Source of the DNA: Streptomyces aquilus
GTDB taxonomy: Bacteria; Actinomycetota; Actinomycetes; Streptomycetales; Streptomycetaceae
NCBI RefSeq assembly: GCF_003955715.1
Contig: NZ_CP034463.1
Span: 1,736,001 to 1,800,000, forward strand
DNA length: 64,000 nt
Direction of reading: 5' to 3'
Every line of letters begins with the position of its first letter. Positions within the stretch are counted from its first letter, which is position 1. Position numbers and translations under genes: made by a program. This document shows, in pieces, positions 1-64,000 of the stretch. The notes below the pieces were generated by a model that worked only from the letters and a program-made list of their open reading frames with translations, did not search any database and was not told the DNA's origin.

Positions 1-430
1 CGAGGAGGAGAAGGAAGTGCAGGGCGCGGGCCGGCAGGTCCTGCGGGAGTCCGTCGGTGTCCAGCCGCAGGTTGGCCTGCCAGGCGGCCTGACACAGGAC
101 CGAGACGAACAGCCCGAGGAAGTCGGCGCCCAGCAGCGCGTCGGCGTGCTCGACCCGGACCACCGTCCCTCGTACGCCGCCGCTGTGGACATGCCGGTCG
201 TGCAGACAGTCCACGAGCGCGTCCCAGTTGCGGCCGAAACAGCCGGGGAAGGACAGCACGTCGGCGAAGGCGGCGAACACGGCAGCGGGGTCGGTGAGGT
301 GCCGTCCGTCGAGGCGGAACACCTCGCCGCCCCGGGCCCGCAGCTCGGCGGTCTCGGCCGCCGGCCACGGGTCGTCACAGCCGGCGACCACGACCCACGG
401 CGGGCGGCGTTCGGTGAGCCAGGCGTGCAT
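1..430 (-). CDS. Barstar-family (RNase inhibitor-like) protein, truncated by window edge
   Basis: The reading frame runs leftward from an ATG at 430 and leaves the window at base 1, so only about 143 N-terminal residues are visible. The stretch FPGCFGRNWDALVDCL is the classic barstar signature, and barstar-family proteins bind and inhibit secreted barnase-type ribonucleases. The start lies 4 bases after the stop of the aminotransferase gene, so the two are probably one operon. No barnase-like toxin is visible, which is usual for streptomycete barstar homologues, whose real partner is often unknown. The family call is good; the role as an RNase inhibitor is inferred. Confidence 0.8.
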   Translation of the reverse strand, partial: MHAWLTERRPPWVVVAGCDDPWPAAETAELRARGGEVFRLDGRHLTDPAAVFAAFADVLSFPGCFGRNWDALVDCLHDRHVHSGGVRGTVVRVEHADALLGADFLGLFVSVLCQAAWQANLRLDTDGLPQDLPARALHFLLLL

Positions 431-434
431 GGCC

Positions 435-1640
435 TCAGCGCGCCAGGAAGTCGGCCAGGCCCGTCAGGAGCCGGTCGACGTCGTCCGTGTCGTTGTAGGG
501 CGCGAGGCCGATGCGCAGTCCGCCGGTGTCGCCGAGGCCGAGCCGCCGGGAGGCCTCGATCGCGTAGAAGGAGCCGGACGGCGCGTGGACGCCGCGGTCG
601 GCGAGGAAGCGGTAGGCGTCCACCGTGCCGTGTTCCTCGAAGGTCAGCAGCAGGGTGGGCGTGCGGTCGGCCGCCCGGGAGTGGATCGTGATCCCGTCGA
701 GCGCGGCCAGCCCCTTGTCCAACTGCGTGCGCAGGACCTGCTCGTGGGCTTCGAGTGCCGTGAACGACGCCTCCAGGCGCTGTCGTCGCGGTCCCGTGGC
801 CTCGGTGTCCATGCCCGCGAGGAAGTCGACGGCCGCCCGGGTGCCGGCCAGGAACTCGTAGGGCAGCGTGCCCAGTTCGAAGCGTTCCGGCACGACGTCG
901 GTGGACGGCAGGAGCTTGTCGGGGTGCAGGGTCTCCAGCAACTCCGGGCGGGCGGCGAGGACTCCGTGGTGCGGGCCGAGGAACTTGTACGCGGAGCAGA
1001 CGTAGAAGTCGGCGCCGAGCCGTGACAGGTCGAGCAGGGCGTGCGCGGTGTGGTGGACGCCGTCGACGTGGACCAACGCCCCTGCCTCGTGGGCCAGTCG
1101 GGAGATCGCGGGGATGTCGGGGCGGGTGCCGATGAGGTTGGAGGCGGCGGTCACGGCGACCAGCCGGGTCCGCTCGGAGAGCACGGCACGGATGTCGTCG
1201 ACGGTCAACTCGCCGGTGGCCGGGTCGAAGTCGGCCCAGCGCACGACGGCTCCGACGCGGTCGGCGGCCTGCACCCACGGGCGGATGTTCGCGTCGTGGT
1301 CGAGCCGGGTGACGACCACCTCGTCGCCGGGCGACCACGCCTTGGCGAGGGTGCGGGAGAAATCGTAGGTGAGCTGGGTGGCGCTGCGGCCGAAGACGAT
1401 GCCGGACGCCTCCGCGCCCAGCAGGTCGGCGAGGGCGGCGCGGGTCTCGGTGACGATCGTCTCGGCGTTGCGCTCCCCCGGTACGCCGTGGCCGCGGTTC
1501 GACAGGGGGTGGGCCAGGGCGTCGGCGATGGCGTCGATGACGGGGCGGGGTGTCTGGGTGCCGCCGGGGCCGTCGAAGTGGGCCGTGCCGGCCGCGAGGG
1601 CGGGGAACCGGGAGCGGAGGGCGGCGATGTCGTACGTCAC
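435..1640 (-). CDS. Cysteine desulfurase-like class V aminotransferase
   Basis: A PLP-dependent class V aminotransferase of about 401 residues, resembling the cysteine desulfurase-like TIGR01976 group. The Schiff-base lysine sits in SAYKFLGPHHG, and an N-terminal FDGPGGTQ motif is typical of the group. I chose the GTG at 1640 because a strong GAAGGAG site precedes it by 5 bases; an upstream GTG at 1670 lacks one. The exact substrate is unknown: true IscS/SufS activity is not implied, since members of this group are poorly characterised and no Fe-S assembly genes are next door. The barstar-like gene follows in the same operon. Confidence 0.85.
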   Translation of the reverse strand: MTYDIAALRSRFPALAAGTAHFDGPGGTQTPRPVIDAIADALAHPLSNRGHGVPGERNAETIVTETRAALADLLGAEASGIVFGRSATQLTYDFSRTLAKAWSPGDEVVVTRLDHDANIRPWVQAADRVGAVVRWADFDPATGELTVDDIRAVLSERTRLVAVTAASNLIGTRPDIPAISRLAHEAGALVHVDGVHHTAHALLDLSRLGADFYVCSAYKFLGPHHGVLAARPELLETLHPDKLLPSTDVVPERFELGTLPYEFLAGTRAAVDFLAGMDTEATGPRRQRLEASFTALEAHEQVLRTQLDKGLAALDGITIHSRAADRTPTLLLTFEEHGTVDAYRFLADRGVHAPSGSFYAIEASRRLGLGDTGGLRIGLAPYNDTDDVDRLLTGLADFLAR

Positions 1641-1682
1641 GTGCAGCTCCTTCGAGGGTGGCCGGTGCACGAGTCAACCTCA

Positions 1683-1717
1683 TCACGCGGGCGCGGGTGA
1701 CCTCGCCCCCCGCGTGA
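1683..1717. promoter_or_regulatory. 9-bp inverted repeat between divergent genes
   Basis: TCACGCGGG at 1683-1691 is perfectly inverted at 1709-1717, with a 17-base spacer. It lies in the region between the aminotransferase and the divergent lipoprotein gene. It could be an operator or a hairpin; no regulator is adjacent to suggest which. Confidence 0.35.
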
Positions 1718-1796
1718 CGGAGCCTGAACGTCCGAGGGGTGATCGGCGTCCCAGGAGTGACGTGCTCCGCGGGGGGCGACGAACGAAGGGACCACG

Positions 1797-2243
1797 ATGA
1801 CGGTCGTACGCATGGGTGCCGGGCTGCTCGCCGTGGCCGGACTGATCTGCACGGTGGCCGGCTGCGGCGCGGAGACCTCCTCGGCCTCGGCTCCGAAGGA
1901 GGTGACGTGGGAGGAGCCCGCCGCGTACACCTACACCCTGACGTCCAGCGAGGGGGAGCGGTCCCTCATCGGCAGGTTCCGGGTCACCGTCAGGGACGGC
2001 AAGGTCACGGAGGCGGTCGGTCTGGACGACAGCGCACGCCGGGTCGTCGAGCGGGCGCCGGACCAAGTGCCCACGCTGGGAGCCCTGTTGGGAGCGCTGA
2101 AACAGGCCCGGAGCGACGGCGCGGACACCGCGGAGGCCGAGTACGCGGCTGACGGGCACCCGGAGCGGATCTTCCTGGACTGGGACGAGAACGCGGTCGA
2201 CGACGAGGAACGGTACGTCGTCGAGTCGTACGAACCCGCCTAA
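1797..2243 (+). CDS. Small lipoprotein, DUF6174-like
   Basis: A 148-residue protein with a signal sequence ending in a lipobox (VAGC, Cys around residue 22), so probably anchored to the outer face of the membrane. The mature part has the layout I associate with DUF6174: YTYTL, then a strand pattern with RFRVTVRDGKV, then VPTLGALL, ending in a DDEERYVVESY tail. No catalytic residues are recognisable. A GAAGGGA site lies 6 bases before the ATG. Its stop overlaps the stop of the next, convergent lipoprotein gene by 4 bases, leaving no room for a separate terminator. Confidence 0.75.
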   Translation: MTVVRMGAGLLAVAGLICTVAGCGAETSSASAPKEVTWEEPAAYTYTLTSSEGERSLIGRFRVTVRDGKVTEAVGLDDSARRVVERAPDQVPTLGALLGALKQARSDGADTAEAEYAADGHPERIFLDWDENAVDDEERYVVESYEPA

Positions 2244-2689
2244 CGGCTCGTGCCCCGCAACCGCTGGACGGTTCCGCCGATCCTGGGGCGGGCCTCCTCC
2301 AGGAGGTTCTCCTCGGCGCTGACGGCCCAGCGTGTGCCGACGAGGTAGGTGCCGCCGTAGAGGGAGGCCGCGTCCAGCCAGGTCAGTTTGAGGCGCTCCT
2401 CGGGGAAGGTCGTGATGAGGTAGTCGCCCTTGGCGCCGTGGCAGGTGCCTTCCCGCAGTTCGTCCGCCTCCGTGCGGATCTCGGCCTCGCAGCCGATCAG
2501 TCCGGCGATGACCTCTACCTTCGCCGGGGCGACGACCCCGGCGGAGGGGGCCGAGGTGACGACGGTGTCGGCGGCGGCCTTCCGGGCGTCTTCCTTCTCG
2601 CCCCCGCCGCAGCCCGCGGTCAGGGGGAGGAGGGCCAGGCTTCCGACCGCCGCCGCCGTGCGCAGCGGGTGTGGGGTGGACCGGGGCAC
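2240..2689 (-). CDS. Putative lipoprotein of unknown function
   Basis: A 149-residue protein starting at a GTG preceded by GGAGAGG. The N-terminus is a lipoprotein signal with lipobox LTAGC followed by glycines. The mature region has two cysteines (GCEAEI and GTCHGAKG) that could pair. I do not recognise the family. The middle part, with GDYLITTF, suggests a small beta-rich secreted domain. It lies downstream of the XRE regulator on the same strand with a 63-base gap and converges tail to tail with the DUF6174-like gene. Confidence 0.65.
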   Translation of the reverse strand: MPRSTPHPLRTAAAVGSLALLPLTAGCGGGEKEDARKAAADTVVTSAPSAGVVAPAKVEVIAGLIGCEAEIRTEADELREGTCHGAKGDYLITTFPEERLKLTWLDAASLYGGTYLVGTRWAVSAEENLLEEARPRIGGTVQRLRGTSR

Positions 2690-2752
2690 GTACCTCTCCG
2701 TTCGGCAGGGGGATCCTGACGCCCAGAGGTACGGGAGAGCCGCCGGGGCCGT

Positions 2753-3592
2753 TCAGCTCACGCTCATGGCGCTGAGCAGCCGGAGCGAGGCGGCCGTCTC
2801 CGAACCCGGCTCGACGTTGTAGACGCACAGGGTCTGGTCGGTGTCGCCGGGCGGTTCGAAGGACTCGTAGGAGAAGTGGAGTTCGCCGACGAGGGGGTGG
2901 TGGTAGTGCTTGGTGCCGTGGGTGCGGTGGAGCACCCGGTGGTCGTTCCACCAGCCGCTGAACTCGGGGCACTTCAGGGTGAGTTCGCCGACGAGGTCGG
3001 CCAACTGCCGGTCCTGCGGGTACCGTCCGGCCTCCAGGCGGAGCACGGCGACCGTGTCGGTGGCGATCTGCTCCCAGTCGCCGACGCGGGTGCGGGCCTC
3101 GGGATCGAGGAGGTAGTAGCGGGCCAGGTTGCGGCGGTTGGCGGGGAGCGCCTCGAAGTCGGTGAGGACCTCGCGGGCGAGGCGGTTGGCGGCCAGGACG
3201 TCGGTGCGGCGGCCCAGGACGAACGCGGGCACGTGGTCGAGGGTCTGGAGCATCAGGTGCAGGCCCGGCCGGACCCGCTGCGGGGCGACCGGGGCGCGGC
3301 GCGGTGCGGACGGGCGGGCCAGCAGGTCGGTGAGGTGCTCGCGTTCGGAGAGGTCGAGCTGGAGGGCCCGGGCGAGGGCCTCGACGACCTCGGGTGAGGG
3401 GTTCTGGGCGCGGCCCTGTTCGAGGCGGGTGTAGTACTCGGTGCTCACCCCGGCCAGGCGGGCCGCCTCGTCGCGGCGCAGTCCGGGGACCCGGCGGGCG
3501 CGGCCGTCCTCGGGCAGCCCGGCCCGGTCGGGGGTGAGGCGGGCCCTGCGGGAGCGCAGGAAGTCGGCGAGTTCTCTGCCACGGTCGTCCAT
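2753..3592 (-). CDS. XRE-family regulator with MmyB-like ligand domain
   Basis: A 279-residue regulator. Residues around 10-85 form an XRE helix-turn-helix (RRDEAARLAGVSTEYYTRLE). The rest is the MmyB-like ligand-binding domain common in Streptomyces, including the conserved CPEFSGWWNDHRV stretch. It diverges from a short-chain dehydrogenase gene across 192 bases, the arrangement usually seen when such a regulator represses its neighbour. The ATG at 3592 is the natural start before the DNA-binding domain, though it lacks a strong ribosome site. A target and ligand cannot be named. Confidence 0.85.
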   Translation of the reverse strand: MDDRGRELADFLRSRRARLTPDRAGLPEDGRARRVPGLRRDEAARLAGVSTEYYTRLEQGRAQNPSPEVVEALARALQLDLSEREHLTDLLARPSAPRRAPVAPQRVRPGLHLMLQTLDHVPAFVLGRRTDVLAANRLAREVLTDFEALPANRRNLARYYLLDPEARTRVGDWEQIATDTVAVLRLEAGRYPQDRQLADLVGELTLKCPEFSGWWNDHRVLHRTHGTKHYHHPLVGELHFSYESFEPPGDTDQTLCVYNVEPGSETAASLRLLSAMSVS

Positions 3593-3620
3593 GCCGTCCA
3601 GTCTGCCGAAGGCGGAGGTG

Positions 3621-3672
3621 ACCTGCCCCGGCGTGGGTGGTCCTGCCGGTACCTGCCTCGCGGATACCTGCC
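3621..3672. promoter_or_regulatory. Repeated ACCTGCC elements, candidate XRE operator
   Basis: The heptamer ACCTGCC occurs at 3621, 3651 and 3666 (spacings 30 and 15), and TACCTGCC is exact at 3650 and 3665. A fourth CCTGCC is at 3642. All lie in the region shared by the divergent XRE regulator and SDR genes, so they are reasonable candidate binding sites. Confidence 0.4.
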
Positions 3673-3784
3673 CGGTCAGGGCACTTTCCGGCGCCCCGCG
3701 AGGGCTCGGCGGGCGGTTGTCTGGATGAGGGCCGCAGCGGCCCGCTTCTCCACTCCTTGTTCCGCACTCCGGAAGGCATCCCTC

Positions 3785-4555
3785 ATGACCACCTCCGCAC
3801 TCCCCCTCTCCGGCCGTGTCGCGGTCGTCACCGGCGCTTCCAGCGGTCTCGGCGAGGCCACCGCCGAGCACCTGGCCGCGCTGGGCGCCCGGGTCGCCGT
3901 GCTGGCGCGTCGCGCCGGGCGGCTGGACGATCTGGTCGCCCGGATCGAGAAGAACGGCGGCCAGGCCCTCGCCCTCTCCGTGGACGTCACCGACGCGGCG
4001 GCGGTCCAGGCGGCCGCCGACCGGGTGGCGGCCGAACTCGGGGGCGCCGACCTGCTGTTCAACAACGCCGGCGTCATGCTCCCCGCCCCCGTCGAGGAGT
4101 TGGCGACGGAGCAGTGGCGGCAGCAGATCGACCTCAACGTCAACGGTCTGATGAACGCCATCGCGGCCTTCACACCGCAGTTGGTGGCGTCCGCCGCCGA
4201 GCGCGGTGTGGCCGACCTGATCAACACCTCGTCGATCGCGGCCCAGAACGTCTTCCCGACCTTCGCCGTCTACTCCGCGACGAAGGCGTACGTCAGCCAT
4301 CTCTCCCGGCACCTCCGGGTCGAGCTGGGCCCGAAGAACGTCCGCGTCTCGGCGCTGGAGCCCGGCATCGTCGGCACCGAACTCCAGGGCCATGTCACCG
4401 ACGAGGGCGCCCGCGCCTGGCTGGACGGGGCCCGCGAGTCGATGGAGTGGCTCGTCCCGCAGGACATCGCCGAGACCGTCGGGTTCATCGCGTCGCTGCC
4501 GCCGCGGGTGAACGTCCAGCAGGTCACGGTCATGCCGACCGGCCAGGCGAACTGA
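3785..4555 (+). CDS. Short-chain dehydrogenase/reductase
   Basis: A 256-residue classical SDR oxidoreductase using NAD(P)H. Visible landmarks are the TGASSGLG cofactor loop near residue 16, the NNAG motif near residue 92, a catalytic serine in INTSSIAAQN, and the YSATK Tyr-Lys pair. The start at 3785 follows a GGAAGG site by 8 bases; an upstream start at 3725 would add a poorly conserved tail. The substrate is unknown. It diverges from the XRE regulator, which probably controls it. Confidence 0.88.
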   Translation: MTTSALPLSGRVAVVTGASSGLGEATAEHLAALGARVAVLARRAGRLDDLVARIEKNGGQALALSVDVTDAAAVQAAADRVAAELGGADLLFNNAGVMLPAPVEELATEQWRQQIDLNVNGLMNAIAAFTPQLVASAAERGVADLINTSSIAAQNVFPTFAVYSATKAYVSHLSRHLRVELGPKNVRVSALEPGIVGTELQGHVTDEGARAWLDGARESMEWLVPQDIAETVGFIASLPPRVNVQQVTVMPTGQAN

Positions 4556-4605
4556 CCGCCACGACGCGGGCCGCGCGAGGCATCGAGCTAATGTTGTGCA
4601 CTTTA

Positions 4606-4634
4606 TTGACGGCAGTTAACTGAGGGCCTAATTT
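4606..4634 (+). promoter_or_regulatory. Strong housekeeping-type promoter for the MFS operon
   Basis: TTGACG (4606-4611) and TAATTT (4629-4634) are separated by exactly 17 bases in a locally AT-rich patch. This is close to the HrdB/sigma-70 consensus. Predicted transcription starts near 4641, leaving a leader of about 93 bases before the MFS start. Confidence 0.6.
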
Positions 4635-4651
4635 CGCGGTGTCCTTCCCCG

Positions 4652-4725
4652 CTCATGAGAGACCGCTCTCAAGGGTCACCGCTCCCAAGCGGTCACCCCC
4701 TCTCATGGCAGACCGCTCTCAAGGG
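4652..4725 (+). repeat. Duplicated 24-bp element with hairpin in the MFS 5' leader
   Basis: Two nearly identical 24-base elements (4652-4675 and 4702-4725, two mismatches) have a period of exactly 50. The second copy carries the AAGGGAG ribosome site of the MFS gene. Between them lies a perfect ACCGCT-CCCA-AGCGGT inverted repeat. The layout suggests a duplicated initiation region or a leader control element. Confidence 0.55.
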
Positions 4726-4733
4726 AGACCGCG

Positions 4734-6086
4734 ATGCCCTCGTCCCCCGTCGCCGCACCGCCCACGGCCTCCGAACGGACCCGCCAGCTGCGCCGAGTGG
4801 CCCTCTCCGGGCTGCTCGGCACGGCTGTGGAGTTCTACGACTTCCTCGTCTACGGCACCGTCGCCGCGCTCGTCTTCGGCGAACTGTTCTTCCCGGGCGC
4901 CGACCCGGCCGTGGGCACGATCGCCGCCTTCGGCACCTTCGCCGCCGGTTATGTCGCCCGCCCGCTCGGCGGCGTCCTCTTCGGCCACTTCGGCGACCGG
5001 CTCGGCCGCAAGTCGATGCTGCTGCTCACGATGGGCCTGATGGGCGGCGCCAGCTTCCTCATCGGGCTGCTGCCCACGTACGACACGATCGGCGTGTGGG
5101 CGCCGGTCCTGCTGATCGCCCTGCGCGTCGTCCAGGGCGTCGCGATCGGCGGCGAGTGGGGCGGCGCCACCCTGATGGTCGTGGAGCACGCCGGGGAGCG
5201 GCGCCGCGGCCTGTGGTCCAGCTTCACGCAGATGGGAGCCCCGCTCGGCTCCCTGCTCTCCACGGCCGTCGTGGCGTACGTCGTGACGCTGCCGAAGGAC
5301 GAGTTCGCGGCCTGGGGCTGGCGGCTGCCGTTCCTGCTGAGCGTCGTCCTGCTCGGCGTCGGCATGTTCGTCCGGCTGAAGGTGGTGGAGAGCCCGCTGT
5401 TCGCCGAGGTGAAGAAGGACAGCGCCGAGTCGCGGCTGCCGATCCTCGACGTGCTGCGCAACCCGCGCCCGGTGCTGCTGGCCTGCTGCGTCGGCATCGG
5501 CGCCTTCACCGCCCAGTCCCTGCTGACCAGTTACCTGATCGCGTACGCCACGGGCATCGGATACGCCCGTCCGCAGGTGCTGGACGCCCTCACCGTCTCC
5601 GCCTGTGTCGCCCTCGTGGTGCTGCCGTGCGCCTCCGCGCTCTCGGACCGCATCGGCCGCCGCCCGGTCGTGCTCGCCGGAGCCGTCGCCTCGGCCGCGC
5701 TCGCCTTCCCCGTGCTCTCGCTGGTCGACTCGAAGTCGCCGGGGCTGCTGATCCTGGCGGTCGTCCTCGGTCACGGCATCGCCCAGTCCACGATGTACGG
5801 CCCGCTGGGCGCCCTGCTCACCGAGATGTTCGGCACCAAGGTCCGCTACACCGGCGCCTCGCTCGGCTACCAGGGCGCGACCCTCATCGGCGCCGGCTTC
5901 TCCCCCATGATCGCCGGGAGCCTGGTGGCGGGCAGCGACAGCGGCACGCCGGTCGCCTGGCTGCTGTGCGGCGGCGCCGCGATCACCGCGCTGACCGTGT
6001 GCTTCGTCCGCGAGACCCACCGCACGACCCTCACCGAGCCCGTCGCACAGCCCACCACCCCCCACACGGAGGAGATCTCCGCATGA
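4734..6086 (+). CDS. MFS transporter, metabolite:H+ symporter family
   Basis: A 450-residue, twelve-helix permease of the metabolite:proton symporter group of the major facilitator superfamily, which includes shikimate, citrate, alpha-ketoglutarate and proline/betaine carriers. Family marks are EFYDFLVYG in helix 1, the loop GDRLGRKSMLLLTM, and GVAIGGEWGGATLMVVE. The ATG follows AAGGGAG. The next gene, a secreted hydrolase, starts inside its stop codon (ATGA overlap), so transporter and hydrolase are translationally coupled. The hydrolase may release the compound that the carrier imports; the substrate itself cannot be read. Confidence 0.88.
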   Translation: MPSSPVAAPPTASERTRQLRRVALSGLLGTAVEFYDFLVYGTVAALVFGELFFPGADPAVGTIAAFGTFAAGYVARPLGGVLFGHFGDRLGRKSMLLLTMGLMGGASFLIGLLPTYDTIGVWAPVLLIALRVVQGVAIGGEWGGATLMVVEHAGERRRGLWSSFTQMGAPLGSLLSTAVVAYVVTLPKDEFAAWGWRLPFLLSVVLLGVGMFVRLKVVESPLFAEVKKDSAESRLPILDVLRNPRPVLLACCVGIGAFTAQSLLTSYLIAYATGIGYARPQVLDALTVSACVALVVLPCASALSDRIGRRPVVLAGAVASAALAFPVLSLVDSKSPGLLILAVVLGHGIAQSTMYGPLGALLTEMFGTKVRYTGASLGYQGATLIGAGFSPMIAGSLVAGSDSGTPVAWLLCGGAAITALTVCFVRETHRTTLTEPVAQPTTPHTEEISA

Positions 6087-7465
6087 CGACCCGTACCCGC
6101 ACGGCGTCCGCACTGGCACTCCTGCTCGCCGTCGCCGCCCTGCCCGCCACGGCAGCGGCGGCCACCACGGAGACCAGCCACATCGAGGGCCAACTCCCCT
6201 CCGGCGCGGCGTACATGATGGACGTGCCCGCCGACTGGAACGGCACCGTCCTGCTCTTCAGCCACGGCTACCGCGCCAAGGGCGGCCCCAACCCCGCCCA
6301 GAACGCGCCGAACGACCCGACCAAGTCCCTTCTGCTACGGCAGGGTTACGCCCTCGTCGGCTCCTCCTACGCGAGCACCGGCTGGGCGGTGACGGACGCG
6401 GTGCCGGACCAGCTCGCCACCCTCGCCGCCTTCAACGACCGCTTCGGAGCGGCCCGCCGGACCATCGCGTGGGGGCAGTCGTACGGCGGGCTCGTCACCA
6501 CCGCCCTCGCCGAGCGCGCCCCGCGGCGCATCGACGGTTCCCTGTCGATGTGCGGCCTCGTCCACGGCGGCGTCGCCAACTGGAACAACACCCTCGACCC
6601 GGTCTTCGCCCTCAAGACGCTCCTCGCGCCCGGCTCCGGCATCCCGCTCGTCGACATCCCGGACCAGGCCGCGGCGACCAACGCCGCCAACACGCTGACA
6701 GCCGCGGTGGATTCGGCGCAGACCACGGCCGCGGGGCGGGCCCGGATCGCGCTGGCCGCCGCCCTGCACAACATCCCCGTCTGGAACGACCCCTCCCAGA
6801 CCCGGCCCGCCGCCACCGACTGGGACAGCCAGCAGGCCAACCAGTACAGCGCTCTCAAGGGCCTGGTGCAGGTCCCCGCGTTCAGCTGGCGGCTGGAGGC
6901 CGAGACCCGGGCGGGTGGCAACATGTCCTGGAACACCGGGGTGGACTACGCTCGGCTCCTCGGACAGTCCTCCGTCCGCAAAGAGGTCACCGAGCTGTAC
7001 AAGAAGGCCGGTCTGTCGCTGCGGAAGGACCTCGCCGCCCTCAACAAGGCTCCGCGGATCTCCGCCGATCCGTCCGCAGTCGCCTGGATGCGGGGCACGA
7101 GCGCCTTCACCGGCAAGCTGACCAAGCCGCAGCTGGACATCCACACCATCGGCGACGCCCTCGTCCCGGTCCAGACGGAGAGCGCCCTCAAGCGCACGGT
7201 CACCGCCGCCGGAACGTCCGCCCTGCTGCGGCAGGCCTACGTCGACAACGCCGGGCACTGCACGTTCAGCCCGGCCGAGCAACTCGGCGCCCTGCACACG
7301 CTGGAGGACCGCATCGGGGCCGGCAAGTGGCCCGCCATGGATGCCGCCTCCCTCAACTCCCGGTCCACAGCCGCCGATTCCACGACTCCGGCCCGCTATG
7401 TGACGTACCGCCCGACGCCGTACCTGCGGCCGTACGACCTCGCGCACCCGGGCGACGGTCGCTAG
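6083..7465 (+). CDS. Secreted alpha/beta hydrolase
   Basis: A 460-residue exported protein. The first 27 or so residues are a Sec signal peptide (basic start, hydrophobic core, ATAAAA cleavage region). The fold is alpha/beta hydrolase: nucleophile serine in GQSYGG near residue 135, a likely acid in IGDALVP, and a histidine in NAGHCTF. A GGAGGAG site precedes the ATG. The start overlaps the MFS stop by 4 bases, so this is the second gene of a two-gene operon. Esterase or lactonase activity is plausible but not resolved. The next gene, on the other strand, ends 1 base after its stop. Confidence 0.85.
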   Translation: MTTRTRTASALALLLAVAALPATAAAATTETSHIEGQLPSGAAYMMDVPADWNGTVLLFSHGYRAKGGPNPAQNAPNDPTKSLLLRQGYALVGSSYASTGWAVTDAVPDQLATLAAFNDRFGAARRTIAWGQSYGGLVTTALAERAPRRIDGSLSMCGLVHGGVANWNNTLDPVFALKTLLAPGSGIPLVDIPDQAAATNAANTLTAAVDSAQTTAAGRARIALAAALHNIPVWNDPSQTRPAATDWDSQQANQYSALKGLVQVPAFSWRLEAETRAGGNMSWNTGVDYARLLGQSSVRKEVTELYKKAGLSLRKDLAALNKAPRISADPSAVAWMRGTSAFTGKLTKPQLDIHTIGDALVPVQTESALKRTVTAAGTSALLRQAYVDNAGHCTFSPAEQLGALHTLEDRIGAGKWPAMDAASLNSRSTAADSTTPARYVTYRPTPYLRPYDLAHPGDGR

Positions 7466-7466
7466 G

Positions 7467-8126
7467 TCAGTCGCCGGTGAGGGAGGGGCAGTCCTCGTCG
7501 GTCCCGGTGGCACGCCAGCCGCTGCCGTCGGTCATCTCGACGGTGACCCGGGCGGTGGACGGGGCGGTGACCCGGTGGGCGCCCGCCGCCGTGCAGATCA
7601 CCTGCCGGGTCGCGATGCGGTTCAACGGGCCCGTGCCGAGCGGCAGTCGGAGGGTGATCCGGTCACCGCGCACGTCTGCGGTGGGTTCGTCCGTCGGCGC
7701 CTGCCCCAGCAGGCCGGTGGGCACGTCCGTCGGCAACTGCTCTTGCGGACCGGTGGGCGCGTCCGTCGGTGACGGCTGGGGCGGATCGCCGGCGGCGGGC
7801 TGCCCTCCCGGCTCGACGGCGGTCGGTGCCGGCGACGCCGGAGTCGTCCGGCGTCGCCGGATCTCCGTGGTCAGCCGCTTCCCCGCCTCCCCGGGCGTCG
7901 GCCCCCGCAGCAGCAGCCGCACCGCGTCCCCGGCGTTCCCCGGCCACGCGGTCGTGCGCGGGAGCGCGACGAGCGTGCCGTCGTGCACGAAGTAGACCGG
8001 CGTGATCGGCCGGATCCCGCTCGCGGGCTCTCCGGCCTCCACCACGCCGGTCGTGGGGATGTCGCAGGAGGCGAGCGCGAGAAGCGCCGGCAGCGCGAGC
8101 AGCGCGAGGCGGCGTGGGGCGTTCAT
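7467..8126 (-). CDS. Lipoprotein of a two-component operon, GerMN-like
   Basis: A 219-residue lipoprotein (lipobox LASC near residue 20). It has a conserved front part (PVYFVHDGTLVALPR, then AVRLLLRGPTPGEAG), a low-complexity Pro/Thr linker with repeated PTDxPTG blocks around residues 105-145, and a C-terminal strand-rich part with two cysteines. The front part resembles GerMN-type domains found in lipoproteins next to sensor kinases. Its ATG overlaps the kinase stop (ATGA), so it is the third gene of the regulator/kinase/lipoprotein operon. A role in modulating the sensor outside the membrane, as CseA does for CseC, is an inference from gene order. Confidence 0.75.
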   Translation of the reverse strand: MNAPRRLALLALPALLALASCDIPTTGVVEAGEPASGIRPITPVYFVHDGTLVALPRTTAWPGNAGDAVRLLLRGPTPGEAGKRLTTEIRRRRTTPASPAPTAVEPGGQPAAGDPPQPSPTDAPTGPQEQLPTDVPTGLLGQAPTDEPTADVRGDRITLRLPLGTGPLNRIATRQVICTAAGAHRVTAPSTARVTVEMTDGSGWRATGTDEDCPSLTGD

Positions 8127-9592
8127 GACGGGTGCTCCTCGGACGACTCGTCGCGCTGCAAAGGGAGTTCCACGGTGAAGACGGCGCCGCCCGCCGGATG
8201 GTTCGCCGCGCGGACGGTGCCGCCGTGGATGCGGACGTTCTCGGCGGTGATCGCCAGACCGAGGCCGCTGCCCTCGGAGCGGCTGCGGGCGGTGTCGGAC
8301 TTGTAGAACCGCTCGAAGACATGCGGCAGGACGTCGTCCGGGATGCCGGGACCGCTGTCGCGCACCTCGATGACCGCGCCGCGTCCGTCGGAGCCGTGCA
8401 CGTCCAGGCGCACCCGCACCGGTGCGCCGCCGTGCTTGAGCGCGTTGCCGACCAGGTTGGCGACGACCACGTCGAGGCGGCGCGGGTCCACGCGGCCACG
8501 GGCCGCGTCGGGAGGCGGCAACCGTGTGTCCACCGTGTCCGACCAGCCGCGGGCGGCCAGCGTGCGCCGGATCGACTCGGCGAGGTCGATCTCGTCGAGG
8601 TGCAGCACCGCCGCTCCCGCGTCGAACCTGGATATCTCCATCAAGTCGTCGACGAGACGGGTGAGTTTGACGGTCTCCTCGCTGATCAGCCGGACCGCGG
8701 TGGCCGTGTCGGAGTCCAGCCGGGCGGCGTCCTCGTCCAGGACGTCCGTGACAGCCGACATCGCGGCGAGCGGCGTGCGCAGCTCGTGCGAGACGTCCGC
8801 GGCGAAGCGCCGGGCCCGCGCCTCCATCTCACGCAGCTCCGCCACCGATGTCTCCAGCGCGGCGGCCGTCTCGTTGAACGCGTGGGACAGCTCGGCGAGT
8901 TCGTCGGAACCGTGCACGTCGAGCCGGGTGTCGAGGCGTCCCTCGGCCATCCTCCGGGTGGCCTGCCGGAGCGCCCGTACCGGCACGAGCACGCCCCGGG
9001 CGGCGAACAGCGCGAGCACCACGGCGAGGCCCAGGGCCGGCACCATGGCCCGCTCGACGGCGCTGACCAGCGCGTCGACGTAGGCCTGTTCCGTGGTCTG
9101 CGGCACGACCAGGAACACCCGCACCCCGGAGGCCAGCCGGGACCCGTCCGGGTCGCCGAAGGTGACCGACATGCCGACGACCAGGGAGGGGCGGCCGCCT
9201 TCGTCCACCCGCTGGAAGACGGTGGCCCGGCTGGAGGCGACGGCCGCACGGACGGCGGGCGTCAGCTCGGGGAAGCGGTCACCGGGCACGGAGGAGGCGC
9301 GCAGCTCCCGGTAGGTCACCAGCACCCGCCAGCTACCCGACGCGTCGGCGTCGGCGACGTCCGTGGCGATCTGTTGCAGCGCGGACTCGCCCGGAGGGTA
9401 GGGGAGTTCGGGGGCGCGCTCGTTCAACTGCGCCCGCAACTGCCCGATGACCGCGTCCTGGCTCTGCTGGAGGACCCCGATGCGGGCCTCCCGGAAGGTC
9501 AGCGCACCGGTCGTGGCGGCGGCGACACCGGCGACCAGCCCGAAGGCGACGACGAGACGCGGCCGCAGCCCGCGCAGTCGGCGGCGCTTCAC
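8123..9592 (-). CDS. Sensor histidine kinase
   Basis: A 489-residue membrane kinase. It has a transmembrane helix near residues 13-32, an extracytoplasmic sensor of about 150 residues, and a second helix near 178-200. A HAMP linker follows, then the dimerisation domain with the phospho-acceptor histidine in DVSHELRTPL. The ATPase domain shows NALKH, DSGPGIP and GSGLGLAI. The GTG start overlaps the response regulator stop (GTGA), giving tight co-translation. It should phosphorylate the adjacent AfsQ1-like regulator; the signal is unknown but is sensed outside the membrane. Confidence 0.92.
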   Translation of the reverse strand: MKRRRLRGLRPRLVVAFGLVAGVAAATTGALTFREARIGVLQQSQDAVIGQLRAQLNERAPELPYPPGESALQQIATDVADADASGSWRVLVTYRELRASSVPGDRFPELTPAVRAAVASSRATVFQRVDEGGRPSLVVGMSVTFGDPDGSRLASGVRVFLVVPQTTEQAYVDALVSAVERAMVPALGLAVVLALFAARGVLVPVRALRQATRRMAEGRLDTRLDVHGSDELAELSHAFNETAAALETSVAELREMEARARRFAADVSHELRTPLAAMSAVTDVLDEDAARLDSDTATAVRLISEETVKLTRLVDDLMEISRFDAGAAVLHLDEIDLAESIRRTLAARGWSDTVDTRLPPPDAARGRVDPRRLDVVVANLVGNALKHGGAPVRVRLDVHGSDGRGAVIEVRDSGPGIPDDVLPHVFERFYKSDTARSRSEGSGLGLAITAENVRIHGGTVRAANHPAGGAVFTVELPLQRDESSEEHPS

Positions 9593-10281
9593 GGGGCTGC
9601 GAAGCGGTAGCCGAAACCGCGGACGGTGTGGATGTACCGGGGTGCGCGGGGCGGTTCGGACATCTTCGTGCGCAGCCGCTTGACGCAGGCGTCCACCAGA
9701 CGGGCGTCTCCGTGGTAGTCGTGCTCCCAGACCGCCTCCAGCAGTTGCTGCCGGCTGAACACCTGGCCCGGAGACGCGGAGAGCGTGAGCAGCAGCCGCA
9801 GTTCGGAGGGGGCGAGCGCGATCGGCTCACCGCCCAGCCTGACGGTCAACCCGGCGCGGTCGACGGTCAGTTCACCGTAGCTGTCGATCTTCGGCAGCCC
9901 TTCGCCGGCGGGCACACCGCCGGAGCGGCGCAGGACGGCGCGGATACGGGCGTCGAGCACCCGGGCGGTCACGGGTTTGACGACGTAGTCGTCGGCCCCC
10001 GCCTCAAGACCGATGACGATGTCCACCTCGTCGCCGCGGGCGGTGGCCATGATGATCGGGAGCGCCTGGTCGACGGCGCGTATCGCGCGGCAGACGTCGA
10101 GTCCGGTCATGCCGGGCAGCATCAGATCGAGGACCACGATGTCCGGCCGGAACGACCGCAGTTGCTCCAGCCCCTCCTCCCCTGTCGAAGCGGCGGCGAC
10201 ATCGTGGTTCTGGCGGCGCAGCGCCAGGGCGACGCCCTCACGGACGGCACGGTCGTCTTCGATCAACAGCACACGTGGCAT
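9589..10281 (-). CDS. OmpR-family response regulator, AfsQ1-like
   Basis: A response regulator of about 230 residues: receiver domain (LLIEDD acidic pocket, phospho-acceptor in VVLDLMLPG, then KPV lysine) and winged-helix output domain (VFSRQQLLEAVWEHDYHGD, ending in TVRGFGYRF). The sequence resembles AfsQ1 and CseB of streptomycetes more than PhoP. I chose the ATG at 10281 before PRVLLIEDD; the ribosome site is weak and an upstream GTG is possible. First gene of the regulator-kinase-lipoprotein operon. Tandem 11-bp repeats in the divergent upstream region are plausible binding sites. Confidence 0.9.
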   Translation of the reverse strand: MPRVLLIEDDRAVREGVALALRRQNHDVAAASTGEEGLEQLRSFRPDIVVLDLMLPGMTGLDVCRAIRAVDQALPIIMATARGDEVDIVIGLEAGADDYVVKPVTARVLDARIRAVLRRSGGVPAGEGLPKIDSYGELTVDRAGLTVRLGGEPIALAPSELRLLLTLSASPGQVFSRQQLLEAVWEHDYHGDARLVDACVKRLRTKMSEPPRAPRYIHTVRGFGYRFAAP

Positions 10282-10349
10282 GGGGTCAGTATCCACAAGA
10301 GCACCACCAGCCACGGGAGTTACCCTTTCGTTATCCGCCGGGCCAGGTC

Positions 10350-10371
10350 CGATCACATTTCGATCACAACG
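10350..10371. promoter_or_regulatory. Abutting 11-bp direct repeats, candidate response-regulator box
   Basis: CGATCACATTT (10350-10360) is followed directly by CGATCACAACG (10361-10371); the first eight bases are identical. OmpR-family regulators bind head-to-tail sites one helical turn apart, and this pair lies between the divergent response regulator and DUF3152 genes. The second copy also forms part of an ATCAC-AAC-GTGAT inverted repeat. Confidence 0.5.
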
Positions 10372-10379
10372 TGATTGAC

Positions 10380-11219
10380 GTGACCAAGCACAAGCGAAAA
10401 CCCGTCAGCAGTCATCGCCGGAGGGCCTCCGGGCGGCGCCGTAAAGGCCAACTGACCTTCGGCCTGGCCGCGTTGACCGTCCTCGGGGCCGTCGGCTGCA
10501 CGGTGGTGGCGTGGCCGCCCTCGAACCCTCCCCTGCGGTCGTCGGACAACTCCCTGTCGGAACCGACCACAAGCACGTCACCGAGGCCGACGCCGACTCC
10601 GAGCGGTTCGCCCCGCCCTCGAACGACTCCGAGCGCCACGAAGCCCCCCGCCCTCCCCCGGCAGGGCCCCGGCACGTACGTCACGGCACCGGGCGGGAGC
10701 GCGAAGGCGGGCAAGGGAACGCCGTATCGCTACCGGGTCGAGGTGGAGGAGAACATCGACCTGTCCGCGGCGGGGGTCGCCGAGGCGGTGGACCGCATCC
10801 TCGGCGACCCGCGCGGCTGGACCGCCGACGGGCACTCGGCGTTCCAGCGGGTCGCCGACGGCCCCACCGACTTCGTGGTCCGCCTGGCCACCCCCGCGAC
10901 CGTCGACGAGGTCTGCGGCCGGAGCGGCCTCGACACGGGCGGCAAGTACAACTGCTCAGCGAACGACCAGGTCATGGTCAACCTCGACCGCTGGGTCCTG
11001 GCGACCCCCGTCTACGCGAAGGACGTCACCGCCTACCGTGCGCTGATCATCAACCACGAGGTGGGCCACTTCCTCCACCACGGCCATGTCACCTGCCCCG
11101 GCAAGGGCAAGCCGGCCCCCGCGATGATGCAGCAGATCAAGGGCATGCACGGCTGCGTCCCCAACGTCTGGCCGTACGACGCCGAGGGCCGGCTCCTCAC
11201 CGGCCCCGCCGCTCCGTGA
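10380..11219 (+). CDS. DUF3152 secreted or membrane-tethered metalloprotease-like protein
   Basis: About 279 residues. A basic N-terminus precedes a single hydrophobic segment (LTFGLAALTVLGAVGCTVVA), so the protein is probably membrane-anchored or exported. A Ser/Thr/Pro linker then leads to a DUF3152 domain. The domain carries NHEVGHFLHHGH, a perfect HExxH zinc-protease helix with further histidines, and three cysteines. The GTG at 10380 is the best start, although an in-frame GTG at 10371 is equally possible and neither has a clear ribosome site. It diverges from the two-component operon and may be a target. Proteolysis is inferred from the motif only. Confidence 0.8.
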   Translation: MTKHKRKPVSSHRRRASGRRRKGQLTFGLAALTVLGAVGCTVVAWPPSNPPLRSSDNSLSEPTTSTSPRPTPTPSGSPRPRTTPSATKPPALPRQGPGTYVTAPGGSAKAGKGTPYRYRVEVEENIDLSAAGVAEAVDRILGDPRGWTADGHSAFQRVADGPTDFVVRLATPATVDEVCGRSGLDTGGKYNCSANDQVMVNLDRWVLATPVYAKDVTAYRALIINHEVGHFLHHGHVTCPGKGKPAPAMMQQIKGMHGCVPNVWPYDAEGRLLTGPAAP

Positions 11220-11242
11220 CACCACGCCCGCCAAGGTCCCCT

Positions 11243-11593
11243 CTACGCCTGCGGCTTCGCCTCCCCCTGCGTCGCCCGCAGGTCGGCGAGCAGCTCGGCC
11301 TGGCCGGCCAGGACGCCGGAGAGGATGGTGCGGGCCACGCGGAGGAGCTCCGCGACGTGCGGGCTGGTCAGCGAGTAGTAGACGGTCGAGCCCTCCTTGC
11401 GCGTGACGACCAGGTTGGCCCGCCGCAGCACGGCCAGCTGCTGGGAGAGGTGGGCGGGCTCGATGCCCACCTCGGGCAGCATCTCGGCGACGGCGTGCTC
11501 GCGCTCGCTCAGCAGCTCCAGGACCCGGATGCGGGCCGGGTGGCCGAGCGTCTTGAAGAACTCGGCCTTCAGTTGGTACAGCGGCGTACTCAC
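11243..11593 (-). CDS. ArsR/SmtB-family winged-helix regulator
   Basis: A 116-residue ArsR-type repressor: FKTLGHPARIRVLELL, then the recognition region PAHLSQQLAVLRRANLV and the wing TRKEGSTVYYSL. No cysteine cluster typical of arsenic or cadmium sensors is present, so it probably senses something else. The GTG at 11593 follows GGGAGG by 10 bases; longer upstream frames have no ribosome site. It lies just downstream of the SulP transporter on the same strand, and it probably controls that gene through the AT-rich palindrome at 13537. Confidence 0.85.
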   Translation of the reverse strand: MSTPLYQLKAEFFKTLGHPARIRVLELLSEREHAVAEMLPEVGIEPAHLSQQLAVLRRANLVVTRKEGSTVYYSLTSPHVAELLRVARTILSGVLAGQAELLADLRATQGEAKPQA

Positions 11594-11710
11594 CCTGCCG
11601 TCGCCTCCCGGGTGCGGCAGCACGGCCCGGAACTCGGCGGGCCCCCGGCCGCCCCTCGCGTCCATCCACGCGTCACGTCCATGCGTCCCATCCTCGCCTG
11701 TACGCCCGAC

Positions 11711-11729
11711 AGCACCGAATCGGTGTGCT
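11711..11729 (-). terminator. Hairpin directly after the SulP gene
   Basis: CACCGA and TCGGTG are inverted around a single base and extended by outer AGCA/TGCT pairs, immediately after the SulP stop. There is no T-run, as is common in Streptomyces, so it may be a weak terminator or an RNA-stabilising hairpin between SulP and arsR. Confidence 0.35.
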
Positions 11730-13471
11730 CATCGGGCGGCTTCCTCGCTGGACGTTCGGGACGGGGCCTCGGCGCGGGCCGGCAGCAGTCCGGCCGTCTC
11801 CAGGTGGTCGCGGGCGGCGCGGATCGCCTCGGGTGTCGTGGCGTACTCCCGGCCCTCGTGCCGCAGCAGTGCCAGCGCGCCCGTGGAGTCGAGGACCTGG
11901 CGCTGGCCGGCGCGTACCCCGGAGGCGAGGACGAGGATGCCGCGCCGGTGCAGCCTCTCCACCGCGTCCTTCAGGAGCAGGGCGCCGGTGGCGTCCATGG
12001 TCGACACCCGGGACATGCGCAGGACGACGACCCGGACGTCGGCCACGTCGGTCAGCTCCAGCAGGAAGCGGTGGGCGGCGGCGAAGAACAGGGGGCCGTC
12101 GATGCGGTACGCCACGATGTGCTCGGCCAGCAGGGCGTGCTCCTCGGCGCTGTGGTCGCCCCGGTCGAGGGGCACCTGGTCGAAGCGGGCCTGCTTGGCC
12201 ACGGCCCGCAGGGCGAGGGCGCCCGCCGCGGCGAGGCCGATGATCACGGCGTAGACCAGGTCCAGGACCAGGGTCGCCGCGGCGGTCAGGACGAGGATCA
12301 GCGCGTCGGAGCGGGTGGCCTTCGCCATGGCCCGCAGTGAGCCGGTCTCGACCATGCGGACCGCGGTGGCCAGCAGCACGCCGGCGAGCGCGGCGAGCGG
12401 GATCCTCGACACGAGGGGTGCCGCCGCGAAGACGATGACGGCGAGGATCGCGGCGTGGGTGAGGGCGGCCAGCCGGGAGCTCGCGCCGGTGCGGACGTTG
12501 ACGGCGGTGCGGGCGATGGCGCCGGTCGCCGGGACGCCTCCGAACAGCGGGGCGGCGATGTTCGCCAGGCCCTGGCCGAACAGTTCCCGGTCCGGGTCGT
12601 GCTTCTGACCCACCGTCATCCCGTCCGCCACCGAGGCGGACAGCAGGGACTCCAGGGCCGCCAGCGCCGCGACCGCCACGGCCGGGGCGAGCAGCGTGCC
12701 GAGCGAGCCGAGCTCCAGGAAGGACAGCGAGGGAGCGGGCAGCCCGGACGGCAGGTCGCCGATCGGCCGCGCCGCGTCCAGGCCCGCGGCCTGGGCGACC
12801 ACCGTGGCGGCGGCGACCGCGAGGAGGGAGAAGGGGACGGTGGGTCGCCACCTGGCACCGACGAGCATGACCACCGCGACGGCGCCGGCGAATCCGACCG
12901 CGGTCCAGTTCGGGGACGTCGCGAACGCCTCGACCGCCCGCCAGGCCACCACCAGCACCCGGTCGCCCTCGGGCTTGGGCACGCCGAGCGCGTTGGGGAT
13001 CTGCTGGAGGCCGATGACGCAGGCGATGCCGAGCGTGAAGCCCTCGACGACGGGGGCGGGCACGTACTGCATGTACCGGCCGGCCCGCAGCGCGGCCAGG
13101 GCGACCAGCATGACGCCGGCCATCACGCCGACCGTGAGGACTCCCGTCGGACCGTACTCTCCCACGATCGGGACGAGGACCACGGTCATGGCCCCGGTCG
13201 GACCCGACACCTGCAGATTCGATCCGCCGAAGACCGCGGCGAGCGCGCCCGCGACCACCGCGGTCGCCAGCCCCGCCGCCGCGCCCAGGCCCGAGGAGAC
13301 CCCGAAACCGAGGGCCAGCGGCAGCGCCACGATCGCCACGGTCAACCCGGCCAGCAGGTCCCGCCGCGGATCGCGGCGCATCTCGGCGAAGTCGTCGCGA
13401 CGGGGCAGCAGCGCGCCGATCCGGGCCCGGACGGCCCGGGCCGTCGCCCTCATCAGATGTGGCTGGTGCAC
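11729..13471 (-). CDS. SulP/SLC26-family anion transporter with STAS domain
   Basis: A 580-residue inner-membrane permease. The N-terminal two-thirds has 10-14 hydrophobic helices with the SulP marks DLLAGLTVAIVALPLALGFG and VSGPTGAMTV. The last 130 or so residues form a cytoplasmic STAS domain with the conserved SRVSTMDATGALLL strand-turn. Such proteins move sulfate, bicarbonate or dicarboxylates; the substrate is not readable here. Start GTG at 13471 has GAGG 6 bases upstream; an internal ATG at 13453 is an alternative. An ArsR regulator lies downstream and a candidate ArsR operator overlaps its promoter. Confidence 0.9.
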   Translation of the reverse strand: MHQPHLMRATARAVRARIGALLPRRDDFAEMRRDPRRDLLAGLTVAIVALPLALGFGVSSGLGAAAGLATAVVAGALAAVFGGSNLQVSGPTGAMTVVLVPIVGEYGPTGVLTVGVMAGVMLVALAALRAGRYMQYVPAPVVEGFTLGIACVIGLQQIPNALGVPKPEGDRVLVVAWRAVEAFATSPNWTAVGFAGAVAVVMLVGARWRPTVPFSLLAVAAATVVAQAAGLDAARPIGDLPSGLPAPSLSFLELGSLGTLLAPAVAVAALAALESLLSASVADGMTVGQKHDPDRELFGQGLANIAAPLFGGVPATGAIARTAVNVRTGASSRLAALTHAAILAVIVFAAAPLVSRIPLAALAGVLLATAVRMVETGSLRAMAKATRSDALILVLTAAATLVLDLVYAVIIGLAAAGALALRAVAKQARFDQVPLDRGDHSAEEHALLAEHIVAYRIDGPLFFAAAHRFLLELTDVADVRVVVLRMSRVSTMDATGALLLKDAVERLHRRGILVLASGVRAGQRQVLDSTGALALLRHEGREYATTPEAIRAARDHLETAGLLPARAEAPSRTSSEEAAR

Positions 13472-13536
13472 GATGCCTCGGCTTCTCCCGCGCGCCCCAC
13501 CCCGGTGGTGGACGCGAAAGGCACAGCATCTAGTGA

Positions 13537-13574
13537 ATTGCGAAATTATGCAATTGCGTATCCAGCTACGTCAC
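13537..13574 (-). promoter_or_regulatory. SulP promoter overlapped by AT-rich palindrome (candidate ArsR site)
   Basis: An 18-base inverted repeat, ATTGC-N8-GCAAT (13537-13554), stands out as AT-rich in GC-rich surroundings. On the minus strand it contains CATAAT (13545-13550) as a -10 element, 18 bases after GTGACG (13569-13574). A repressor bound there would block RNA polymerase, fitting the nearby arsR gene. ATTGCG is also directly repeated 16 bases on. Confidence 0.5.
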
Positions 13575-13655
13575 CCCGCGCTTCGAGCAGGGGGAGGATT
13601 CTCGATCACCCCGTCCGGGTAGCCACCCACCCCATCGTCCTCATCGGAGGCATCG

Positions 13656-14540
13656 GTGTTCAGAACTCGACGCACCACCCTCAGACGCTCGCGCTTATCC
13701 ACCACGGTCCTGGGCCTGTTGGTCCTCGCCGCCGTCACGGGATCCGGCACGGGCGCCGCCGCGGCGCCCGTGCCCGGCGCCTCGGTGACCGGCGCGGCCG
13801 CCGCCGTCGCATCCCTGGAGGTCGCCGGTACGAGCTGGGCCGTGGACGAACGCACCGGACGGTTACGGGTGTTCACCGACTCCACGGTCTCGGACACGGA
13901 CCTGGCCAGACTGCGGCAGACCACCGGACGCTTCACCGGCGCCGCGACCCTCACCCGGCTCGACGGCCGGCTGCGCACCCTGGTGTCGGGCGGTGACGGC
14001 ATCTACGCGGCCGCCTGGCGCTGCTCGGCCGGCGTCAACGTCCAGAGCGGCAGCACGTATTACTTCGTCACCGCCGGCCATTGCACCGACGGCGCGGGCA
14101 CCTGGTTCACCAGCTCCGCCATGACGACGGCGATCGGCGCGACCACCGCCACCAGCTTCCCCGGCGACGACTTCGGCATCGTCCGCTACACCAACGCGGC
14201 CGTGCCGCACCCCGGCACCATCGGCACCGTCGACATCACCGGGACCGCCACCGCCTACGTCGGCCAGGCCGTCTGCCGCCGGGGAGCGACCACCGGCGTC
14301 CACTGCGGCCGGGTCACGGCAGTGAACGCGACCGTCAACTACGGCGGCGGGGACGTGGTCTACGGGTTGATCCAGACCAACATCTGCGCGGAACCCGGCG
14401 ACAGCGGCGGCCCGCTCTATGCCGGCGACAAGGTCATCGGCATCCTCTCGGGCGGCTCCGGCAACTGCACCTCGGGCGGGACCACTTATTACCAGCCGAT
14501 CCAAGAGGCCCTGAACGCTTACGGGTTGTCGGTCTACTGA
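13656..14540 (+). CDS. Secreted S1-family serine protease, streptogrisin-like
   Basis: A 294-residue pre-pro-protease. The signal peptide covers about residues 1-38 and a propeptide runs to about residue 110. The mature enzyme begins near SGGDGIY, as in Streptomyces griseus proteases. The catalytic triad is His142 (TAGHC), Asp172 (GDDFGIV) and Ser250 (PGDSGGP). Cysteines 123/143, 207/217 and 244/271 should form the three usual disulfides. The GTG start follows TCGGAGG by 5 bases. Length and prosegment fit streptogrisins A/B/D, so chymotrypsin-like secreted protein breakdown is likely. It overlaps the convergent EamA gene by 7 bases. Confidence 0.92.
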
Positions 14541-15499
14541 GCTCCCCGGTCGCCGAGCGGAGCCACGACGGGCGCGGGGGCGACGTCCCCTTCCTCGCCA
14601 CGTCGGCGGCGGACGGTCCGCGCCGGGGTGGTGAGGACGGCGAGGCACGCGATGACGAACGCGATCCCGGCCCAGCCGGCGGCCGGGAGGCGTTCGCCGA
14701 CGACCAGGACGGCGAGCACGGCCGCGACCGCCGGTTCGAGCAGGGACAGGGTCGTGGCGGTGCTCGCCGGGACATGCGCCAGCCCCCAACCGAACAGCAC
14801 GTACCCGGCGAACATGGGGACGACGGCCATGTAGCCGCCGACCGCGGCATTGGACCAGGAGCCGACGAGCGCGCCACCGGTCGCCAACAGGACGGGTACG
14901 AGGAGCAGCCCGCCGAGCCCGAACACGGCGCCCATCGCCGCGCGGGAGGGGATGCCACCGGTGATCAGCCGGTGCGCGGCCCAGGAGTAGAGGGCGTACG
15001 TCGTGGCGGCGACCAGGCCCAGGCCGACGCCGAGCAGGGTGGCCGCCATGGACCCCGCGCCCGTGTCGCCGTCGGCATGGGCGGCCTCGGCGACGCACAG
15101 CAGGGCGGTGCCGAGCAGGCCGAGGGCGGCGGCGAGCAGCCAGCGCCGGGTGAGCCGGCGGCGGTCCAGGGCGCGTTCGATGACGGCCGAGGCCAGCGGG
15201 GCGGTGCCGATGGAGACGACGGTGCCGACGGCGACTCCGGCCAGGTGCATCGAGGTGTAGAAGGCAAGGGGATAGATCGCCACCGAGGCGGCGCCGAGCA
15301 GGACCGTGCCGCGCCGCGCACGCAGCCGGCCGGCGTCACGGGCGATCCGCGGTGCGGCGACGAGGGCCTGGAGGAGTCCGCCGAGGCCCATCGCGACGGC
15401 GCCGATGGCGAGCGGGCCGACCTGCGGGGCCAGGGTGGCGGCCGTGCCGGTGGTCCCCCACAGCACGGAGGCCGCCAGCACGCACAGGGCTCCCGTCAT
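14534..15499 (-). CDS. EamA-family (DMT) transporter
   Basis: A 321-residue permease with ten predicted helices arranged as two EamA repeats (first [17 protein letters not shown], second beginning [15 protein letters not shown]). The family exports metabolites such as amino acids or nucleosides. The start could be the ATG at 15499 or a GTG at 15529 that overlaps the TetR stop as GTGA, which would give coupled translation. The TetR gene lies directly upstream on the same strand, so this transporter is probably its regulated target. Confidence 0.85.
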
Positions 15500-15525
15500 G
15501 GCGGAACCGCCGGGTGCGGTGCCCT

Positions 15526-16131
15526 TCACAGTCGGTCCAGCAGGGCCGCCGCGAGGGCGCGGGCGTGTTGGAGGCGCGCGCCGTCGCCTTCCAGGCCGGC
15601 CCGGGCCATCGCACCCTCCAGCAGGAAGGAGAGGTGCTCGGCCGTGGCGCGGGTTGTGTCGGGGCGACCGGGCAGCAGCTGCTCCAGGTGCCCGGCGATC
15701 AGCTGCTCGACCTGCTCCTTGTGGGCACGGACCACGGCTCGGCCCTCGTCCCCCGCCGGGAGTTCGGCGGCGGCGTTGAGCAGACCGCAGCCGCGGAAGC
15801 CGCGCTCGTAGGCGAACGCGGCGTGGTCGGCGTAGGCGTCGAAGACCGCCAGCACGCCGTCGCGCGGCCCGGCGGCCCGCTCCAGACGCGCCCGGTACAG
15901 CCCGAGCCATTCCTCGTGCCGGGCGTCCAGGTAGGCGCGGACGAGTTCGGCCTTGGAGGAGAAGTTGTTGTACAGGCTCATCTTGGCCACACCGGCGTCG
16001 GCGGTGATCGTGTCGATGCCGGTCGCGGCCACGCCGTCGGCGTAGAACCGGCGGGCCGCGGCCGCCAGCAGCCGTTCCCGGGCGGGACGCCGCCGCGGCT
16101 TCCCGGCGGCGCCCGCGTCGGTCTCACTCAT
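15526..16131 (-). CDS. TetR-family repressor
   Basis: A 201-residue TetR regulator. The N-terminal helix-turn-helix is standard: ERLLAAAARRFYADGVAATGIDTITADAGVAKMSLYNNF. The C-terminal ligand domain resembles that of regulators controlling small exporters. An excellent 22-bp operator-like palindrome starts 15 bases upstream of the ATG, so autoregulation and control of the co-transcribed EamA exporter are likely. A GGAG site lies 9 bases before the start. The ligand is unknown. Confidence 0.9.
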   Translation of the reverse strand: MSETDAGAAGKPRRRPARERLLAAAARRFYADGVAATGIDTITADAGVAKMSLYNNFSSKAELVRAYLDARHEEWLGLYRARLERAAGPRDGVLAVFDAYADHAAFAYERGFRGCGLLNAAAELPAGDEGRAVVRAHKEQVEQLIAGHLEQLLPGRPDTTRATAEHLSFLLEGAMARAGLEGDGARLQHARALAAALLDRL

Positions 16132-16145
16132 CGCAGGGCTCCAAA

Positions 16146-16167
16146 CTAGGTAGGTAGGTCTACCTAG
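16146..16167. promoter_or_regulatory. TetR operator, 8-bp perfect inverted repeat
   Basis: CTAGGTAG (16146-16153) and CTACCTAG (16160-16167) are perfect inverted arms around GTAGGT, just upstream of the TetR ATG. The size, symmetry and GTAGGT-type sequence are typical of TetR self-operators, and the 5' leader of the repressor gene is the expected location. Confidence 0.7.
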
Positions 16168-16212
16168 ACTGTAGCGGACGGCGCCGCCGCCGGGGCCCTG
16201 GTGTCGACCGCC

Positions 16213-16641
16213 TCAGGAGCCCGCGAGGAACGTGAGGCGCACCTTGCGCTGCGGGTTGTCCCTGTTGGTGTCGACCAGGCACACCGACTGCCACGTCCCG
16301 AGTTCCAGCCGCCCGTCGATCACCGGCAGTGTCGCGTGCGGCGGCACGAAGGCCGGGAGGACGTGGTCACGGCCGTGGCCGGGGCTGCCGTGCCGGTGCT
16401 GCCAGCGGTCGTCGGCGGGCAGGAGGGTGTGCAGGGCGGAGAGCAGGTCGTCGTCGCTGCCGGCGCCCGTCTCGATGATCGCGATCCCCGCGGTGGCGTG
16501 CGGGACGAAGAGGTTGAGGAGGCCGTCCCGTCCGGCGGCGGCCTCGCGCAGGAAGGCCGCGCAGTCGCCGGTGAGGTCGACCACGCGCTCGGTCGATCCG
16601 GAGGTGATGTTCAGTACTCGGGTGGTGAACGTGTCTGACAT
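16213..16641 (-). CDS. YjbQ-family (UPF0047) protein
   Basis: A 142-residue YjbQ-family protein. The conserved FVPHATAGIAIIE core and the later FVPPHATLPVIDGRLELGTWQSVCLVD stretch carry the histidines and acidic residues of the family. Members have been annotated as secondary thiamine-phosphate synthases, but that activity is weak and the physiological role is unsettled. An alternative start at 16659 is in frame; neither has a strong ribosome site. It stands alone between the TetR operator region and the sulfonate operon. Confidence 0.85.
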   Translation of the reverse strand: MSDTFTTRVLNITSGSTERVVDLTGDCAAFLREAAAGRDGLLNLFVPHATAGIAIIETGAGSDDDLLSALHTLLPADDRWQHRHGSPGHGRDHVLPAFVPPHATLPVIDGRLELGTWQSVCLVDTNRDNPQRKVRLTFLAGS

Positions 16642-16726
16642 ACCGCCATCGTCACCCATCCGTCAGGCCGCGAGGACGATCCGCCGCCCGCCTCGCGATA
16701 CGGCGGGTCCATTCCGCGAGACGCCA

Positions 16727-16756
16727 TTGACCATGGCCACGCCATCTGGCTACGTT
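16727..16756 (+). promoter_or_regulatory. Promoter giving a leaderless transcript for the leader peptide
   Basis: TTGACC (16727-16732), 18 bases, then TACGTT (16751-16756) resemble a housekeeping promoter. The predicted start point, about 7 bases after the -10 element, coincides with the ATG at 16764, so the mRNA would begin at the start codon. Confidence 0.6.
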
Positions 16757-16763
16757 CGACGGC

Positions 16764-16847
16764 ATGTTGCGTTCAGTCCTGCTCACCACGCGCGGTCACA
16801 TCGACCTGCTGCGGGTGGCCTCCGCCGCGTGTCGCCGCGGCCACTGA
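16764..16847 (+). CDS. Cysteine-type regulatory leader peptide (27 aa)
   Basis: A 27-residue frame carrying HIDLLRVASAACRR, the hallmark of short actinobacterial leader peptides found ahead of sulfur-assimilation and transport genes. Related leaderless Cys-containing ORFs in mycobacteria act as cysteine-responsive attenuators. Here the single cysteine (residue 23) uses TGT, a codon rare in such GC-rich genomes, and is followed by Arg-Arg-Gly-His before TGA. The ATG sits where transcription should begin, with no ribosome site. The sulfonate-type ABC operon follows 145 bases downstream, so the peptide probably tunes that operon to cysteinyl-tRNA supply. Confidence 0.8.
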   Translation: MLRSVLLTTRGHIDLLRVASAACRRGH

Positions 16848-16901
16848 CGCCTTTCACCACCTCTTCCCCGCTTCTGGCATCCGCGCCACCCCCTGTCCGT
16901 C

Positions 16902-16965
16902 CGCGTTTCTGACGTGGCGGCACCCCGGTGCACCGCGTTTCTGACGCGACGACGCCCCGGCGCAC
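16902..16965 (+). repeat. Tandem 32-bp repeat between leader peptide and ABC operon
   Basis: Two abutting 32-base units (16902-16933 and 16934-16965) differ at five positions. Each contains a small hairpin around CCCCGG. In copy two, an A-T pair of the stem is replaced by G-C, a compensatory change. They lie in the presumed attenuator region just ahead of the permease gene. Confidence 0.65.
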
Positions 16966-16992
16966 CCCGCTCTCCCCCTCCGTGGAGCACTC

Positions 16993-17868
16993 ATGAGCAT
17001 CAGCCATGCCCCACCCAGCGCTCCCGAGCCGGATATTTCCGATATACCCGGCAAGGACGGCTCGTTGGAGCTCGAACCCCTCGTCCCCACCTCCTCCCGC
17101 CGTACCCGCGTCCCCCGCTGGTTGCGTCGCACGACCGGTCCCGTGGTCCTGGTCCTGCTGTGGCAGGTCCTCAGCGCCACCGGCGTGCTGGCCTCCGACG
17201 TGCTGGCCTCCCCGGGGCGGATCGCCCAGGTCGGGCGCGATCTGATCGCCGACGGCTCGCTGACCTCGGCCATGGGCACCTCGCTCCAGCGGGTAGCGGC
17301 GGGGCTGCTCCTCGGCACGCTCGTCGGCACCGGACTCGCCCTGGTCTCGGGCCTGTTCAGGATCGGCGAGGATCTGGTGGACGCGCCCGTCCAGATGCTG
17401 CGGACCGTGCCGTTCGTCGGTCTCATCCCGCTGTTCATCATCTGGTTCGGCATCGGCGAGGCGCCGAAGATCGCCATCATCACGCTCGGCGTGACCTTCC
17501 CGCTCTACCTCAACGTCTACGCCGGCATCCGCGGTGTGGACTCCCAACTCATCGAGGCCGGTGAGTCGTTGGGGCTGTCCAGGTGGGGGCTGGTACGGCA
17601 CGTCGTGCTGCCGGGCGCCCTGCCCGGTGCCCTGACCGGGCTGCGTTACTCCCTCGGCATCGCCTGGCTCGCGCTGGTCTTCGCCGAGCAGGTCAACGCG
17701 GACTCCGGGATCGGGTTCCTCATGGTGCAGGCGCGGGACTTCCTGCGGACCGACGTCATCGTGGTCTGCCTGATCGTCTATGCCTTCCTCGGCCTGCTGG
17801 CCGACTTCGTCGTCCGCTCCCTCGAAAGGCTGCTGCTGCAATGGCGACCGACGTTCACCGGCCGGTGA
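16993..17868 (+). CDS. Sulfonate-type ABC transporter permease (SsuC/TauC-like)
   Basis: A 291-residue permease of the nitrate/sulfonate/taurine family with about six transmembrane helices. The cytoplasmic EAA loop is clear in IEAGESLGLSRWGLVRHVVLPGALPGALTGLR, which docks onto the ATPase. It has an unusually long polar N-terminus of some 45 residues. A GGAG site precedes the ATG. First structural gene of a permease-ATPase-binding protein operon behind the cysteine-type leader peptide, supporting import of organic sulfur. Confidence 0.88.
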   Translation: MSISHAPPSAPEPDISDIPGKDGSLELEPLVPTSSRRTRVPRWLRRTTGPVVLVLLWQVLSATGVLASDVLASPGRIAQVGRDLIADGSLTSAMGTSLQRVAAGLLLGTLVGTGLALVSGLFRIGEDLVDAPVQMLRTVPFVGLIPLFIIWFGIGEAPKIAIITLGVTFPLYLNVYAGIRGVDSQLIEAGESLGLSRWGLVRHVVLPGALPGALTGLRYSLGIAWLALVFAEQVNADSGIGFLMVQARDFLRTDVIVVCLIVYAFLGLLADFVVRSLERLLLQWRPTFTGR

Positions 17869-18581
17869 CCGGACACGCGGCGGTGCGCGTCGAGGGGCTG
17901 ACCCGCTCCTTCGACGGCCGCGCCGTCATCGACGATCTCCGACTCGACGTCCGGCAGGGCGAGTTCGTGGCCCTCCTCGGACGCAGCGGCTGCGGCAAGT
18001 CCACCCTGCTGCGCATCCTGGCCGGTCTCGACCGGGACATCGAGGGCACCGTGCTGGTGCCGCGCCGCAAGGCCGTGGCGTTCCAGTCGCCCCGGCTGAT
18101 GCCGTGGAAGAAGGTGTGGCGCAACGTCCTGCTGGGCCTGCCCGGCAAGCCGGGACGCGGCGTCGCCGACCAGGCGCTGGAGGAGGTCGGCCTCGGTCAC
18201 CGCGCGGACGCCTGGCCCAAGACCCTCTCCGGCGGCGAGGCCCAACGCGCCTCCCTGGCGCGGGCGTTGGTGCGGGAGCCCGATCTCCTGCTGCTCGACG
18301 AGCCGTTCGGGGCGCTCGACGCCCTCACCCGTATCAAGGCCCAGCGGCTGGTGGGCGAGTTGTGGCAGCGGCGCGGCTGCGCGGTCCTGCTCGTCACGCA
18401 CGACGTCGAGGAGGCCGTCCTGCTCGCCGACCGCGTCCTGGTGATGGACGACGGGGTCATCGCCCACGAGCAGCACATCGACCTCGACCGGCCCCGCGAT
18501 CTCACCGACCCGCGCTTCGCCGAGCTGCGCGCCGGCCTGCTGGAACGGCTCGGCGTCGACACCGCCGCCGAAGCCGCCTGA
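17841..18581 (+). CDS. Sulfonate-type ABC transporter ATPase (SsuB-like)
   Basis: A 246-residue ABC ATPase: Walker A GRSGCGKST (residues 47-55), signature LSGGEAQR, Walker B LLLLDEPFGALD and switch histidine in VTHDVEEA. The MPWKKVWRNVLLGL Q-loop region is typical of SsuB/TauB/NrtD proteins. The ATG at 17841 overlaps the permease by 28 bases. An in-frame GTG at 17865 would overlap the permease stop as GTGA and is a serious alternative start. It powers uptake with the preceding permease and following binding protein. Confidence 0.9.
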   Translation: MATDVHRPVTGHAAVRVEGLTRSFDGRAVIDDLRLDVRQGEFVALLGRSGCGKSTLLRILAGLDRDIEGTVLVPRRKAVAFQSPRLMPWKKVWRNVLLGLPGKPGRGVADQALEEVGLGHRADAWPKTLSGGEAQRASLARALVREPDLLLLDEPFGALDALTRIKAQRLVGELWQRRGCAVLLVTHDVEEAVLLADRVLVMDDGVIAHEQHIDLDRPRDLTDPRFAELRAGLLERLGVDTAAEAA

Positions 18582-18609
18582 ACCACCCCCACCCCAGAAC
18601 GGAACCATC

Positions 18610-19629
18610 ATGCGACGACGCCTCGCCCCCGCCGCCCTGCTCCTCCCGCTCGCCCTCCTGCTCACCGCCTGCGGCGGCAGCGCCACCGCAGGCACCGGCT
18701 CCGACACCGACGGCCAGGGGTCGCTCACCCTCAACGTCGGTGACCAGAAGGGCGGTTCGGAGGCGATCCTGCGGGCCGCCGGGGAGCTCAAGGGCCTCGA
18801 CTACAAGATCAAGTGGTCCACGTTCACCTCGGGCCCGCCGCTGCTGGAGGCCGTCAACGCCAAGGCCGTCGACATCGGCGGGGTCGGCAACACCCCGCCG
18901 GTGTTCGCCGCGGGCGCGGGCTCGAAGATCACGGTGGTGTCCGCCTTCCACGGCACGTCCAAGGGCGACGCCATCCTCGTACCGAACGACTCGAAGCTGA
19001 CGCAGCCCGAGCAGCTCAAGGGCAGGTCCGTTGCCGTGGCGCAGGGTTCGTCCGCCAACTACCAGCTGGTCGCCTCCCTGAAGGCGGCAGGGCTGAGCCT
19101 GAACGACGTGAAGGTCAAGTACCTTCAGCCGGCCGACGCGCTCGCCGCGTTCACGTCCGGCAAGGTCGACGCGTGGGCGGTGTGGGACCCGTACACCTCG
19201 CAGGTGCTCCAGGCGAAGCAGGGGCGGATCCTGACGACCGGCGACGGCGTCACCAACGGGCTCACCTTCCAGGTGGCGGCGCCCTCCGCGCTCAAGGACA
19301 AGAAGAAGGCCGCCGCCATCAAGGACTACCTGGAGCGGCTGCGGCGGGCCACGACCTGGGTGCACGACCACCAGGAGGAGTGGGCGAAGGGCTGGGCGAA
19401 GGACACCGGGCTGCCCTACGAGGTCGCGCTGGCCTCGGTGAAGCGGACCAACGCCACCCGGATCTCGGTCGCCGTCGACAAGCCGCTGATCGCCTCCGAG
19501 CAGGAGATCGCCGACACCTTCACCGAGCTGAAGCTGATCCCGAAGAAGGTCGACTTCGCCGACTTCGTGGACACGCGGTTCAACGCCGACCTGCCGCCGT
19601 CGACCACACCGGCGCGCGGCGAGGGCTAG
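18610..19629 (+). CDS. Sulfonate-type ABC substrate-binding lipoprotein (SsuA-like)
   Basis: A 339-residue lipoprotein (lipobox LTAC near residue 21) with the periplasmic-binding fold of aliphatic sulfonate receptors. Family marks are IGGVGNTPPVFAAGAGSKITVV, LKGRSVAVAQGSSANYQL and VDAWAVWDPYTSQ. It completes the permease-ATPase-receptor set. The leader peptide and family suggest sulfonates such as alkanesulfonates or taurine, but no monooxygenase of the SsuD type is adjacent. The following flavin oxidoreductase is a different family. Confidence 0.88.
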   Translation: MRRRLAPAALLLPLALLLTACGGSATAGTGSDTDGQGSLTLNVGDQKGGSEAILRAAGELKGLDYKIKWSTFTSGPPLLEAVNAKAVDIGGVGNTPPVFAAGAGSKITVVSAFHGTSKGDAILVPNDSKLTQPEQLKGRSVAVAQGSSANYQLVASLKAAGLSLNDVKVKYLQPADALAAFTSGKVDAWAVWDPYTSQVLQAKQGRILTTGDGVTNGLTFQVAAPSALKDKKKAAAIKDYLERLRRATTWVHDHQEEWAKGWAKDTGLPYEVALASVKRTNATRISVAVDKPLIASEQEIADTFTELKLIPKKVDFADFVDTRFNADLPPSTTPARGEG

Positions 19630-19668
19630 TCAGGGAAGATCCAGGGCTCCCGCACGGTTAGTGGAAAG

Positions 19669-20736
19669 GTGAACAACACTGAGGTCGTCGTCATAGGCGC
19701 TGGTCAGGCCGGCCTGTCCAGCGCCTATCACCTGCGCCGGACCGGTTTCCGGCCCGAGCGCGACTTCGTCGTGCTGGACCACTCCCCCGGTCCGGGCGGC
19801 GCCTGGCAGTTCCGGTGGCCCTCGCTGACGTACGGCAAGGTGCACGGGATGCACTCGCTGCCGGGGATGGAGCTGACGGACGCCGATCCCGCGCGGCCGT
19901 CCTCCGAGGTGATCGGCGAGTACTTCGACGCCTACGAGCGGACGTTCGACCTGCGGGTGCGGCGGCCCGTGGACGTGCACGCGGTCCGGGAGGGCGAGGG
20001 CGGGCGGCTGCTCGTCGAGACCTCGGCCGGCACCTGGGCGACACGGGCGCTGATCAACGCGACCGGGACCTGGGACCGGCCCTTCTGGCCGCGCTATCCG
20101 GGCCAGGAGACCTTCCGGGGGCGGCAGTTGCACACCGCGCAGTACCCGGGGCCCGGGGAGTTCGCGGGGCTGCGGGTCGTGGTGGTGGGCGGCGGCGCGT
20201 CCGGCACCCAGCACCTGATGGAGATCGCCCCGTACGCGGCCGCCACCACCTGGGTGACCCGGCGGCCGCCCGTCTTCCGTGAGGGCCCCTTCACCGAGGA
20301 CGTCGGCCGGGAGGCCGTGGCGATGGTGGAGGAGCGGGTGCGGCAGGGGCTGCCGCCGAAGAGCGTGGTGTCGGTGACCGGGCTGCCGCTCAACGACGCG
20401 ATCCGGCAGGCCATCGCCGACGGCGTCCTGGACCGGCAGCCGATGTTCGACCGGATCACCCCGGACGGGGTGGCCTGGAACGACGGCCGGCATGTCGACG
20501 CCGACGTGATCCTGTGGGCGACCGGCTTCCGTGCCTCCATCGACCATCTGGCACCGCTGAAGCTGCGCGAGCCGGGTGGCGGGATCCGCGTCGAGGGCAC
20601 GCGCGCGGTCGCCGACGCGCGGATCCACCTCGTCGGCTACGGCCCCTCGGCCAGCACCATCGGCGCCAACCGCGCGGGGCGGGCGGCCGTACGGGACATC
20701 AGGCGGCTGCTGGCCGGGGAGCCGGTCGCCGCCTGA
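19669..20736 (+). CDS. FAD/NAD(P)-binding flavin monooxygenase-like oxidoreductase
   Basis: A 355-residue two-dinucleotide-binding-domain protein. The FAD fingerprint is VVVIGAGQAGLSSAY at the N-terminus and the NADPH one is VVVVGGGASGTQ near residue 170. The ILWATGFR motif near residue 283 is typical of flavin-containing monooxygenases and trimethylamine or lysine hydroxylase relatives. It starts at a GTG with only a poor ribosome site, 40 bases after the ABC receptor gene, and may be part of the same unit. A role in oxidising organosulfur compounds is possible but unproven. Confidence 0.82.
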   Translation: MNNTEVVVIGAGQAGLSSAYHLRRTGFRPERDFVVLDHSPGPGGAWQFRWPSLTYGKVHGMHSLPGMELTDADPARPSSEVIGEYFDAYERTFDLRVRRPVDVHAVREGEGGRLLVETSAGTWATRALINATGTWDRPFWPRYPGQETFRGRQLHTAQYPGPGEFAGLRVVVVGGGASGTQHLMEIAPYAAATTWVTRRPPVFREGPFTEDVGREAVAMVEERVRQGLPPKSVVSVTGLPLNDAIRQAIADGVLDRQPMFDRITPDGVAWNDGRHVDADVILWATGFRASIDHLAPLKLREPGGGIRVEGTRAVADARIHLVGYGPSASTIGANRAGRAAVRDIRRLLAGEPVAA

Positions 20737-20748
20737 AGTCCCGGCACG

Positions 20749-21591
20749 TCACTTCGCGGGCTGCGCGCTCTTCTTCTGGTTGGCGTTGAACTCGGCCACA
20801 TTGCGCAGGTGTTCCTCGTAATTGGCCGTGAAGCGGGTGTCCCCCGGCTTCACCGTGACGAAGTACAGCCAGTCGCCCGGCGTCGGGGTGATCGCGGCGC
20901 GCATCGCCTCCTCGCCCGGGTTGTCGATCGGGGTCGGCGGCAGGCCCATGCGCTGGTACGAGTTGTAGGGGCTGTCGATCCGGGTGTCGGCGTCGGAGGT
21001 CTTCAGCGTGGAGCGGTTGAGCACGTAGTTGATGGTGGAGTCCATCTGGAGCGGCATCCCGCGTTCCAGGCGGTTGAAGATGACCCGGGCCACCTTGCCC
21101 ATGTCGGCCTTGGCGGCGGCCTCCGCCTGGACGATGCTCGCGATGGTGACGGCCTGGTAGACGTTCATCGCGTTGCGCTGGGCGCCGGCGGCGATCGGCG
21201 CCCCGTTGAACTTCTGGTTCGCGGTGTTGACCATGAACGACAGCAGCGACTCGGGCGTCGTCTTGTCGTTCAGCGGGTACGTCGCCGGGAAGAGGTAGCC
21301 CTCCGGGTTGCCCTCGGCGTCGGTCGGCAGCTTCAGCGCGGCCCTGGCCAGCGCCTTCTTGGCGGTGCCGGCCGGGCGGGCGAGGGCCTTGTCGATGGCG
21401 TCGTACACCTGGCCGGAGCGCCAGCCCTCCGGGATCACCAGCGCGGTGGGCCTGGTGTCCTGGTCGCTGTCCAGGCTCAGCAGCGGCACCGCCACGGCGG
21501 TGCCGGCCACGACGGCCCCGGTCGCGATGAGGACGAGTCGGCCCCGGCGCGTCAGTCGAATCGTGCTCCGTGACGGAGTGTTCTGGTACAT
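20749..21591 (-). CDS. mltG: Endolytic peptidoglycan transglycosylase MltG-like
   Basis: A 280-residue membrane protein with one N-terminal transmembrane helix (about residues 18-38) and an extracytoplasmic YceG/MltG domain. The EGYLFPATYPL motif (about 97-107) and ASIVQAEA are the family core. Glu157 corresponds to the catalytic glutamate, although the first Glu of the usual SIVEKET motif is Gln here. MltG cuts nascent glycan strands and sets their length. A LytM/LysM domain is absent. It is shorter than most streptomycete MltG proteins, so it may be a second paralogue rather than the main enzyme of the aro/alaS cluster. Confidence 0.85.
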   Translation of the reverse strand: MYQNTPSRSTIRLTRRGRLVLIATGAVVAGTAVAVPLLSLDSDQDTRPTALVIPEGWRSGQVYDAIDKALARPAGTAKKALARAALKLPTDAEGNPEGYLFPATYPLNDKTTPESLLSFMVNTANQKFNGAPIAAGAQRNAMNVYQAVTIASIVQAEAAAKADMGKVARVIFNRLERGMPLQMDSTINYVLNRSTLKTSDADTRIDSPYNSYQRMGLPPTPIDNPGEEAMRAAITPTPGDWLYFVTVKPGDTRFTANYEEHLRNVAEFNANQKKSAQPAK

Positions 21592-21634
21592 GCGGGCACG
21601 GTAACCCCCATATCGTTACAAACCCGGCATATCT

Positions 21635-23467
21635 TCAGCTTGTCGGTTCCAGTTGAGCATCCCGGCGTACGAGCGCCGCGTACCGCCCGTCCAGTTCCAG
21701 CAGCTCCTCGTGCGTGCCGCGCTCGGCGGTGCGGCCGGAGTCCAGGACCACGATCTGGTCGGCACCCCGGACCGTGGACAGCCGGTGCGCGATGGTGAGC
21801 GTGGTGCGGTTGGCGGACAGGGCGTCGATGGCCTCCTGGACGGCGCGTTCGGTGCGGTTGTCCAGGGCGCTGGTCGCCTCGTCGAGGATCAGCACCGGCG
21901 GATCGCGCAGGATCGTCCGGGCGATGGCCAGCCGCTGCTTCTCGCCGCCCGAGAAGCGGTGGCCGCGCTCGCCCACGATCGTGTCGTAGCCGTCGGGCAG
22001 GCCCGCGATGTGGTCGTGGATCTGGGCCGCCTTCGCCGCCGCGTGCAGTTCCTCGTCGGTGGCGTCCGGCTTGGCGAAGCGCAGGTTGTCGGCGACCGAG
22101 GCGTGGAAGAGGTACGTCTCCTGGGAGACGACGCCGACCGCGCGGGCGAGCGTGTCGAAGTCGAGGTCGCGGACGTCGACGCCGTCCAGGGTGACCCGGC
22201 CGCCGGTCACGTCGTACAGCCGCGGCACCAGGTGGCCCAGTGTGGACTTGCCGGCGCCGGTCGGGCCGACGACCGCGAGACTGCCGCCCGCGGGGACGGT
22301 GATGTCGACACCGGTGAGAGTGGGGGCGCTCTTCTCGTCGTAGCGGAACTCGACGTTCTCGAACCGGACCTCGCCCTTGACGGTGTCCAGGTGGACGGGG
22401 TTCTCGCGCTCGGTGATGTCGATCGGCAGGTCGAGGTACTCGAAGATGCGCTGGAACAGGGCGAGGGAGGCCTGTATCTGGACACCGGTGCCGAGCAGGC
22501 TGACCGCCGGGCGGAACAGGCCCTGCTGGAGCGAGACGAAGGCGACGATGGTGCCGATCGAGACGTCCGGGCCACCCATCTGGAGGGCGAGTCCCGCGGT
22601 CCAGTAGATGACGGCGGGCATGGCGGCCATGACGATCGTGATGACGGCCATGCGCCAGCGGCCCGCCATGTTCGACCGCACTTCGAGGTCGACCAGGCGC
22701 TCGGACTCCTCCGAGAAGGACTGGGTCAGCGAGTCGGAGCGTCCCATGGTGCGGCCGAGGAGGATGCCGCTGACCGAGAGGGACTCGGTGACCGTGGCGG
22801 CCATCGCGGCCATCTGCTTCTGGCGCTGGGTGGTGATCTTCTTGCGTTCGTTGCCGACCCGGCGGCTGATCCACACGAAGACGGGGAGCAGGAGCAGCGA
22901 GACGACGGTCAGGCGCCAGTCGAGGGCGACCATCGCGACGATCGTGGCGACGACGCTGGTGGCGTTGGAGACCAGGGAGGTCGCGGTGGAGGTGACGGTG
23001 GCCTGCATGCCGCCGATGTCGTTGGCGATGCGGGACTGGACCTCGCCGGTGCGCGTGCGTGTGAAGAACGCGAGCGACATGCGCTGGAGACGGTCGTAGA
23101 CGGCGGTGCGCAGGTCGTGCATGACGCGCTGACCGACCGTGGTGGAGATCAGGGTCTGCAAAACGCCGAAGACGCTGGTCAGGACGGCGCTGAGGATCAT
23201 GCCGAGGGCCAGGAGGCTGAGCAGCCCGGTACGGCCCTCGGGGATCGCGACGTCCAGCACCTCCTTCAGCATGAAGGGGGTGGCGACGGAGACCAGCGAG
23301 GCGGCGCCGACCAGGAGGCCGACGACGGCGAGGCGGCTGCGGTAGGGGCGGAAGAGTTTCAGGATGCGGCGGACCTGGCGGGGCTGCTCCTTTGATTCGG
23401 AGTCGCCGAGCGGCGTCCACTTGGGGGCGTTGTCGGGGTGCATGGGCTCCTTCAGGAGGCTTGTCAT
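21635..23467 (-). CDS. ABC exporter, fused membrane and ATPase half-transporter
   Basis: A 610-residue homodimer-type exporter: six-helix ABC transmembrane domain (residues about 35-320) followed by an ATPase with GPTGAGKST, signature FSGGEKQRLAIAR, Walker B VLILDEATSALD and switch histidine in IAHRLSTV. All motifs are canonical. Such exporters with a divergent MarR regulator usually expel drugs or lipophilic compounds. The ATG at 23467 has AAGGAGG 6 bases upstream, but a second ATG at 23443 also has GAAGGAG just before it because of a tandem duplication over the start region. Confidence 0.92.
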   Translation of the reverse strand: MTSLLKEPMHPDNAPKWTPLGDSESKEQPRQVRRILKLFRPYRSRLAVVGLLVGAASLVSVATPFMLKEVLDVAIPEGRTGLLSLLALGMILSAVLTSVFGVLQTLISTTVGQRVMHDLRTAVYDRLQRMSLAFFTRTRTGEVQSRIANDIGGMQATVTSTATSLVSNATSVVATIVAMVALDWRLTVVSLLLLPVFVWISRRVGNERKKITTQRQKQMAAMAATVTESLSVSGILLGRTMGRSDSLTQSFSEESERLVDLEVRSNMAGRWRMAVITIVMAAMPAVIYWTAGLALQMGGPDVSIGTIVAFVSLQQGLFRPAVSLLGTGVQIQASLALFQRIFEYLDLPIDITERENPVHLDTVKGEVRFENVEFRYDEKSAPTLTGVDITVPAGGSLAVVGPTGAGKSTLGHLVPRLYDVTGGRVTLDGVDVRDLDFDTLARAVGVVSQETYLFHASVADNLRFAKPDATDEELHAAAKAAQIHDHIAGLPDGYDTIVGERGHRFSGGEKQRLAIARTILRDPPVLILDEATSALDNRTERAVQEAIDALSANRTTLTIAHRLSTVRGADQIVVLDSGRTAERGTHEELLELDGRYAALVRRDAQLEPTS

Positions 23468-23502
23468 GAGGGACCTCCTTCCGGAGGCTCGTCATGAGGG
23501 AC
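23449..23502 (-). repeat. 28-bp-period tandem duplication over the ABC exporter start
   Basis: Two 26-base copies (23449-23474 and 23477-23502) differ at two positions and are offset by 28 bases. Each carries a ribosome site and an ATG, so the leader holds duplicate initiation regions in different frames. Only the inner copy leads into the exporter frame. Confidence 0.7.
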
Positions 23503-23517
23503 TTACGGACCATAGCT

Positions 23518-23540
23518 CATTGTTACCTATGCTCACAATG
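23518..23540. promoter_or_regulatory. MarR operator candidate
   Basis: CATTGT (23518-23523) and ACAATG (23535-23540) are perfect inverted arms 11 bases apart, in the AT-rich 98-base gap between the exporter and the divergent marR gene. The outward extension is partly symmetric. The position allows control of both genes. Confidence 0.6.
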
Positions 23541-23565
23541 CACATAGTCCTGTTATTGTTCCCGT

Positions 23566-24060
23566 ATGAGCGACCCCGCTTCCGTGACCGCCCCCGCGCC
23601 GGTGCCCACCCCCGATTCCGACGGCCTGCTCGCCGAGCAGCTGCTCCGGTTCACGCGGCGTGTGCACCGCATCCAGAAGCGGCACATCGAGCAGAGCGGC
23701 CTGGGCGTCACGCCCGCGCAGTCACGGCTGCTGCGCACCCTCGCGCACTACGGCTCGCCGCCGCGCATGGCCGATCTCGCCGAGCGGCTGGAGGTCGTCC
23801 CGCGCGCGGTGACCACGCTGGTCGACGGGCTGGAGGCGGGCGGCAAGGTGCGGCGGGTGCCCGATCCGACGAACCGGCGGGTCATCCGGATCGAGCTCAC
23901 GGACGACGGACGACAGGCGCTGAGCAAGCTGCGCGGGGCACGGCGGTCGGCGGCGGCGGAGATCCTGGCGCCGTTGACGGAGGAGCAGCGGCGGGTGCTG
24001 GGCGGGCTGCTGGACACGCTGGTGGACGGAGATGTTCCCGAGGCGGGGAAACGCTGTTGA
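23566..24060 (+). CDS. MarR-family transcriptional regulator
   Basis: A 164-residue MarR protein with the winged helix LGVTPAQSRLLRTLAHYG, then RMADLAERLEVVPRAVTTLVDGLEAGGKVRRVPDPTNRRVIRIELT, flanked by dimerisation helices. It diverges from the ABC exporter and a 6-bp inverted repeat lies between them, so it probably represses the exporter and itself until a ligand binds. The ATG has no strong ribosome site. A good bidirectional terminator follows its stop. Confidence 0.9.
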   Translation: MSDPASVTAPAPVPTPDSDGLLAEQLLRFTRRVHRIQKRHIEQSGLGVTPAQSRLLRTLAHYGSPPRMADLAERLEVVPRAVTTLVDGLEAGGKVRRVPDPTNRRVIRIELTDDGRQALSKLRGARRSAAAEILAPLTEEQRRVLGGLLDTLVDGDVPEAGKRC

Positions 24061-24070
24061 GGGCATGAAG

Positions 24071-24099
24071 AAGGGCCGCGGCTGATCGCCGCGGCCCTT
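24071..24099. terminator. Bidirectional intrinsic terminator
   Basis: An 11-bp perfect stem (AAGGGCCGCGG / CCGCGGCCCTT) with a 7-base loop and flanking A and T runs lies between the convergent marR and dicarboxylate carrier genes. It can serve both strands. Confidence 0.85.
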
Positions 24100-24113
24100 T
24101 CCGATGGCCGGGG

Positions 24114-25538
24114 TCAACTGGCCTCGGTCACCGTCTCCTTGGTTTGCCGGGCAGGCACCTCCGCGGTGGCCTCCTCGGTCTCGCCCTCCAGCACCTCCGC
24201 GGTGGCCTCCTCGGTCTCGCCGTCCAGGACCTCCGCGGTGGCCTCCTCGGTCTCGCCGTCGAGCACCTTCTTCGCCTTCTCCAGGTCCAGCGCCCCCTCC
24301 CACCGGGACACCGCGAACACGGCGACGCAGTTGCCGAGCAGGTTCGTCACGACGCGCATCGAGTCCATGATCCGGTCCACGCCCAGCAGCAGCGCCACCG
24401 CGCCGGCCGGGATCGCGCCCAGCGAGGACGCGGTCGCGGACAGGGCGAGGAAGGCCGAGCCGGGGATACCGGCCATGCCCTTGCTGGTGAGCATCAGCAC
24501 GAGGATCACGGTGATCTGCTGGCCGAGGCTGAGGTCGACGCCGACCGCCTGGGCGATGAACAGCGTGCCGATGGACAGGTAGAGCGAGGCGCCGTCGAGG
24601 TTGAAGGAGTAGCCGGTCGGCAGCACCAGGCCCACGGCGTCGTCACGGGCGCCCGCCTTGCGCAGCTTCTGCATGACCCGCGGCATGACCGACTCGGTGG
24701 ACGCGGTGCCGAGCGCGAGCAGCATCTCGGCGCGGATGTAGCGCAGGAACTTCCAGAGGCTGAGCCCGGTGACCAGGCGCAGGGCGACGGCGAGGAGCGC
24801 GATGAAGAACGCCGCGGCCGCGTAGCACAGGACGATCAGCTTGGCGTAGGTCTCGATGACGCCGAGCCCGTACTGCCCGATGAGGACGGCCATCGCGCCG
24901 AACACCGCGATCGGGGCGAGCCGCATGATGAAGCCGACGACCGCGAAGATGATCTCCTGGGCCTGCTCGACGGCGGGCAGCACCTGCGGCACCTTGGTGT
25001 GGCCGAGGTGGAGCAGCGCGGCGCCCACGAGGCAGGCCAGGATGAGGACCTGGAGGAGGCTGTTCTCCGCGAAGGCCCCGATGAAACTGGTCGGGATGGC
25101 GTTGACGATGAACTCGGTCGTCGAGGGCAGCGAGCCCCCGCCGGTCTTCGCGTCGACCGCGGAGGCGTCCAGCGTCGACGGGTCGACGTGCATGCCGGAG
25201 CCCGGCTGGACGACGTTGGCGGCGAGCAGGCCGATGACCAGCGCGAGCGTGCTCGCGACCTCGAACCAGATCAGGGCCTTGAGCCCGATCCGGCCGAACG
25301 CCTTGAGGTCACCGGCCTTGGCGATCCCGACGACGACCACGCAGAACACGAGCGGGGAGATGATCGTCTTGATGAGCCGGGTGAAGCCGTCGCCGAGCGG
25401 CTGGAGGTCGGAGGCGAAGTCGGGCCAGAGCTTGCCGACAACGATGCCGAGGACGAGCGCACAGAGGACCTGTGCGAACAGAGAGGTACGCAGTATGTGT
25501 GCGACGCGTCGCGGCAGGGACGGGACGGACGGCGGCAC
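24114..25538 (-). CDS. dctA: DctA-type C4-dicarboxylate:cation symporter with repeat tail
   Basis: A 474-residue DAACS-family carrier. Conserved parts include the serine-rich TASTESVMPRVM hairpin, LPTGYSFNLDGASLYLSIG, the second hairpin MAGIPGSAFLALSATAS and the substrate region near NLLGNCVAVFAVSRWEG. It imports succinate, fumarate and malate; glutamate or aspartate is also possible in the family. The last 50 residues hold three 12-residue copies of the VLDGETEEATAE type, giving an acidic cytoplasmic tail. The GTG at 25538 follows AAGGAG by 5 bases; a longer upstream frame is not supported. Confidence 0.9.
   Translation of the reverse strand: MPPSVPSLPRRVAHILRTSLFAQVLCALVLGIVVGKLWPDFASDLQPLGDGFTRLIKTIISPLVFCVVVVGIAKAGDLKAFGRIGLKALIWFEVASTLALVIGLLAANVVQPGSGMHVDPSTLDASAVDAKTGGGSLPSTTEFIVNAIPTSFIGAFAENSLLQVLILACLVGAALLHLGHTKVPQVLPAVEQAQEIIFAVVGFIMRLAPIAVFGAMAVLIGQYGLGVIETYAKLIVLCYAAAAFFIALLAVALRLVTGLSLWKFLRYIRAEMLLALGTASTESVMPRVMQKLRKAGARDDAVGLVLPTGYSFNLDGASLYLSIGTLFIAQAVGVDLSLGQQITVILVLMLTSKGMAGIPGSAFLALSATASSLGAIPAGAVALLLGVDRIMDSMRVVTNLLGNCVAVFAVSRWEGALDLEKAKKVLDGETEEATAEVLDGETEEATAEVLEGETEEATAEVPARQTKETVTEAS
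24155..24262 (-). repeat. Three 36-bp tandem repeats inside dctA
   Basis: Units at 24155-24190, 24191-24226 and 24227-24262 are nearly identical and encode a 12-residue acidic repeat in frame at the carrier C-terminus. The low divergence suggests recent expansion by slippage or unequal exchange. Confidence 0.8.
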
Positions 25539-25595
25539 GGGCACTCCTTGTGGGGACGTTGGCGCGCGGAAGTCCAGGGGGAGAACTTCTGCGAT

Positions 25596-25613
25596 ACGGA
25601 AAGCGGCTTCCGT
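25596..25613. promoter_or_regulatory. 18-bp palindrome upstream of dctA
   Basis: ACGGAA (25596-25601) and TTCCGT (25608-25613) are perfect inverted arms around AGCGGC, about 58 bases upstream of the dctA start. A nearby pair of GATCAC sequences may also be relevant. A dicarboxylate-responsive regulator is the natural candidate but none is adjacent. Confidence 0.4.
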
Positions 25614-25709
25614 GGCGATCACTTTGACCGCGCCGTTGATCACCCACGAGACCGTCGTGTTTCAGCCCCGTAAATCACGCCGTGAGTGACGCATCGCACA
25701 CAACTGGCG

Positions 25710-27296
25710 TCAGCAGCCCGCGCGATCCTCGGTGAGCACCCCCTGGACGGTGGTCAGCGAACGGTCGTGGCAGCGGCCCGGGCCCTGAAGCCGGTAGCGC
25801 TCACTCGTCGTGCCGACCGCGTGCCGCTGGTCGCGCGGCACGTTGAGGGTCCAGGTGGCGTCGCCGGTGTAGGTGTCGTCGAGGCGCTGCCACAGGCGCC
25901 CGTCGGCGACGACAGAGGCTCGGTCGCCGAGCGTCAGCACCGTCCGCAGCCGGTCGTCCGTGCCGATCGTCGTGGTGCCGTTCATCGTGTACGTCCGCTG
26001 TGTGCGCGTCGTGTGCGCCGGGCCGCGTCCGTCGACGGTGACCGCCTCCGCGTCCGTCCAGGTCGCGTCGAGTCCGTCGAGGTTCTCGCCCTCGGTCCAG
26101 CGGTGCGTGGAGGTGTTCGTCAGCGACCGGCGGACGGTGGTGGTCACACGGCCGTGCGAGGTGTCGACGTATCCGGCGACGGTGAGCCGGTGGGCGCCCT
26201 CGGTGTCCAGGCGGTGCTCCGAACCCGGGGTGTGCACCGAGGAGTTGGTGAGGTCGCCGACGGTGTGCGTGGTGAGCTTTCCGGTGACGTGGGCGCGCTT
26301 CGCGTCCTGCCAGACGGCGACGTTCACGGGCGCGCTCCAGCCGCTCTGCCCCTCGGGGACGCCGACGACGTCGACCTGTACGCGGTGCGGCTCGCCGTCG
26401 TTGAGGAGACCGGCGAACGGGGTCAGGTCGTATTCGATCGGCTTGACGTCGAAGGCGCGCGGTCCCGGAATGACGTACCAGAGGAAGGGATTGGACCAGC
26501 CGCCGGTCCACACGTGCGGGAACGGCGCCGCGATTCCGGCGAGTTGGCCGTCCACCTTGATCTGCACCTCGCGGTAGGGGCCGCCTTCGGCCTTGCAGGA
26601 GTACGGCGCCGCGTCGGGCACCGTCAGATACCAGTACTCCTCGCACCCGCCGCCGGAGCCGGTCGCGTACACCTCGGCGACGATCCGTTCGCTGTTGCGC
26701 GGGGTGGTGACGGTGCCGTCGGGGGTGAGGGGCAGGACCCGGTCGGGGGTCTTCGCGGCGTCCGGCCGGCCCGCGTAGAACGTCAGCGTGACCTTCACGT
26801 CGATGACGCCGGTGTACGTGTCGTCGACGACGTTGCCGATGAGCATCTCGACGTCCTGGCCGGAGCGGAGGGTGTCGCTGTAGCGCGTGACGTCCTTCTC
26901 GACCGACCACGCGATCCCGTCCGGCGACGGCTCCGGAGTCGACGTACGGAAGATCTCGACCCCGCCGACCCGCAGATAACCGAGCCGGTCGTACTGACGG
27001 CCCTTCACCTTTCCGTCCATCCGCAGGACCACCTTGCTCCAGCGGCCGCCGCAGCCGGTCGGGGGCGCGTAACTGCCCTGGTACGGGGTGAAGTCGCGGA
27101 ACCGGGCTTCCGCGAGCGTGACTTGGCAGGACTTTCCGGAGGGCTTGGTGACGGGCGGGGCGGCGGTGATCGGATCGTGCCAGTCACTGCCGAACTCCGC
27201 CGGTACATCAGCGGATTGGGCCGGTGCCGCTCCCAGAAGGGTGCTCGCGAGGAGGGTCGCTCCGGCGAGCATGGACATGATGAGCCGTCTCTTCAT
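25710..27296 (-). CDS. Secreted PNGase A-like peptide-N-glycanase
   Basis: A 528-residue exported protein with a clear Sec signal (about residues 1-29, GAAPAQSA). The mature part matches the PNGase A family: TFRDF-like ARFRDFTPYQGSY, RWSKVVLRMDGKVKGRQYDRLGYLRVGGVEIFRTSTPEP, then GGPYREVQIKVDGQLAGIAAPFPHVWTGG and NPFLWYVI. The family removes N-linked glycans from glycopeptides, useful to a saprophyte degrading plant or fungal glycoproteins. It has six cysteines, consistent with export. It lies downstream of the L,D-transpeptidase-like gene on the same strand. Confidence 0.85.
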   Translation of the reverse strand: MKRRLIMSMLAGATLLASTLLGAAPAQSADVPAEFGSDWHDPITAAPPVTKPSGKSCQVTLAEARFRDFTPYQGSYAPPTGCGGRWSKVVLRMDGKVKGRQYDRLGYLRVGGVEIFRTSTPEPSPDGIAWSVEKDVTRYSDTLRSGQDVEMLIGNVVDDTYTGVIDVKVTLTFYAGRPDAAKTPDRVLPLTPDGTVTTPRNSERIVAEVYATGSGGGCEEYWYLTVPDAAPYSCKAEGGPYREVQIKVDGQLAGIAAPFPHVWTGGWSNPFLWYVIPGPRAFDVKPIEYDLTPFAGLLNDGEPHRVQVDVVGVPEGQSGWSAPVNVAVWQDAKRAHVTGKLTTHTVGDLTNSSVHTPGSEHRLDTEGAHRLTVAGYVDTSHGRVTTTVRRSLTNTSTHRWTEGENLDGLDATWTDAEAVTVDGRGPAHTTRTQRTYTMNGTTTIGTDDRLRTVLTLGDRASVVADGRLWQRLDDTYTGDATWTLNVPRDQRHAVGTTSERYRLQGPGRCHDRSLTTVQGVLTEDRAGC

Positions 27297-27353
27297 GGCC
27301 GGTGTTCTACGGCGACTCGGGCGCCCTGCGCAATGACGCCTCCGGCGTGAGGA

Positions 27354-28058
27354 CTAGCTCGCCAGGGCGGCCCTGTCCCCCATCACCACCACAGGATGCC
27401 GGTCCGGGTCGAGCGTGCGCAGCAGGTACTCCATCGCGGGCCTGGAGAGGCTGACGCAGGCCGACGTACCGCTGCCGTGGTCCATGTGCAGCCAGATCCC
27501 GCCGCCCTTGCGGTCGCCCTCGGGGCGGGTCGGGTCGTTCGGCGGGGTGCCCTTGACGCGGTTGTAGTCGATGGCGATGACGTAGTCGAAGTCGTGCCAG
27601 TGCGACTTCGCCCACCAGCGCGGGGCCGTGAACGCGGCGGACCGCGTGTACGGGAGTTTCGAGCCCGGGTCCTTGAGCACGCCGCCCGCGTCGGTGAGCG
27701 TGAACACGCCCACGGGGCTGCGTTTGTCGCCCTCGTGGTGGTCTGCCGTCCAGCCCTTCTTGCCGTTGTGCGCGGGCCAACTGCGCGTGCGGTCCCAGCC
27801 GGCGCCCCGCTTCGTGTAGAGCACGACCGTGGAGTCCGGGGCGTCGACGCCGTCGCCGTAGACCGCGACGACCTGGCGGGCGTCGGCGGGGATGCGGCGC
27901 TGGAAGCGGTCGCCGATGCCGGGGATGCCGGTCGGGGCCGCGGTCGTGGTCCGGGTCTGCGGTGTCGCCGGTGAGCCGGCGTCGCGCGGCGCCGCGCAGC
28001 CGGCCAGGGCCAGCGTCAGGAAGCCGCAGAGCATCGCACGCCGTACATCGATCGCCAC
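27354..28058 (-). CDS. L,D-transpeptidase (YkuD)-like lipoprotein
   Basis: A 234-residue lipoprotein (lipobox LAGC, Cys21). The catalytic region is IWLHMDHGSGTSACVSLSRP, with His191/His194 and Cys201. The usual SHGC motif is altered to TSAC, with alanine in place of the glycine before the cysteine. The domain has the SPVGVFTL substrate-loop motif of murein-modifying or L,D-transpeptidase-like proteins. Start GTG at 28058 is preferred because the lipobox then sits at the normal distance; the ribosome site is weak. It may cross-link or trim peptidoglycan, but the altered motif leaves activity uncertain. Confidence 0.8.
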   Translation of the reverse strand: MAIDVRRAMLCGFLTLALAGCAAPRDAGSPATPQTRTTTAAPTGIPGIGDRFQRRIPADARQVVAVYGDGVDAPDSTVVLYTKRGAGWDRTRSWPAHNGKKGWTADHHEGDKRSPVGVFTLTDAGGVLKDPGSKLPYTRSAAFTAPRWWAKSHWHDFDYVIAIDYNRVKGTPPNDPTRPEGDRKGGGIWLHMDHGSGTSACVSLSRPAMEYLLRTLDPDRHPVVVMGDRAALAS

Positions 28059-28204
28059 CCCGCCATGGTCGCACCGGGAACTCCCGGTCGCGCGGAAAAC
28101 CGGTTGCCCCCGAGCACGCAATGACGCGAACCTTTCACGGTTTGCTACCGCCGTCCGCGGTCCCGCCCACCCCCCTGACACGAGCCACTGGGACGTCATC
28201 CGTC

Positions 28205-30007
28205 ATGCAGATTCAAGACCTTCCCTATCCCGACCCGGGTGTGCCGGACGCGCGCTCGGGTCCCCGATTCCTGTGGTGGCTCTTCCGGAATCAACTCGGC
28301 GGCCAGGTCAGATCACTGGCCTGGGGACTGGTGCACTTCCTGTCCGTGTCCGCCCTGCCGTTCTGTGTGGGCTACGCCGTCCAGGCCGTCGTCGACCGCT
28401 CCGGCACCCGACTCGCCCTCGCGGGCGGGCTGCTGGCGCTGGCCTGCGCCGGCAACGCCATCGGCGACACCTTCCTGCACCGCGCCGCCATCACCAACTG
28501 GATCACGGCCGCCGCCCGCGTCCAGCAGCTGCTCGCCCGCAAGGCGGCGACGCTGGGCTCGGCGCTGACCCGGCGGGTCGCCGCCGGTGAGGTCGTGGCC
28601 GTCTCCACCGGCGACGTCGAGAAGATCGGCTGGTTCGTGGAGGCCGTCTCCCGGTTCACCGCCGCCGCGCTCACCATCCTGTTCGTCTGCGTGGGCCTGG
28701 TCGTCTACCAGCCCTCGCTCGGGGTGGTCGTCGCCGTCGGGCTGCCCGTGCTGGCGCTCGCGGTGCTGCCGCTGCTGCCCCGGGCGACCCGGCGCGCCGA
28801 CTTCCAGCGCGAGAAGGCCGGCCGCGCCACCGAGCTGGCCTCGGACACCGTCGCCGGGCTGCGGGTGCTGCGCGGCATCGGCGGCGAGGAGCTGTTCCTC
28901 GACCGCTACCGCAGCGCCTCCCAGGAGGTGCGGCACGCCGCCGTGCGCAGTGCCCGGATGTGGTCGCTGATCTCGGCGATCCAGGTGCTGCTCCCCGGAC
29001 TGCTGCTCATCGCGGTCGTCTGGCACGGCGTGGGCCTCGCCCGCGAGGGCCGGATCTCCGTCGGCGAACTGGTCACCGTCTACAGCTCGGTCATGGTGAT
29101 GACCTATCCGCTGCGGCACTTCGAGGAGATCGCCATGGCGTACTCCTTCTCCCGTCCGTCGGCCCGGCGGGCCGCGCGGGTGCTGTCGCTGCGGCGCGCC
29201 ACGTCCGAGGACGGCTCGCAGGCCGGTACGGCACCCAAGGGCGACCTGTACGACCCCGCGACCGGACTGCTCGCGCCCACCGGCCGGTTCACCGCCGTGG
29301 TGTGCGGGGACCCGGACGCGGCGGGACGGCTGGCGGAACGGCTCGGCGGCCACCCGTCCTCGACCGAGGAGGAGCCGTCGGTACTGCTGGGCGGCGTACC
29401 GCTGGACGAGCTGCCGCTCTCCGCGGCGCGCACGGCCGTCCTCGTCCAGGACAAGGACCCGGTCCTGCTCTCCGGCACCCTGCGCGAACTCCTCGACGTC
29501 CCCGCGTCGGGGGACGTCGACGCCCGCGAGGCGCTGACGGCCGCGCAGTGCGAGGACGTCCTGGCCGCCCTGGTGCAGGGCTCGCTCGGCGCCGAGGACC
29601 CGCTGGACGCCCGGATCACCGAACGCGGGCGCTCCCTGTCGGGCGGTCAGCGCCAGCGGCTCGCGCTGGCCCGGTCGCTGTTCACCGACCCGGAGGTGCT
29701 CGTCCTGGACGAGCCGACCTCGGCCGTCGACTCGCACACCGAGGCCCGTGTCGCCGAGGGCGTGCGCGAGTTGCGGGCGGGCCGCACCACCGTGGTGTTC
29801 ACGTCCTCACCGCTGCTGCTGGACCGCGCGGACAGGGTCGTCCTGGTCCACGAGGGCGAGGTCGTGGCCGTGGGCGTGCACCGCGACCTCGTGCACAAGG
29901 AACCCCGGTACCGCGCGGTCGTCACCCGCGAGACCGAGCCCGAACCGGAAGAACCGCACGACCTGCAAGAGCTGGAAGAGCTGGAAGAGATCGAGGAGAC
30001 AGCATGA
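28205..30007 (+). CDS. ABC exporter subunit 1, degenerate ATP-binding site
   Basis: A 600-residue half-transporter: six-helix membrane domain (residues about 30-325) and an ATPase whose Walker A is lost (GDPDAAGR instead of GxxGxGKS, near residue 370). The signature LSGGQRQRLALAR (about 478) and Walker B LVLDEPTSAVD (about 500) are kept, but the switch histidine is replaced (VVFTSSPLLL). It pairs with the next subunit, which has the opposite pattern, as in asymmetric heterodimeric exporters. The C-terminus is a Glu-rich tail. The following gene starts within its stop (ATGA). The start at 28205 has no good ribosome site. Confidence 0.88.
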   Translation: MQIQDLPYPDPGVPDARSGPRFLWWLFRNQLGGQVRSLAWGLVHFLSVSALPFCVGYAVQAVVDRSGTRLALAGGLLALACAGNAIGDTFLHRAAITNWITAAARVQQLLARKAATLGSALTRRVAAGEVVAVSTGDVEKIGWFVEAVSRFTAAALTILFVCVGLVVYQPSLGVVVAVGLPVLALAVLPLLPRATRRADFQREKAGRATELASDTVAGLRVLRGIGGEELFLDRYRSASQEVRHAAVRSARMWSLISAIQVLLPGLLLIAVVWHGVGLAREGRISVGELVTVYSSVMVMTYPLRHFEEIAMAYSFSRPSARRAARVLSLRRATSEDGSQAGTAPKGDLYDPATGLLAPTGRFTAVVCGDPDAAGRLAERLGGHPSSTEEEPSVLLGGVPLDELPLSAARTAVLVQDKDPVLLSGTLRELLDVPASGDVDAREALTAAQCEDVLAALVQGSLGAEDPLDARITERGRSLSGGQRQRLALARSLFTDPEVLVLDEPTSAVDSHTEARVAEGVRELRAGRTTVVFTSSPLLLDRADRVVLVHEGEVVAVGVHRDLVHKEPRYRAVVTRETEPEPEEPHDLQELEELEEIEETA

Positions 30008-31785
30008 TCGGCGTGGCGCCACCGGCGTACGACCCGGCGGCCCCGACGACGGCGAACACCCTGCCCGTCGGGGGCTCCGCGACCGTACGCGCCTATGTGG
30101 CCGAACTGTTCCGCCGGCACCGCCGCGCCTTCCTCGTCCTCGTCGCCGTCAACACGGTGTCGGTGATCGCGTCGATGGTGGGGCCGTGGCTGCTCGGCGG
30201 ACTCGTGGACCGGGTCTCGGAAGGGGCCCGGGAGGTTCATCTGGAGCTGACCGCGGGCCTGTTCGTGGCCGCGCTCGCCGTGCAGGCCGTGTTCGTACGG
30301 CAGGTGCGGCTGCGCGGCGCGATGCTCGGCGAGCGGATGCTGGCCGACCTGCGCGAGGACTTCCTCGTGCGCTCGGTCGGTCTCCCGCCGGGCGTCCTGG
30401 AACGGGCGGGTACCGGTGACCTGCTGTCCCGGATCACCACCGACATCGACCGGCTGGCCAACGCCATGCGCGAGGCCGTGCCGCAGCTGTCGATCGGCGT
30501 GGTGTGGGTGGTGCTGCTGCTGGGCGGGCTCGTCGTCACGGCGCCGTCGCTGGCCGCGGCCGTGCTGCTCGCCCTGCCGCTGCTGGTGATCGGCTGCCGC
30601 TGGTACTTCAAGCGGGCGCCGTCCGCCTACCGGTCGGAGTCCGCCGGGTACGCCGCCGTCGCCGCCGCGCTCGCCGAGACCGTGGACGCCGGGCGCACCG
30701 TCGAGGCGCACCGGCTCGGGCAGCGGCGCGTCGAGCTGTCGGAGCGGCGGATCAAGGAGTGGACGGCGTGGGAGCGGTACACGCTCTGGCTGCGGTCGGT
30801 GCTGTTCCCGTTCATCAACGTCACCCATGTGATGATCCTCGGCTCGGTCCTGATGGTCGGCGGGGTGATGGTGCTGCACGGCTGGATCGACGTCGGCCAG
30901 CTGACGACCGGTGCGCTGATCGCGCAGATGCTCGTCGACCCGGTCGGGCTGATCCTGCGCTGGTACGACGAGTTGCAGGTCGCCCAGGTGTCGCTGGCCC
31001 GGCTGGTCGGCGTCCGCGAGGTCGAGCCGGACGCCGGTGACGCCGCCGTCGCCCCCGAGGGACGCCATGTGCACGCCGACCGCGTGCACTTCGGCTACCT
31101 CGAAGGCGTGGACGTGCTGCGCAAGGTGTCCCTGGAGGTCGCCCCCGGCACCCGGATGGCGCTCGTCGGCCCGTCCGGCGCGGGAAAGTCGACCCTGGGC
31201 CGGCTGCTCGCGGGCATCTACGCGCCGCGGGACGGCCGGATCACCCTGGGCGGCGCGGAGCTGTCCCGGATGACGGCGGAGGGCGTCCGCTCGCATGTCG
31301 CCCTGGTCAACCAGGAGCACCACGTCTTCGTGGGCTCCCTGCGCGACAACCTCCTCCTCGCCCGCACGGGCGCCGAGGACGCCGAACTGTGGGCGGCGCT
31401 GGGCGCGGTCGACGCGGACGGCTGGGCGCGGGCGCTCGACGACGGCCTCGACACCGAGGTCGGCTCGGGCGGGCTCGCGCTCACCCCGGCGCAGGCCCAG
31501 CAGATCGCGCTGGCCCGCCTGGTGCTGGCCGACCCGCACACGCTGGTCCTGGACGAGGCGACGTCTCTCCTCGACCCGCGCGCGGCGCGTCATCTGGAGC
31601 GGTCCCTGGCCCGCGTCCTCGACGGCCGCACCGTCGTCGCCATCGCCCACCGGCTGCACACCGCCCATGACGCCGACGTGATCGCCGTCGTCGAGAACGG
31701 CCGCATCAGCGAACTGGGCAGCCACGACGAGCTGGTCGCGGCGGACGGGGCGTATGCGTCGCTGTGGAGGTCTTGGCACGGGTGA
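30004..31785 (+). CDS. ABC exporter subunit 2, catalytic partner
   Basis: A 593-residue half-transporter. Its ATPase has intact Walker A GPSGAGKST (about residue 390), Walker B LVLDEATSLLD and switch histidine AIAHRLH. The signature is degenerate: LTPAQAQQIALAR instead of LSGGQ. Paired with subunit 1, one ATP site is fully canonical (Walker A here plus signature there) and the other is doubly degenerate. The exported compound is unknown. A strong terminator follows. Coupled to subunit 1 by a 4-base overlap. Confidence 0.9.
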   Translation: MIGVAPPAYDPAAPTTANTLPVGGSATVRAYVAELFRRHRRAFLVLVAVNTVSVIASMVGPWLLGGLVDRVSEGAREVHLELTAGLFVAALAVQAVFVRQVRLRGAMLGERMLADLREDFLVRSVGLPPGVLERAGTGDLLSRITTDIDRLANAMREAVPQLSIGVVWVVLLLGGLVVTAPSLAAAVLLALPLLVIGCRWYFKRAPSAYRSESAGYAAVAAALAETVDAGRTVEAHRLGQRRVELSERRIKEWTAWERYTLWLRSVLFPFINVTHVMILGSVLMVGGVMVLHGWIDVGQLTTGALIAQMLVDPVGLILRWYDELQVAQVSLARLVGVREVEPDAGDAAVAPEGRHVHADRVHFGYLEGVDVLRKVSLEVAPGTRMALVGPSGAGKSTLGRLLAGIYAPRDGRITLGGAELSRMTAEGVRSHVALVNQEHHVFVGSLRDNLLLARTGAEDAELWAALGAVDADGWARALDDGLDTEVGSGGLALTPAQAQQIALARLVLADPHTLVLDEATSLLDPRAARHLERSLARVLDGRTVVAIAHRLHTAHDADVIAVVENGRISELGSHDELVAADGAYASLWRSWHG

Positions 31786-31807
31786 GTGGACCTGTCCGGT
31801 CACCCGC

Positions 31808-31846
31808 CTGAGGGGAGCCGTCGTCTTCGTACGACGGCCCCCTCAG
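31808..31846. terminator. Strong bidirectional terminator
   Basis: A 16-bp stem with a single bulged A (CTGAGGGG-A-GCCGTCGT / ACGACGGC-CCCCTCAG) and a six-base CTTCGT loop lies between the convergent exporter and lipoprotein genes. Its right arm overlaps the lipoprotein stop codon. Confidence 0.8.
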
Positions 31847-32388
31847 TACCCGTAGCCGCTGTCACCGTCGCTGTCCGTCGAGGGCGCGGCCTGCTTCATC
31901 GCCGTGCCCTTCGCGTTCAGCACGTACCAGATCCCGTCGATCCCCTGTCCCTTGAGATCGCCCGGCGCCTTGTCCTTCGCGTAGTAGTAGAGCGGATGCC
32001 CGGCGTACGTCGCCTGCGGTGCGCCGCCCTTCGTGGTTCCGATGAGGCTCGCGTCGGCGCCGGAACCGGCCTTCGGCTTGCCCTCCACGGGTGGCCACAG
32101 CTTGAGGCACGCCGTGTCGCACTTCATGGAGTTGGTGTTCTCGCCGTCCGCCGTGAACAGGTAGAGCGTGCGACCGCCGCCGTCGACGAGGATGTCGCCG
32201 AGCGGCGAGTCGCTCACCTTCACGGTGGCGGTGTCCGCCGCGGCGGGTGTGTCGGAACCGCCGCCGTAGGAGCCACCACCACCGCCGCAGCCGGCCAGCC
32301 CCAGCGCCGCCACGAGTGCGACCCCGGTCAGGGCGATCCGGTTCCGGCTCATGCCTCGGCGCAGGTCATGGCGCATGTTTTCGCTCAT
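31843..32388 (-). CDS. PF03640-type secreted-repeat lipoprotein
   Basis: A 181-residue lipoprotein (lipobox LAGC around residue 34, then glycines). The mature part has two copies of the short repeat of PF03640: LGDILVDGGGRTLYLFTADGENTNSMKCDTACLKLWPPV, and PQATYAGHPLYYYAKDKAPGDLKGQGIDGIWYVLNAKG. The paired cysteines in the first copy (CDTAC) are typical. The function is unknown; such proteins often sit beside ECF sigma factors. It diverges from the sigma gene here and may be in its regulon. GGAGAGG precedes the ATG at 32388. Confidence 0.85.
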   Translation of the reverse strand: MSENMRHDLRRGMSRNRIALTGVALVAALGLAGCGGGGGSYGGGSDTPAAADTATVKVSDSPLGDILVDGGGRTLYLFTADGENTNSMKCDTACLKLWPPVEGKPKAGSGADASLIGTTKGGAPQATYAGHPLYYYAKDKAPGDLKGQGIDGIWYVLNAKGTAMKQAAPSTDSDGDSGYGY

Positions 32389-32436
32389 GGTCCTCTCCGT
32401 CCCTTCCGACGGAGGTTGTACGGCTGACGTCGGCGA

Positions 32437-32457
32437 AGGGATTGCCGCGCAATCCCT
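32437..32457. promoter_or_regulatory. Perfect 9-bp inverted repeat between lipoprotein and ECF sigma genes
   Basis: AGGGATTGC (32437-32445), CGC, GCAATCCCT (32449-32457) form a perfect palindrome in the 96-base divergent gap. It is followed by a CGTATAC sequence close to the sigma start, which may be the -10 of a leaderless transcript. It is a candidate operator. Confidence 0.5.
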
Positions 32458-32484
32458 CCGCCCGGATCGGACGTATACAGAAGC

Positions 32485-33084
32485 GTGGAACTGTTCCCCC
32501 GCGCGGACCGGGTCGACGACGCCTCGCTCGTCGCCGGTCTCGCGCTGGGCGACGAGCAGGCCGCGACCGCCTTCGTCCGCCGCTTCCAGAACGCCGTGTA
32601 CGGCCTCGCCCTGTCGGTGACCCGCGAACCGGGCCTCGCCGAGGACGTGAGCCAGGAGGTGTTCGTGCGGGCCTGGCGGGCGGCCGGCAGCTACGACCCC
32701 CGCCGCGCCTCGGCGCTGACCTGGCTGCTGACCATCACCCGCAACGCCGCCATCGACGCCGTCCGCGCCCGCAGGCCCACGCCCGTGCTGGCCGAGACCC
32801 TCGAACGGCTCATCGACGTCACCCTGCGGGCCGACGCGGAGGAGGCCGACGGCACGGAGCGGCTCGCCCTGGTCGCCCTGGAGAGCGAGCGTGCCCTCGC
32901 CCGGCTGCGGTCCCTACCGGAGGAACAGGCGCGCGCGGTCGCCCTCGCCGTGATCGGCGGCTGTACGGCGGCGGAGGTGGGCCGGCACGAGGACATCCCG
33001 CTGGGCACCGCCAAGACCCGGATCCGCACCGGCCTGCGCAGGCTGCGCGAGGCGCTGAAGGAGGGAGGCCGCGATGGCACGTGA
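32485..33084 (+). CDS. ECF sigma factor
   Basis: A 199-residue ECF sigma factor. Region 2 shows AEDVSQEVFVRAWRAAGSYDPRRASALTWLLTITRNAAIDAVR, and region 4 shows the helix-turn-helix GGCTAAEVGRHEDIPLGTAKTRIRTGLRRLRE, with a long linker between them. The GTG start lies right after a TATACA element, so the transcript may be leaderless. It overlaps the anti-sigma gene by 11 bases. It is similar in layout to SigK-type factors with RskA-like partners. The promoter consensus is not known. Confidence 0.9.
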   Translation: MELFPRADRVDDASLVAGLALGDEQAATAFVRRFQNAVYGLALSVTREPGLAEDVSQEVFVRAWRAAGSYDPRRASALTWLLTITRNAAIDAVRARRPTPVLAETLERLIDVTLRADAEEADGTERLALVALESERALARLRSLPEEQARAVALAVIGGCTAAEVGRHEDIPLGTAKTRIRTGLRRLREALKEGGRDGT

Positions 33085-33754
33085 GCCCGGGCCGGACGCC
33101 CACCCCGAGGAGGACGAGCTGCTCGCCCTGGCCCTCGGCACCCTCCCCGGTGAGTCGGCCGAGCTGCTGCGCCACCTCACCGTCTGCCCGGCCTGCCGCT
33201 CGACGTACGACGACCTCTCGGCGGCCGTCGACTCCGTGCTGCCCGCGGCACCCTCCGTGGCGCCTCCGGCCGGGTTCGAGGCGCGCGTCCTCGAACGGCT
33301 GGAGCTGCCCGCGCCGGCGGGGCGCACGGGACGGCGGCGGTCGTACCGGCGGCCGCTGCTGGTCGCCGCCGCCACGGCGGCCGGGATCTGTCTGGGGGCG
33401 GCCGGTGCGGTGGTCGTCGACCTGGGGTCGCCGTCCGCCTCCCAGGTCGCCGTGAGCGACCGCGGGGCGCTGCTGGTCACCGGGTCGGGGGCGGCCGTCG
33501 GCACCATCGAGCCCAGCCGCCTCGGCGCCGAGCCCGTCCTCGTCATGCAGATCACGGACGGCTCCTCCCCCGGCACGCGCTACACCTGCCGACTCGTGCT
33601 GAAGGACGGCACCACCCGCGACGCGGGCCACTGGCGGCTCCCGTCCTCCGGCCGGGCCACCTGGATCGCCTACGGTGCCGCCGAGTCCGTGGACCGGGTG
33701 GAGCTGGTGACGGACGGGGGGCAGGTGTGGTCGTCGGCGCGATGGGACCTGTGA
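33074..33754 (+). CDS. ZAS-type transmembrane anti-sigma factor
   Basis: A 226-residue anti-sigma factor. The N-terminus has the ZAS zinc motif H34-x3-C38-x2-C41 in [11 protein letters not shown], predicted to clamp the ECF sigma. A transmembrane helix covers about residues 93-116. The C-terminal extracytoplasmic domain is of the RskA type, including [22 protein letters not shown]. It overlaps the sigma gene, which normally gives equal synthesis. Signal-induced proteolysis or zinc/thiol change could release the sigma factor. Confidence 0.88.
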
Positions 33755-33862
33755 CACCGGAAGCCATGCGCCCGTGCCGTTGCGCAGTCCCGAAAGGGGG
33801 TGGAAGGCTGGATAACGGCACCGGCTCGGGGAGTGTCCCGTCCCCACCACCTGGAGGTACCC

Positions 33863-34333
33863 GTGAACAGCGCCGACGGATGGGGCGACGACGTCTACCA
33901 GCCCGACGGATCCGAGATCCAGGAGGACTCCGGGCTGCTCGACGTGGAGGACACCCTGGAGGACGACGGTGTCGGCGACCCCCTCGACCGGGGCTGGTCC
34001 CCTCCGGAGCGCCCCTGGGCGGTCGAGCACACCGGTGTGACGGCGGCCGAACGCGAGAGCCTGGACCAGCGGCTCTCCGAAGAAGTGCCGGACCTCCCCG
34101 TCCCCGACGGCGACGGCATCGGAGACATCGACGGCACCGACGGCGAACTCCTCGACAACGAGGTCGGCGCGCGCCGCTCCGGCCGTCTCGTCGCACCCGA
34201 CGAGGGCACTCACGAGGACGAGGAGAGCGCCCTGATCGCCACGGACGTGGGCATCGACGGCGCCGCCGCCTCCGCCGAGGAGGCCGCGATGCACATCGTC
34301 GACGAGGACGCCGAGGACGCCCTGTCCGGCTGA
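33863..34333 (+). CDS. DUF5709-family acidic protein
   Basis: A 156-residue, strongly acidic protein probably lacking hydrophobic segments. The opening [19 protein letters not shown] and the motif [11 protein letters not shown] mark the DUF5709 family of actinomycetes. The GTG start follows CTGGAGG by 6 bases; the longer ATG frame from 33800 is not credible. The function is unknown. It is 14 bases upstream of the L31 type B gene and probably co-transcribed with it. Confidence 0.8.
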
Positions 34334-34347
34334 CCCGAGGAGCACGC

Positions 34348-34614
34348 ATGCAGCAGGACAAGCACCCCGACTACCACCAGGTCGTCTTCCGTGACCGCTC
34401 CGCCGGTTACGCCTTTCTCACCCGGTCGACCGCGACCAGCGAGCAGACCATCGAGTGGGACGACGGCGAGACGTACCCGGTGGTGGACGTCGAGATCTCC
34501 TCGGAGAGCCACCCCTTCTACACCGGCAAGGCCCGCACCGTGGACACCGAGGGACGCGTCGCCCGCTTCGAGCGGCGCTACGGGAGCGCGGCGGGCCCGG
34601 ACGCCGAGGGCTGA
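34348..34614 (+). CDS. rpmE2: 50S ribosomal protein L31 type B
   Basis: An 88-residue L31 of the zinc-free type: no CxxC pair, and the characteristic [23 protein letters not shown] and [18 protein letters not shown] stretches. Type B L31 replaces the zinc-containing form when zinc is short and is often Zur-controlled. I see no Zur-box-like palindrome directly upstream; the gene follows the DUF5709 gene by 14 bases with a GAGGAG site, suggesting read-through expression. Confidence 0.9.
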
Positions 34615-34649
34615 GCGGCGGGCCCGCGGGGCGGCGTCCCGTGCCGGGG

Positions 34650-35444
34650 TCAGATGAAGTTCAGCGCCGCCGCGCAGCCCACCCCGCCCAGGACCATGAA
34701 CGCCGGCATCAGCACCTTCAGCTCGACCCAGCTGCCGGCCCGGAACCGCAGGGCCTTGGGCGGCCCGATCGGGTACCAGCGCTTGCGGCCCACCGGGATC
34801 GGCCACAGGATCGGGCAGCCCGAGACCGTCAGCGCGTCCCCGATGTCGTGGACCAGCGCGCCGAGCACGATCGGCAGGCCCAGCCACAGGTACTCCTGGC
34901 CCGGGTCCGTGAACAGCCAGTCCGCGCCGTTGCCGGGCTTGTCCAGCACGCCGGCGATGATCCAGGCGCTGGTCGCGGCCAGCAGCCAGACCAGGACGTC
35001 GGCGCTCGAGCCGCGGGTCGCCCGCCACAGCAGGCCCTCGATGGCGAGCACCATGTGCACGAAGAGGATCGCGAGGACGGCCCAGCGGCCACCGGTGATC
35101 GCCGCGACCGAGGCGCCCGCGCCGATCAGGACGGCCCACAGCCACGTGTGGGTGAGCGTGCGGTGCCCACCGGAGCGACGGGGGTCGCCCTGCTTCTTGG
35201 TGGCCTTGTAGACGGCGTAGGAGAGCTTGTCGACGATCTCGCAGAGCCCTCGGGAGATGGGCCCGAAGGCGCGCGAGATGGTGGCCGCCTTGTGGTCGAG
35301 GTCGGGGGCGAGCGCCGCCCCCGCGCAGATCAGGGCTCCGGCCAGCAGGACCGGCCAGGGCATCGTGTGCCCCGAGGCGGCGGCCGCCGCTCCGACGCCG
35401 AGCCAGGCCGCGGCCCCCGACAGTGAGTGTGCTGGTCCCATCAT
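34650..35444 (-). CDS. YdjM-like membrane-bound metal-dependent hydrolase
   Basis: A 264-residue polytopic membrane protein of the YdjM/DUF457 group. The first part has HSLSGAAAWLGVG, PDLDHKAAT and GGHRTLTHTWLWA, which carry the His and Asp residues expected to hold a metal. Several transmembrane helices follow, and HDIGDALTVSGCPILWPI is a second conserved His/Asp region. The family is linked to phospholipid-like or DNA-damage-induced functions but is poorly defined. Two start codons, 35444 and 35441, are adjacent. Confidence 0.82.
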   Translation of the reverse strand: MMGPAHSLSGAAAWLGVGAAAAASGHTMPWPVLLAGALICAGAALAPDLDHKAATISRAFGPISRGLCEIVDKLSYAVYKATKKQGDPRRSGGHRTLTHTWLWAVLIGAGASVAAITGGRWAVLAILFVHMVLAIEGLLWRATRGSSADVLVWLLAATSAWIIAGVLDKPGNGADWLFTDPGQEYLWLGLPIVLGALVHDIGDALTVSGCPILWPIPVGRKRWYPIGPPKALRFRAGSWVELKVLMPAFMVLGGVGCAAALNFI

Positions 35445-35552
35445 CGCCCTTGCCCGCCCCATTCCTCGTGTGCCGCCGCGCAGTTGACCGGATGCCCTGA
35501 CGCCTCGTCGGCGACACAGCGTACTGCTCGTGATCTTCGTACCCGCATCCGA

Positions 35553-35570
35553 TTCCCCTGTAGTGGGGAA
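35553..35570. promoter_or_regulatory. 18-bp palindrome upstream of the helicase gene
   Basis: TTCCCC-TGTAGT-GGGGAA is perfectly symmetric and lies 20 bases upstream of the helicase GTG. It may be an operator or an RNA hairpin in a short leader. No regulator is evident. Confidence 0.35.
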
Positions 35571-35589
35571 GGGCAGGCAAGATGGGTGG

Positions 35590-38103
35590 GTGACCCTCAT
35601 CGATCAGCTGCCGCCGACCGCAGACCCCGACGCCCTCTACGAAGCCTTCGAGTCGTGGGCCGAGGAGCGCGGGCTCACGCTCTACCCCCATCAGGAGGAG
35701 GCGCTGATCGAGGTGGTCTCCGGTGCGAACGTGATCGTGTCGACGCCCACCGGCTCCGGCAAGAGCATGATCGCGGCGGCCGCCCACTTCGCCGCGCTCG
35801 CCCGTGACGAGGTCACCTTCTACACGGCTCCGATCAAGGCACTGGTCTCGGAGAAGTTCTTCGAGCTGTGCAAGATCTTCGGCACCGAGAACGTCGGCAT
35901 GCTCACCGGCGACGCCTCCGTCAACTCCGACGCCCCCGTCATCTGCTGCACCGCCGAGGTGCTCGCCTCGATCGCGCTGCGCGACGGCAAGCAGGCGGAC
36001 GTCGGCCAGGTCGTGATGGACGAGTTCCACTTCTACGCGGAGGGCGACCGCGGCTGGGCCTGGCAGATCCCGATCCTGGAGCTGCCGCAGGCGCAGTTCA
36101 TCCTGATGTCGGCCACGCTCGGCGACGTCTCGATGTTCGAGAAGGACCTCACCCGGCGCACCGGCCGTCCGACGGCGGTGGTCCGCTCGGCGACCCGTCC
36201 GGTGCCGCTGTCCTACGAGTACAAGTTCACCCCGCTCACCGAGACGCTGACCGAGCTGCTGCAGACGCGGCAGGCGCCGGTCTACATCGTGCACTTCACC
36301 CAGGCGCAGGCCGTGGAGCGGGCGCAGGCGCTGATGAGCATCAACATGTGCTCGAAGGAGGAGAAGGAGCAGATCGCCGATCTGATCGGCAACTTCCGCT
36401 TCACCACCAAGTTCGGCCGCAACCTCTCCCGTTACGTACGGCACGGCATCGGGGTCCACCACGCCGGCATGCTGCCCAAGTACCGGCGTCTGGTGGAGAA
36501 GCTCGCGCAGGCGGGTCTGCTGAAGGTCATCTGCGGCACCGACACGCTCGGCGTCGGCGTCAACGTCCCGATCCGCACGGTGCTGTTCACGGCCCTGACC
36601 AAGTACGACGGCAACCGCGTCCGCACCCTGCGCAACCGCGAGTTCCACCAGATCGCCGGCCGCGCCGGGCGGGCCGGGTTCGACACGGCGGGCTTCGTCG
36701 TCGCCCAGGCGCCCGAGCACGTCATCGAGAACGAGAAGGCGCTCGCCAAGGCCGGCGACGACCCGAAGAAGCGGCGCAAGGTGGTCCGCAAGAAGGCGCC
36801 GGAGGGCTTCGTCGGCTGGACGGAGAACACCTTCGAGAAGCTGATCGCCTCCGAACCGGAGCCCTTGACGTCCCGCTTCCGGGTGACGCACACGATGCTG
36901 CTGTCGGTGATCGCCCGCCCCGGCAACGCCTTCGAGGCGATGCGGCATCTGCTGGAGGACAACCACGAGCCGCGCAAGGCGCAGCTGAAGCACATCCGCC
37001 GGGCGATCGCCATCTACCGCTCGCTGCTGGACGGCGGCATCGTCGAGAAGCTGGACGAGCCGGACGCCGAGGGCCGCATCGTCCGCCTCACGGTCGACCT
37101 CCAGCAGGACTTCGCGCTGAACCAGCCGCTGTCCACCTTCGCCCTCGCCGCGTTCGAACTCCTCGACCCCGAATCGCCGTCCTACGCCCTGGACATGGTC
37201 TCCGTCGTCGAGTCGACGCTGGACGACCCGCGCCAGATCCTCGTCGCCCAGCTGAACAAGGCGAAGGGGGAGGCCGTCGCCGCGATGAAGGCCGACGGCG
37301 TGGAGTACGAGGAGCGCATGGAGCGCCTCCAGGACATCTCGTACCCGAAGCCCCTGGAGGAGCTGCTCTTCCACGCGTACAACACCTACCGCAAGAGCCA
37401 TCCCTGGGTCGGCGACCACCCGCTCTCCCCGAAGTCCGTCATCCGTGACATGTACGAACGGGCCATGTCGTTCACGGAGTTGGTGTCCTTCTACGAGCTC
37501 GCGCGCACCGAGGGCATTGTCCTGCGCTACCTCGCCAGTGCCTACAAGGCGCTGGACCACAACATCCCCGACGACCTCAAGTCCGAGGACCTCCAGGACC
37601 TCATCGAGTGGCTCGGCGAGATGGTCCGCCAGGTCGACTCCAGCCTGCTGGACGAGTGGGAGCAGCTCGCCAACCCGGAGGAGATGACCGCCGAGCAGGC
37701 CCAGGAGAAGGCCGACGAGGTCAAGCCCGTCACCACCAACGGGCGCGCCTTCCGCGTCCTGGTCCGCAACGCCATGTTCCGCCGCGTGGAGCTCGCCGCC
37801 CTGGACCAGGTCGAGGAGCTGGGCGAGCTGGACGCCGACGCCGGCTGGGACGCCGACGCGTGGGGCGAGGCGATGGACAAGTACTGGGACGAGTACGACG
37901 ACCTCGGCACCGGCCCGGACGCCCGCGGCCCGAAGCTGCTCATCATCGAGGAGCAGCCGGAGAACCGTCTGTGGCGGGTCCGGCAGATCTTCGACGACCC
38001 GAACGACGACCACGACTGGGGCATCAGCGCGGAGGTCGACCTGACGGCCTCCGACGCGGAGGGCCGCGCGGTCGTCCGGGTCACCGACGTCGGTCAGCTG
38101 TGA
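35590..38103 (+). CDS. Ski2-like DEAD/DEAH-box RNA helicase with DUF3516
   Basis: An 837-residue superfamily 2 helicase. Walker A TPTGSGKS (residues 52-59), motif II DEFH (in VVMDEFHFY), motif III MSATL, and motif VI QIAGRAGRAG are all present. The C-terminal third matches DUF3516, and the protein resembles actinobacterial Ski2/Mtr4-like enzymes. A role in RNA unwinding or decay is likely, but DNA substrates are possible. The GTG at 35590 is the probable start; a tiny ATGGGTGGGTGA frame overlaps it. The thioesterase gene follows by 19 bases. Confidence 0.88.
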   Translation: MTLIDQLPPTADPDALYEAFESWAEERGLTLYPHQEEALIEVVSGANVIVSTPTGSGKSMIAAAAHFAALARDEVTFYTAPIKALVSEKFFELCKIFGTENVGMLTGDASVNSDAPVICCTAEVLASIALRDGKQADVGQVVMDEFHFYAEGDRGWAWQIPILELPQAQFILMSATLGDVSMFEKDLTRRTGRPTAVVRSATRPVPLSYEYKFTPLTETLTELLQTRQAPVYIVHFTQAQAVERAQALMSINMCSKEEKEQIADLIGNFRFTTKFGRNLSRYVRHGIGVHHAGMLPKYRRLVEKLAQAGLLKVICGTDTLGVGVNVPIRTVLFTALTKYDGNRVRTLRNREFHQIAGRAGRAGFDTAGFVVAQAPEHVIENEKALAKAGDDPKKRRKVVRKKAPEGFVGWTENTFEKLIASEPEPLTSRFRVTHTMLLSVIARPGNAFEAMRHLLEDNHEPRKAQLKHIRRAIAIYRSLLDGGIVEKLDEPDAEGRIVRLTVDLQQDFALNQPLSTFALAAFELLDPESPSYALDMVSVVESTLDDPRQILVAQLNKAKGEAVAAMKADGVEYEERMERLQDISYPKPLEELLFHAYNTYRKSHPWVGDHPLSPKSVIRDMYERAMSFTELVSFYELARTEGIVLRYLASAYKALDHNIPDDLKSEDLQDLIEWLGEMVRQVDSSLLDEWEQLANPEEMTAEQAQEKADEVKPVTTNGRAFRVLVRNAMFRRVELAALDQVEELGELDADAGWDADAWGEAMDKYWDEYDDLGTGPDARGPKLLIIEEQPENRLWRVRQIFDDPNDDHDWGISAEVDLTASDAEGRAVVRVTDVGQL

Positions 38104-38122
38104 GCACAGGAGAGACGCGGTC

Positions 38123-38992
38123 ATGACGACGAACCCGGCCGAGAGACTGGTCGACCTGCTCGACCTGGAGCAGATCGAGGTCAACATCTTCCGTGGCCGC
38201 AGCCCGCAGGAATCCTTGCAGCGGGTCTTCGGCGGCCAGGTGGCGGGCCAGGCGCTGGTCGCCGCCGCCCGCACCACGGAGGGCGACCGGCCCGTGCACT
38301 CGCTGCACGCGTACTTCCTGCGCCCGGGCCGGCCGGGCGTGCCGATCGTGTACCAGGTCGAACGGGTGCGGGACGGCCGGTCGTTCACGACCCGTCGGGT
38401 CACCGCCGTGCAGCAGGGACGCACGATCTTCAATCTCACCGCCTCCTTTCACAAGCCTGAGCAGGGGTCGTTCGAGCATCAGTTGCCGCCGGCCCGCGAG
38501 GTCCCGGACCCCGAGTCGCTGCCGACGGTCACGGAGGAGATCCGCGAGCATCTGGGCGCGCTGCCGGAGCAGTTGGAGCGGATGGCGCGCCGTCAGCCCT
38601 TCGACATCCGTTATGTGGACCGGCTGCGCTGGACGCCCGCGGAGGTCAAGGACGCCGAGCCGCGCAGCGCGGTGTGGATGCGCGCGGTCGGGCCGCTCGG
38701 GGACGACCCGGTCGTGCACACCTGCGCGCTGACCTACGCCAGCGACATGACGCTCCTGGACGCCGTGCGCATCCCGGTGGAACCGCTGTGGGGGCCGCGC
38801 AGCTTCGACATCGCCTCGCTGGACCACGCGATGTGGTTCCACCGGCCGTTCCGGGCGGACGAGTGGTTCCTCTACGACCAGGAGTCCCCGATCGCGACCG
38901 GCGGACGAGGCCTGGCGCGCGGGCGGATCTACGACCGGGAGGGGCGCCTGCTGGTGTCCGTCGTCCAGGAAGGGCTGTTCCGGGCGCTGTAG
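38123..38992 (+). CDS. tesB: Acyl-CoA thioesterase II
   Basis: A 289-residue TesB-type double hotdog thioesterase that hydrolyses acyl-CoA to fatty acid and CoA. Conserved stretches are RGRSPQESLQRVFGGQVAGQALVAA, HSLHAYFLRPG and the second hotdog SLDHAMWFHRPFRADEWFLYDQESP. AGGAGAG precedes the ATG. It is 19 bases behind the helicase gene and probably in the same transcript, although the functions are unrelated. Confidence 0.92.
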   Translation: MTTNPAERLVDLLDLEQIEVNIFRGRSPQESLQRVFGGQVAGQALVAAARTTEGDRPVHSLHAYFLRPGRPGVPIVYQVERVRDGRSFTTRRVTAVQQGRTIFNLTASFHKPEQGSFEHQLPPAREVPDPESLPTVTEEIREHLGALPEQLERMARRQPFDIRYVDRLRWTPAEVKDAEPRSAVWMRAVGPLGDDPVVHTCALTYASDMTLLDAVRIPVEPLWGPRSFDIASLDHAMWFHRPFRADEWFLYDQESPIATGGRGLARGRIYDREGRLLVSVVQEGLFRAL

Positions 38993-39032
38993 GTCCGGGG
39001 CCGGGCGGGTACGTGTCGTGGGCGCCTTTCCG

Positions 39033-39920
39033 TCATGCGCTTCTGCGGCGCAGCCAGCCCATGAGTCCTCGGGGTGTCGGCCGGGAGGCGGCTTCCTCGG
39101 GCGAGGGGGGTGGCGCGGTCGTCCGCTGCTCCGCGGCCGGGCGTGGTGCGGGCCGGAGGGTGCGGGCGTCCGCCATGGCCCGGGTCAGGTCGGCTCGCAG
39201 TCGGCTGATCTCGTCCGGGTCGTCGGCCGTCATGATCTTCTCGGTGAGCTGCGCGGCCGGCGTGCCCGGTGTGCCCTGGTTCGGCGGCACGGGGCGGAAG
39301 CGGTTCAGAAAGGAGCGCTCGTACGGGTCCCGGACGAGCTCCGCGATCTGGGCGGAGTCGAGGAAGGCGGCGAGGGCCCCGGCGCTCTCCCACGGGCCGT
39401 CGGCCGTCCGCAGCAGGAACTCGCGATGCCGGGCACGCCAGTTGCGGGGACGCAGGTCCACTCCCTCCGCCAGCAGGCCCCGCATTCCCTCGGGTGTGCG
39501 ACGGGCGTGCAGCAGCGGGGTGTTCCGCTCGTCGGCGGCGAACTGCTCTAGTTCCTCGGCGAGATAGAGCCAGACGACGGCCCGGTACCTGTTGAGATAG
39601 AAGCGCACCGGCGCCACGACACCGAGGCGGGCCAGGCGGGTGAACCTGCCGGCGGGGATGTCCATGAGGTCCGCGCCCTCGGTGGTGCCCACGACCCGCA
39701 CCCGCTGCTGGAACGCTTCGGGGAAGTCGTCGTCCGCGCGGAGCCGGTCCAGTTCGGTGCGGGGGACCCCGCGGCCTCCTCCCCCTTCGTCGGGCACGGT
39801 CCGGATATGGCCGAGATGGATACCCAGGTCGAACTCGTTGCGCTTCAGACCCAGTTCGCGCGCCGCGCGGCCCGGGGTGAGGGTGAGCTGCTGGGGCCTG
39901 GTGAGGGTGCTGCCTGTCAT
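39033..39920 (-). CDS. DUF6397-like protein
   Basis: A 295-residue cytoplasmic protein with a MerR/excisionase-like N-terminus (LTPGRAARELGLKRNEFDLGIHLGHIRTVPD), a middle alpha-helical section with RNYRAVVWLYLAEEL-type sequence, and a low-complexity Pro/Ala-rich end. I associate this with DUF6397, a streptomycete family of unknown role; the label is moderately sure. The N-terminal segment suggests nucleic-acid binding. The SD (GGGGGAG) overlaps one arm of a 12-bp inverted repeat. It follows the second roadblock gene of the conservon after 126 bases. Confidence 0.65.
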   Translation of the reverse strand: MTGSTLTRPQQLTLTPGRAARELGLKRNEFDLGIHLGHIRTVPDEGGGGRGVPRTELDRLRADDDFPEAFQQRVRVVGTTEGADLMDIPAGRFTRLARLGVVAPVRFYLNRYRAVVWLYLAEELEQFAADERNTPLLHARRTPEGMRGLLAEGVDLRPRNWRARHREFLLRTADGPWESAGALAAFLDSAQIAELVRDPYERSFLNRFRPVPPNQGTPGTPAAQLTEKIMTADDPDEISRLRADLTRAMADARTLRPAPRPAAEQRTTAPPPSPEEAASRPTPRGLMGWLRRRSA

Positions 39921-39929
39921 GGTCGTACT

Positions 39930-40030
39930 CCCCCGTGGAGTCGGTGCTCACGCTGTGTGCGTGCGCCGTGACAAAAACCGTAGCCGGTCGGGCGCATCGC
40001 GGAGCGAGCCTGTGGATAACTCCACGGGGG
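39930..40030 (-). promoter_or_regulatory. Inverted repeat able to mask the DUF6397-like ribosome site
   Basis: CCCCCGTGGAGT (39930-39941) is perfectly inverted at 40019-40030, 77 bases apart. In minus-strand RNA the downstream arm includes the GGGGG of the ribosome site of the DUF6397-like gene, so the stem would hide it. Local GTGGA/TCCAC and ACTCC/GGAGT hairpins in the same region could compete with it. Confidence 0.5.
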
Positions 40031-40046
40031 GTGATGAATCAGCAGG

Positions 40047-40460
40047 TCAGAGGTCTACGGCCGGACTCCGCTCGGGCTGTCGGACGTCCACGCCGAGGTG
40101 CTCGCCGACTCGGTTGACGAGCAGCGTCATCTCGTAGGCGATCTGACCGATGTCGGCCTGCGCGCCGCTGAGCACGCACAGACAGCTGCCGGTGCCCGCC
40201 GCGGTGACGAACAGGACCGCGTCGTCGAACTCGACCATCGTCTGGCGGACTCTGCCCGCGCCGAAGTGCCGGCCGGAGCCCTTGGCCAGGCTGTGCAGCC
40301 CCGACGCGACGGCGGCGAGGTGCTCGGCGTCCTCGCGTCGCAGACCCGTGCTGGCCCCCGCCACCAGGCCGTCGTTGGACAGCACCAACGCGTGCCGGAC
40401 GTGGTCGACGCGCTCGGTCAGATCGTCCAGCAGCCAGCCGAGTCCCTGGTTCTGCGCCAT
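40047..40460 (-). CDS. Roadblock/LC7 protein, second conservon B-type copy
   Basis: A 137-residue roadblock/LC7 domain (MAQNQGLGWLLDDLTERV, SNDGLVAGAS, GSCLCVLSGAQADIGQIAYEM). It is a close paralogue of the roadblock gene at 41821 and lies directly downstream of the GTPase gene. Conservon B proteins bind the GTPase-like D proteins. The normal conservon has one such gene between kinase and DUF742; this additional copy after the GTPase is unusual. Confidence 0.88.
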   Translation of the reverse strand: MAQNQGLGWLLDDLTERVDHVRHALVLSNDGLVAGASTGLRREDAEHLAAVASGLHSLAKGSGRHFGAGRVRQTMVEFDDAVLFVTAAGTGSCLCVLSGAQADIGQIAYEMTLLVNRVGEHLGVDVRQPERSPAVDL

Positions 40461-40633
40461 GTCTCCGTCTCCCCGTGTGACGTCTCCCCCTGGCTGGAGG
40501 AGTTCCTCGCCACCCTTCCCGACGACCGGCGTCAGGGGCAAGGAGAACGGGGCATGGCACAGGTAAGAACGGCGGCCTTCGGTCAGTCCGGCGCGGCGGG
40601 CCGACCGTCGGTGACGGGGACCAGCGACAAGCT

Positions 40634-41239
40634 TCAGCCCACCGAGTCGAGGAGCCGGGCGGTGTGCATCCGCCCGGCGTACTCGACGAGCCGGATCAGC
40701 ACCTCCTTCCCGGAGTCGCGGTCCCGGGCGTCGCACAGCACCACCGGGGTGCCGCGGTCCAGGTCGAGGGCGCGTGAGACGTCCTGGGCGCCGTAAGTGC
40801 GGGCTCCCGTGAAGCAGTTGACGGCGACCACGAACGGGATGTGCCGGTGCTCGAAGTAGTCGACCGCGGGGAAGCAGTCCTCAAGGCGTCGGGTGTCCGC
40901 GAGGACCACGGCGCCGAGCGCCCCCTGCGACAACTCGTCCCACAGGAACCAGAAACGGTCCTGCCCGGGGGTGCCGAAGAGATAGAGGGAGAGGCCGGAG
41001 CGGATGGTGATGCGGCCGAAGTCCATGGCGACCGTCGTCGTGACCTTCTGGTCCACGCCGTCCGTGTCGTCGACCAACTGACCGGCTTCGCTGAGCAGTT
41101 CCTCGGTCCGCAGCGGCCTGATCTCACTGACCGCGCCCACCAGGGTCGTCTTGCCCACGCCGAATCCGCCGGCGACCAGTATCTTCAACGCCAGCGCGGT
41201 CTGCTCGCCGCCCTGGGCATCGGAAGTCTCGGAGACCAT
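40634..41239 (-). CDS. cvnD: Conservon small GTPase-like ATP/GTP-binding protein
   Basis: A 201-residue protein with P-loop GGFGVGKTT (about 24-32), the TTTVAMDFGR switch region and the FGTPGQDRFWFLWDE DxxG-type segment, as in conservon D proteins. A standard NKxD motif is replaced by VNCFTG. It would act with a roadblock partner in G-protein-like signalling. Unlike a normal conservon, it is separated from the DUF742 gene by 147 bases and a hairpin, and followed by its own roadblock gene. Confidence 0.9.
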   Translation of the reverse strand: MVSETSDAQGGEQTALALKILVAGGFGVGKTTLVGAVSEIRPLRTEELLSEAGQLVDDTDGVDQKVTTTVAMDFGRITIRSGLSLYLFGTPGQDRFWFLWDELSQGALGAVVLADTRRLEDCFPAVDYFEHRHIPFVVAVNCFTGARTYGAQDVSRALDLDRGTPVVLCDARDRDSGKEVLIRLVEYAGRMHTARLLDSVG

Positions 41240-41314
41240 CGATCACTTCTCTCGGGAGTGCCGGCAACGGTCGGCCGTGCGGGTGCGTGAAGTCAGCATG
41301 ATGACAACTGCGGC

Positions 41315-41329
41315 ACCCCTTCGAGGGGT
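41315..41329. terminator. GC-rich hairpin between cvnC and cvnD
   Basis: ACCCCT-TCG-AGGGGT is a perfect short hairpin in the 147-base gap that splits the conservon. It has no T-run. It may end or stabilise the upstream cvnABC transcript, or sit in the leader of a separate cvnD unit. Confidence 0.4.
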
Positions 41330-41386
41330 TGGACCGCTATTAGACCGATGTGACCGAGTCGTGCGCATGCGCTTTCGAACTTTCAT

Positions 41387-41800
41387 CTACAGAGCTCGCA
41401 GTCCTTCGATGACCTCGCGCAGAATCCGTTCGTCAGGAAGCTGCGCGGGCGGCACGGGGCGGCTGACGGTGACGCAGCCGAGTTCCAGGAGGTCACCGAG
41501 CAGTACCCGGACCACGCCCAGGGGCAGGTCCGCGCCTGCGGCGAGTTCGGCGACGGACTGGGTCTCCGGGCGGCACAGTTCGATCAGCGCCCGGTGTTCC
41601 GGCCCCAGCGAGGTGTCCTCGTCGGGGCCGGGCGCCGCCGCGTCCAGGGTGACGAGGGCGATGAGGTCGAAGCGCACCCCGGTGGGGCCGGGTTTGGTCC
41701 GTCCGCCCGTCATGGCGTACGGGCGGACGAGGGGCCCGGCCTCGCCGTCGTACCACTGGCTGCCCAGCTCGCGCGGGGCGCCCGTCATGTCCTCCGTCAT
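41387..41800 (-). CDS. cvnC: Conservon DUF742 protein
   Basis: A 137-residue DUF742 protein: VRPYAMTGGRTKP, then FDLIALV, LGPEHRALIELC and a winged-helix-like segment SVAELAAGADLPLGVVRVLLGDLLELGCVTV. Conservon C proteins are thought to form a membrane-proximal complex with A, B and D. AAGGCGG lies before the ATG. It follows cvnB by 20 bases. Confidence 0.9.
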   Translation of the reverse strand: MTEDMTGAPRELGSQWYDGEAGPLVRPYAMTGGRTKPGPTGVRFDLIALVTLDAAAPGPDEDTSLGPEHRALIELCRPETQSVAELAAGADLPLGVVRVLLGDLLELGCVTVSRPVPPAQLPDERILREVIEGLRAL

Positions 41801-41820
41801 GGGCGGACCGCCTTCTCGTC

Positions 41821-42255
41821 TCATCCGGCGGGCGGCCGTGCGGCTACCCGCGGCGCCGTGTACAGGTGCTCGCCGACGCGTTTGACCAGGCGGGCCATCT
41901 CGTAGGCCACGAGGCCGATGTCGGCGGTCACGGCCGTGAGGAGCGCGAGGCAGGAGCCGTCGCCGGCGGCGGCCACGAACAGGTAGCCGTCGTCCATCTC
42001 GACCATCGTCTGCCGTACTCCGCCCGCGCCGAAGTGGCGTCCGGCGCCCTTGGCCAGGCTGTGGAAGCCGGAGGCGACCGCGGCGAGGTGCTCCGCGTCC
42101 TCGCGGCGCAGGTCGGTCGACGCCCCCACGGCGAGGCCGTCGTTGGACAGCACCACGGCGTGCCGTACCTCGCTGACGCGCAGCACCAGGTCGTCCAGCA
42201 GCCAGTCGAGTTCGCCGGACCGCTGAGCGGCCCTCATGGCCGGGTCCTGGATCAT
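41821..42255 (-). CDS. cvnB: Conservon roadblock/LC7 protein
   Basis: A 144-residue roadblock domain protein (WLLDDLVLRVSEVRHAVVLSNDG, FHSLAKGAGRHFGAGGVRQTMVEMDDGYLFVAAAGDGSCLALL). Its ATG overlaps the kinase stop (ATGA), and GAAGGAG lies before it. It is the B component normally found second in conservons, acting as a GTPase-interacting partner. Confidence 0.92.
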   Translation of the reverse strand: MIQDPAMRAAQRSGELDWLLDDLVLRVSEVRHAVVLSNDGLAVGASTDLRREDAEHLAAVASGFHSLAKGAGRHFGAGGVRQTMVEMDDGYLFVAAAGDGSCLALLTAVTADIGLVAYEMARLVKRVGEHLYTAPRVAARPPAG

Positions 42256-44798
42256 TCGGGGTCTCCTTCGCTGCTGTCTCTTGGCGCGGGGGCATCCGGG
42301 GCGGCGCCGTGTCCGGGCCGGCGGCCGCCGCCGCGTGCCCAGCCGTCGCGGTAGGCCGCCATCCGGTCCCGTACGAGCTCGGGGGTGCGCCGTTCGTCGC
42401 CCCGGGGGTCGGGCCGCGGTTCCGGTTCCTCGGTGCGCGGCGCACGCAGCTGAGGAGCCAGGCTTGCCTGCCGGACGCGGCGCGGGAGGTCGTCCGTCGC
42501 GTCCGGTCCTTCGGGGTCCTCCTGGGGGCGGTGCAGCCGCAGGGTGGCGACTCCGGGGGGCGGGGTGTCGCCCGCGGACTCCGCCCTCGCCGTCGCCCTG
42601 TGCTCCGCCGGGGCCGGGGGTGCGGGGGGTACCAGTGCGGGCCGCTCGGCCGGCGCGTGGACGGATTCCTGGAGCCGGGCCGCGCCGGGCATGCGCGCGT
42701 ACTCGCGTTCCGTATCGGCCGCCTTGCGGGGGGAACGTTCCTCCGCGCCGCTGTGCAGCAGGGCGGTGGGCAGCAGGACCACCGCGGTGGTGCCGCCGTA
42801 CGGCGAGGTGCGCAGGTGCACCTTGATGCCGTGCCGGGCCGCCAGCCGGCTGACCACGAACAGGCCGAGCCGGTCGCTGTCGAAGAGGTCGAGCGCCTCG
42901 GACTGCTCGATGCGGCGGTTGGCCTCGGTGAGGGTCTCCTTCCCCATGCCGAGCCCGCGGTCCTCGACCTCGATGGCATAACCGTTGCCGACGGGTTCGC
43001 CGGTGACGCGCACGCGCGTGTGCGGCGGCGAGAACTGTGCGGCGTTCTCGACGATCTCCGCGAGGAGGTGGGTGAGGTCGGCGACGGCGCCGCCGACCAC
43101 GGACGCCTCGGGGAGCTGGCGTACCTCGACGCGCGCGTAGTCCTCGACCTCGGAGACGGCCGCGCGGACCACGTTGGTCAGGGAGACCGGCATGCGCCAG
43201 GCCCGGCCGGGTGCGGCTCCGGAGAGGATGATCAGGCTCTCCGCGTGCCGCCGCATCCGGGTGGTGAGGTGGTCGAGGCGGAAGAGGTCGCTCAGCTCGC
43301 CCGGGTCCTCGGAGCGGCGCTCCATGCTGTCCAGGAGGCTCAGCTGACGGTGGACCAGGACCTGGCTGCGCCGGGCGAGGTTGACGAACACCCCGGAGAT
43401 GCCGCTGGCGAGCTCGGCACGCTCCACGGCGGCCCGCAGCGCGGCCCGGTGCACGGTGCCGAGGGCCTCGGCGACCTGCCCCGTCTCGTCCTCGGAGGGC
43501 GGCCCGGACGGTGCCTCCGCGCGGATGTCGATCTCCTCTCCGGCCCGCAGTTTCCGCATGGCCTCGGGGAGTTTGCGCCGGGCGATCTCCAGGGCGCTGT
43601 TGCGCAGGCTCACCAGCTCGACGACCAGCCCACGTCCGATGCGCACGGAGATGACCAGGGAGGCGGCGACGGCGACGAGACCGAGCAGGACGGCCGCGCC
43701 GGCCGGGGTGAGCAGTCCGCGGGTGAACGGGTCGGCGCGGTCGGCGACCCCGCGTCCCGCGTCGGCCTCGATCGTCCGCATGCCGTCCTGCACGCGCGCG
43801 TGTGCCTTCGCCCAGGTCGCCTCGGGTGCCGCGTTGATCGCGGAGGCGCCGGCCCGGCTCGTGAGGACCCGGTCCTCGACGGTCGCGACGGCGACGTAGT
43901 CACCGCCGTCGGCGAGGTCCCGCCAGGCGCCGCGTTCGGAGCCGCGCAGATCGGCGACGGCGGCCTCGGTGAGGGCGCGGCGGGTGTCGACGGCGCCGGT
44001 GAACAGCCGCAGCCGTGTTCCGTCGAGGCGTCCGGCGAGCCGTGCGCTGGAGAGCACGACGTCCTCCTGGGCCAGGGCCTCGCCCGCGCGGGAGAACTCG
44101 AGGAGCACGCGCGCGTCGGAGCCCAGTTCGGCGTCCTGGATGCCGGTGAGGGCGCCGCCGACGGAGAAGGCCGTCGAGATGGTGCGCGAGTAGCGGCCGT
44201 ACGTCTCGTCCCAGCCCGCGCGGCGGTCGAGGACCGCGGTGCGCAGGGAGCTCAGTGCCTCGGCGCCGCTGACGAAGGTCTCCAGGCGCTGGGCCACACC
44301 CGCGGGCAACTCCTCGCTGTCCGCGACGGTGTTGCCCGCGCCGAGCCGCAGTTTCGCCACCGCCTGGTCGGTGCGGTCCGCGAGGGTCTTGAGGTCGCCG
44401 GCGCGGCCCGCGGCCGGGTCGGTGGCGTAGCGGACCGCGGCCGCGCGCTCGGCCTGGAGGGCTGCGACGGCCGCCGCGACCGGGGTGCGGATCTCGGAGT
44501 CGACGCGCTGCAACTGCCGCAGCCGGGAGACGTCCTGGGCGGTGGTCACGGTGGCGTACGCCCAGAGGGCGAGCAGGGAGACGACCGGCACCATCAGCAG
44601 GCAGACGATCTTGGCGCGCACGGTGCGCGGGCGTATCCGCCAGCCTCCCTCGTGTGTGGGCGGGTCGTCGGGGACGGCGCCCATCGGGTCGTCCGGCCCT
44701 TCGTCGGCCGGTGGTCCGGCGTGTGCGCGGCGGCCGCGGGCCGGGCCGGCGGACGGTGGCTCGGAGCCGGTCGTGGGGGTCCTACGGGGTGTTCGCAT
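42252..44798 (-). CDS. cvnA: Conservon sensor kinase-like protein with nitrate/nitrite-sensing domain
   Basis: An 848-residue membrane protein. A Pro-rich cytoplasmic start (1-55) and TM1 (about 62-84) lead to an extracytoplasmic NIT-like helical sensor (about 85-360), TM2 (about 367-388), HAMP-like linker and a HATPase domain with NAAQFSPPHTRV, DRGLGMG and RLGLFVVSRLAARHG. The usual His-acceptor box is replaced by helices with LARRSQVLVHRQLSLLD, as in other conservon A proteins. The C-terminal 200 residues are disordered. AGGAGG lies before the ATG. Confidence 0.92.
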   Translation of the reverse strand: MRTPRRTPTTGSEPPSAGPARGRRAHAGPPADEGPDDPMGAVPDDPPTHEGGWRIRPRTVRAKIVCLLMVPVVSLLALWAYATVTTAQDVSRLRQLQRVDSEIRTPVAAAVAALQAERAAAVRYATDPAAGRAGDLKTLADRTDQAVAKLRLGAGNTVADSEELPAGVAQRLETFVSGAEALSSLRTAVLDRRAGWDETYGRYSRTISTAFSVGGALTGIQDAELGSDARVLLEFSRAGEALAQEDVVLSSARLAGRLDGTRLRLFTGAVDTRRALTEAAVADLRGSERGAWRDLADGGDYVAVATVEDRVLTSRAGASAINAAPEATWAKAHARVQDGMRTIEADAGRGVADRADPFTRGLLTPAGAAVLLGLVAVAASLVISVRIGRGLVVELVSLRNSALEIARRKLPEAMRKLRAGEEIDIRAEAPSGPPSEDETGQVAEALGTVHRAALRAAVERAELASGISGVFVNLARRSQVLVHRQLSLLDSMERRSEDPGELSDLFRLDHLTTRMRRHAESLIILSGAAPGRAWRMPVSLTNVVRAAVSEVEDYARVEVRQLPEASVVGGAVADLTHLLAEIVENAAQFSPPHTRVRVTGEPVGNGYAIEVEDRGLGMGKETLTEANRRIEQSEALDLFDSDRLGLFVVSRLAARHGIKVHLRTSPYGGTTAVVLLPTALLHSGAEERSPRKAADTEREYARMPGAARLQESVHAPAERPALVPPAPPAPAEHRATARAESAGDTPPPGVATLRLHRPQEDPEGPDATDDLPRRVRQASLAPQLRAPRTEEPEPRPDPRGDERRTPELVRDRMAAYRDGWARGGGRRPGHGAAPDAPAPRDSSEGDPE

Positions 44799-44841
44799 GG
44801 CCTCCTGCCTCGGAGAGTGGTTCGGCTCGCCCGGAGGGCCC

Positions 44842-45618
44842 TCAGAGGGCGGCGACGTTCTCGACCGGCCGCTGGGCGGAGGCGGAAGCCTCGCGCTCTC
44901 CCGTGGAGGGCGACAGCGCGACGAAGGCCGAGGTCAGGAACAGATAGGACCCGAGCCCGACGGCGAGCGGGAAGATGAACTGCATCGCCGTCGCCCCGGG
45001 CAGCGCGGCGCCGGACGGTGTGACGCGCACGCTCATCGCGAACATCCCGGTGTAGTGCATGCTGCTCACCGCGGCGCCCATGATCAGGGAGGCGATGGTG
45101 ACGGCGACGGGCGACTTGATGTTGAGCGCCGCCCACAGCGCGGCGGTCGCGGCCACCACGGCGATCAGGACGGAGAGTCCGACGAGCACCGGGTCGTAGT
45201 GCACCTGACCGTGCAGACGAACGGCCGCCATGCCCAGGTAGTGCATGCTGGCGACACCGAGTCCGGTGGTGAGCCCGCCGAGGAAGAGCGCGCGGGCGCG
45301 GTCGCGGCTGTAGCCGACGGCGAAGACGCCGGCACAGACGACGATCATGGCGACGAGCAGGCTCACGATGGTGAGCGGCACGTCGTAGCGGATGTCCGTG
45401 CCGCTGACGCTGAAGCCGAGCATGGCCACGAAGTGCATGGTCCAGATGCCGGTGCCGATCGCCGAGGCCGCGGTGATGAGCCAGTTGCGGCGCGAGCGTC
45501 CGGTGGCGCCGAGCGCGCGCATGGTGCAGCGCAGGCCGAGTGCGGCGCCGATGCAGGCCATCACGTACGACAGCACGGGGGTCAGCCAGCCGAGGGCTGC
45601 GTGGTCCAGGTGTCCCAT
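44842..45618 (-). CDS. MHYT-domain membrane sensor protein
   Basis: A 258-residue membrane protein with seven predicted helices and the MHYT signature repeated: MHFVAML, MHYLGM and MHYTGM. The domain is believed to bind copper or sense a diatomic gas (O2, NO, CO) in the membrane. It has no output domain of its own, so it may signal to the kinase 43 bases downstream, cvnA. That arrangement suggests co-transcription. Confidence 0.88.
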   Translation of the reverse strand: MGHLDHAALGWLTPVLSYVMACIGAALGLRCTMRALGATGRSRRNWLITAASAIGTGIWTMHFVAMLGFSVSGTDIRYDVPLTIVSLLVAMIVVCAGVFAVGYSRDRARALFLGGLTTGLGVASMHYLGMAAVRLHGQVHYDPVLVGLSVLIAVVAATAALWAALNIKSPVAVTIASLIMGAAVSSMHYTGMFAMSVRVTPSGAALPGATAMQFIFPLAVGLGSYLFLTSAFVALSPSTGEREASASAQRPVENVAAL

Positions 45619-45761
45619 GGCCCCGGGACGCTAGTCGGGGCACGGGTGCACAAAGGGGGCGCATTTCGAAAGCTGTTGGAATATGACGCAGCGATGTACC
45701 TGAACGATCGCGTCCCGCTCGAACGTGCGCACAGAAGCATCACCCTTGTCGGTGAGGGATC

Positions 45762-46370
45762 ATGCGGAACATGAGCGACGACCACACACATGTCCAGGAG
45801 TTCTTCGGCGCCCGGGCGGCCGACTGGGACGCCCGGTTCCCCGACGACGGTCCCTCCTACGCGGCCGCGGTCGCCGAGCTCGGGCTGCGCGAAGGGGACC
45901 GCGTGCTCGACGCCGGCTGCGGCACCGGACGCGCCCTGACGCCCCTGCGTGCCGCCGTGGGCCCCTCGGGAGCGGTCCTCGGGGCCGACCTGACTCCGGC
46001 CATGCTCCAGGCCGCCGTACGAGCGGGACGGGACCGCGACGGGCAGCTGCTGCTCGCCGACGTGGCCGCGCTGCCGTTGCGCTCGCGGTCCCTGGACGCG
46101 GTGTTCGGGGCGGGGCTGATCTCCCACCTGCCCGATCCGGCCGAGAACCTGCGGGCGTTGGCGCGCGTGGTGCGCCCGGGCGGCATCCTGGCGCTGTTCC
46201 ATCCGATCGGCAGGGCGGCGCTCGCGGCGCGGCAGGGTCGTCAGATCACTCCGGAAGACCTGCGCGCCGAGCCCAACCTCCGGCCGCTGCTGGCCGGTTC
46301 CGGGTGGCGGCTGACGTCGTACGTCGACGAGGACGCGCGGTTCCTGGCACTGGCGGTGCGCGGGGACTGA
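45762..46370 (+). CDS. Class I SAM-dependent methyltransferase
   Basis: A 202-residue methyltransferase of the UbiE/Methyltransf_11 type. SAM-binding motif VLDAGCGTGR (about 47-56), the acidic residue in LGADLTPAML and the LLADVAALPLRSRSLDAVF post-motif are all visible, followed by ALARVVRPGGILALF. The substrate is unknown. A short TCACC/GGTGA hairpin overlaps the ribosome site. It converges on the hydrolase gene, ending 6 bases short of it. Confidence 0.85.
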   Translation: MRNMSDDHTHVQEFFGARAADWDARFPDDGPSYAAAVAELGLREGDRVLDAGCGTGRALTPLRAAVGPSGAVLGADLTPAMLQAAVRAGRDRDGQLLLADVAALPLRSRSLDAVFGAGLISHLPDPAENLRALARVVRPGGILALFHPIGRAALAARQGRQITPEDLRAEPNLRPLLAGSGWRLTSYVDEDARFLALAVRGD

Positions 46371-46376
46371 GCGTCC

Positions 46377-47132
46377 TCACGCCGGTCCGGCGACCGCGGC
46401 CACGAACGCCTCGGGGTTGTCGAACATGACGTTGTGGCCGGCGCCGGGCACGGTCAGCACCCGCACGCCCGCCTTCTCCAGCCGCTCCCTGCCCTCGAGT
46501 TCGCCGCTCGACTCGCCCTGCAGGTACACGCGGTCGACGGTGAGCCCTTCGAGGATCGTGCGCATCACGGGGTCGGAACCGCGCCGCAGCCCGACCGCCG
46601 AGCGGTGCAGGGCGCGCGGGTCGGCCAGCCGCATGGTCGCGGCCCACAGCGGTCCGACCGCTTCCAGCACGCGCGCGTGGCCACCGTCGACGAAGGCGTC
46701 CTCCTCGTGGGAGGCGATGCCGCTGCTGCCCGCGGCCGGCGGCGGGGAGGCGTCCAGGTTGGCCTCGGTGAGCACCAGGCGGGAGACCAGTTCGGGCCGC
46801 CGGTGGGCGAGCACGATCGCGACGGCGCCGCCCATGCTGTGCCCGATCACCTCGGCGCCGGTGAGCTCCGCCGCGTCCAGTGCCGCCGCCAGGGCGTCGG
46901 CATGCTCCTCCAGCGTGTAGCCGAAGTGCTCGGGCCGGTCGCTGAGGCCGTGCCCGGGCAGATCCACGAACAGGCTGCGCCGGCCCGCGAGTTCGGGCCG
47001 GGCGGCGATGTGGGCGTGGTACACGGAGGACATCGCCCCCAGCCCGTGCACGTACACGCGCGCGGGTTCCTCGCCGGGCATCTCCGTCCAGCGGATACGG
47101 CTTCCCTTGCTGTCGAACTCGGCCTGCTGCAT
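46377..47132 (-). CDS. Alpha/beta hydrolase
   Basis: A 251-residue cytoplasmic alpha/beta hydrolase. Oxyanion-hole VHGLGAMSSVYH, LPGHGLSDRP, nucleophile serine in GHSMGG near residue 97, and catalytic histidine in GAGHNVMFDNP are all visible. GGGAGG lies before the ATG. It diverges from the PadR gene across 109 bases, so is probably its target. Substrate unknown. Confidence 0.87.
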   Translation of the reverse strand: MQQAEFDSKGSRIRWTEMPGEEPARVYVHGLGAMSSVYHAHIAARPELAGRRSLFVDLPGHGLSDRPEHFGYTLEEHADALAAALDAAELTGAEVIGHSMGGAVAIVLAHRRPELVSRLVLTEANLDASPPPAAGSSGIASHEEDAFVDGGHARVLEAVGPLWAATMRLADPRALHRSAVGLRRGSDPVMRTILEGLTVDRVYLQGESSGELEGRERLEKAGVRVLTVPGAGHNVMFDNPEAFVAAVAGPA

Positions 47133-47176
47133 CGCGTCCTCCCTCGTCGGCGTCAGCGGCGACAATACATCGGTTA

Positions 47177-47216
47177 CGAGGTATAGAGAAGTCGAGGTAT
47201 CCACTGAGCGATGTAC
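47177..47216. promoter_or_regulatory. 16-bp-phased CGAGGTAT repeats between hydrolase and padR
   Basis: CGAGGTAT occurs at 47177-47184 and 47193-47200, and a variant CGATGTAC at 47209-47216, at an exact 16-base period. A TACATCG/CGATGTA inverted pair also spans this region. These are candidate PadR binding sites controlling both divergent genes. Confidence 0.5.
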
Positions 47217-47241
47217 ACCGCGGATACGACAGAATGCGGGC

Positions 47242-47766
47242 ATGCTGGAGCTCGCCATCCTCGGATTCCTGTACGACGCCCCCCTGCACGGTTACGAGCT
47301 GCGCAAACGCATCACCGCGCTCACCGGGCACGTGAAACCGATCGCCGAGAGCACGCTCTACCCGGCGATCAAGCGGCTGGAGAAGGCCGGGCTGCTGGAT
47401 CGCGCGACGGAGCCCGGTTCCGTCGCCGCGCCACGGCACGTGCTGACCCTCACCGAGGACGGCCGTCACGAGCTGCGCCGGCGACTCGCCGAGCCGGTGC
47501 AGCGCGACATCACCGACGAGAACCGCTGGTTCACGCTGCTCGCGTTCCTCCGGCACCTGGAGGACGCGCCCGCGCAGGCGGCCGTGCTGCGGCGCAGGCT
47601 GGCGTTCCTGGAGGAGCCGGCGAGCTTCTTCTACGAGGGTGACCGGCCCCTGAGCGCCGAGGAGTTGGACGATCCCTTCCGGCGCGGGATCCTGACGATC
47701 GCGCGCGCGACGTCCCGCGCCGAACTCGGCTGGCTGCGGGACACCCTGGCCTCACTCGACGGCTGA
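47242..47766 (+). CDS. PadR-family regulator
   Basis: A 174-residue PadR repressor. The N-terminus MLELAILGFLYDAPLHGYELRKRI and STLYPAIKRLEKAGLLDR form the winged helix; the C-terminus is a dimerising coiled-coil-like domain (FFYEGDRPL..ATSRAELGWLRDTL). The ATG at 47242 is chosen from the conserved PadR start. It diverges from the hydrolase and overlaps the convergent MpaB-like gene by 15 bases at its end. Confidence 0.88.
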   Translation: MLELAILGFLYDAPLHGYELRKRITALTGHVKPIAESTLYPAIKRLEKAGLLDRATEPGSVAAPRHVLTLTEDGRHELRRRLAEPVQRDITDENRWFTLLAFLRHLEDAPAQAAVLRRRLAFLEEPASFFYEGDRPLSAEELDDPFRRGILTIARATSRAELGWLRDTLASLDG

Positions 47767-48648
47767 ACCGTCCCGATGCCGTACGGGGCATCCGCGTACC
47801 CCCGGAACGGGGCGGGTGCCCAGGTCCGCCAGCCGGTAGCCGTCCGGGTAGCCCTTGATCTCCCAGTTCTGCCGGGCGAAGTGCGGTGCGCTGCGCGGCG
47901 GGAGCAGCCGGACCGCGCGGCCGCGCAGGCGTACGGCGCCCCGCACGAGCCCGCGGGTCGCCGCGCCCGGAGCCGGATAGCGGAAGGCGCGCAGCAGGGG
48001 TTCGTCGAGGAGGGCGAGCGTCGCGGTCCGCAGCAGGGGCGCCAGGGGGCGTGGGTACCAGGACGCCATCAGGTCGAGCGTGGCGTCCGAGACGCGCCGC
48101 GCCCCCTCGTCCCAGCCGAAGTGGGCCTGCTCGTAGGCGTCGAGGCAGTCCTCGAACTCCTCGTAGCTCCCGGGGAGGTCCGTGATGCCCATGTGCCGCC
48201 CCAGGGTGCGGTAGTGGACGACCGAGGCGACGATCTCGTGACGGGACAGTCGACGCCACGCGTAGGTGTCGATCCACCGTCTGGGCATCACCACGAACGT
48301 GCACAGGACGTAGCGCATGTCGTCGTTCGTGATGTCGTAGCTGCGGTGCATCTGGTTGATGCGGCGGATCGCCGTACGGCTCTCCTCGCTGCCGAAGCCG
48401 TGCTCGACGACGGCGTCCAGGAGCAGCGAGGTGTCGTCGTACCGCTTCTGCGTCCGGTCCGTGAGCTCCGCCGTCTCGGCGAGCAGCCGGCCGATGCTCG
48501 GGACGGCGTAGGTGCGGTAGAGGGCCAGCTCCAGGGAGCGGGTGAAGTCCCAGGGGAACTCGTACGCGGCCATCAGCCGGTAGATCTCCGAGGCGTCCTG
48601 GTACGGGTCCATCCGCCGTATCCGCCGGAGCCGCTCGAACCGCTTCAC
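47752..48648 (-). CDS. MpaB-like (DUF2236) oxygenase-family protein
   Basis: A protein of about 298 residues with the DUF2236/MpaB fold of latex-clearing-protein relatives: FPWDFTRSLELALYRTYAVPSIGRLL, RRINQMHRSYDITNDDMRYVLCTFVVMPRRW and HYRTLGRHMGIT. The conserved histidines are those that bind heme in the family. I prefer the GTG at 48648 with AGGGGG upstream, because the extra N-terminus from 48840 is unlike homologues. Its substrate is unknown; polyisoprene or polyketide oxidations are known for the family. Confidence 0.82.
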   Translation of the reverse strand: MKRFERLRRIRRMDPYQDASEIYRLMAAYEFPWDFTRSLELALYRTYAVPSIGRLLAETAELTDRTQKRYDDTSLLLDAVVEHGFGSEESRTAIRRINQMHRSYDITNDDMRYVLCTFVVMPRRWIDTYAWRRLSRHEIVASVVHYRTLGRHMGITDLPGSYEEFEDCLDAYEQAHFGWDEGARRVSDATLDLMASWYPRPLAPLLRTATLALLDEPLLRAFRYPAPGAATRGLVRGAVRLRGRAVRLLPPRSAPHFARQNWEIKGYPDGYRLADLGTRPVPGVRGCPVRHRDGSAVE

Positions 48649-48751
48649 CGCGACGTCCCCCTTCTGCCGTCGAGGCTCCAACTCTACGTTGAGTAGGAGG
48701 AGATGAACGATCAGTACAGGCGACACACCACGCAGGGGGAAGGTGGTCAGC

Positions 48752-49048
48752 ATGTGGGGCAGGATGCGCAAGTCAGTCACCAGATTCGTCAACACCGTGC
48801 GCGCCGACATCGACAGCGGCCGGGACAAGCGCACGCACAACCTGTTCGAGGCCGCGGCGGCCTACGTGTCGGCCTGCGCGGAGGACGACCAGGAGCAGAT
48901 CGACGAGGCCGCGGGCTGGGTGTCGCCGGAAGCGTTGTCCTTCGGGGTGAGCGAGCTGGCGTGCCGGGCCGTCATCGCGCTCGCGCGGGAGCGCGACGAG
49001 TCGCCGCAGACCGTGGCCCGCGCCCTGCTGGGGCTTCCGGCGGCCTGA
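48752..49048 (+). CDS. Small conserved hypothetical protein
   Basis: A 98-residue soluble, helical protein (MWGRMRKSVTRFVNTVRAD, then FEAAAAYVSACAEDD and FGVSELACRAVIALARERDE). I do not recognise a domain. The ATG is preceded by AAGGTGG 6 bases upstream, whereas the GTG at 48743 is not. It lies between the MpaB-like gene and a longer unknown protein gene. Codon use is strongly biased as in real genes. Confidence 0.65.
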   Translation: MWGRMRKSVTRFVNTVRADIDSGRDKRTHNLFEAAAAYVSACAEDDQEQIDEAAGWVSPEALSFGVSELACRAVIALARERDESPQTVARALLGLPAA

Positions 49049-49117
49049 AGGCGGGCCAACCGCGGTCGATTCGCCCCGTCCGACCGGAAAACTGCAGCTC
49101 CGGGGTGCATGGGAGTC

Positions 49118-49147
49118 GTGACAAGCTGCTTCCGCTCGCACTAGGGT
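49118..49147 (+). promoter_or_regulatory. Candidate housekeeping promoter
   Basis: GTGACA (49118-49123), 18 bases, then TAGGGT (49142-49147) match the streptomycete HrdB pattern. It would start transcription about 28 bases upstream of the gene at 49182. Confidence 0.45.
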
Positions 49148-49181
49148 GCGCGCCGTTGGACGAACCGATGGGGAGGCTGGG

Positions 49182-50024
49182 ATGGCCGGGACGGACGAGG
49201 ACGCCGTCGCCGCCGCGGACGATGCGCTCTATGTGCTCACGGCGGTGCTGCTGACGCCGGCGAAGTTCCCGAGCGTGCTGGGCGACGACTATCCGGAGGC
49301 CTGCGCGGCGCTCGGTCTCGCGCCGCTCGCCGACGGGTACGGCCTGGTGCTCGGCCAGGACGGCGACGGCTCCCGCTGGACGGTCGTCATCGACGACGTC
49401 TCGCTGGTCGCCGTCGCCATCGCGTCATGGGACTGCGGCATGGAGTACGAGCTGTCTCCCGACGAGCACACGGTCGTCGCCGCCCTGCCGGGCTGGCCGC
49501 TCGCCGTGGCCGTCGCCGCGCCGGGCGTGCCCGCTCCGCACGATCCCGGCCCGGAGGTGGCGGACCGCGCGCCGCTGACGCCGCCGGACACCTCCACGTG
49601 GGGGCCGGCCCAGCGCCGCCTGGGCGCTGACGAGATCGCCGTCCAGTGGTCGCTGTGGCGGGAGCAGATCGACGACGCGGAGTTCCCGATGCCGGGGGCG
49701 GCGGCCGAGGCCGCAGCGGCGGCGGAGAACTCGGAGAAGGCCGAGGGCACCGGCGGCCACCAGGGCGTTCGGCGCGTTCTGGCGGAGGCCCGCGGGTACG
49801 TGGACACGCCGCCGCCCCTGGGCCGGGTCCGGTCGTCGTTCGCGCCCGGAGACGCCCGCACGCTGCGCGCGGACGGCCCCGGCTGGTCGCTCGTGGCCAG
49901 GACGGACGACATCGCCTTCGTCCTGCTGGACGAGGAACCGGGCGAGGTCCTCCCGGTCGGCCGCGGCCCGGAGCTTCCGGGGCTGCTGGAGGCGCTCGAC
50001 AAGATGGCGGTACGGCCGCTCTGA
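49182..50024 (+). CDS. Hypothetical protein, two-part domain
   Basis: A 280-residue cytoplasmic protein with an acidic, alanine-rich linker near residues 175-195. Both halves contain a similar beta-rich core (WTVVIDDVSLVAVAIASWD in the first, WSLVARTDDIAFVLLDEEPG in the second), suggesting an internal duplication. I do not recognise the family. GGGAGG lies before the ATG at 49182. A promoter candidate lies upstream. Confidence 0.7.
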   Translation: MAGTDEDAVAAADDALYVLTAVLLTPAKFPSVLGDDYPEACAALGLAPLADGYGLVLGQDGDGSRWTVVIDDVSLVAVAIASWDCGMEYELSPDEHTVVAALPGWPLAVAVAAPGVPAPHDPGPEVADRAPLTPPDTSTWGPAQRRLGADEIAVQWSLWREQIDDAEFPMPGAAAEAAAAAENSEKAEGTGGHQGVRRVLAEARGYVDTPPPLGRVRSSFAPGDARTLRADGPGWSLVARTDDIAFVLLDEEPGEVLPVGRGPELPGLLEALDKMAVRPL

Positions 50025-50184
50025 GCGGGGCCGGCCGGGACGGCTGATCCAACTGACCGGCGGTGCGCGGCGGAACACCCATGCCGCGGCGTCATTCCAT
50101 GTGGTCCCACCCCATGGATGACCCGGCGGCGCACTCGCACGATGGGGCAGCTCTCGACTCCCCGTCCCGTCCTGGAGGCCGGTC

Positions 50185-51588
50185 ATGCGTGTGTCCCGAG
50201 GTGTTCCCGTCGTCGCCCCCGCCCTGGTGGCGACCGCCCTCACGGCAGCCCTCGCCCTGCCGGCTCCCGCCGCGGGCGCGGGCGTCGAGGCCGGTCACTG
50301 CGCACACCAGGAGCGGACGCGCGTACCGGGCGCGGCCTTCCAGCAGAGCGCCTGCCTCGCGGACCTGACGACGACCGGGCTCGCCGGTACGCCGTACACC
50401 GACCCGGCCGACCAGGCCGGGCTCACGGCCCAGGGGACACGGACACCGTCCGGGGTGCCCGGCGTGCAGATCGACGGCTACTTCCCGGACTCGTCGCGCT
50501 TCAACGCCACCCACGGCTGGCGGCACGACGCCCAGTTCGTGATCCGGTTGCCGGACCACTGGAACGGCGGGCTGGTCGTCACGGGCGCCCCGGGGACGCG
50601 CAGGCAGTACGCGACGGACAAGGCGATCTCCGACCGGGTGCTCGCCCAGGGCTACGCGTACGCCGCGACGGACAAGGGCAACAACGGCACCGACTTCTAC
50701 CGCGACGGCACCCGCCCCGGTGACGCGGTCGTCGAGTGGAACACGCGCACCACCCAGCTCACGCGCGCGGCCCAGCGCGCCGTCGCCCAGCACTACGGGC
50801 GGTCACCTCGACGGACGTACATGACCGGGATCTCCAACGGCGGCTATCTGACGCGCTGGCAGCTGGAGAACCACCCGGAGCTGTACGACGGCGGCGTGGA
50901 CTGGGAAGGCGCCCTGTGGACCGAGGACGGCACCGGCCTGCTCACCTCGCTGCCCACCGCCGTGGCCCGCATGACGGGTTCGGCGACGGACGACGACCTG
51001 TACGCGGTGGGGTTCGCGCGCGGCTCCGAGTTCCTGTGGCCGTACCACGAGAAGGCCTACTGGGGTGTCACGCAGAAGATCTACCGCGCCGAGTTCGACC
51101 CGGCCTACGACCCCGACTGCCCGGGTCCGACGGCCGGGACGACCACGGAACAGATCCTGGCGCCCTGTGCCACGGACGCCGCCTACGACCTGGCGTCGCG
51201 CCCCGAGTCGGTCCGGCGCGCCGTGGCCAGGGTCGCGCTGACCGGTCGCATCGGACGCCCGCTGATCACGCTCCACGGCGACCTGGACGCGCTGCTGCCC
51301 AAGGCGGCGGACTCCGACGTGTACGCCCGGATGATCGACGCGCGCGGGAAGGGGCGTCTCCACCGCTACTACACGGTCCAGGGCGGCACCCACGTCGACG
51401 GGCTGTACGACACCTATCCGGACCGGCTGCGTCCGATCCTGCCGTGCTACCGGACGGCCTTCGACGCGCTGGTGACGTGGGTGGAGCGGGGCACCCCGCC
51501 GCCCGCGGACCAGGTCGTGGACCGGCCCGCGAGCGGCGACGTGGTCGACTCCTGCGCCCTGGACCACCGGGCCGCGGCGGCCCGGTAG
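50185..51588 (+). CDS. Secreted esterase, tannase/3-hydroxybutyrate-oligomer hydrolase-like
   Basis: A 467-residue exported protein with a Sec signal (residues 1 to about 32). The serine nucleophile is in TGISNGGY near residue 218, an acid in LHGDLDALLP and the histidine in GGTHVDG. The presence of several cysteine pairs and the overall layout match tannase/feruloyl esterase and D-(-)-3-hydroxybutyrate oligomer hydrolase families. It probably cleaves extracellular polymer esters. A GTG or ATG alternative upstream is less likely. It converges with a small membrane protein gene. Confidence 0.82.
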   Translation: MRVSRGVPVVAPALVATALTAALALPAPAAGAGVEAGHCAHQERTRVPGAAFQQSACLADLTTTGLAGTPYTDPADQAGLTAQGTRTPSGVPGVQIDGYFPDSSRFNATHGWRHDAQFVIRLPDHWNGGLVVTGAPGTRRQYATDKAISDRVLAQGYAYAATDKGNNGTDFYRDGTRPGDAVVEWNTRTTQLTRAAQRAVAQHYGRSPRRTYMTGISNGGYLTRWQLENHPELYDGGVDWEGALWTEDGTGLLTSLPTAVARMTGSATDDDLYAVGFARGSEFLWPYHEKAYWGVTQKIYRAEFDPAYDPDCPGPTAGTTTEQILAPCATDAAYDLASRPESVRRAVARVALTGRIGRPLITLHGDLDALLPKAADSDVYARMIDARGKGRLHRYYTVQGGTHVDGLYDTYPDRLRPILPCYRTAFDALVTWVERGTPPPADQVVDRPASGDVVDSCALDHRAAAAR

Positions 51589-51598
51589 CCCGCGGGTC

Positions 51599-51781
51599 TC
51601 AGCGACCGAGCTCCTTGCGTGTGACACGGCGCAGCCTGCGCCGCTGCGAGGGGTCCAGCGTGAGGTACGCGGCGGCCGGGACTCCCAGGACGATCAGGAG
51701 CGCGGCCCACCACGGCAGCCAGAACAGCAGGATGATGCCTACCGCCACACCGCCTGCGGCGATCTTCGCGTTCTTCGACAT
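51599..51781 (-). CDS. Small membrane protein
   Basis: A 60-residue protein with two closely spaced hydrophobic segments (AAGGVAVGIILLFWLPWW and ALLIVLGVPAAAYLTL) and a basic C-terminus (RRRLRRVTRKELGR). GAAGGAGG lies 6 bases before the ATG at 51781. The function is unknown. A 15-bp tandem repeat array lies about 108 bases upstream of it. Confidence 0.7.
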   Translation of the reverse strand: MSKNAKIAAGGVAVGIILLFWLPWWAALLIVLGVPAAAYLTLDPSQRRRLRRVTRKELGR

Positions 51782-51888
51782 GTGTCGCCTCCTTCGCGGC
51801 CACTGCCGCTCTCTGTCCTGAAAACGGGCCCGGGCTCCCCGCGGTTCCGCACCACGACCCTGAGACGTCCCTGAGGAGCGACCCCTAC

Positions 51889-51963
51889 ACGTCCCTGAGA
51901 CGCACGTCCCTGAGACGCACGTCCCTGAGACGCACGTCCCTGAGACGCACGTCCCTGAGACGG
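51889..51963. repeat. Five 15-bp tandem repeats in a noncoding gap
   Basis: The unit ACGTCCCTGAGACGC repeats five times without interruption (last unit one base different). Degenerate copies lie just upstream near 51855-51875. The gap 51782-52087, between the small membrane protein gene and the SNF2 helicase gene, is otherwise noncoding. The unit contains CGTC/GACG inverted ends, so it may form small hairpins or a protein-binding array. Confidence 0.8.
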
Positions 51964-52087
51964 GGATACCCATCCGCATGCCGAAGTGACCCGGTTCACA
52001 GCCGGGTCATGCCGGGCTCCCCCTGGCCGTGCTGTACCCTCGGCCATCGCGCATCGAGTAGTCAAATTTGAGGAGTGCTGCATTCCT

Positions 52088-54961
52088 GTGCCGAGGATTC
52101 CCGCGGCAACACCGTCCGAGATCTCTCAACTGGCCCGCTGCTGTGCCGTGTTCGTGCCCGGCGACCCGGCTCGTACCGGCCGCGTCGCCTTCTGGGACCC
52201 CGAGGCCGACGCGCCGCCCGGTGTCGCGTCGGGGACCGTGGAGGACCTGAGCGTCGTCGTGCCCGGCGAGGGCGGCGTGGCGGCGGTGGTCGTGCCGGCG
52301 GTGCTGCTGCCCGTACGGTCGGCGCTACCCGTCCTCACGCGTGCGCGTGCCGTGGCCGACGGCCACCGGGCGGCCGTGTTCTGGGGCGCGGCCGCCGTGC
52401 ACGCGCTCCAACTGGCGGCGCGCGGGCTGCTGCTGCCCGGCCTGTCCGAGGGCGACCACGACGCGTGGCGGGCGGGGCCGCTGCGCTCCGAGGACGTGGA
52501 GCGCATCCGCGCACTCGCCGCCGCGATGCCGCCCGAGGCGCACGCCGTGCCTCTGGGTGGCGGCGAGCCGTCGGGCGACTTCGACGCCCTGCGCCTGCCC
52601 GACCCCGAGCGGCTGCTGCGGGCCTTCCTGGACGCGGTGGCCGACGCCCTGCCCCGCTCCCCCGCGGCCTCGCTCGTGACGGGCGGGCCCGCCTACGCCG
52701 TGCCGGAACCCCGGCACCTGCCCGGCCTGCGCCCCTGGGCCGCCGATGTGGCCGCGGGCCATGACGCCGGTGTGCGGTTGTCGCTGCGGATCGAGGTGCC
52801 CGGCCTGGAGTCGGCGACGCAGGAGGACGCGGGCCTGGTCTTCCGGGCCGTACCGCAGGTGCACAGCGTGAGCGATCCGGGTCTGGTCGCGGACGCCGCC
52901 GCGGTGTGGACCGGCGCCCAGGAAGCGTTCGGCACGCGCGCGCGGATGGACGCGCTGCTGGCGCTGCGCCGCGCGGCACGCGCCTGGCCTCCGCTCGCGC
53001 CCCTGCTGTCGGCGCCCGTGCCGGACGCCGTCGAACTCGCCGACGACGAGATCACCGACCTCCTCACGGAGGGCGCCCGGTCGCTCGGCGCCGCCGGGGT
53101 CGACGTCCACTGGCCCAAGGAGCTGGCCCGCAAGCTGACGGCCCGCGCGGTGGTCGGCCCGCCGGACGAGGAGTCGGGCCCCGGGAGGGCCTTCTCCGAC
53201 GCTCCGTCGTTCCTGTCCGCAGACGCGCTGCTGGCGTTCAACTGGTCGTTCGTGCTGGGCGGGCAGCGGCTCACGCGCGAGGAACTGGACCGGCTCGCCG
53301 AGGCCAACCGCCCGGTGGTACGGCTGCGTGACCAGTGGGTCCTCATCGACCCCCAGGAGGTGCGCCGGGCCCGCGACCGGCAGGACCGCAAGGTCACCCC
53401 GATCGACGCGCTGGCCGCCGCTCTCACCGGCTCCACGGAGGTCGACGGCCGCCGGGTCGACGTACAGCCCACGGGGTGGCTGGCGAGCCTGCGGGAACGT
53501 CTCGCGGCCCCGGAGACGCAGGAGCCCGTCGAGCAGCCCGCGGCGCTCGCGGCGACCCTGCGCGACTACCAGCGGCGGGGCCTGGACTGGCTGGCCCGGA
53601 TGACCTCCCTGGGGCTGGGCTGCTGTCTCGCCGACGACATGGGACTCGGCAAGACCATCACCCTCATCGCCCTTCATCTGCACCGGCAGACCGATCCCTC
53701 GGCCGCCGGTCCCAGTCTCGTGGTGTGTCCGACGTCCCTGATGGGCAACTGGCAGCGCGAGATCGAGAAGTTCGCGCCCGGCACGCCCGTGCGCCGCTTC
53801 CACGGGCCGCGCCGGGACCTGGACGCCCTCGCGGACGGGGAGTTCGTCCTCACCACCTACGGCACGATGCGGCTCGACGCGGGCCGGCTGGCCGCCGTGT
53901 CGTGGGGCATGGTCGTGACGGACGAGGCCCAGCACGTGAAGAACCCGTACTCGGCGACGGCACGGCAGCTGCGGTCCATCGACGCACGCGCGCGTGTGGC
54001 GCTCACCGGCACCCCGGTGGAGAACAACCTGTCCGAGCTGTGGGCCATCCTCGACTGGACGACCCCCGGTCTGCTGGGCCGCCTCGGCACCTTCCGCACC
54101 CGTTACGCGCAGGCCGTGGAGGGCGGCCAGGACCCGGCCGCCGCCGAACGGCTCTCGCGGCTCGTGCGCCCCTTCCTGCTGCGCCGCCGCAAGTCGGATC
54201 CGGGGATCGCCCCGGAGCTGCCGCCGAAGACGGAGACCGATCGCGCCGTCTCGCTCACCGCGGAACAGGCCGGTCTGTACGAGGCCGTGGTGCGCGAGAC
54301 GCTGGCGGAGATCTCCGGCGCCGACAGCATGGCGCGCCGCGGACTCATCGTGAAGCTGCTCACCGGCCTCAAGCAGATCTGCAACCACCCGGCGCAGTTC
54401 CTCAAGGAGGAGCAGCCGGCCATCGCCGGACGGTCCGGCAAGCTGGAGCTGCTCGACGAGCTGCTCGACACGATCCTCGCCGAGGGGGCGGGCGTGCTGG
54501 TCTTCACGCAGTACGTGCGGATGGCCCGGCTCATCGAGCGACACCTCGCCGGGCGGGGAGTGTCCTCGCAGTTCCTGCACGGGGGGACGCCGATCGCCGC
54601 GCGCGAGGCGATGGTGCAGCGCTTCCAGGACGGTGAGGTACCGGTCTTCCTGCTGTCGTTGAAGGCGGCCGGGACCGGACTGAACCTGACCCGGGCCGAG
54701 CATGTCGTGCACTACGACCGCTGGTGGAACCCCGCCGTCGAGGCGCAGGCCACCGACCGCGCGTACCGCATCGGCCAGAACCGGCCCGTGCAGGTGCACC
54801 GGCTGATCGCCGAGGGCACGATCGAGGACCGCATCGCCGACATGCTCAGCCGCAAGCGGGAGTTGGCCGATGCGGTGCTCGGCGCGGGCGAGGCGGGGCT
54901 CACGGAGCTGACGGACGCCGAGCTGGCCGACCTGGTCGCACTGCGAGGGGGCGCGCGATGA
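52088..54961 (+). CDS. SNF2-family DNA helicase
   Basis: A 957-residue SNF2 ATPase. The N-terminal half carries a SNF2-associated DUF3670-like region. Walker A DDMGLGKT is near residue 518, motif II DEAQ near 611, then [18 protein letters not shown]. The C-terminal helicase lobe has [15 protein letters not shown] and [11 protein letters not shown] near 890. Such proteins remodel or translocate on DNA. The GTG at 52088 has only a distant GAGGAG; the exact start is uncertain. The SWIM gene begins in its stop codon (ATGA), implying joint function. Confidence 0.9.
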
Positions 54962-56235
54962 ACACGTACGACGAGACGAACCCGTACGACGGGACGACGG
55001 AGCGGACGTTCGCCGCGTTCCCGCCCGCGCAGGGGCGGGGCTTCGCCCGGACCTGGTGGGGGCAGGCCTGGCTGAAGGCGCTGGAGGACACCGCGCTGGA
55101 CACGCGGCAGGTGAAGACCGGACGCGCGCTCGCGCGCGCGGGGGCCGTCGGCGCGGTGTCGGTGCGGCCGGGCAGGATCACGGCCGTCGTCCAGGACCGC
55201 GACCGCACCCCGCACCGGGCGGACGTGCTGCTGGAGCAGTTGTCCGGCGAACAGTGGGACCGCTTCCTGGAGACGGCCGTGGAGCGGGCCGGGCACATCG
55301 CGGCGCTCCTGGACCGCGAGATGCCTCCGCACCTGGTCGAGGACGCGGCGGCCGCGGGCGTCGACCTGCTGCCGGGCCTGGGCGATCTGGAGCCGGAGTG
55401 CGACTGCGGCGCCTGGGACCACTGCGGGCACACGGCGGCGCTCTGCCACCAGGTGGCACGCCTGCTGGACCAGGACCCCTTCGTCCTGCTGCTGATGCGC
55501 GGACGCTCCGAACGGGCCGTGCTGGACGACCTCCAGGCCCGTACCGCGGCGCCCGCGCCGGTCGCAGCGCCTGCCCGGCAGGACGGCGTGGACGCGGCGG
55601 AGGCGTTCGCGGCCGGGGACATCCTGCCGCCGCTCCCGGCGCTGCCGGAACTCCCCGCGGAACCGGGCATACCGCCGTCCCTGGACACCGGGACACCGGC
55701 CCCGCCCGACGTCGACCCGTCCGCCTTGGAGTACCTCGCGGCCCGGACCGCCGCGGAGGCGCACCGGCTGCTGATCGAGGCGTTGCGTGAACAGGGAGCC
55801 GCGGAGGAGGAGTTGACGCTCGGACAGGACGCGGTCCGGCTCGCGCTCGGCGACCCCGGCGGGGCCGTGGCCGAGCGGTTGGCCGCGGGCTCGGGGCGGG
55901 ACGCGCAGGAGCTGGAGACGGCCGTGCGCGCGTGGCGGTACGGCGGAGTGGCCGCGTTGTCCGTGCTGGAGGAGGAACACACGGTCGAGGGCGAGGAGCT
56001 CGCACGCGCGCGTGCCGTCCTCGACGCGGCATGGGACGAGGACGAACGGCCGTCGCTGTCCGCGCGGGGCTGTCGATGGACGGTCGCCGACGGCCGGAGC
56101 CAGCTGCGCCTGGGGCGCGACGGCCGCTGGTGGCCCTACCGGGAGGAGCGGGGACGCTGGGTGCCGGCCGGGGCGTCGGCCAACGACCCTGCGACGGCGC
56201 TGTCTTCGGCGGAAGAGGCCGCCACCACGGGGTGA
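54958..56235 (+). CDS. SWIM zinc-finger protein
   Basis: A 425-residue protein with a SWIM domain: [11 protein letters not shown] near residues 147-159 supplies the CxC and CxH zinc ligands. The start [23 protein letters not shown] is also conserved in these proteins. The middle is Pro/Ala-rich and the end contains a helical DEWDED-like region. It is coupled to the SNF2 helicase by a 4-base overlap. SWIM domains contact DNA or proteins, so it may guide the helicase. Confidence 0.87.
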
Positions 56236-56370
56236 CATCCGGGGCTCGTCGAAGTGCCGCACGCGAGCTCGACGAGCCCCCGCCACACGCCGTTCACCCG
56301 GCCGTCGTACGGCGTTCCGAGCGGGGCCCAAATCTGGCCGCTGTCAGCACACTTGTTCCCAGGAGGCCTG

Positions 56371-57711
56371 ATGTCCCCGCACGCCACCGGCCGGCGCCGC
56401 GTCCACCGTTCCGTCGCGGCGGGCGTGCCCCTCCTCGTGCTGGCCGCGCTCGTGGCGGCCGCCCCCGCCGAAGGAGCCACGCCCGAGGCGGCGCACGTGA
56501 CACGTACCGCGACCCTCGGGGACATCCCGTTGGGCACCTTCAGCAACACGCTGCTGCCCGGCACGGTGGACGACGACCGGGGCGTGGACCTCGGCGGCAT
56601 CGGCAGCGACCTCTACCCGGCAGGCCGCAGAGGCGAGTTCTGGACGGTCACCGATCGCGGCCCCAACGGCCAGATCAAGATCGACGGCAAGAAGCGCCGC
56701 ACGTTCCCCGTGCCGGGCTTCGACCCGGCGATCGTGCGGATCAGAGTGTCCGGGGACGCCGTCGAGGTGCTGGACGCGATCCCGATCACGACCTCGTCCG
56801 GCAAGCCCGTCACCGGGTTGCCCGACCAGGAAGGACGCGACGAGGCGCCGTACACCTATGACGCGCGGACGCGGCTGGCGTACGACCCGAACGGGCTGGA
56901 CACCGAGGGCATCGTGCGGGCCGCGGACGGGAGTTTCTGGCTCGTGGACGAGTACGGGCCGAGTCTCGTGCACGTCTCCGCGCGCGGGAAGGTACTCACC
57001 CGGTATGTGCCACGAGGGCTGAACCTCACCGGCACCGACTACCCGGTGGTCGAGGCACTGCCCTCCGTGCTGCTGCACCGGAAGATCAACCGCGGTTTCG
57101 AGGGGCTCGCCCAACTCCCGTGCGGCGACCTGGTGATGGCGGTGCAGAGCCCGCTGTCCCTGCCGGACACCGCCGCGGGCGAGGCGTCGCGCACGACCCG
57201 GCTGCTGCGGTTCTCGCCCAGGAAGCAGGCCGTCACGGCCGAGTACGCGTACCGGTTCGACCCGGTGGACGTCGTCGACCCGAGCGAGGACGACACCTCG
57301 GAGCTGAAGATCTCCTCGGTGGTCGCCGTGGGCGGCGACCGGCTGCTGGTCGAGGAGCGCACCGACAAGGCCGCGCGGCTTCAGCTCGTGCGCCTGGGGC
57401 GGGACGCGGACATCCTCGGCGGCGCCTATGACGACGACACGACGTCCCCGTCGCTGGAGCAGCTCGACGACCCGGCCGCCGCGGGGGTGCCGGTGCTGGG
57501 CAAGCGCCTCGTCGTCGACCTGGGGACGGTCGACGGGGTGCCCGGGAAGATCGAGGGGATCGCGCGCGTGGACCACGACACGCTCGCCCTGATCAACGAC
57601 AACGACTTCGGGATGACCGACGGCGCGGGCGCGTTCGACGCGCAGGGCCGGCTGGTCGACAGCGGGGTGGAGACGACGGTGACGTACGTGCGGCTGCCGC
57701 GCGGGATCTGA
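56371..57711 (+). CDS. Secreted phytase-like esterase family protein
   Basis: A 446-residue exported protein with a Sec signal (about 1-35, AAPAEGAT). It matches the PF13449 phytase-like/esterase-like domain, a beta-propeller: DLGGIGSDLYPAGRRGEFWTVTDRGPNG, DTEGIVRAADGSFWLVDEYGPSLV and KINRGFEGLAQLPCG. AGGAGG precedes the ATG by 4 bases. Probable acidic residues bind metals. Enzymatic specificity is not known. Its TGA directly abuts the stop of the convergent gene. Confidence 0.85.
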   Translation: MSPHATGRRRVHRSVAAGVPLLVLAALVAAAPAEGATPEAAHVTRTATLGDIPLGTFSNTLLPGTVDDDRGVDLGGIGSDLYPAGRRGEFWTVTDRGPNGQIKIDGKKRRTFPVPGFDPAIVRIRVSGDAVEVLDAIPITTSSGKPVTGLPDQEGRDEAPYTYDARTRLAYDPNGLDTEGIVRAADGSFWLVDEYGPSLVHVSARGKVLTRYVPRGLNLTGTDYPVVEALPSVLLHRKINRGFEGLAQLPCGDLVMAVQSPLSLPDTAAGEASRTTRLLRFSPRKQAVTAEYAYRFDPVDVVDPSEDDTSELKISSVVAVGGDRLLVEERTDKAARLQLVRLGRDADILGGAYDDDTTSPSLEQLDDPAAAGVPVLGKRLVVDLGTVDGVPGKIEGIARVDHDTLALINDNDFGMTDGAGAFDAQGRLVDSGVETTVTYVRLPRGI

Positions 57712-58578
57712 TCACTTCAAGGGTTGCGTGAGCTTTCGGCTGCCGGCACCCGTGTCGGCGGCCAGGCTGCACGCGACGTCGTCGATGCCGACGCGGTAGC
57801 CGGTGGTGTCCGGGTACTGCACGAGGATGCCGCGCACGGTGTCCTCGGGCTGGCTTTCCGCCTTGCTGTCCAGGGTCTGCTCGCACAGGTCCGAGGCGGC
57901 CTTCTTCAGGGCGCTGTCGGTCGCGTAGTCGCCTTCCAGTTCCGTCACTTTCACGACCTCGGCGTCGTGCGGCTCCTGGCAGGAGCGCTTGGCGGCCTGT
58001 CCGGGCCGGGCGGCGTCGGTGTCGAAGCAGTCGCCCGCCTGGAGCAGGTAGTACGGCATCTCGTCGGCCGCCAGGGACGGGATCAGCGACTCCAGACCGC
58101 TGGGGAACTCGCTCGGCAGCTCGGTGGGGAACTGCGACGGCAGCCGCGAAGGCACCTCGCTGGGGAGCTTGCTGGGCAGCTCGCTCGGCAGGCTCAGCGT
58201 GGGGCTGGGCGAACTGCTCGCGCCGGCAGTGGGCTTGTCGTCGTCGGGTGAGTCGTCGCCCCCGGCCCCCATCAGGACGACGGCGGCCACGGCGGCGCCC
58301 ACCGCGAGCACGGCGAGCAGGATGAACAGCGGGTTGCGTCCCGGACCGCGCCGCCCGCCCGGACCCTCGGGCGGGTCCGGCGGAGGCGGGGGCGGCTGCC
58401 ATCCTCCGTAGGAGGGCGGGCCGTTGCCCCCGGGAGGAGGGCCGTACCCTCCGGGAGGCCCGTAGCCCCCTCCTGACCCGGGGCCGAAGCCCTCAGGAGG
58501 CGGTCCGAAACCGCCGCCGGAAGGCGGTGTGCCACCCGGCGGCCCGGGCGGCTGAGGCGGTACGGGCGGCATGGCCAT
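57712..58578 (-). CDS. Septum-formation-family membrane protein
   Basis: A 288-residue membrane protein. The first 75 residues are a Pro/Gly-rich cytoplasmic tail, then one transmembrane helix (about 82-102), an extracytoplasmic linker of repeated LPSxLPS units, and a C-terminal domain with AGDCFDTD, SCQEPHDAEVVKV and LCEQ, the cysteine-containing septum-formation domain. Two start codons are close together; I used 58578. It could influence division or cell-wall growth, but that is from the family name only. Confidence 0.75.
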   Translation of the reverse strand: MAMPPVPPQPPGPPGGTPPSGGGFGPPPEGFGPGSGGGYGPPGGYGPPPGGNGPPSYGGWQPPPPPPDPPEGPGGRRGPGRNPLFILLAVLAVGAAVAAVVLMGAGGDDSPDDDKPTAGASSSPSPTLSLPSELPSKLPSEVPSRLPSQFPTELPSEFPSGLESLIPSLAADEMPYYLLQAGDCFDTDAARPGQAAKRSCQEPHDAEVVKVTELEGDYATDSALKKAASDLCEQTLDSKAESQPEDTVRGILVQYPDTTGYRVGIDDVACSLAADTGAGSRKLTQPLK

Positions 58579-58640
58579 ACCGTCCAGAGTCGCCGCGAAG
58601 CGGGCAGGGCGCGACCCCCGCACGGAAGTTGATACGGACT

Positions 58641-58658
58641 CATGCCATGGATGGCATG
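58641..58658. promoter_or_regulatory. 18-bp CATG-rich palindrome upstream of septum-formation gene
   Basis: CATGCCAT (58641-58648), GG, ATGGCATG (58651-58658) is a perfect inverted repeat. It lies 63 bases upstream of the septum-formation-family gene. Several more CATG and CACGCGCGCGTG palindromes are in the same 205-base gap. Confidence 0.45.
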
Positions 58659-58783
58659 GTTCCGGAGCATTCCATGCGGAGGCCGGCCACCGCTGCACGC
58701 GCGCGTGCCTGACAAAACCCGGGGCGGCAGATGCGCCGCGGGTCCACGCGCGCGTGCGGTCATGACGTGCGCACGCGTACGGG

Positions 58784-59995
<1,212 letters not shown>

Positions 59996-60006
59996 TCATG
60001 GCGGTT

Positions 60007-60018
60007 TACAAATTAGTA
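60007..60018. promoter_or_regulatory. Candidate xyl operator between xylA and xylB
   Basis: TACAAATTAGTA is a TACnAATTnGTA palindrome in an AT-rich stretch between the divergent xylA and xylB genes. It is the natural candidate for the ROK regulator encoded downstream of xylB. Confidence 0.5.
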
Positions 60019-60027
60019 TGCACACGC

Positions 60028-60065
60028 GTCTCAGGGAAGAGACAAGATGTCTCCAGAGGGAGACA
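60028..60065 (+). promoter_or_regulatory. Paired GTCTC/GAGAC hairpins in the xylB leader
   Basis: GTCTC-AGGGAA-GAGAC (60028-60043) and TGTCTCC-AGAG-GGAGACA (60048-60065) form two hairpins. Because the arms are related, GTCTC of one can also pair with GAGAC of the other, allowing alternative structures before the xylB ribosome site. Confidence 0.5.
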
Positions 60066-60089
60066 CGCCGCACATGAGGGAGAAACCCG

Positions 60090-61526
60090 ATGTCAGCTGC
60101 CGAGGGTCCGCTCGTCGTCGGCGTGGACACGTCCACGCAGTCCACCAAGGCCCTGGTCGTCGACGCGTCGACCGGCCGGGTGGTCGCGAGCGGTCAGGCG
60201 CCGCACACCGTGTCGTCCGGCGCCGGCCGCGAGAGCGACCCGCGTCAGTGGTGGGACGCCCTGGGCGAGGCCCTGCGCCAGTGCGGCGACGCCGCGCACG
60301 AGGCCGCGGCGGTGTCCATCGGCGGCCAGCAGCACGGCCTGGTCACGCTGGACGAGCGCGGCGAGCCGGTGCGCCCGGCCCTGCTGTGGAACGACGTCCG
60401 CTCGGCGCCGCAGGCCGCGCGGCTGATCGAGGAGCTGGGCGGCCCGAAGGCCTGGGCGGAGCGCACCGGCAGCGTGCCAGGCGCGTCCTTCACCGTCACG
60501 AAGTGGGCGTGGCTGGCCGAGCACGAACCGGAGGCGATCCGCGCGACGAAGTCGGTGCGCCTCCCGCACGACTACCTCACCGAGCGCCTCACCGGCCAGG
60601 GCACCACCGACCGCGGCGACGCCTCCGGCACGGGCTGGTGGGCGTCGGCGACCGAGTCGTACGACACCGAGATCCTCGCCCACGTGGGCCTCGACCCGGC
60701 GCTGCTCCCGCGCGTGGTCCGCCCCGGCGAGGTGGCGGGCACCGTGCGCGACAGCCACGACCTGCCGTTCTCGAAGGGCACTCTGGTCGCCCCCGGCACC
60801 GGGGACAACGCGGCCGCCGCTCTGGGCCTCGGCCTGCGCCCCGGCACCCCGGTGCTGAGCCTGGGCACCTCGGGCACGGTGTACGCGGTGTCCAAGCGGC
60901 GCCCCGCCGACCCGACCGGCACGGTGGCCGGCTTCGCCGACGCGCACGGCGACTGGCTGCCATTGGCCTGCACCCTGAACTGCACCCTCGCCGTCGACCG
61001 CGTCGCCGCCCTCCTCGGCCTGGACCGCGAGGCCGTGGAGCCCACCTCCGACGTCACACTCCTGCCGTACCTCGACGGCGAGCGCACCCCGAACCTGCCG
61101 AACGCCTCGGGCCTGCTGCACGGTCTGCGCCACGACACGACCGGCGGCCAGCTGCTCCAGGCCGCCTACGACGGCGCCGTGCACGCCCTCCTCGGCGCGC
61201 TCGACCTGGTTCTGGACGAGGACGCGGACCGCTCGACCCCGCTGCTGCTGATCGGCGGCGGCGCCCGAGGCCGGGCCTGGCAGGAGACCGTACGACGGCT
61301 GTCCGGGCGTCCCGTGCAGATCCCGGAGGCCAAGGAGCTGGTCGCGCTCGGCGCCGCCGCGCAGGCCGCCGGCCTGCTGACCGGCGAGGACCCAGCCGCG
61401 GTCGCCCGGCGCTGGAACACCACCGCCGGTCCGGTGCTGGAGGCCGTGGAGCGGGACGAGGCGACGATGGCGAGGATCTCCGGGGTACTCTCCGACGCGG
61501 CTCCGCTGCTGGCGGGCGGTCATTGA
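60090..61526 (+). CDS. xylB: Xylulokinase
   Basis: A 478-residue FGGY-family xylulokinase phosphorylating D-xylulose. The N-terminal GVDTSTQSTKALVVD, ISIGGQQHGLVTLDE and the C-terminal LLLIGGGARGRAWQE motif bind ATP and sugar. GAGGGAG lies before the ATG. It is divergent from xylA and followed by the ROK regulator, so xylA, xylB and the regulator form a xylose catabolic unit. Confidence 0.95.
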   Translation: MSAAEGPLVVGVDTSTQSTKALVVDASTGRVVASGQAPHTVSSGAGRESDPRQWWDALGEALRQCGDAAHEAAAVSIGGQQHGLVTLDERGEPVRPALLWNDVRSAPQAARLIEELGGPKAWAERTGSVPGASFTVTKWAWLAEHEPEAIRATKSVRLPHDYLTERLTGQGTTDRGDASGTGWWASATESYDTEILAHVGLDPALLPRVVRPGEVAGTVRDSHDLPFSKGTLVAPGTGDNAAAALGLGLRPGTPVLSLGTSGTVYAVSKRRPADPTGTVAGFADAHGDWLPLACTLNCTLAVDRVAALLGLDREAVEPTSDVTLLPYLDGERTPNLPNASGLLHGLRHDTTGGQLLQAAYDGAVHALLGALDLVLDEDADRSTPLLLIGGGARGRAWQETVRRLSGRPVQIPEAKELVALGAAAQAAGLLTGEDPAAVARRWNTTAGPVLEAVERDEATMARISGVLSDAAPLLAGGH

Positions 61527-61548
61527 GAGGCACATCCGATGACCGAGG

Positions 61549-61580
61549 ACTGAGTCACTGAGGGACTGAGGGACTGAGGG
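61549..61580 (+). repeat. 8-bp tandem repeats carrying SD-like sequence before the ROK gene
   Basis: Three exact ACTGAGGG units (61557-61580) follow a variant ACTGAGTC (61549-61556). They lie immediately upstream of GAGGGAGG and the ATG at 61585, giving several GAGGG sequences that resemble ribosome sites. Confidence 0.6.
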
Positions 61581-61584
61581 AGGC

Positions 61585-62793
61585 ATGACCGCACCGCTGC
61601 ACGACACCCACGCGGCCGGTCCGGGGCGCGCGCTGCCCGACACCCAGCAGGGCATGCGCCGCCGCAACCTGGCCCGGGTACTGCACGCGGTCAGCGCCGA
61701 GGGCCCGCTGTCCCGTGCCGCGGTCGCCTCCCGGATCGGCCTGACCCGTGCCGCCGTGTCCAGCCTCGTCGACGAGCTCATACGCTCCGGCCTGCTGGAG
61801 GAGCTGGGACCCGAGCGGCCGGGCCGGGTGGGCCGCCCCGGGTCGGCACTCGCCGTCAGCGGGCACGGCCCCGCCGGCATCGGCGCCGAGATCGGCGTCG
61901 ACCATCTCGCGGTCTGCGCGGTCGACCTGCGCGGACAAGTGCGGGCCCGGGCCGAACGCCACGTGGCGAACCGCGGCCGTGCCCCCGGGCCCGTGATCGG
62001 GGAACTCACCGAACTGGTGCACCGGGTCGTCGCCGAGGCGCAGGGCGAGGGGCTGTGGCCGGCGGGGCTAGCGGTGGCCGTGCCGGGCCTGGTCGCCCGC
62101 GACGCCCGCACCGTCGTCCGCGCCCCGAACCTCGACTGGCACGACATCGATCTCGGCGCCCTGCTGCCCTCCGCGTACCCGCTGACCGTGGACAACGAGG
62201 CGAACTTCGGCGCGCTCGCGGAGCTCTGGCTCGGGGACGCCACACCGCACGACTTCCTGCATGTGTCGGCGGAGATCGGTATCGGTGCGGCGCTCGTCGT
62301 CGCCGGCGGTCTGCTGCGCGGGACCCGCGGCTTCGCGGGCGAGCTGGGGCATGTGCCGGTGCAGCCGGAGGGTCCGCTGTGTCCGTGCGGGGGGCGTGGG
62401 TGTCTGGAGCAGTACGCCGGTGAGGAGGCGGTGCTGCGGGCCGCGGGGCTCGCACCGGGTGAGGACCGCGTCGGGCTGCTCGCGGGCCGGGCCGCCGACG
62501 GTGACGAGGCCGTACGGCGTGCGCTGCGCGAGGCGGGGGCGGCGCTCGGGGTCGCGCTGACGGGGGCGGTGAACCTGCTGGACCCGGAGAGCGTCGTGCT
62601 CGGCGGCGCGCTGTCCGGACTCGCGCCCTGGCTGCTGCCCGCGCTGGAGGCCGAGCTGGACCGGCGTACCGCCGGCCCCGCCTGCCCGGTGTCGGTGTCG
62701 CGGCTCGGTCCCGAGGGACCGCTGCTGGGTGCCGCGCACTCGGTGGTCCGCGCGGTCCTGGACGACCCGGCCGCGGTGGCGGAACGGGCCTGA
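61585..62793 (+). CDS. xylR: ROK-family regulator, probable xylose repressor
   Basis: A 402-residue ROK protein. The N-terminal winged helix (about residues 25-75: LSRAAVASRIGLTRAAVSSLVDELIRSG) precedes the sugar-kinase-like domain with VDNEANFGALAELWLG and the CPCGGRGCLEQY zinc/ROK signature. It is 58 bases downstream of xylB, in line with XylR-type repressors that release DNA when xylose binds. Its ribosome site is within an 8-bp repeat array. A 33-bp repeat array begins right at its stop codon. Confidence 0.85.
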   Translation: MTAPLHDTHAAGPGRALPDTQQGMRRRNLARVLHAVSAEGPLSRAAVASRIGLTRAAVSSLVDELIRSGLLEELGPERPGRVGRPGSALAVSGHGPAGIGAEIGVDHLAVCAVDLRGQVRARAERHVANRGRAPGPVIGELTELVHRVVAEAQGEGLWPAGLAVAVPGLVARDARTVVRAPNLDWHDIDLGALLPSAYPLTVDNEANFGALAELWLGDATPHDFLHVSAEIGIGAALVVAGGLLRGTRGFAGELGHVPVQPEGPLCPCGGRGCLEQYAGEEAVLRAAGLAPGEDRVGLLAGRAADGDEAVRRALREAGAALGVALTGAVNLLDPESVVLGGALSGLAPWLLPALEAELDRRTAGPACPVSVSRLGPEGPLLGAAHSVVRAVLDDPAAVAERA

Positions 62794-63024
62794 TCCCACG
62801 GACGGTCGCTGTCCGAATGGGCCGGACCCCACGCACGGTCCCTGTCCGAACAGGCCTGACCCCACGCACGGTCCCTGTCCGAACAGGCCTGACCCCACGC
62901 ACGGTCCCTGTCCGAACAGGCCTGACCCCACGCACGGTCCCTGTCCGAACAGGCCTGACCCCACGCACGGCCCTTGCCCGAACAGGCTCGATCTCACGGA
63001 CGGCCCTTGGCCGAACGGCCGTGA
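62794..63024. repeat. 33-bp minisatellite downstream of xylR
   Basis: Seven units of 33 bases begin at 62794, 62827, 62860, 62893, 62926, 62959 and 62992; the central ones (62827-62958) are nearly identical, the outer two are degenerate. Each contains a CCTGT-CCGA-ACAGG hairpin and GGCCTGA, matching the end of xylR, so the array probably arose from the gene's tail. It occupies the first half of the 417-base gap 62794-63210. The remainder, to 63210, holds no recognisable gene. Confidence 0.85.
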
Positions 63025-63210
63025 ACCGAGGCCCACTTCACCCCTGTGGGTGATCGAGATATCCACAGATCAGGCGTCGTCCACCGAAACCCACCGCGCC
63101 CTTCTGCCCACCCCGCCCGCGCCGTACCGTGATTCACGCGAGGCGCAACCGCCATGACAGCGGGGCCGGACGTACTGATACGACGCCATCCCGAACGGAG
63201 CAGTGCAGCA

Positions 63211-64000
63211 ATGAGCGAGCCCCGGATCCTGACCGTCCGACCCGAACCGGGCGCATACGCCTGGACGTTCGGCGGCGTCCCACCCGTGGCGCGCATCGCG
63301 CCCGGCACGGTCCTCGACCTGTACACCGAGGACTGCTTCGCCGGCCGGGTGCGGTCCGAGAAGGACCTGGTGTCCGAGGTATGCGAGTTCCCGTTCCTGA
63401 ATCCGCAGACCGGCCCCTTCCACATCGAGGGCGCCGAGCCGGGCGACACCGTCGCCGTGCACTTCGTGTCGATCGAACCGGCACGGGACTGGGCCGCGTC
63501 CACCACGGTCCCCCTCTTCGGCGCGCTCACCTCGACGCAGACCACGGCCACCCTCCAACCCCCGCTCCCCGAGACCGTGTGGATCTGGCAGCTGGACCGG
63601 ACACGTCGCACCGCCTTGTTCCGGGCGCACGACAGCGACATCGAGATCGAGCTGCCGATGGACCCGATGCACGGCACGGTGGGCGTGGCTCCGGCCAATC
63701 TGGAGGTCCGCTCGGCGCTGGTGCCCGACGCGCACGGCGGGAACATGGACACACCGGAGATGCGGGCCGGCGTCACCTGCTACCTCGGGGTCAACGTGGA
63801 GGGCGCGCTGCTCAGCCTCGGCGACGGGCACGCCCGGCAGGGCGAGGGCGAGACCTGCGGGGTCGCCGTCGAGTGCGCGATGAACACGGTGGTGATCGTC
63901 GAGTTGCTGAAGGGGCTCGCCACACCCTGGCCGCGCATCGAGTCCGACACCCACATCATCTCGACGGGGTCGGCACGCCCGCTGGAGGACGCGTTCCGGA
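63211..64000 (+). CDS. Acetamidase/formamidase, C-terminus beyond window
   Basis: An FmdA_AmdA-family amidase that hydrolyses short amides such as formamide and acetamide to acid and ammonia. The start, RPEPGAYAWTFGGVPPVARIAPGTVLDLYTEDCFAG, and the metal-binding HIEGAEPGDTVAVHFV, MDPMHGTVGVAP and YLGVNVEGALLSLGDGHARQGEGE stretches are characteristic. GGAG precedes the ATG by 10 bases. It runs off the window at 64000 after 263 residues. Confidence 0.88.
   Translation, partial: MSEPRILTVRPEPGAYAWTFGGVPPVARIAPGTVLDLYTEDCFAGRVRSEKDLVSEVCEFPFLNPQTGPFHIEGAEPGDTVAVHFVSIEPARDWAASTTVPLFGALTSTQTTATLQPPLPETVWIWQLDRTRRTALFRAHDSDIEIELPMDPMHGTVGVAPANLEVRSALVPDAHGGNMDTPEMRAGVTCYLGVNVEGALLSLGDGHARQGEGETCGVAVECAMNTVVIVELLKGLATPWPRIESDTHIISTGSARPLEDAFR

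Follow-up and report, generated by a model that had tools for sequence, protein, structure and literature searches.

At the locus described here, a 27-codon open reading frame (ORF) with its own candidate promoter precedes a run of genes for a probable sulfonate-type ABC transporter, the permease gene of which starts at 16993 and is the next gene after the leader. All coordinates refer to the window, the whole stretch of DNA that was analyzed, which comprises 64,000 nucleotides of the Streptomyces aquilus contig NZ_CP034463.1; orthologous and family regions are designated by L numbers.

16727-16732, plus strand: -35 element TTGACC (sequence; register kept in about 74 of 80 sequences)
16751-16756, plus strand: -10 element TACGTT (sequence; -13 T in 77, -12 A in 78 and -8 T in all 80 of 80 sequences)
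16764-16847, plus strand: leader ORF, 27 codons and stop, presumed leaderless (translation; 32 bits on NF042934, cut-off 27; found in 79 of 80 orthologous loci)
16769-16777, plus strand: predicted 5' arm of helix P1, codons 2-5 (fold; pair counts on 93 sequences)
16781-16819, plus strand: predicted hairpin P2 (fold, pair counts)
16797-16814, plus strand: family motif H-x-D-L-x-R, codons 12-17 (family alignment; 11 to 6 residues before the sensor Cys)
16824-16841, plus strand: predicted hairpin P3 with the TGT sensor in its loop (fold, pair counts)
16830-16832, plus strand: presumed sensor codon TGT, Cys23 (TGT in 80 of 80; motif-terminal Cys of the family TGT in 81 of 84)
16843-16850, plus strand: predicted 3' arm of helix P1, containing the TGA of the leader (fold, pair counts; C, G and C after the stop in 80, 79 and 76 of 80)
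16852-16881, plus strand: C/T-rich, G-poor tract after the leader (C 0.52, T 0.32, G 0.12 at nucleotides 5-34 after the stop, 80 sequences)
16984-16987, plus strand: GGAG Shine-Dalgarno sequence of the permease gene (sequence; predicted less accessible than in 91 control genes)
16993-17868, plus strand: ABC permease, SsuC-like (PF00528; best NCBIfam match SsuC, 235.9 bits, below the cut-off of 347)
17856-18581, plus strand: ABC ATPase, SsuB-like, start codon unsettled (PF00005; best NCBIfam match SsuB, 253.1 bits, below the cut-off of 395)
18610-19629, plus strand: substrate-binding protein, SsuA family (TIGR01728, 193.4 bits, above the cut-off of 163.5)
19669-20736, plus strand: flavin monooxygenase-like protein, next in the gene run (ArsO family, 313 bits, below the cut-off of 425)

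Because the permease and the ATPase match sulfonate models best but below the equivalog cut-offs, sulfonate is given only as the likely substrate of the operon. A divergent, YjbQ-like gene occupies 16213-16659 on the minus strand, pointing away from the leader promoter; its score of 66.9 bits falls short of the 67.75 cut-off.

Leader and promoter

The original prediction had described a TTGACC-N18-TACGTT promoter followed by a 27-residue frame with one cysteine near its end, and sequence and translation agree with this description. The two hexamers (16727-16732 and 16751-16756) are separated by 18 nucleotides, the ATG at 16764 lies 7 nucleotides downstream of TACGTT, and the frame, which ends with TGA at 16845-16847, encodes MLRSVLLTTRGHIDLLRVASAACRRGH, the sole Cys of which is codon 23 (TGT, 16830-16832). 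A generic sigma-70 scan flagged no promoter here, and the support for TTGACC/TACGTT is its conservation and not a consensus score. The distance from the -10 element to the ATG is constant among the orthologs, which supports the leaderless start that had been proposed for this leader.

Immediately 5' of the -35 element, CGAGACGCC (16717-16725) is kept in about 61 of the 80 orthologs if one variable base is allowed. An upstream CGAGAC element was considered as a shared operator and rejected: the combined CGAGAC and TTGAC pattern occurs twice in the genome, once at this locus, and the reversed pattern used as a control also occurs twice, so that there is no sign of a regulon.

Conservation with the operon

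A lack of conservation of the peptide with the operon in relatives had been named in advance as grounds for rejecting the prediction, and the comparison revealed no such lack. The leader was found ahead of the permease gene in 79 of the 80 orthologous loci collected by their permeases (best permease relatives), its stop codon lying 104-377 nucleotides upstream of the permease gene; at the 80th locus (L069) the contig ends 27 nucleotides upstream of that gene. Codon counts were made on 80 sequences (the 79 orthologs and the window), anchored on the stop codon; codon 1 is ATG in 79 of them and ACG in one (L053). In a separate draw of 61 genomes of the genus, 37 carried a permease that matched at E 1e-60 or better, and the remaining 24 lacked one. 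The loci of 30 of the 57 permease matches in this draw were examined (27 were left out, including one at 73% identity). Regarding the 26 close orthologs (at least 73% identity), loci were available for 25, the window's own included, and all 25 carry the leader. Regarding the five loci of distant permease relatives (46-50% identity), two have a different leader of this kind within 1.5 kb and three have none.

The leader block was the best-conserved DNA of the query in several genomes of the genus. Together with the 32-bit family score and the presence in 79 of 80 loci, this places the conservation of the leader, as judged from sequence comparison, far beyond chance. Synonymous-codon identity is 0.949 in the leader versus 0.699 in the permease gene (3160 pairs), and none of 326 permease windows of equal length reaches the leader value (maximum 0.90; 300 sampled pairs each). 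In four other leader groups (10-12 members) it is 0.85-0.89.

The leader family and its genomic setting

By its score of 32 bits on the NCBIfam model NF042934 (cis_reg_atten, "putative leader peptide"; cut-off 27), the peptide of the window is a member of a catalogued family. The genome of the window holds 11 matches to this model (10 above cut-off), 14 control genomes hold none, and 12 further genomes of the genus hold 3 to 13 each; in a draw across the phylum the family was present in 15 of 198 genomes, eight of which belong to the same genus. Each of the 11 matches sits shortly before another gene, and these genes differ. The first genes after the other ten matches encode a ThiS-family protein, a cysteine dioxygenase, a nitrite/sulfite reductase-type protein, two luciferase-like monooxygenases (one of them SfnG, a sulfone monooxygenase, above cut-off), a GST-C protein, a family-5 binding protein, a ROK regulator, a rhodanese/mercaptopyruvate sulfurtransferase-type protein and a flavin reductase-like protein. 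With the operon of the window counted in, at least six of the 11 matches precede clear sulfur-metabolism genes, in line with the sulfur and cysteine setting originally proposed.

These placements bear on whether the ORF might encode a small protein that acts in trans and is no cis regulator. Conservation of the peptide sequence would fit such a protein; the positions of all 11 matches, shortly ahead of other and differing genes, argue against it, as do the near-fixed sensor codon and the frozen nucleotides described below, and we regard it as extremely unlikely.

The cysteine dioxygenase gene (PF05995) is preceded by a leader of the family (L002 and L013; own genome, 7570497-7570553, minus strand). 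As this enzyme degrades cysteine, its leader is expected to need a response of the opposite sign.

The cysteine codon

The family codon set was drawn from 91 members, namely the 11 of the own genome and 80 collected family regions (71 of the 103 matches outside the own genome, all above cut-off, and 9 of the 10 outside the genus), from which orthologs of the window's own leader, recognized by their place, were excluded. Of these, 84 were kept; L210 had no start codon assigned automatically, and L232, L237, L240, L247, L265 and L005 have no motif-terminal Cys.

TGT had been called a rare codon with a special role. It is indeed infrequent in the background, where it makes up 11-16% of Cys codons (17 of 103 in 40 ORFs of the window; 74 of 656 in 412 ORFs of the 80 loci). 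The special role is borne out by position: codon 23 reads TGT in all 80 sequences, and all 51 Cys codons at position 27 are TGC; where Cys is present at codon 24, five codons are TGT and three TGC. In the wider family, 81 of 84 members encode the motif-terminal Cys by TGT, and Cys directly after D-L is TGC in 30 and TGT in 4 of 34; the remaining Cys codons are TGC (57) or TGT (29). Ten of the 11 leaders of the own genome have a motif-terminal Cys, encoded by TGT in all ten. As the members of the family are related, these counts do not represent independent events. Among the tRNA matches examined, a subset of the 74 in the genome, tRNA-Cys genes occur at two places, with the anticodon GCA; UGU would accordingly be read by wobble, which may make it slower and more sensitive. 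Neither the UGU rule nor the stop-codon-pairing domain described below was found in the open-licence papers searched, which is weak evidence. In a separate class of leaders (L005, L237, L240 and L247), Cys lies within RVCSAI or RVCSAL, none is found at the motif end, and the single Cys codon is TGC.

The motif shows a different pattern. Across the 84 members, the third base of the codon after Asp is G in 44, C in 39 and T in one, and that of the Asp codon is C in 70 and T in 14; since the amino acids are constant and their synonymous codons vary, this is a sign of selection on the peptide. Two layers of selection are thus suggested, one on the peptide motif throughout the family and one that freezes codons within the ortholog group of the window's leader.

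Selection on the peptide raises the question of arrest by the nascent chain, in which H-x-D-L-x-R, 11 to 6 residues behind the Cys, would act in the exit tunnel and one Cys codon would suffice; possibly a small molecule would be sensed besides tRNA charging. Such arrest is compatible with attenuation, and both the constancy of the motif amino acids despite varied synonymous codons and the single Cys of the window's leader fit it. The 84 members were, however, chosen by that very motif, so that its invariance is partly built in, and the near-fixed TGT indicates decoding as the sensed step; we consider arrest rather unlikely.

Predicted RNA fold of the leader

The leader RNA is predicted to form a closing helix (P1) and two hairpins (P2 and P3, the TGT lying in the loop of P3). 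In P1, codons 2-5 would pair with the stop codon and the following CGC, the stop codon itself lying opposite codons 3-5. On 93 distinct sequences of 84-nucleotide leaders, to which pair counts were limited, standard pairs fill 98.1% of the pair cells (28-63% when the fold is slid), and third-position variation in 76 sequences is 0.013 at paired versus 0.077 at unpaired sites (permutation p 0.0098), both comparisons leaning towards structure, since P1-P2-P3 was derived from these same sequences. Double changes in pairs (5 in the 93 sequences) were not above the slid controls (0-6).

Three individual cases bear on P1. In L283, codon 3 and the bases after the stop have both changed, and P1 re-pairs without a bulge; the stop codon lies 6 nucleotides later in L287 and 9 nucleotides earlier in L290, and the sequence of the stop region still pairs with UCAGC. 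They lend P1 moderate support, as GC before TGA is common in such genomes.

Its folding energy does not set the leader apart from other RNAs that could encode the same peptide: of 500 synonymous resamples, 16.6% reach an equal or better fold. The 5' end shows no unusual openness in the predicted fold, and the 5' region as a whole is only modestly more stable than shuffled sequence (z -1.61). The frozen nucleotides of the leader nevertheless fit an RNA domain in which the stop codon would pair with codons 3-5. Judged by eye, codons 6-9 of the leader may pair with CGUGGAGCA.

A general rule by which the 5' end pairs with the sensor codon was tried and rejected: over 65 distinct leaders such pairing reached 0.34, as against 0.22 for synonymous controls (Wilcoxon p 0.025, disregarding relatedness), and for the window's leader it was 0.00 versus 0.21. 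The pairing is clear in the sulfurtransferase leaders. In these (e.g., L241 and L243-L246), GCGACAG just after the start pairs perfectly with CUGUCGC, within which the sensor UGU lies; this closing helix differs from that of the window's leader.

Frozen synonymous sites and a conserved fold could also denote a structured RNA element that binds a protein or metabolite, the ORF being incidental. This is very unlikely, given that elsewhere in the family the peptide motif persists although nucleotides and predicted folds differ, and that Rfam covariance models gave no match up to E = 1 in 16500-17100.

Region between leader and permease

An intrinsic terminator, as a classical transcription attenuator would have, was looked for in 16600-17000, and no terminator-like site was found. 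The Shine-Dalgarno sequence of the permease gene has a mean predicted accessibility of 0.14 in 80 sequences versus 0.35 in 91 control genes (p 4e-10, ignoring relatedness), GGAG only being scored for the permease and GGAG, AGGA or GAGG for the controls. According to the folds, this closure is mostly due to local pairing. Sequestration by the leader was rejected: the share of the leader in the pairing is 0.11 on average (median 0.01; 79 sequences), and accessibility is 0.11 with and 0.12 without the leader (lower with it in 49 of 79, average difference 0.01). Rejected likewise was CTCC at codons 19-20 as an anti-Shine-Dalgarno sequence, which is not common to the family.

Stalling was simulated on 60 of the 80 sequences, with folds that pseudoknots would escape. 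A single ribosome footprint at UGU lowered access to the Shine-Dalgarno sequence in 31 and raised it in 6 of the 60 orthologs, and a queued second ribosome gave 24 lower and 8 higher; with the whole leader blocked, access was higher in 22 and lower in 8 (means 0.147 vs 0.126). The proposal that a stall at TGT refolds the RNA so as to switch the operon on found no support in these simulations.

In place of access to the permease start, the output could be Rho-dependent termination within the stretch that follows the leader, which is rich in C and poor in G. At nucleotides -100 to -20 of the permease start, C exceeds G by 0.158 (80 sequences), compared with 0.011 (sd 0.10) for 91 upstream regions used as controls, the 60 nucleotides after 90 family leaders contain C at 0.47 and G at 0.27, and Rho was proposed for mycobacterial Cys leaders in passages of PMC1262725. 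A ribosome stalled at UGU would, however, leave the C-rich tract uncovered, which gives the simple form of this output the wrong sign, and the tract may be merely an anti-Shine-Dalgarno arm. We hold termination by Rho to be a doubtful explanation of the output.

Between leader and permease, a 32-bp unit is repeated about 2.1-2.4 times (16883-16966). In the close relative L021 the spacer measures 104 nucleotides versus 145 in the window, and the repeat may therefore be a local duplication.

Proposed mechanism

Taking these data together, we consider it probable, at roughly 0.8, that a cysteine-responsive, ribosome-mediated leader (an attenuator) controls the sulfonate-type ABC operon. The sensing step is assigned with high confidence, on sequence grounds, to a leaderless cysteine leader in which TGT would be critical. 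The output would be either access to the permease start site or Rho-type termination in the C-rich tract, its sign and step being given as we infer them. From the promoter spacing, transcription would start at the ATG or no more than about one nucleotide away from it, and ribosomes would translate the 27 codons directly from the 5' end of the transcript. With charged tRNA-Cys available, codon 23 would be passed, translation would terminate and the leader RNA would close into P1-P2-P3, the leader's own stop codon then being paired with codons 3-5. With cysteine scarce, the ribosome would halt with UGU in its A site, the P1-P2-P3 domain would stay open, and expression of ssuC-ssuB-ssuA would be changed.

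Of the cysteine-supply attenuator first proposed, the leaderless placement, the conservation, the role of TGT and the sulfur context are supported, whereas the opening of the operon by a stall at TGT is not supported by the folding simulations. Counted against an attenuator are the one Cys codon, as opposed to several in the described mycobacterial cases, and the family member ahead of the cysteine dioxygenase gene, which calls for the opposite sign.

A more specific version of the attenuator is offered tentatively, at somewhat less than even odds. It envisages a two-part cysteine sensor present several times per Streptomyces genome (3 to 13 family matches in 13 genomes), in which a conserved motif of the nascent peptide would slow the ribosome at the moment when a near-obligatory UGU arrives in the A site; this Cys codon would be decoded solely through G-U wobble, and a single one would be sufficient. 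In the sulfonate case the leader RNA would also fold back, the stop codon pairing with codons 3-5, which would reset or gate the leader from one round of translation to the next.

Comparison with known systems

The name of the family NF042934, to which the window's peptide belongs, claims no tested mechanism. The Cys-rich leaders Ms4527A (NF042936) and Ms5788A (NF042933) give weak matches of 22.1 and 14.2 bits, both below the cut-off of 45. The E. coli leader tnaC has in common with the window's leader a short ORF and a possible Rho-type output; it senses free tryptophan via an arrest peptide. The tna operon is cited in passages of PMC1262725.

Like the window's leader, the polycysteine leaderless short ORFs of mycobacteria lie at a presumed 5' end before cysteine or sulfur genes; they have a run of Cys, whereas the window's leader has one, and at most three Cys codons occur among the 79 orthologs. 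In the relevant portions of PMC9031893, PMC9094748 and PMC13236596, cysteine-responsive attenuation by the polycysteine leaders of M. smegmatis is credited to Canestrari et al. 2020, and an excerpt of PMC4633059 describes ribosome occupancy on the Cys leader ahead of cysA2 in the same species. Cys-run leaders had been predicted in 2005 for mycobacteria, P. acnes and B. longum, as excerpts of PMC1262725 have it. Those of Mycobacterium, Propionibacterium acnes and Bifidobacterium longum share with the window, in these excerpts, a Cys near the stop, the absence of a terminator and a pyrimidine-rich tract; they differ in their Cys runs, and no Streptomyces cysteine case is named there. The same excerpts report that changed regulatory codons in the ilvB leader of S. 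coelicolor were without effect on regulation, which is counted against the attenuator reading.

The reannotation of S. lividans lists eight leader peptides, none of them assigned to cysteine in the sections consulted (PMC8079986). One that is named metL there (Table 4 of the same sections) ends in ...RCMCRRMCAF; with its three Cys it might be a cysteine and not a methionine leader. In Rhodobacterales, uORFC-8-2 ahead of cysS is also a candidate ribosome-mediated cysteine attenuator; it differs from the window's leader, according to passages of PMC8632094, in its intrinsic terminator, its two tandem Cys codons and the dominance of UGC.

Since the family has already been modeled and cysteine attenuators are known in mycobacteria, the proposed attenuator represents no novel kind of control. 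In Streptomyces, sulfur supply matters for the making of antibiotics, and cysteine leader control, described in mycobacteria, is here extended to a conserved set of leaders in that genus. Being tied to one position, the UGU rule allows selection on codons to be told apart from selection on the peptide within one short frame, and it bears on whether wobble decoding sets the sensitivity of an attenuator, and the cysteine dioxygenase case bears on how one type of sensor could serve genes that need opposite responses. The UGU codon rule and the RNA fold are worth testing, in a member of an already known kind of leader.
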